Source of the DNA: Desulfobacterales bacterium
GTDB taxonomy: Bacteria; Desulfobacterota; DSM-4660; Desulfatiglandales; Desulfatiglandaceae
DNA length: 6,010 nucleotides
Direction: 5' to 3'
NCBI GenBank assembly: GCA_022013615.1
Contig: JAKLQB010000847.1
Span: 1-6,010 of the forward strand
The position numbers were made by a program, and so were the translations under genes. Positions 1-6,010 of the stretch are shown here, piece by piece. Under the pieces are notes generated by a model. That model was not told the DNA's origin. It saw only the letters and a program-made list of their open reading frames with translations, and made no database searches. How positions within the stretch are numbered: position 1 is the stretch's first letter; each line of letters opens with the position of its first letter.

Positions 1-188
1 TCCATGAACTTTTCTTGAGACAGGGTCATATGGGGCGGACATGTCCAGAATCTACCCCAACGATTGCAACCAAAACGGCATTTCAGATGGGAGCGTGGAT
101 CAAAAATTATCTGTTCAGTATCAATGAGTTTTGCATCGCGAGCCCCCAAATGGATACTCTTTTCCATCAGGGCTTCGTACTTATTCAT
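1..188 (-). CDS. DUF2284 putative metal-binding protein, 3' part cut by window edge
   Basis: Only the first 62 codons are inside the window; the gene continues past position 1. The start is ATG at 188-186, preceded by a purine-rich GAGGGGGA ribosome site about 6 nt upstream. The visible part has the DUF2284 N-terminal pattern: a short helix (LGARDAKLID), then C-R-F-G-C at residues 37-41, an N-R-W-G stretch, and W-T-C-P-P-H at 48-53. The three cysteines (37, 41, 50) are the family's presumed metal or Fe-S ligands; full-length members run to roughly 180-200 residues. Biochemical function is not established. It lies 105 nt downstream of the HMA gene on the same strand, so it may belong to the same transcript, and a second cysteine-rich metal binder fits the neighbourhood. 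Confidence 0.87.
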   Translation of the reverse strand, partial: MNKYEALMEKSIHLGARDAKLIDTEQIIFDPRSHLKCRFGCNRWGRFWTCPPHMTLSQEKFM

Positions 189-293
189 TATGAATCCCCC
201 TCGCGGTGTTTAAACGCTCTTTCAGGTCCTCTCAATATTAACTGGGACTACCCCACTCAAAATTGCCCAGAAGGTCTTAACGCAAGCACACTT

Positions 294-518
294 TTAATCA
301 TCAGAAAATGGGCTTCCAACGAAGCCGATCTTGAAGAGCGCTTGGCGCATCTGCTAGGGATCCACAAGCTTTCCGTCAAAGTGGACAATGGCTTTCTTCT
401 CCGGGAAGCTCGCTTCTACTCTTCGGACGCCATCAATTTTTTCAAGTGCACAGACCACATTTAACTCGCAGCCAATGCAATCCAGCCCTTCAACACGCAA
501 CACGATCTTTTCCTCCAT
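294..518 (-). pseudogene. HMA heavy-metal-binding domain protein with in-frame TAG at codon 55
   Basis: Reading from ATG 518-516, with GGAG 8 nt upstream, gives a 74-codon frame interrupted once by TAG at 356-354. Before the stop it is a clear heavy-metal-associated (HMA) domain: V-E-G-L-D-C-I-G-C-E with the metal-binding CxxC at residues 14-17, then a helix, I-D-G-V-R-R-V-E-A-S (28-37) and K-A-I-V-H-F-D (42-48). After the TAG the same frame continues with the expected final helix and strand, QMRQALFKIGFVG, and ends at TAA 296-294. The total length matches a single HMA domain of about 70 residues. HMA proteins bind Cu(I), Zn(II), Hg(II) or similar and pass them to transporters or enzymes. Conservation on both sides suggests a very recent nonsense mutation, a sequencing error, or read-through, possibly as pyrrolysine. 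A product ending at residue 54 would lose the last third of the fold. It starts 41 nt after the SMC-like gene. Confidence 0.8.
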
Positions 519-559
519 TGTGGTTTCTCCATGAAGACGGGTTTAAGAAGCCTTCTTGT

Positions 560-1558
560 TTAGCAGCATTTGTAGAGTCTCAGAAGGCGCTCGTCCATCA
601 CAAAGTAGAACTTCATGAAGGAAGAGCCATCCCATCGTGTTCTCACCCCGTGGACAGTGTTTGCAAGTTGTATGGTGCTTCGCAAGTGGGTGATCATGAT
701 GAGTTGTTTCTTTAAAGCGAGAGTCCTGAGAAGGGTCTGCATGGACTTATGATTTGTGTAATCCAAGGATGGTTCCACTTCATCGAGCAAGTAAAAAGGA
801 CTGTCCAATTGTTCGAAGATGGCCAATTTTAAGGCAAGACTGGTGACAGATTTCTCTCCACCTGAGAGCTGGTGAGATTTGCGTTTTCTGTTCCCCGGTA
901 AAACAACCTCTATCTCTAAGCCCTTCCGACCATTCTGCTCAAGAACCTTCAACTGTCCTTCCCCTAATGGAAACAAGAAATCCAGATATTCACGGAAAAG
1001 GGGATCTATATTCCCCTGAATACTCTGGGCTAAATCTTCTGTTCCATTGGCAGACAGAAGGCTCTCAACCCAATGAAAACGCTGCCAGGGGTCCAATAAT
1101 ATCATGTCGTTGATCTGTTCCTGCCTGATAATGGACTTCAGGGCATGGGGAGCCTTCAAGTTTATTAACTCCTGGAGATATTCTTCTCTTTCAAGGCGTT
1201 CGTCTTTGACCCAGTAATCATCTTGCCCATCCTTTGTCATATCTCTAACCAGTCGTACTTCCGGTGCCTTCTTTTCTTTGCCCCTCTTAAAAATCAATTC
1301 GACCCGAATTCGTGACGCGGGAGGATAATTCTTACTGCCAGAGAAGAATAACTCTCCTTTCTCATAACAACGGAGCCTGGTAAGATCATCTTCACCGAGG
1401 GCCCAAACGATAGCATCCAGTATGTTCGATTTCCCAACCCCGTTATTTCCTATAATCACCCCAATACCGGGCTGGAAGCCCATATTCGTCAGCTCTGAGA
1501 ATGATTTGAATCCTTGAATATTCACATCTTCCAGATACAAGCTGCTCGATTTATCCAT
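560..1558 (-). CDS. Coiled-coil-less SMC/RecF-like ATPase head
   Basis: A 332-residue ABC-type ATPase of the SMC superfamily. The N-lobe opens with V-N-I-Q-G-F-K-S-F (12-20), a typical SMC/RecF start, and a Walker A G-N-N-G-V-G-K-S-N (37-45). I-I-R-Q-E-Q-I-N-D (143-151) matches the segment where SMC proteins enter their coiled coil. Here only about 35 residues follow before the C-lobe (FREYLDFLFPLGEGQLKV, 188-205), the signature L-S-G-G-E-K-S (231-237), Walker B F-Y-L-L-D-E-V-E-P-S-L-D (255-266) and H-loop M-I-T-H (288-291). True SMCs are near 1,150 residues, so coiled coils and hinge are absent while every ATPase motif is intact. ATP-driven head dimerisation is expected; DNA binding and partner are unknown. 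I chose ATG 1558 because AGAGG sits 5-6 nt upstream; ATG 1612 would overlap the preceding gene by 35 nt and has no comparable site. It begins 19 nt after the second selenoprotein. Confidence 0.88.
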   Translation of the reverse strand: MDKSSSLYLEDVNIQGFKSFSELTNMGFQPGIGVIIGNNGVGKSNILDAIVWALGEDDLTRLRCYEKGELFFSGSKNYPPASRIRVELIFKRGKEKKAPEVRLVRDMTKDGQDDYWVKDERLEREEYLQELINLKAPHALKSIIRQEQINDMILLDPWQRFHWVESLLSANGTEDLAQSIQGNIDPLFREYLDFLFPLGEGQLKVLEQNGRKGLEIEVVLPGNRKRKSHQLSGGEKSVTSLALKLAIFEQLDSPFYLLDEVEPSLDYTNHKSMQTLLRTLALKKQLIMITHLRSTIQLANTVHGVRTRWDGSSFMKFYFVMDERLLRLYKCC

Positions 1559-1577
1559 TTTAACCTCTTGCGAAGAA

Positions 1578-1895
1578 TCAATCAGTTTTGCCTGATAATT
1601 CATTCCTCTCATTCTTTAATTGATGCCGACGGCGGATCTCATCGCACAGCTCCTCCTGCATGGGGATGATGGCCTCATAGACAAGTTCTTCATCCAATGC
1701 GACACTGGGGAGAGATTTGGCCTTAAGCTCCTTAAAACGCTGAATCCCTTCGCGCGTGCGCATGTCCCATTCTTGCACTTCAATAAGACCTTTAATATCC
1801 TCCGGTAAGACCCTTACCGATTCCGCCATATAGACGCAGGCCAGTCATTGATTGAAATCAGTTAAAAGCACATCCACAACGACCTTTTGCGCCAT
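1578..1895 (-). CDS. Thioredoxin-like selenoprotein, ULAC motif (Sec17 encoded by TGA)
   Basis: The frame starts at ATG 1895-1893 behind a strong GGGAGGA site, runs 16 codons (MAQKVVVDVLLTDFNQ), meets TGA at 1847-1845, then continues L-A-C-V-Y-M-A-E-S without interruption to TGA 1580-1578, giving 105 residues if the first TGA is selenocysteine. The product is a small thioredoxin-fold protein: a first hydrophobic strand, the redox motif U17-L-A-C20, a helix, strand VQEWDMRT, and a cis-proline segment S-L-P-S-V-A-L followed by the characteristic P-x-QEEL tail. TGA occupies precisely the position of the nucleophilic cysteine of CxxC, the usual place for Sec in such families. A perfect 7-bp hairpin lies 32 nt after the UGA and serves as a SECIS candidate. 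A start at ATG 1829 would delete the first strand and active site and has no good ribosome site. It is probably a thiol or selenol oxidoreductase; the substrate is unknown. It begins 16 nt after the TSCPD gene. Confidence 0.92.
1802..1820 (-). promoter_or_regulatory. Candidate bacterial SECIS element for the ULAC selenoprotein
   Basis: In the minus-strand RNA, CGGUAAG-GGU-CUUACCG forms seven Watson-Crick pairs around a three-base GGU loop, with a flanking U-G pair. The loop begins 32 nt after the UGA at 1847-1845. Known bacterial SECIS elements lie within the coding sequence with the apical loop roughly 16-37 nt after the UGA and a G in the first two loop positions; both hold here. The exposed G-U resembles the SelB-contacting loop of E. 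coli fdhF, although the bulged U of that element is not present. SelB binding is inferred. Confidence 0.75.
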
Positions 1896-1911
1896 AATAT
1901 CCTCCCTTCAA

Positions 1912-2880
1912 CTATTCCACCCTTAAGATATTAAAGTCAATCTCTCCACCGTTTCTTTCCAAGAGCCCCCAGGCCAACCCTTTATCATTCAATGCAGGCC
2001 CTATGCTAATAAAATCTATCCCCCCTATCTGCCACCGGCCCCATCTCCTTATCTGGCTGAAGAGGATTACCTGGGCGCTGAACTGGGGTACCATGGCTTC
2101 CAGGGCTGGAAACACTGTTTCGTCCTTTAAAAACTGCGTCAGATCGCAGACCATGTTCATTTCTAAGGCAAAAGGCTCAAAATCAGAAAAATCAGGAAGA
2201 TCACGTATATACTTCCCAAAAAAAGCCATGCCTTTCTTTTCACCCAACCGGAAGGATAGGACCTGGGGAAGACGGACCAGATAATCCCTTTCCTTTTGAT
2301 TAAGGCCATGGAAACCTGGAGGCTCTTGACCATTTGCATACCTGAAGTCAAGTTCTCCCTGAATGACTAAAATTTCTTCCTTTCGAATTCGCTTGATCAG
2401 ATCCTCATTGTTCGCAGAATTCCCTGTCATGTTTCCAAGAGAGTATATAATCTCTACTTCCTCTTTATGAATATTTTCAATAAGGCCTTGCAGGAGTTCA
2501 CTGTGTCCTCCCAGGTCGCCAATCAGGCCAATGCGCTTCCTGGGCTCGGGATCTGAATAAACCTTAAATGATCGGGCAGGCTCAAGGCTACCATCCATAG
2601 TGGCTTTCAGGGCTTTAGCCAACTGATCCGGACATGACGTGCCATTCCTGCAAGTAATTTCTCCAATGAGTTCCAATACATCATTTACTGGTCTGTCCTG
2701 CAAAAATCGGCTTACTAACTGGGCATTGCCCGGGCATCCCCCGCCCACGAATCGCACCTCTTTAACTTCGTCTCCTTGAATCTGGAAATGGATTTCCGGG
2801 GGACAGACGCTTTGGGTAGGATAAACATACCGAAGAATTTTTTCATCGGGTTTCAATGTATCAATCCTTTCCAGCAGCAT
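1912..2880 (-). CDS. TSCPD-domain protein fused to a degenerate metallophosphoesterase domain
   Basis: A two-domain protein of 322 residues. Residues 1-90 form a TSCPD domain: YPTQSVCPPEIHFQI (20-34), V-G-G-G-C-P-G-N-A (45-53) and the namesake T-S-C-P-D (81-85), with cysteines 26, 49, 77 and 83 as likely metal ligands; related modules occur at the C-terminus of B12-dependent ribonucleotide reductase. Residues 115-322 resemble a YfcE/MJ0936-type calcineurin-like phosphoesterase: I-G-L-I-G-D-L-G-G-H (117-126), I-I-Y-S-L-G-N (144-150), V-I-Q-G-E-L-D (172-178) and I-S-I-G-P-A (291-296). The metal-binding motifs are eroded: D-x-H reads D-L-G, GD reads GN, GN(H/C)D reads GELD, and the late GHTH motif is missing, so catalysis is doubtful. 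ATG 2880 overlaps the upstream selenoprotein by 20 nt. An alternative TTG at 2898 has GGGAG just upstream and would add six residues. The stop is TAG. Function unknown. Confidence 0.85.
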   Translation of the reverse strand: MLLERIDTLKPDEKILRYVYPTQSVCPPEIHFQIQGDEVKEVRFVGGGCPGNAQLVSRFLQDRPVNDVLELIGEITCRNGTSCPDQLAKALKATMDGSLEPARSFKVYSDPEPRKRIGLIGDLGGHSELLQGLIENIHKEEVEIIYSLGNMTGNSANNEDLIKRIRKEEILVIQGELDFRYANGQEPPGFHGLNQKERDYLVRLPQVLSFRLGEKKGMAFFGKYIRDLPDFSDFEPFALEMNMVCDLTQFLKDETVFPALEAMVPQFSAQVILFSQIRRWGRWQIGGIDFISIGPALNDKGLAWGLLERNGGEIDFNILRVE

Positions 2881-3163
2881 TGGAGATGTATCTTTCAAGA
2901 AACTCCCTTAGTTCCTCCTGACCAGGCGTTTGATCAAATACCAAATCACCATCGATAAATATGGACGGAACCGGGGCGGGTCTTCCAAGTTTTTTCGAAA
3001 GCTCATTATATCGTATTGCACCTTCAATTTTAGTAGTGATTGATTTTTCATACTTTATGGCATCGCCAAACTCCGGAGCCACTGCTTCGACCACCCTGGC
3101 CATGTATTCACAGGGGATTCAGTGTTGCCCTTCGTGCAGGAGTTCCAAATGAATCGTTTTCAT
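2861..3163 (-). CDS. Thioredoxin-like selenoprotein, UIPC motif (Sec15 encoded by TGA)
   Basis: ATG 3163-3161 is preceded by GGAGGGAGG, the strongest ribosome site in the window. Fourteen codons (MKTIHLELLHEGQH) lead to TGA at 3121-3119, after which the same frame reads I-P-C-E-Y-M-A-R-V-V and stays open to TGA 2863-2861, 100 residues in all. The UGA falls at the first position of a C-x-x-C redox motif (U15-I-P-C18) at the end of the first strand. Downstream come a helix, then a strand and linker (IKYEKSITTK), the cis-proline segment P-V-P-S-I-F-I-D-G-D, and a C-terminal helix introduced by P-G-Q-E-E-L. This is the same architecture as the ULAC protein two genes on, including the YMA after the motif, though overall sequences are well diverged. 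Calling the gene from ATG 3103 would remove the active site. It is the first gene of the apparent operon; likely a selenol-based disulfide oxidoreductase of unknown partner, perhaps one of its neighbours. Confidence 0.92.
3088..3102 (-). promoter_or_regulatory. Candidate bacterial SECIS element for the UIPC selenoprotein
   Basis: The minus-strand RNA can fold as UGGCC-AGGGU-GGUCG: five pairs, two of them G-U, around a five-base loop with G at its second position. The loop starts 21 nt after the UGA at 3121-3119, within the range known for bacterial SECIS elements. The stem is weaker than that of the ULAC gene. A competing fold pairs CCCUG (3115-3111) with CAGGG (3098-3094), which would place a larger loop too close to the UGA. 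Confidence 0.5.
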
Positions 3164-3209
3164 CTTTTTCCTCCCTCCATCCGTTTTTCCATGGGTATTG
3201 CGAAATCGG

Positions 3210-3230
3210 TTATCACGAAAACAGTCATAA
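3210..3230. promoter_or_regulatory. Imperfect palindrome, possible operator of the selenoprotein operon
   Basis: Arms TTATCAC and GTCATAA are separated by seven bases; six of the seven arm positions are complementary. It lies 47-67 nt upstream of the ATG at 3163, where an operator would be expected. It does not match FNR (TTGAT-N4-ATCAA) or CRP sites well. No convincing -35/-10 pair could be assigned next to it, so the regulatory role is only suggested by position and symmetry. Confidence 0.25.
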
Positions 3231-3318
3231 TCGTAACGAATAAACCCCTGGCTTTTTGGGGGGTCACTTAATTACTTTTTTACCAAGTATTCATATTTAT
3301 TGGATTCAATCTGCATTG

Positions 3319-3341
3319 AAAATCGTCGAAAGGACGATTTT
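3319..3341 (-). terminator. 9-bp hairpin, likely terminator of the Rossmann-fold gene
   Basis: AAAATCGTC (3319-3327) and GACGATTTT (3333-3341) are perfectly complementary around the loop GAAAG. Runs of T on the plus strand side (3338-3343) and of T on the minus strand side (3322-3319) make it terminator-like in either direction. Only a minus-strand gene, ending at 3540, is positioned to use it, about 200 nt upstream; the closest gene after it, the selenoprotein operon, is also on the minus strand. The stem is A/T-rich, so strength is uncertain. Confidence 0.45.
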
Positions 3342-3539
3342 TTAGAATAAAAGAGATGAAAATAGCAAGGCATAAAGTATATGGGTTAGGGCGAGTGGAT
3401 CGTATCAGGCGATACCTTTTCGAGTGTTTCTTGAAAGCGGGTGTTGGTTCCCTTTTGTACAATTTCCTTTTAGAAAAGATTCGAGAGCCTTGCATCTGGA
3501 TTTTTTTTACCGTTAAGTTCATGGCTTCACCCATATCAC

Positions 3540-4184
3540 TTATAGCCTTTCCAGGCCTGTAATCACTCCGTGGCAGCGGCATGCAGTGCTTACCAGGAGG
3601 TGGCCACTTGTCTGTTCTACCTGTGCCAGCAGGTCAAGAAGATGATTAGCGCGATATCCGCCGATTCCCGATCCCAGTTGGTGGCTCCGGATGTTAAAGG
3701 ATTGAAAGTGGTCAAACTGTATTTCTCCAAGGATTTCAAACATGTTTTTCTTTCTCTTTTCTCCAGTGACCGTGCAGATATCACGGGGTTCGGCACAATC
3801 GTCAGGACACCTGAAATCGGCATGACTCGCGTAGATATTTCCCTCAGGTCCATGTATGGGGTTCGGGAGAAGGGTGTCAATATCAGAGGGCAATGAAACG
3901 CGCCGAAGTTGCTCGGGACCCATACGCACAAGAAACCACTCAGCAGCCAGATGCACCGGTAAAGCCGGAATGATCCAGTCCGGTTTACTCCCCACGTCAA
4001 GGTGATGCTCCAAGAAATCTACCCCATCCGTCTCTTCCAGTGTTGTATCCGGGCCTTCGCATTGCACAAGATTCTCTTTGACCGGGTCGACTAACACGAA
4101 GCGCCTCTCTTTTTTGCTCTTCGCCAACCTCCGGTACGCAAGCTTTCCAAACTGGCCAATTCCGATAATCCAAATCTTTTCCAT
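3540..4184 (-). CDS. Rossmann-fold (NAD(P)-binding-like) protein with C-terminal Cys cluster
   Basis: A 214-residue cytosolic protein starting M-E-K-I-W-I-I-G-I-G-Q-F-G (1-13), a classic dinucleotide-binding GxGxxG turn (G8-I-G-Q-F-G13), followed by an acidic strand end V-L-V-D-P (30-34) and a second hydrophobic strand PDWIIPALP (68-76), as in TrkA-N/KTN or dehydrogenase-type Rossmann domains. The second half has C126-x3-C130-x6-C137 (HADFRCPDDCAEPRDIC), then a domain with R-S-H-Q-L (166-170), G-I-G-G-Y-R and a conserved-looking ending S-T-A-C-R-C-H-G (199-206). The cysteines suggest a metal or Fe-S site. I recognise the arrangement as a conserved hypothetical family but know no demonstrated reaction; saccharopine-dehydrogenase-like or potassium-channel regulatory names are possible and unproven. 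The start ATG has a weak ribosome site. It is divergent from the Cys-rich plus-strand gene. Confidence 0.72.
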   Translation of the reverse strand: MEKIWIIGIGQFGKLAYRRLAKSKKERRFVLVDPVKENLVQCEGPDTTLEETDGVDFLEHHLDVGSKPDWIIPALPVHLAAEWFLVRMGPEQLRRVSLPSDIDTLLPNPIHGPEGNIYASHADFRCPDDCAEPRDICTVTGEKRKKNMFEILGEIQFDHFQSFNIRSHQLGSGIGGYRANHLLDLLAQVEQTSGHLLVSTACRCHGVITGLERL

Positions 4185-4225
4185 AGTGATCTTTTGTGAT
4201 ATGAGTCTGTTTTACGCCTCTTTCC

Positions 4226-4253
4226 CCTATAGGTCAGTATGTGAAGTTGTTAA
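4226..4253 (-). promoter_or_regulatory. Possible sigma70-type promoter for the Rossmann-fold gene
   Basis: On the minus strand TTAACA (4253-4248) and TATAGG (4231-4226) are separated by 16 nt. They match the TTGACA and TATAAT consensus at five and four positions. Transcription would start near 4219, giving a leader of about 35 nt before the ATG at 4184. The location in the 103-nt divergent gap supports it, but the match is only moderate. Confidence 0.35.
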
Positions 4254-4287
4254 AAGCCAATTTATATTCTATAAAGGACTTATGCCG

Positions 4288-4482
4288 ATGGATCAGATTA
4301 GTATTGATTGCCCCGTTCGTGAAAAGATAAATGAGTATTGCTCTTGCCCAAAATCGGACTGCCCAAGGCATGGGATTTGTTGTGAGTGTATTATAGCACA
4401 TAAGAACAGGATTGAGGATTCAATCCTAAAGCGTTTTCCGCATTGCTTAAGGGATCTTGTAAAAGAAGGAATGGGTAGCTGA
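4288..4482 (+). CDS. Small cysteine-rich protein, DUF6485-like
   Basis: The only plus-strand gene I support. It encodes 64 residues with eight cysteines (8, 18, 20, 25, 31, 32, 34, 53) in the pattern Y-C-S-C-P-K-S-D-C-P-R-H-G-I-C-C-E-C, followed by I-A-H-K-N-R and a short helix ending F-P-H-C-L-R-D. CxC, C-P-R-H-G and CCxC resemble the small Cys-rich DUF6485-type proteins of anaerobes, which probably bind zinc or an Fe-S cluster; family assignment is from memory of the pattern. No signal peptide or membrane segment is visible. AAAGGA at 4273-4278 lies 9 nt before ATG 4288 and only 3 nt before ATG 4282, so I prefer 4288, though the earlier start would add just two residues. It ends in TGA at 4480-4482, converging on cobO 42 nt away without an obvious terminator between. 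Confidence 0.78.
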   Translation: MDQISIDCPVREKINEYCSCPKSDCPRHGICCECIIAHKNRIEDSILKRFPHCLRDLVKEGMGS

Positions 4483-4524
4483 TAGCCATGGTAGTTTAGA
4501 TTGTTGGTAGTCCGCAGGCAAGTA

Positions 4525-5067
4525 CTAAAATTCGATTCCCTTTTGTGCATTGATCCCCTGATTAAAGTGATGTTTTATTTCTGTCATCTCGGTGACAAGG
4601 TCTGCAATCTCTATTACCTCTTTCCTTGCATTTCGTCCAGTCAAAACGAGATGGAGTTCGGGAGGTTTGTTTTGAACGACTTCCATCAGTTCACTCATCT
4701 CTATCAGGCCAAAATAGATGGCTATATTTATTTCATCTAATATGATCAAGTCATAGGCTTTCCTAGCCATAGCCTGTCGGAAGGCTTCAAGCCCCTGGTG
4801 GGCCATGTGCATATCCATAGGTTCACAAGTCCTTGTTTTAAAAAACACGCGCCGCCCAAATTGCTTTATGGTAATGGGTAGATCGGTTTTTTCCAATGCC
4901 TTTATTTCACCAATACCCCTTTGTTTTTTCATAAATTGTAAGATAAGCACCCGCATTTCATGTCCTGCAGCCCTCAGAGCCATTCCTAAAGCAGTCGTGG
5001 TTTTTCCCTTGCCATTGCCTGTAAAAACGATAATCAATCCGTGTTGCCTTCGAGTTCCCGTCACCAT
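4525..5067 (-). CDS. cobO: Corrinoid (cob(I)alamin/cob(I)yrinate) adenosyltransferase
   Basis: A 180-residue CobA/CobO/BtuR-type ATP:corrinoid adenosyltransferase, which transfers the 5'-deoxyadenosyl group of ATP to the Co(I) corrinoid in adenosylcobalamin synthesis or salvage. Visible features: GLIIVFTGNGKGKTTTALG with P-loop G-N-G-K-G-K-T-T (17-24), V-L-I-L-Q-F-M-K (40-47), a Walker B-like D-L-I-I-L-D-E-I-N (106-114), V-L-T-G-R-N-A (141-147) and the family's C-terminal E-I-K-H-H-F-N-Q-G-I-N-A-Q-K-G-I-E-F. Length is typical. ATG 5067 has a GGAGG site 5 nt upstream; the earlier in-frame TTG at 5079 overlaps that site and is rejected. The stop is TAG at 4527-4525. I saw no cobalamin riboswitch in the 120 nt upstream and no other cobalamin gene in the window. 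Corrinoid-dependent enzymes are abundant in anaerobes of this type. Confidence 0.96.
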   Translation of the reverse strand: MVTGTRRQHGLIIVFTGNGKGKTTTALGMALRAAGHEMRVLILQFMKKQRGIGEIKALEKTDLPITIKQFGRRVFFKTRTCEPMDMHMAHQGLEAFRQAMARKAYDLIILDEINIAIYFGLIEMSELMEVVQNKPPELHLVLTGRNARKEVIEIADLVTEMTEIKHHFNQGINAQKGIEF

Positions 5068-5186
5068 CCAAGCCTCCAAGTTTTGCAGGTCAGTTTTTAG
5101 AAAGGAAAACTACAACAGGACCCGGGCATTTGGCAAGGTATTATTGTTTTTTCTATTTGATTAATCCGATATGAGCTATCGTGGAT

Positions 5187-5773
5187 TTAACCTTTTGATC
5201 GCTCACTGTTGTCGGGTTCACAGGTGCAGACGACCATGTTGGTTCGGGCGGACATCAAAGGTGCGATAATAAACCGGAAACAAGCTGCGGCGGCAGCGCC
5301 CCCAAGTAGAGGGGCAGCGATGTAAACCCAAAAGAATCCACCCTTAGGACCAGGGATAGCGATTGAGCCCCAGCCGGCAGGAAGGAAATGATCCGAGGGC
5401 CAAAATCACGAGCCGGATTGATTCCTGCCTGAGTCAAAGGAGCAGTAATGGCGATTATGGCCGAGACTGTTCCGCCGACAAAAATAGGGGATGATCCCTC
5501 GCTTGGCCGCCCCACATTACACCCTTCTGTTAACAAAAAGATCATCAGGACAAGTATAAACGTGCCAATCCCTTCCACAAGCATGGCCGAGCCCATAGAT
5601 ACCTTAAACCACAGTATTGGAACACCGGGATTGGGGAAGTATTCTCCAAACATCATGGCGGTACGCATGGATTCCGGGCTTCCACGAATGATTGCATTAG
5701 CCGACTCGTAACCGACAATGTTACCGTGAAAAACAAGCAGCACCGTCGCGCCGGCAGCGATGCCGAAATTCTC
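5187..5773 (-). pseudogene. glpF: glpF-like aquaglyceroporin (MIP family) remnant, N-terminus missing, frameshifted
   Basis: The C-terminal half of a MIP-family channel, which conducts glycerol or other small neutral solutes across the inner membrane. From about 5767 one frame reads F-G-I-A-A-G-A-T-V-L-L-V-F, then the GlpF-like A-I-I-R-G-S-P-E-S, a transmembrane segment (MLVEGIGTFILVLMIFLLT), another containing the extracellular-half motif G-I-N-P-A-R-D-F-G-P-R. At 5368-5377 (next to a G4 run) the frame breaks: the continuing homology W-G-S-I-A-I-P-G-P-K-G-G-F-F-W-V-Y-I-A-A-P-L is in another frame and ends at TAA 5189-5187. A one-base deletion explains it. Upstream of 5773 the frame meets TAG (5776-5774) and TAA, and the first three membrane segments with the first NPA are not found in any frame up to 6010. 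It is therefore a doubly damaged gene. A sequencing error could explain the frameshift but not the missing half. Confidence 0.85.
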
Positions 5774-6010
5774 CTACATGACCGGCAGAAAGTTTTAGTC
5801 TTAGTTGTGGCTATCGAGAAAGAGCAGACAAGCCCTTTCCCCAGAGATTCCTTGATTGCTCACGTAACCTCAGATCTCACTAAAAAGGGCGATTTTGCCC
5901 TAAAACAATCGCAAGTTTAATTCCCGATTTTTCCCCCAAACGGAAGCGGAGAGATCGCCCGGAACCATCAGGCATTGAGGGCCTGGTCTCATTTATTTGA
6001 TCAAGTACAA
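5774..6010. other. Terminal stretch without recognisable gene
   Basis: About 237 bases right of the glpF remnant. The missing N-terminal half of the channel should lie here if the gene were intact, yet none of the three minus frames shows NPA or membrane-segment sequence; each is broken by stops. A plus-strand open frame (5726-5920) has no ribosome site or recognisable family and overlaps the glpF remnant. The only structured element is the small hairpin at 5886-5901. The junction near 5770-5790 therefore probably marks a deletion or rearrangement. Confidence 0.45.
5882..5901 (-). terminator. Small hairpin with T-run, possible minus-strand terminator
   Basis: On the minus strand AGGGC-AAAATC-GCCCT is followed directly by TTTTA, a five-pair G/C stem with a short T tract, as in an intrinsic terminator. 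It would end a transcript entering from beyond position 6010. The stem is short, so the call is tentative. Confidence 0.35.

What the first reader, a model, noticed from the sequence alone, without database searches (positions are those of the whole stretch)
2861..3163. Second hidden selenoprotein with a UIPC active site in the same operon
Seen: ATG 3163 with GGAGGGAGG, 14 codons, TGA at 3121-3119, then I-P-C-E-Y-M-A and an open frame to 2861. The TGA again falls on the first Cys position of CxxC, and a cis-Pro segment (V-P-S) follows as in thioredoxin folds. Two independent occurrences of the same arrangement within 1.3 kb make random nonsense mutations or sequencing errors very unlikely.
Basis: partly seen in the sequence, partly recalled or inferred. 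Interest (0 to 1): 0.9.

Follow-up and report, generated by a model that had tools for sequence, protein, structure and literature searches.

The report
Selenocysteine thioredoxin-like protein, HUIPC family
The TGA in this small gene is almost certainly read as selenocysteine in the active site of a thioredoxin-like protein, a family that databases already know, so the find is real but mostly not new.

Summary
Confirmed. On the minus strand, ATG 3163-3161 with a strong ribosome site is followed by 14 codons, TGA 3121-3119, IPCEYMA and an open frame to 2861. The read-through product scores 150.7 bits against NCBIfam NF047660 "HUIPC motif thioredoxin-like (seleno)protein" (cut-off 105), a family listed in a 2026 review. 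Of 31 other genomes, 25 have TGA at the site, 6 Cys, none another codon. Of 33 fetched database proteins covering the site, 30 have Cys and 3 Trp. Synonymous constraint is by far strongest at codons 22-25 and holds a small hairpin in 24 of 24 TGA genes and 0 of 5 Cys genes. Two TGA genes found later have it; one of two later Cys genes also pairs there, with another sequence and loop. The model is a thioredoxin fold. The substrate is unknown; neighbours point to corrinoid and methyl-transfer chemistry (inference). The paralogue 1.3 kb downstream (QULAC) also has a conserved TGA and a clearer hairpin, and passes no NCBIfam cut-off; it is the less-known part. The window's own genome is not held, so its Sec machinery is untested.

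The parts
2861..3163 (-). HUIPC-family thioredoxin-like selenoprotein gene (100 aa, Sec at residue 15, stop TGA 2863-2861)
   Evidence: NF047660 150.7 bits vs cut-off 105; alignment; AlphaFold model pLDDT 94.9
3119..3121 (-). in-frame TGA read as selenocysteine (first position of UxxC)
   Evidence: TGA in 25 of 31 other genomes, Cys in 6, no other codon
3088..3102 (-). SECIS-like hairpin UGGCC-AGGGU-GGUCG, positions 20-34 counted from the first base of the TGA
   Evidence: synonymous constraint strongest at codons 22-25; four core pairs in 24 of 24 TGA genes and 0 of 5 Cys genes; held-out: 2 of 2 TGA genes, but also 1 of 2 Cys genes by the four-pair rule; RNAalifold picks the same stem
3170..3178 (-). 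ribosome-binding site (GGAGGGAGG) before ATG 3163
   Evidence: sequence; GGAGG at 6 nt spacing
1578..1895 (-). paralogous QULAC thioredoxin-like selenoprotein gene (TGA 1847-1845), same cluster
   Evidence: every row above 55% identity has TGA at the site; homologous to the HUIPC family; below every NCBIfam cut-off
1803..1819 (-). SECIS-like hairpin of the QULAC gene, CGGUAAG-GGU-CUUACCG
   Evidence: 94.6% of cells paired over 29 sequences, A-U to G-C change on both sides in 2; present in the window's own fold
1912..2898 (-). TSCPD-domain protein (open frame; true start probably further in), between the two Sec genes
   Evidence: PF12637 55.1 bits, TIGR03905 70.4 bits
3540..4184 (-). Rossmann-type (weak, sub-threshold TrkA_N) protein upstream, kin near HUIPC in 4 of 14 loci
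4525..5079 (-). ATP:corrinoid adenosyltransferase CobA/CobO
   Evidence: PF02572 217.2 bits, NF004637 201.8 bits
560..1612 (-). short SMC/RecF-like ATPase
   Evidence: PF02463 151.6 bits; kin in L004 and L012

Best explanation
The gene encodes a 100-residue thioredoxin-fold selenoprotein of the HUIPC family. Ribosomes start at ATG 3163; the Sec machinery reads UGA 3121-3119 as selenocysteine, probably guided by a small hairpin 20-34 nt from the UGA; the chain ends at 2861. Supported by comparison: the Sec/Cys site, the hairpin-shaped synonymous constraint, the true start and the predicted fold. Inferred: the Sec15 selenolate attacks a disulfide or similar substrate, Cys18 resolves the intermediate, cis-Pro66 lines the site, and a thioredoxin-reductase-like partner (found near 7 of 14 relatives, not seen in this window) re-reduces it. 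The likeliest setting is a thiol/selenol relay serving corrinoid-dependent methyl transfer or corrinoid handling (my confidence in that setting about 0.35; the confidence below is for the selenoprotein itself).
For: NF047660 150.7 bits vs cut-off 105 (0 of 14 control genomes over the cut-off). Sec/Cys exchange at one codon: 25 TGA, 6 Cys, 0 other in 31 genomes. Database proteins covering the site: 30 Cys, 3 Trp of 33. Synonymous constraint: GCC 20/20, GTG 21/21, GTC 22/23 at codons 22, 24, 25 (binomial tails 6e-7, 2e-9, 1e-11), while Val 8, 28 and 65 use all four codons. Hairpin core in 24/24 TGA genes vs 0/5 Cys genes; random synonymous recoding gives mean 5.1 and at most 12 of 24; 2/2 held-out TGA genes have all five pairs. 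SelB over the cut-off in 11 of 14 genomes, fragments in the other 3; a SelA match in all 22 over-cut-off class genomes; tRNA-Sec over gathering in 10 of 12 genomes tested, 3 of the 5 TGA carriers among them. Model pLDDT 94.9, thioredoxins among the best matches. Setting: CobW-type GTPase near 9 of 14 loci, CobA 8, TrxR-like 7, RACo 5, MtaA-like 5, MeaB 5.
Against: The window's own genome is not held, so its SelB, SelA and tRNA-Sec are untested. The hairpin is short. The window's single-sequence fold does not prefer it (z +0.93), no pair shows a change on both sides, and column shuffles match it (405 of 500). One held-out Cys gene (L077) also makes the four core pairs, with another sequence, without the fifth pair and without the loop G. 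Its support is synonymous constraint in related genes, not covariation. Milder codon bias also appears at codons 23, 43, 56, 67 and 79 (tails about 1e-4). Genome G002 has TGA but only a 33.9-bit SelB fragment at a contig end and no tRNA-Sec over gathering; G343 has TGA and no tRNA-Sec over gathering; both may be incomplete. SelA is over the cut-off in 278 of 291 class genomes, so co-occurrence with it says little. No substrate or reductase is identified. The corrinoid link is neighbourhood only; RACo and MtaA-like genes are not in this window.
Confidence: 0.92

Rival explanations
1. The gene really starts at the internal ATG 3103 and makes an 80-residue protein without the active site; the TGA is just a stop upstream.
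For: 134 of 185 fetched HUIPC-type database proteins are annotated from that Met, including close kin P0001 and P0002.
Against: Residues 3-14 are conserved as protein; Cys genes run straight through; 0 of 24 TGA genes have a ribosome-binding core before Met21, against 21 of 24 before an upstream start; the short product would lack the first strand, the UxxC site and the start of the first helix of a compact fold.
Confidence: 0.03
2. The TGA is a sequencing error or a nonsense mutation in a decaying gene.
For: One substitution separates TGA from a Cys codon; the aquaporin and heavy-metal-domain frames elsewhere in the window look incomplete or interrupted.
Against: The same TGA lies at the same codon in 25 of 31 other genomes, with strong protein conservation and synonymous constraint downstream.
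Confidence: 0.01
3. TGA is read as tryptophan or another ordinary residue because the organism uses a different genetic code.
For: Three of 33 database proteins show Trp at the site, as gene callers produce under such codes.
Against: In the TGA-free genomic genes the residue is Cys, in 6 of 6 over the cut-off; the gene itself and the QULAC gene end in TGA stops; most genomes of relatives carry Sec machinery.
Confidence: 0.01
4. A selenoprotein as described, but a metal(loid)-handling or general disulfide reductase, not part of corrinoid chemistry.
For: DUF2284 and heavy-metal-domain genes lie in the same window; ArsE-type thioredoxins lie near 7 of 14 loci.
Against: CobA lies within 4 kb in 8 of 14 loci, against about 1.5% per locus by a rough chance bound; RACo and MtaA-like genes occur in 5 of 14 loci.
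Confidence: 0.45

Closest known systems
HUIPC motif thioredoxin-like (seleno)protein, NCBIfam NF047660
   Same: Full-length match over the curated cut-off, same H-U-I-P-C motif, Sec or Cys at the site, desulfobacterial hosts
   Different: Nothing essential. The CLPC paralogue that sits near HUIPC in 13 of 14 relatives is not in this window
Classical thioredoxin (PF00085 type; PDB 2trx, 1v98)
   Same: Fold and the place of the CxxC motif at the start of the first long helix; cis-Pro place by inference
   Different: 10-24% identity in the listed structural matches; the motif is UIPC; Pfam gives only sub-threshold Thioredoxin_3 and Thioredoxin_2 matches
Small thioredoxins PDB 1fo5 and 1nho (archaeal origin recalled)
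   Same: Closest solved structures by sequence profile (1.4e-06 and 7.5e-06); TIGR00411, MJ0307 family thioredoxin, matches weakly (25.6 bits)
   Different: Far below the TIGR00411 cut-off of 92.75
HSGNPxU motif (seleno)protein TsoX, NF045809
   Same: Another selenoprotein family in the same review table
   Different: 15.1 bits vs cut-off 52: not a member

Membership tests
NCBIfam NF047660 HUIPC_Trx_selen | score over the curated cut-off of 105 bits across the model | tested here: met
   150.7 bits, positions 1-91 of 91
NCBIfam NF047660 HUIPC_Trx_selen | H-U/C-I-P-C motif | tested here: met
   HUIPC at residues 14-18
NCBIfam NF047660 HUIPC_Trx_selen | thioredoxin-like fold | tested here: met
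Bacterial selenoprotein | UGA exchanges with Cys codons in homologues | tested here: met
   25 TGA, 6 Cys, 0 other in 31 genomes
Bacterial selenoprotein | SECIS hairpin shortly after the UGA | tested here: inconclusive
   conserved hairpin supported by synonymous constraint and by absence in 5 of 5 Cys genes, present in 2 of 2 held-out TGA genes but also, by the four-pair rule, in 1 of 2 held-out Cys genes; no covariation and no single-sequence support; the spacing rule I compare with is recalled
Bacterial selenoprotein | SelA, SelB and tRNA-Sec in the same genome | tested here: inconclusive
   own genome not held; present in most relatives
Bacterial selenoprotein | selenium in the purified protein | not testable with these tools
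   needs the bench
Classical thioredoxin PF00085 | Pfam match | tested here: not met
   no PF00085 row listed at E up to 1; Thioredoxin_3 19.2 bits vs cut-off 24.8
NF047660 for the QULAC paralogue | score over the cut-off | tested here: not met
   41.1 bits vs 105; another QULAC protein 44.7 bits

The most novel reading that the evidence does not exclude
HUIPC and the QULAC protein, which passes no NCBIfam cut-off, are two linked selenoproteins of one undescribed desulfobacterial thiol/selenol relay that serves corrinoid-dependent methyl transfer. In 291 class genomes, 21 of 22 with HUIPC over the cut-off also have QULAC, but only 4 of 269 without. QULAC itself would be a new selenoprotein family with its own SECIS hairpin.
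Probability: 0.35. Interest if true: 0.6.

Novelty: new member of a known kind. Interest (0 to 1): 0.35.

Why it matters
It shows again that gene callers cut selenoproteins short: 134 of 185 fetched database copies of this family begin after the active site. The locus pairs a listed selenoprotein family with one that has no model over its cut-off and a clearer hairpin, and sets both beside corrinoid genes. That gives a concrete place to look for what thioredoxin-like selenoproteins do in anaerobic one-carbon metabolism.

Tried and rejected
Internal start at ATG 3103, sequencing error, pseudogene and alternative code were considered and rejected (see rivals). Single-sequence folding of 54 nt from either TGA gave no significant structure (z +0.93 for HUIPC, -0.11 for QULAC). 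Rfam found nothing in the window, even at E up to 5. SelA co-occurrence was uninformative because 278 of 291 class genomes have it over the cut-off. The window's organism could not be identified: no own genome is held, although its QULAC protein is 99% identical over 66% of its length to one from a Desulfobacteraceae MAG (P0142). Haft and Tolstoy 2025, which the review cites for this family, is not held, so I cannot say whether it also describes the QULAC protein or the neighbourhood. I looked for QULAC in NCBIfam and in passages of two papers only. The protein tree (46 rows, 13 database Cys proteins chosen by me) hints that Cys is ancestral, Sec was gained once and lost once, but many forks are weak and I do not rely on it.

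Rows left out of counts: eight class-scan loci (L015, L016, L017, L022, L024, L027, L032, L034) are the same genomes as L001, L003, L006, L008, L010, L011, L012 and L014 and were counted once. L037-L044 are below the NF047660 cut-off and were dropped; one of them (L040) is an HCIPC fragment with an in-frame stop, and L041 has neither TGA nor Cys at the site. L078 (Cys, 97.9 bits) is below the cut-off and is not among the 31. Six of the 14 genome-contig loci (L002, L004, L005, L007, L009, L013) came by tblastn and were not scored against the cut-off. Of the 185 fetched HUIPC-type proteins, 18 fit neither pattern and were not classified; the listings they come from are capped at 120 of 239 and 120 of 523. 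In one search one duplicate QULAC row (L053) was dropped, giving 28 loci plus the window. In one search one 62% row (G175:C113) covers only residues 23-98 and says nothing on the site. In some searches the two window queries carried one extra last residue, because the TGA stop was also read through; searches used the right end.

Full report
What is there. The read-through product is 100 residues. Under table 11 only the 80-residue piece from ATG 3103 is open.

Family. The product matches NCBIfam NF047660, HUIPC motif thioredoxin-like (seleno)protein, with 150.7 bits over the full model (cut-off 105). I saw this family in passages of the 2026 review PMC13188914 (Table 1 rows), which credits Haft and Tolstoy 2025. 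That paper is not held and I have seen nothing of it. A full-text search for the accession found only the review; a search for "HUIPC" found the review and one unrelated paper (listing only).

Is TGA selenocysteine? Fourteen loci came from genome contigs; all 14 have TGA at the site. A class sample of 291 genomes gave 22 over the cut-off: 17 TGA and 5 Cys. Eight genomes are in both sets, so 28 are distinct: 23 TGA, 5 Cys. A phylum sample of 395 genomes gave 4 over the cut-off: one already counted, two new TGA, one new Cys. In all, 31 genomes besides the window: 25 TGA, 6 Cys, no third codon. Of 185 HUIPC-type database proteins fetched (capped listings), 33 reach across the site by my pattern, 30 with Cys and 3 with Trp; 134 start at the internal Met; 18 fit neither pattern. 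I take the Trp as TGA misread by gene callers (inference).

Start. Before an upstream start, 21 of 24 TGA genes (23 loci plus the window) have a ribosome-binding core, one of them (L018) only at a start 18 codons upstream; L019, L023 and L025 have none. Before the internal Met none of 24 has. Residues upstream of the TGA are conserved.

Hairpin. In these 24 genes synonymous codon choice is by far most constrained at codons 22, 24 and 25: GCC 20/20, GTG 21/21, GTC 22/23 (binomial tails 6e-7, 2e-9, 1e-11), with GAA 20/23 at codon 26. Val at 8, 28 and 65 uses all four codons. The next strongest columns (23, 43, 56, 67, 79) have tails of about 1e-4. These codons form UGGCC-(A/C)G(G/U)(G/C)U-GGUCG, positions 20-34 from the first base of the UGA. 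The four core pairs hold in 24 of 24 TGA genes and all five in 23; in the 5 Cys genes both counts are 0. Two thousand random synonymous recodings reach a mean of 5.1 and at most 12 of 24. In genes found later, both TGA genes have all five pairs. Of two Cys genes, L078 does not pair, but L077 makes the four core pairs with a different sequence, without the fifth pair and with a loop lacking the G; about one in five random recodings would also pair, so this fits chance, but it is a result against a clean rule. Also against it: no pair changes on both sides, column shuffles score as high in 405 of 500, and the window's own fold prefers another structure (z +0.93). RNAalifold picks the same stem on the alignment. 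The genes are related, so the counts are not independent trials. The idea that a bacterial SECIS sits at about this distance is recalled.

Machinery. SelB is over the cut-off in 11 of 14 genomes; G007 and G011 have fragments near 190 bits, G002 a 33.9-bit piece at a contig end. All 22 over-cut-off class genomes have a SelA match, G283 only a weak one (3.9e-30), but so do nearly all genomes of the class (278 of 291 over the cut-off). tRNA-Sec is over gathering in 10 of 12 genomes tested; 7 of these 12 carry the Cys form, and of the 5 TGA carriers 3 pass (G007, G011, G317) and 2 do not (G002, G343). The window's own genome is not held.

Neighbourhood. Within up to 10 kb of the 14 loci (several contigs shorter; clusters, one or two members of each annotated): CobW-type GTPase 9 of 14, CobA 8, thioredoxin-reductase-like 7, ArsE-type thioredoxin 7, DUF2284 6, RACo 5, MtaA-like URO-D 5, MeaB 5, the Rossmann protein 4, TSCPD 3, SMC-like 2. 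A Cys paralogue with CLPC sits near HUIPC in 13 of 14; tblastn with three such proteins finds none in the window besides HUIPC and QULAC themselves. CobA has 1 to 4 matches per genome, so eight of 14 is far above a rough chance bound (9e-12, treating loci as independent). The window itself holds CobA, the Rossmann protein, TSCPD, SMC-like and DUF2284 genes. L004 has the nearest order, including an aquaporin. This suggests corrinoid or methyl-transfer chemistry but does not prove it. Kountz and Balskus (PMC10418091; abstract and passages) link other corrinoid methyltransferase clusters to selenium; the passages I saw do not mention these proteins.

The paralogue. The second TGA gene (1578-1895) belongs to a sister family with QULAC in the motif. 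Homology to HUIPC is clear and the two Sec sites align. In one search the 30 rows above 55% identity (29 distinct, the window included) all have TGA, while related QCAAC proteins at 40-48% identity have Cys. One further row, L074, is 48% identical and also has TGA. Its hairpin CGGUAAA-GGU-UUUACCG is clearer: 94.6% of cells paired in 29 sequences, with A-U replaced by G-C in the window and L004; 8 of 29 break the outermost pair and 3 the innermost. Shuffles reach its paired percentage in 4 of 500, its number of both-side pairs in 105 of 500. It passes no NCBIfam cut-off (41.1 bits to NF047660). In the class sample, 21 of 22 genomes with HUIPC also have QULAC at 60% identity or more, and 4 of 269 without (counted by hand; Fisher p 5e-27; no correction for kinship). 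Its model is also thioredoxin-like in order of elements (pLDDT 88.9; not searched for folds).

Verdict. The observation and the selenoprotein reading are right. The family is already named, so the find is a new member of a known kind. What is less known is the QULAC sister and the shared corrinoid setting.

Noticed in passing
window 1578-1895 (-), TGA 1847-1845, hairpin 1819-1803: QULAC thioredoxin-like paralogue with conserved TGA and a clear GGU-loop hairpin; below every NCBIfam cut-off, possibly an unnamed selenoprotein family.
   Followed up: yes
window 297-518 (-): Heavy-metal-associated domain frame interrupted by one in-frame TAG; best NCBIfam match is the metal-binding (seleno)protein NF041115, 58.6 bits, below its cut-off of 95. 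Nonsense codon or recoding not decided.
   Followed up: partly
window 5255-5743 (-): Aquaporin/MIP frame that matches only the C-terminal half of the family; may be broken or frame-shifted upstream.
   Followed up: no
L001-L003 and L005-L014, near HUIPC: A Cys paralogue with motif CLPC sits near HUIPC in 13 of 14 loci; not found in the window nor near HUIPC in L004.
   Followed up: partly
L008:5646, L011:3984, L013:9115 and others: A QCAACGYM Cys relative of QULAC; the one scanned (L009:6818) matches NF047660 at 31.4 bits, below its cut-off.
   Followed up: partly
window 1912-2898 (-): TSCPD domain with a long C-terminal part that has no Pfam match over its cut-off; by eye it resembles a calcineurin-like phosphoesterase (not tested).
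   Followed up: no
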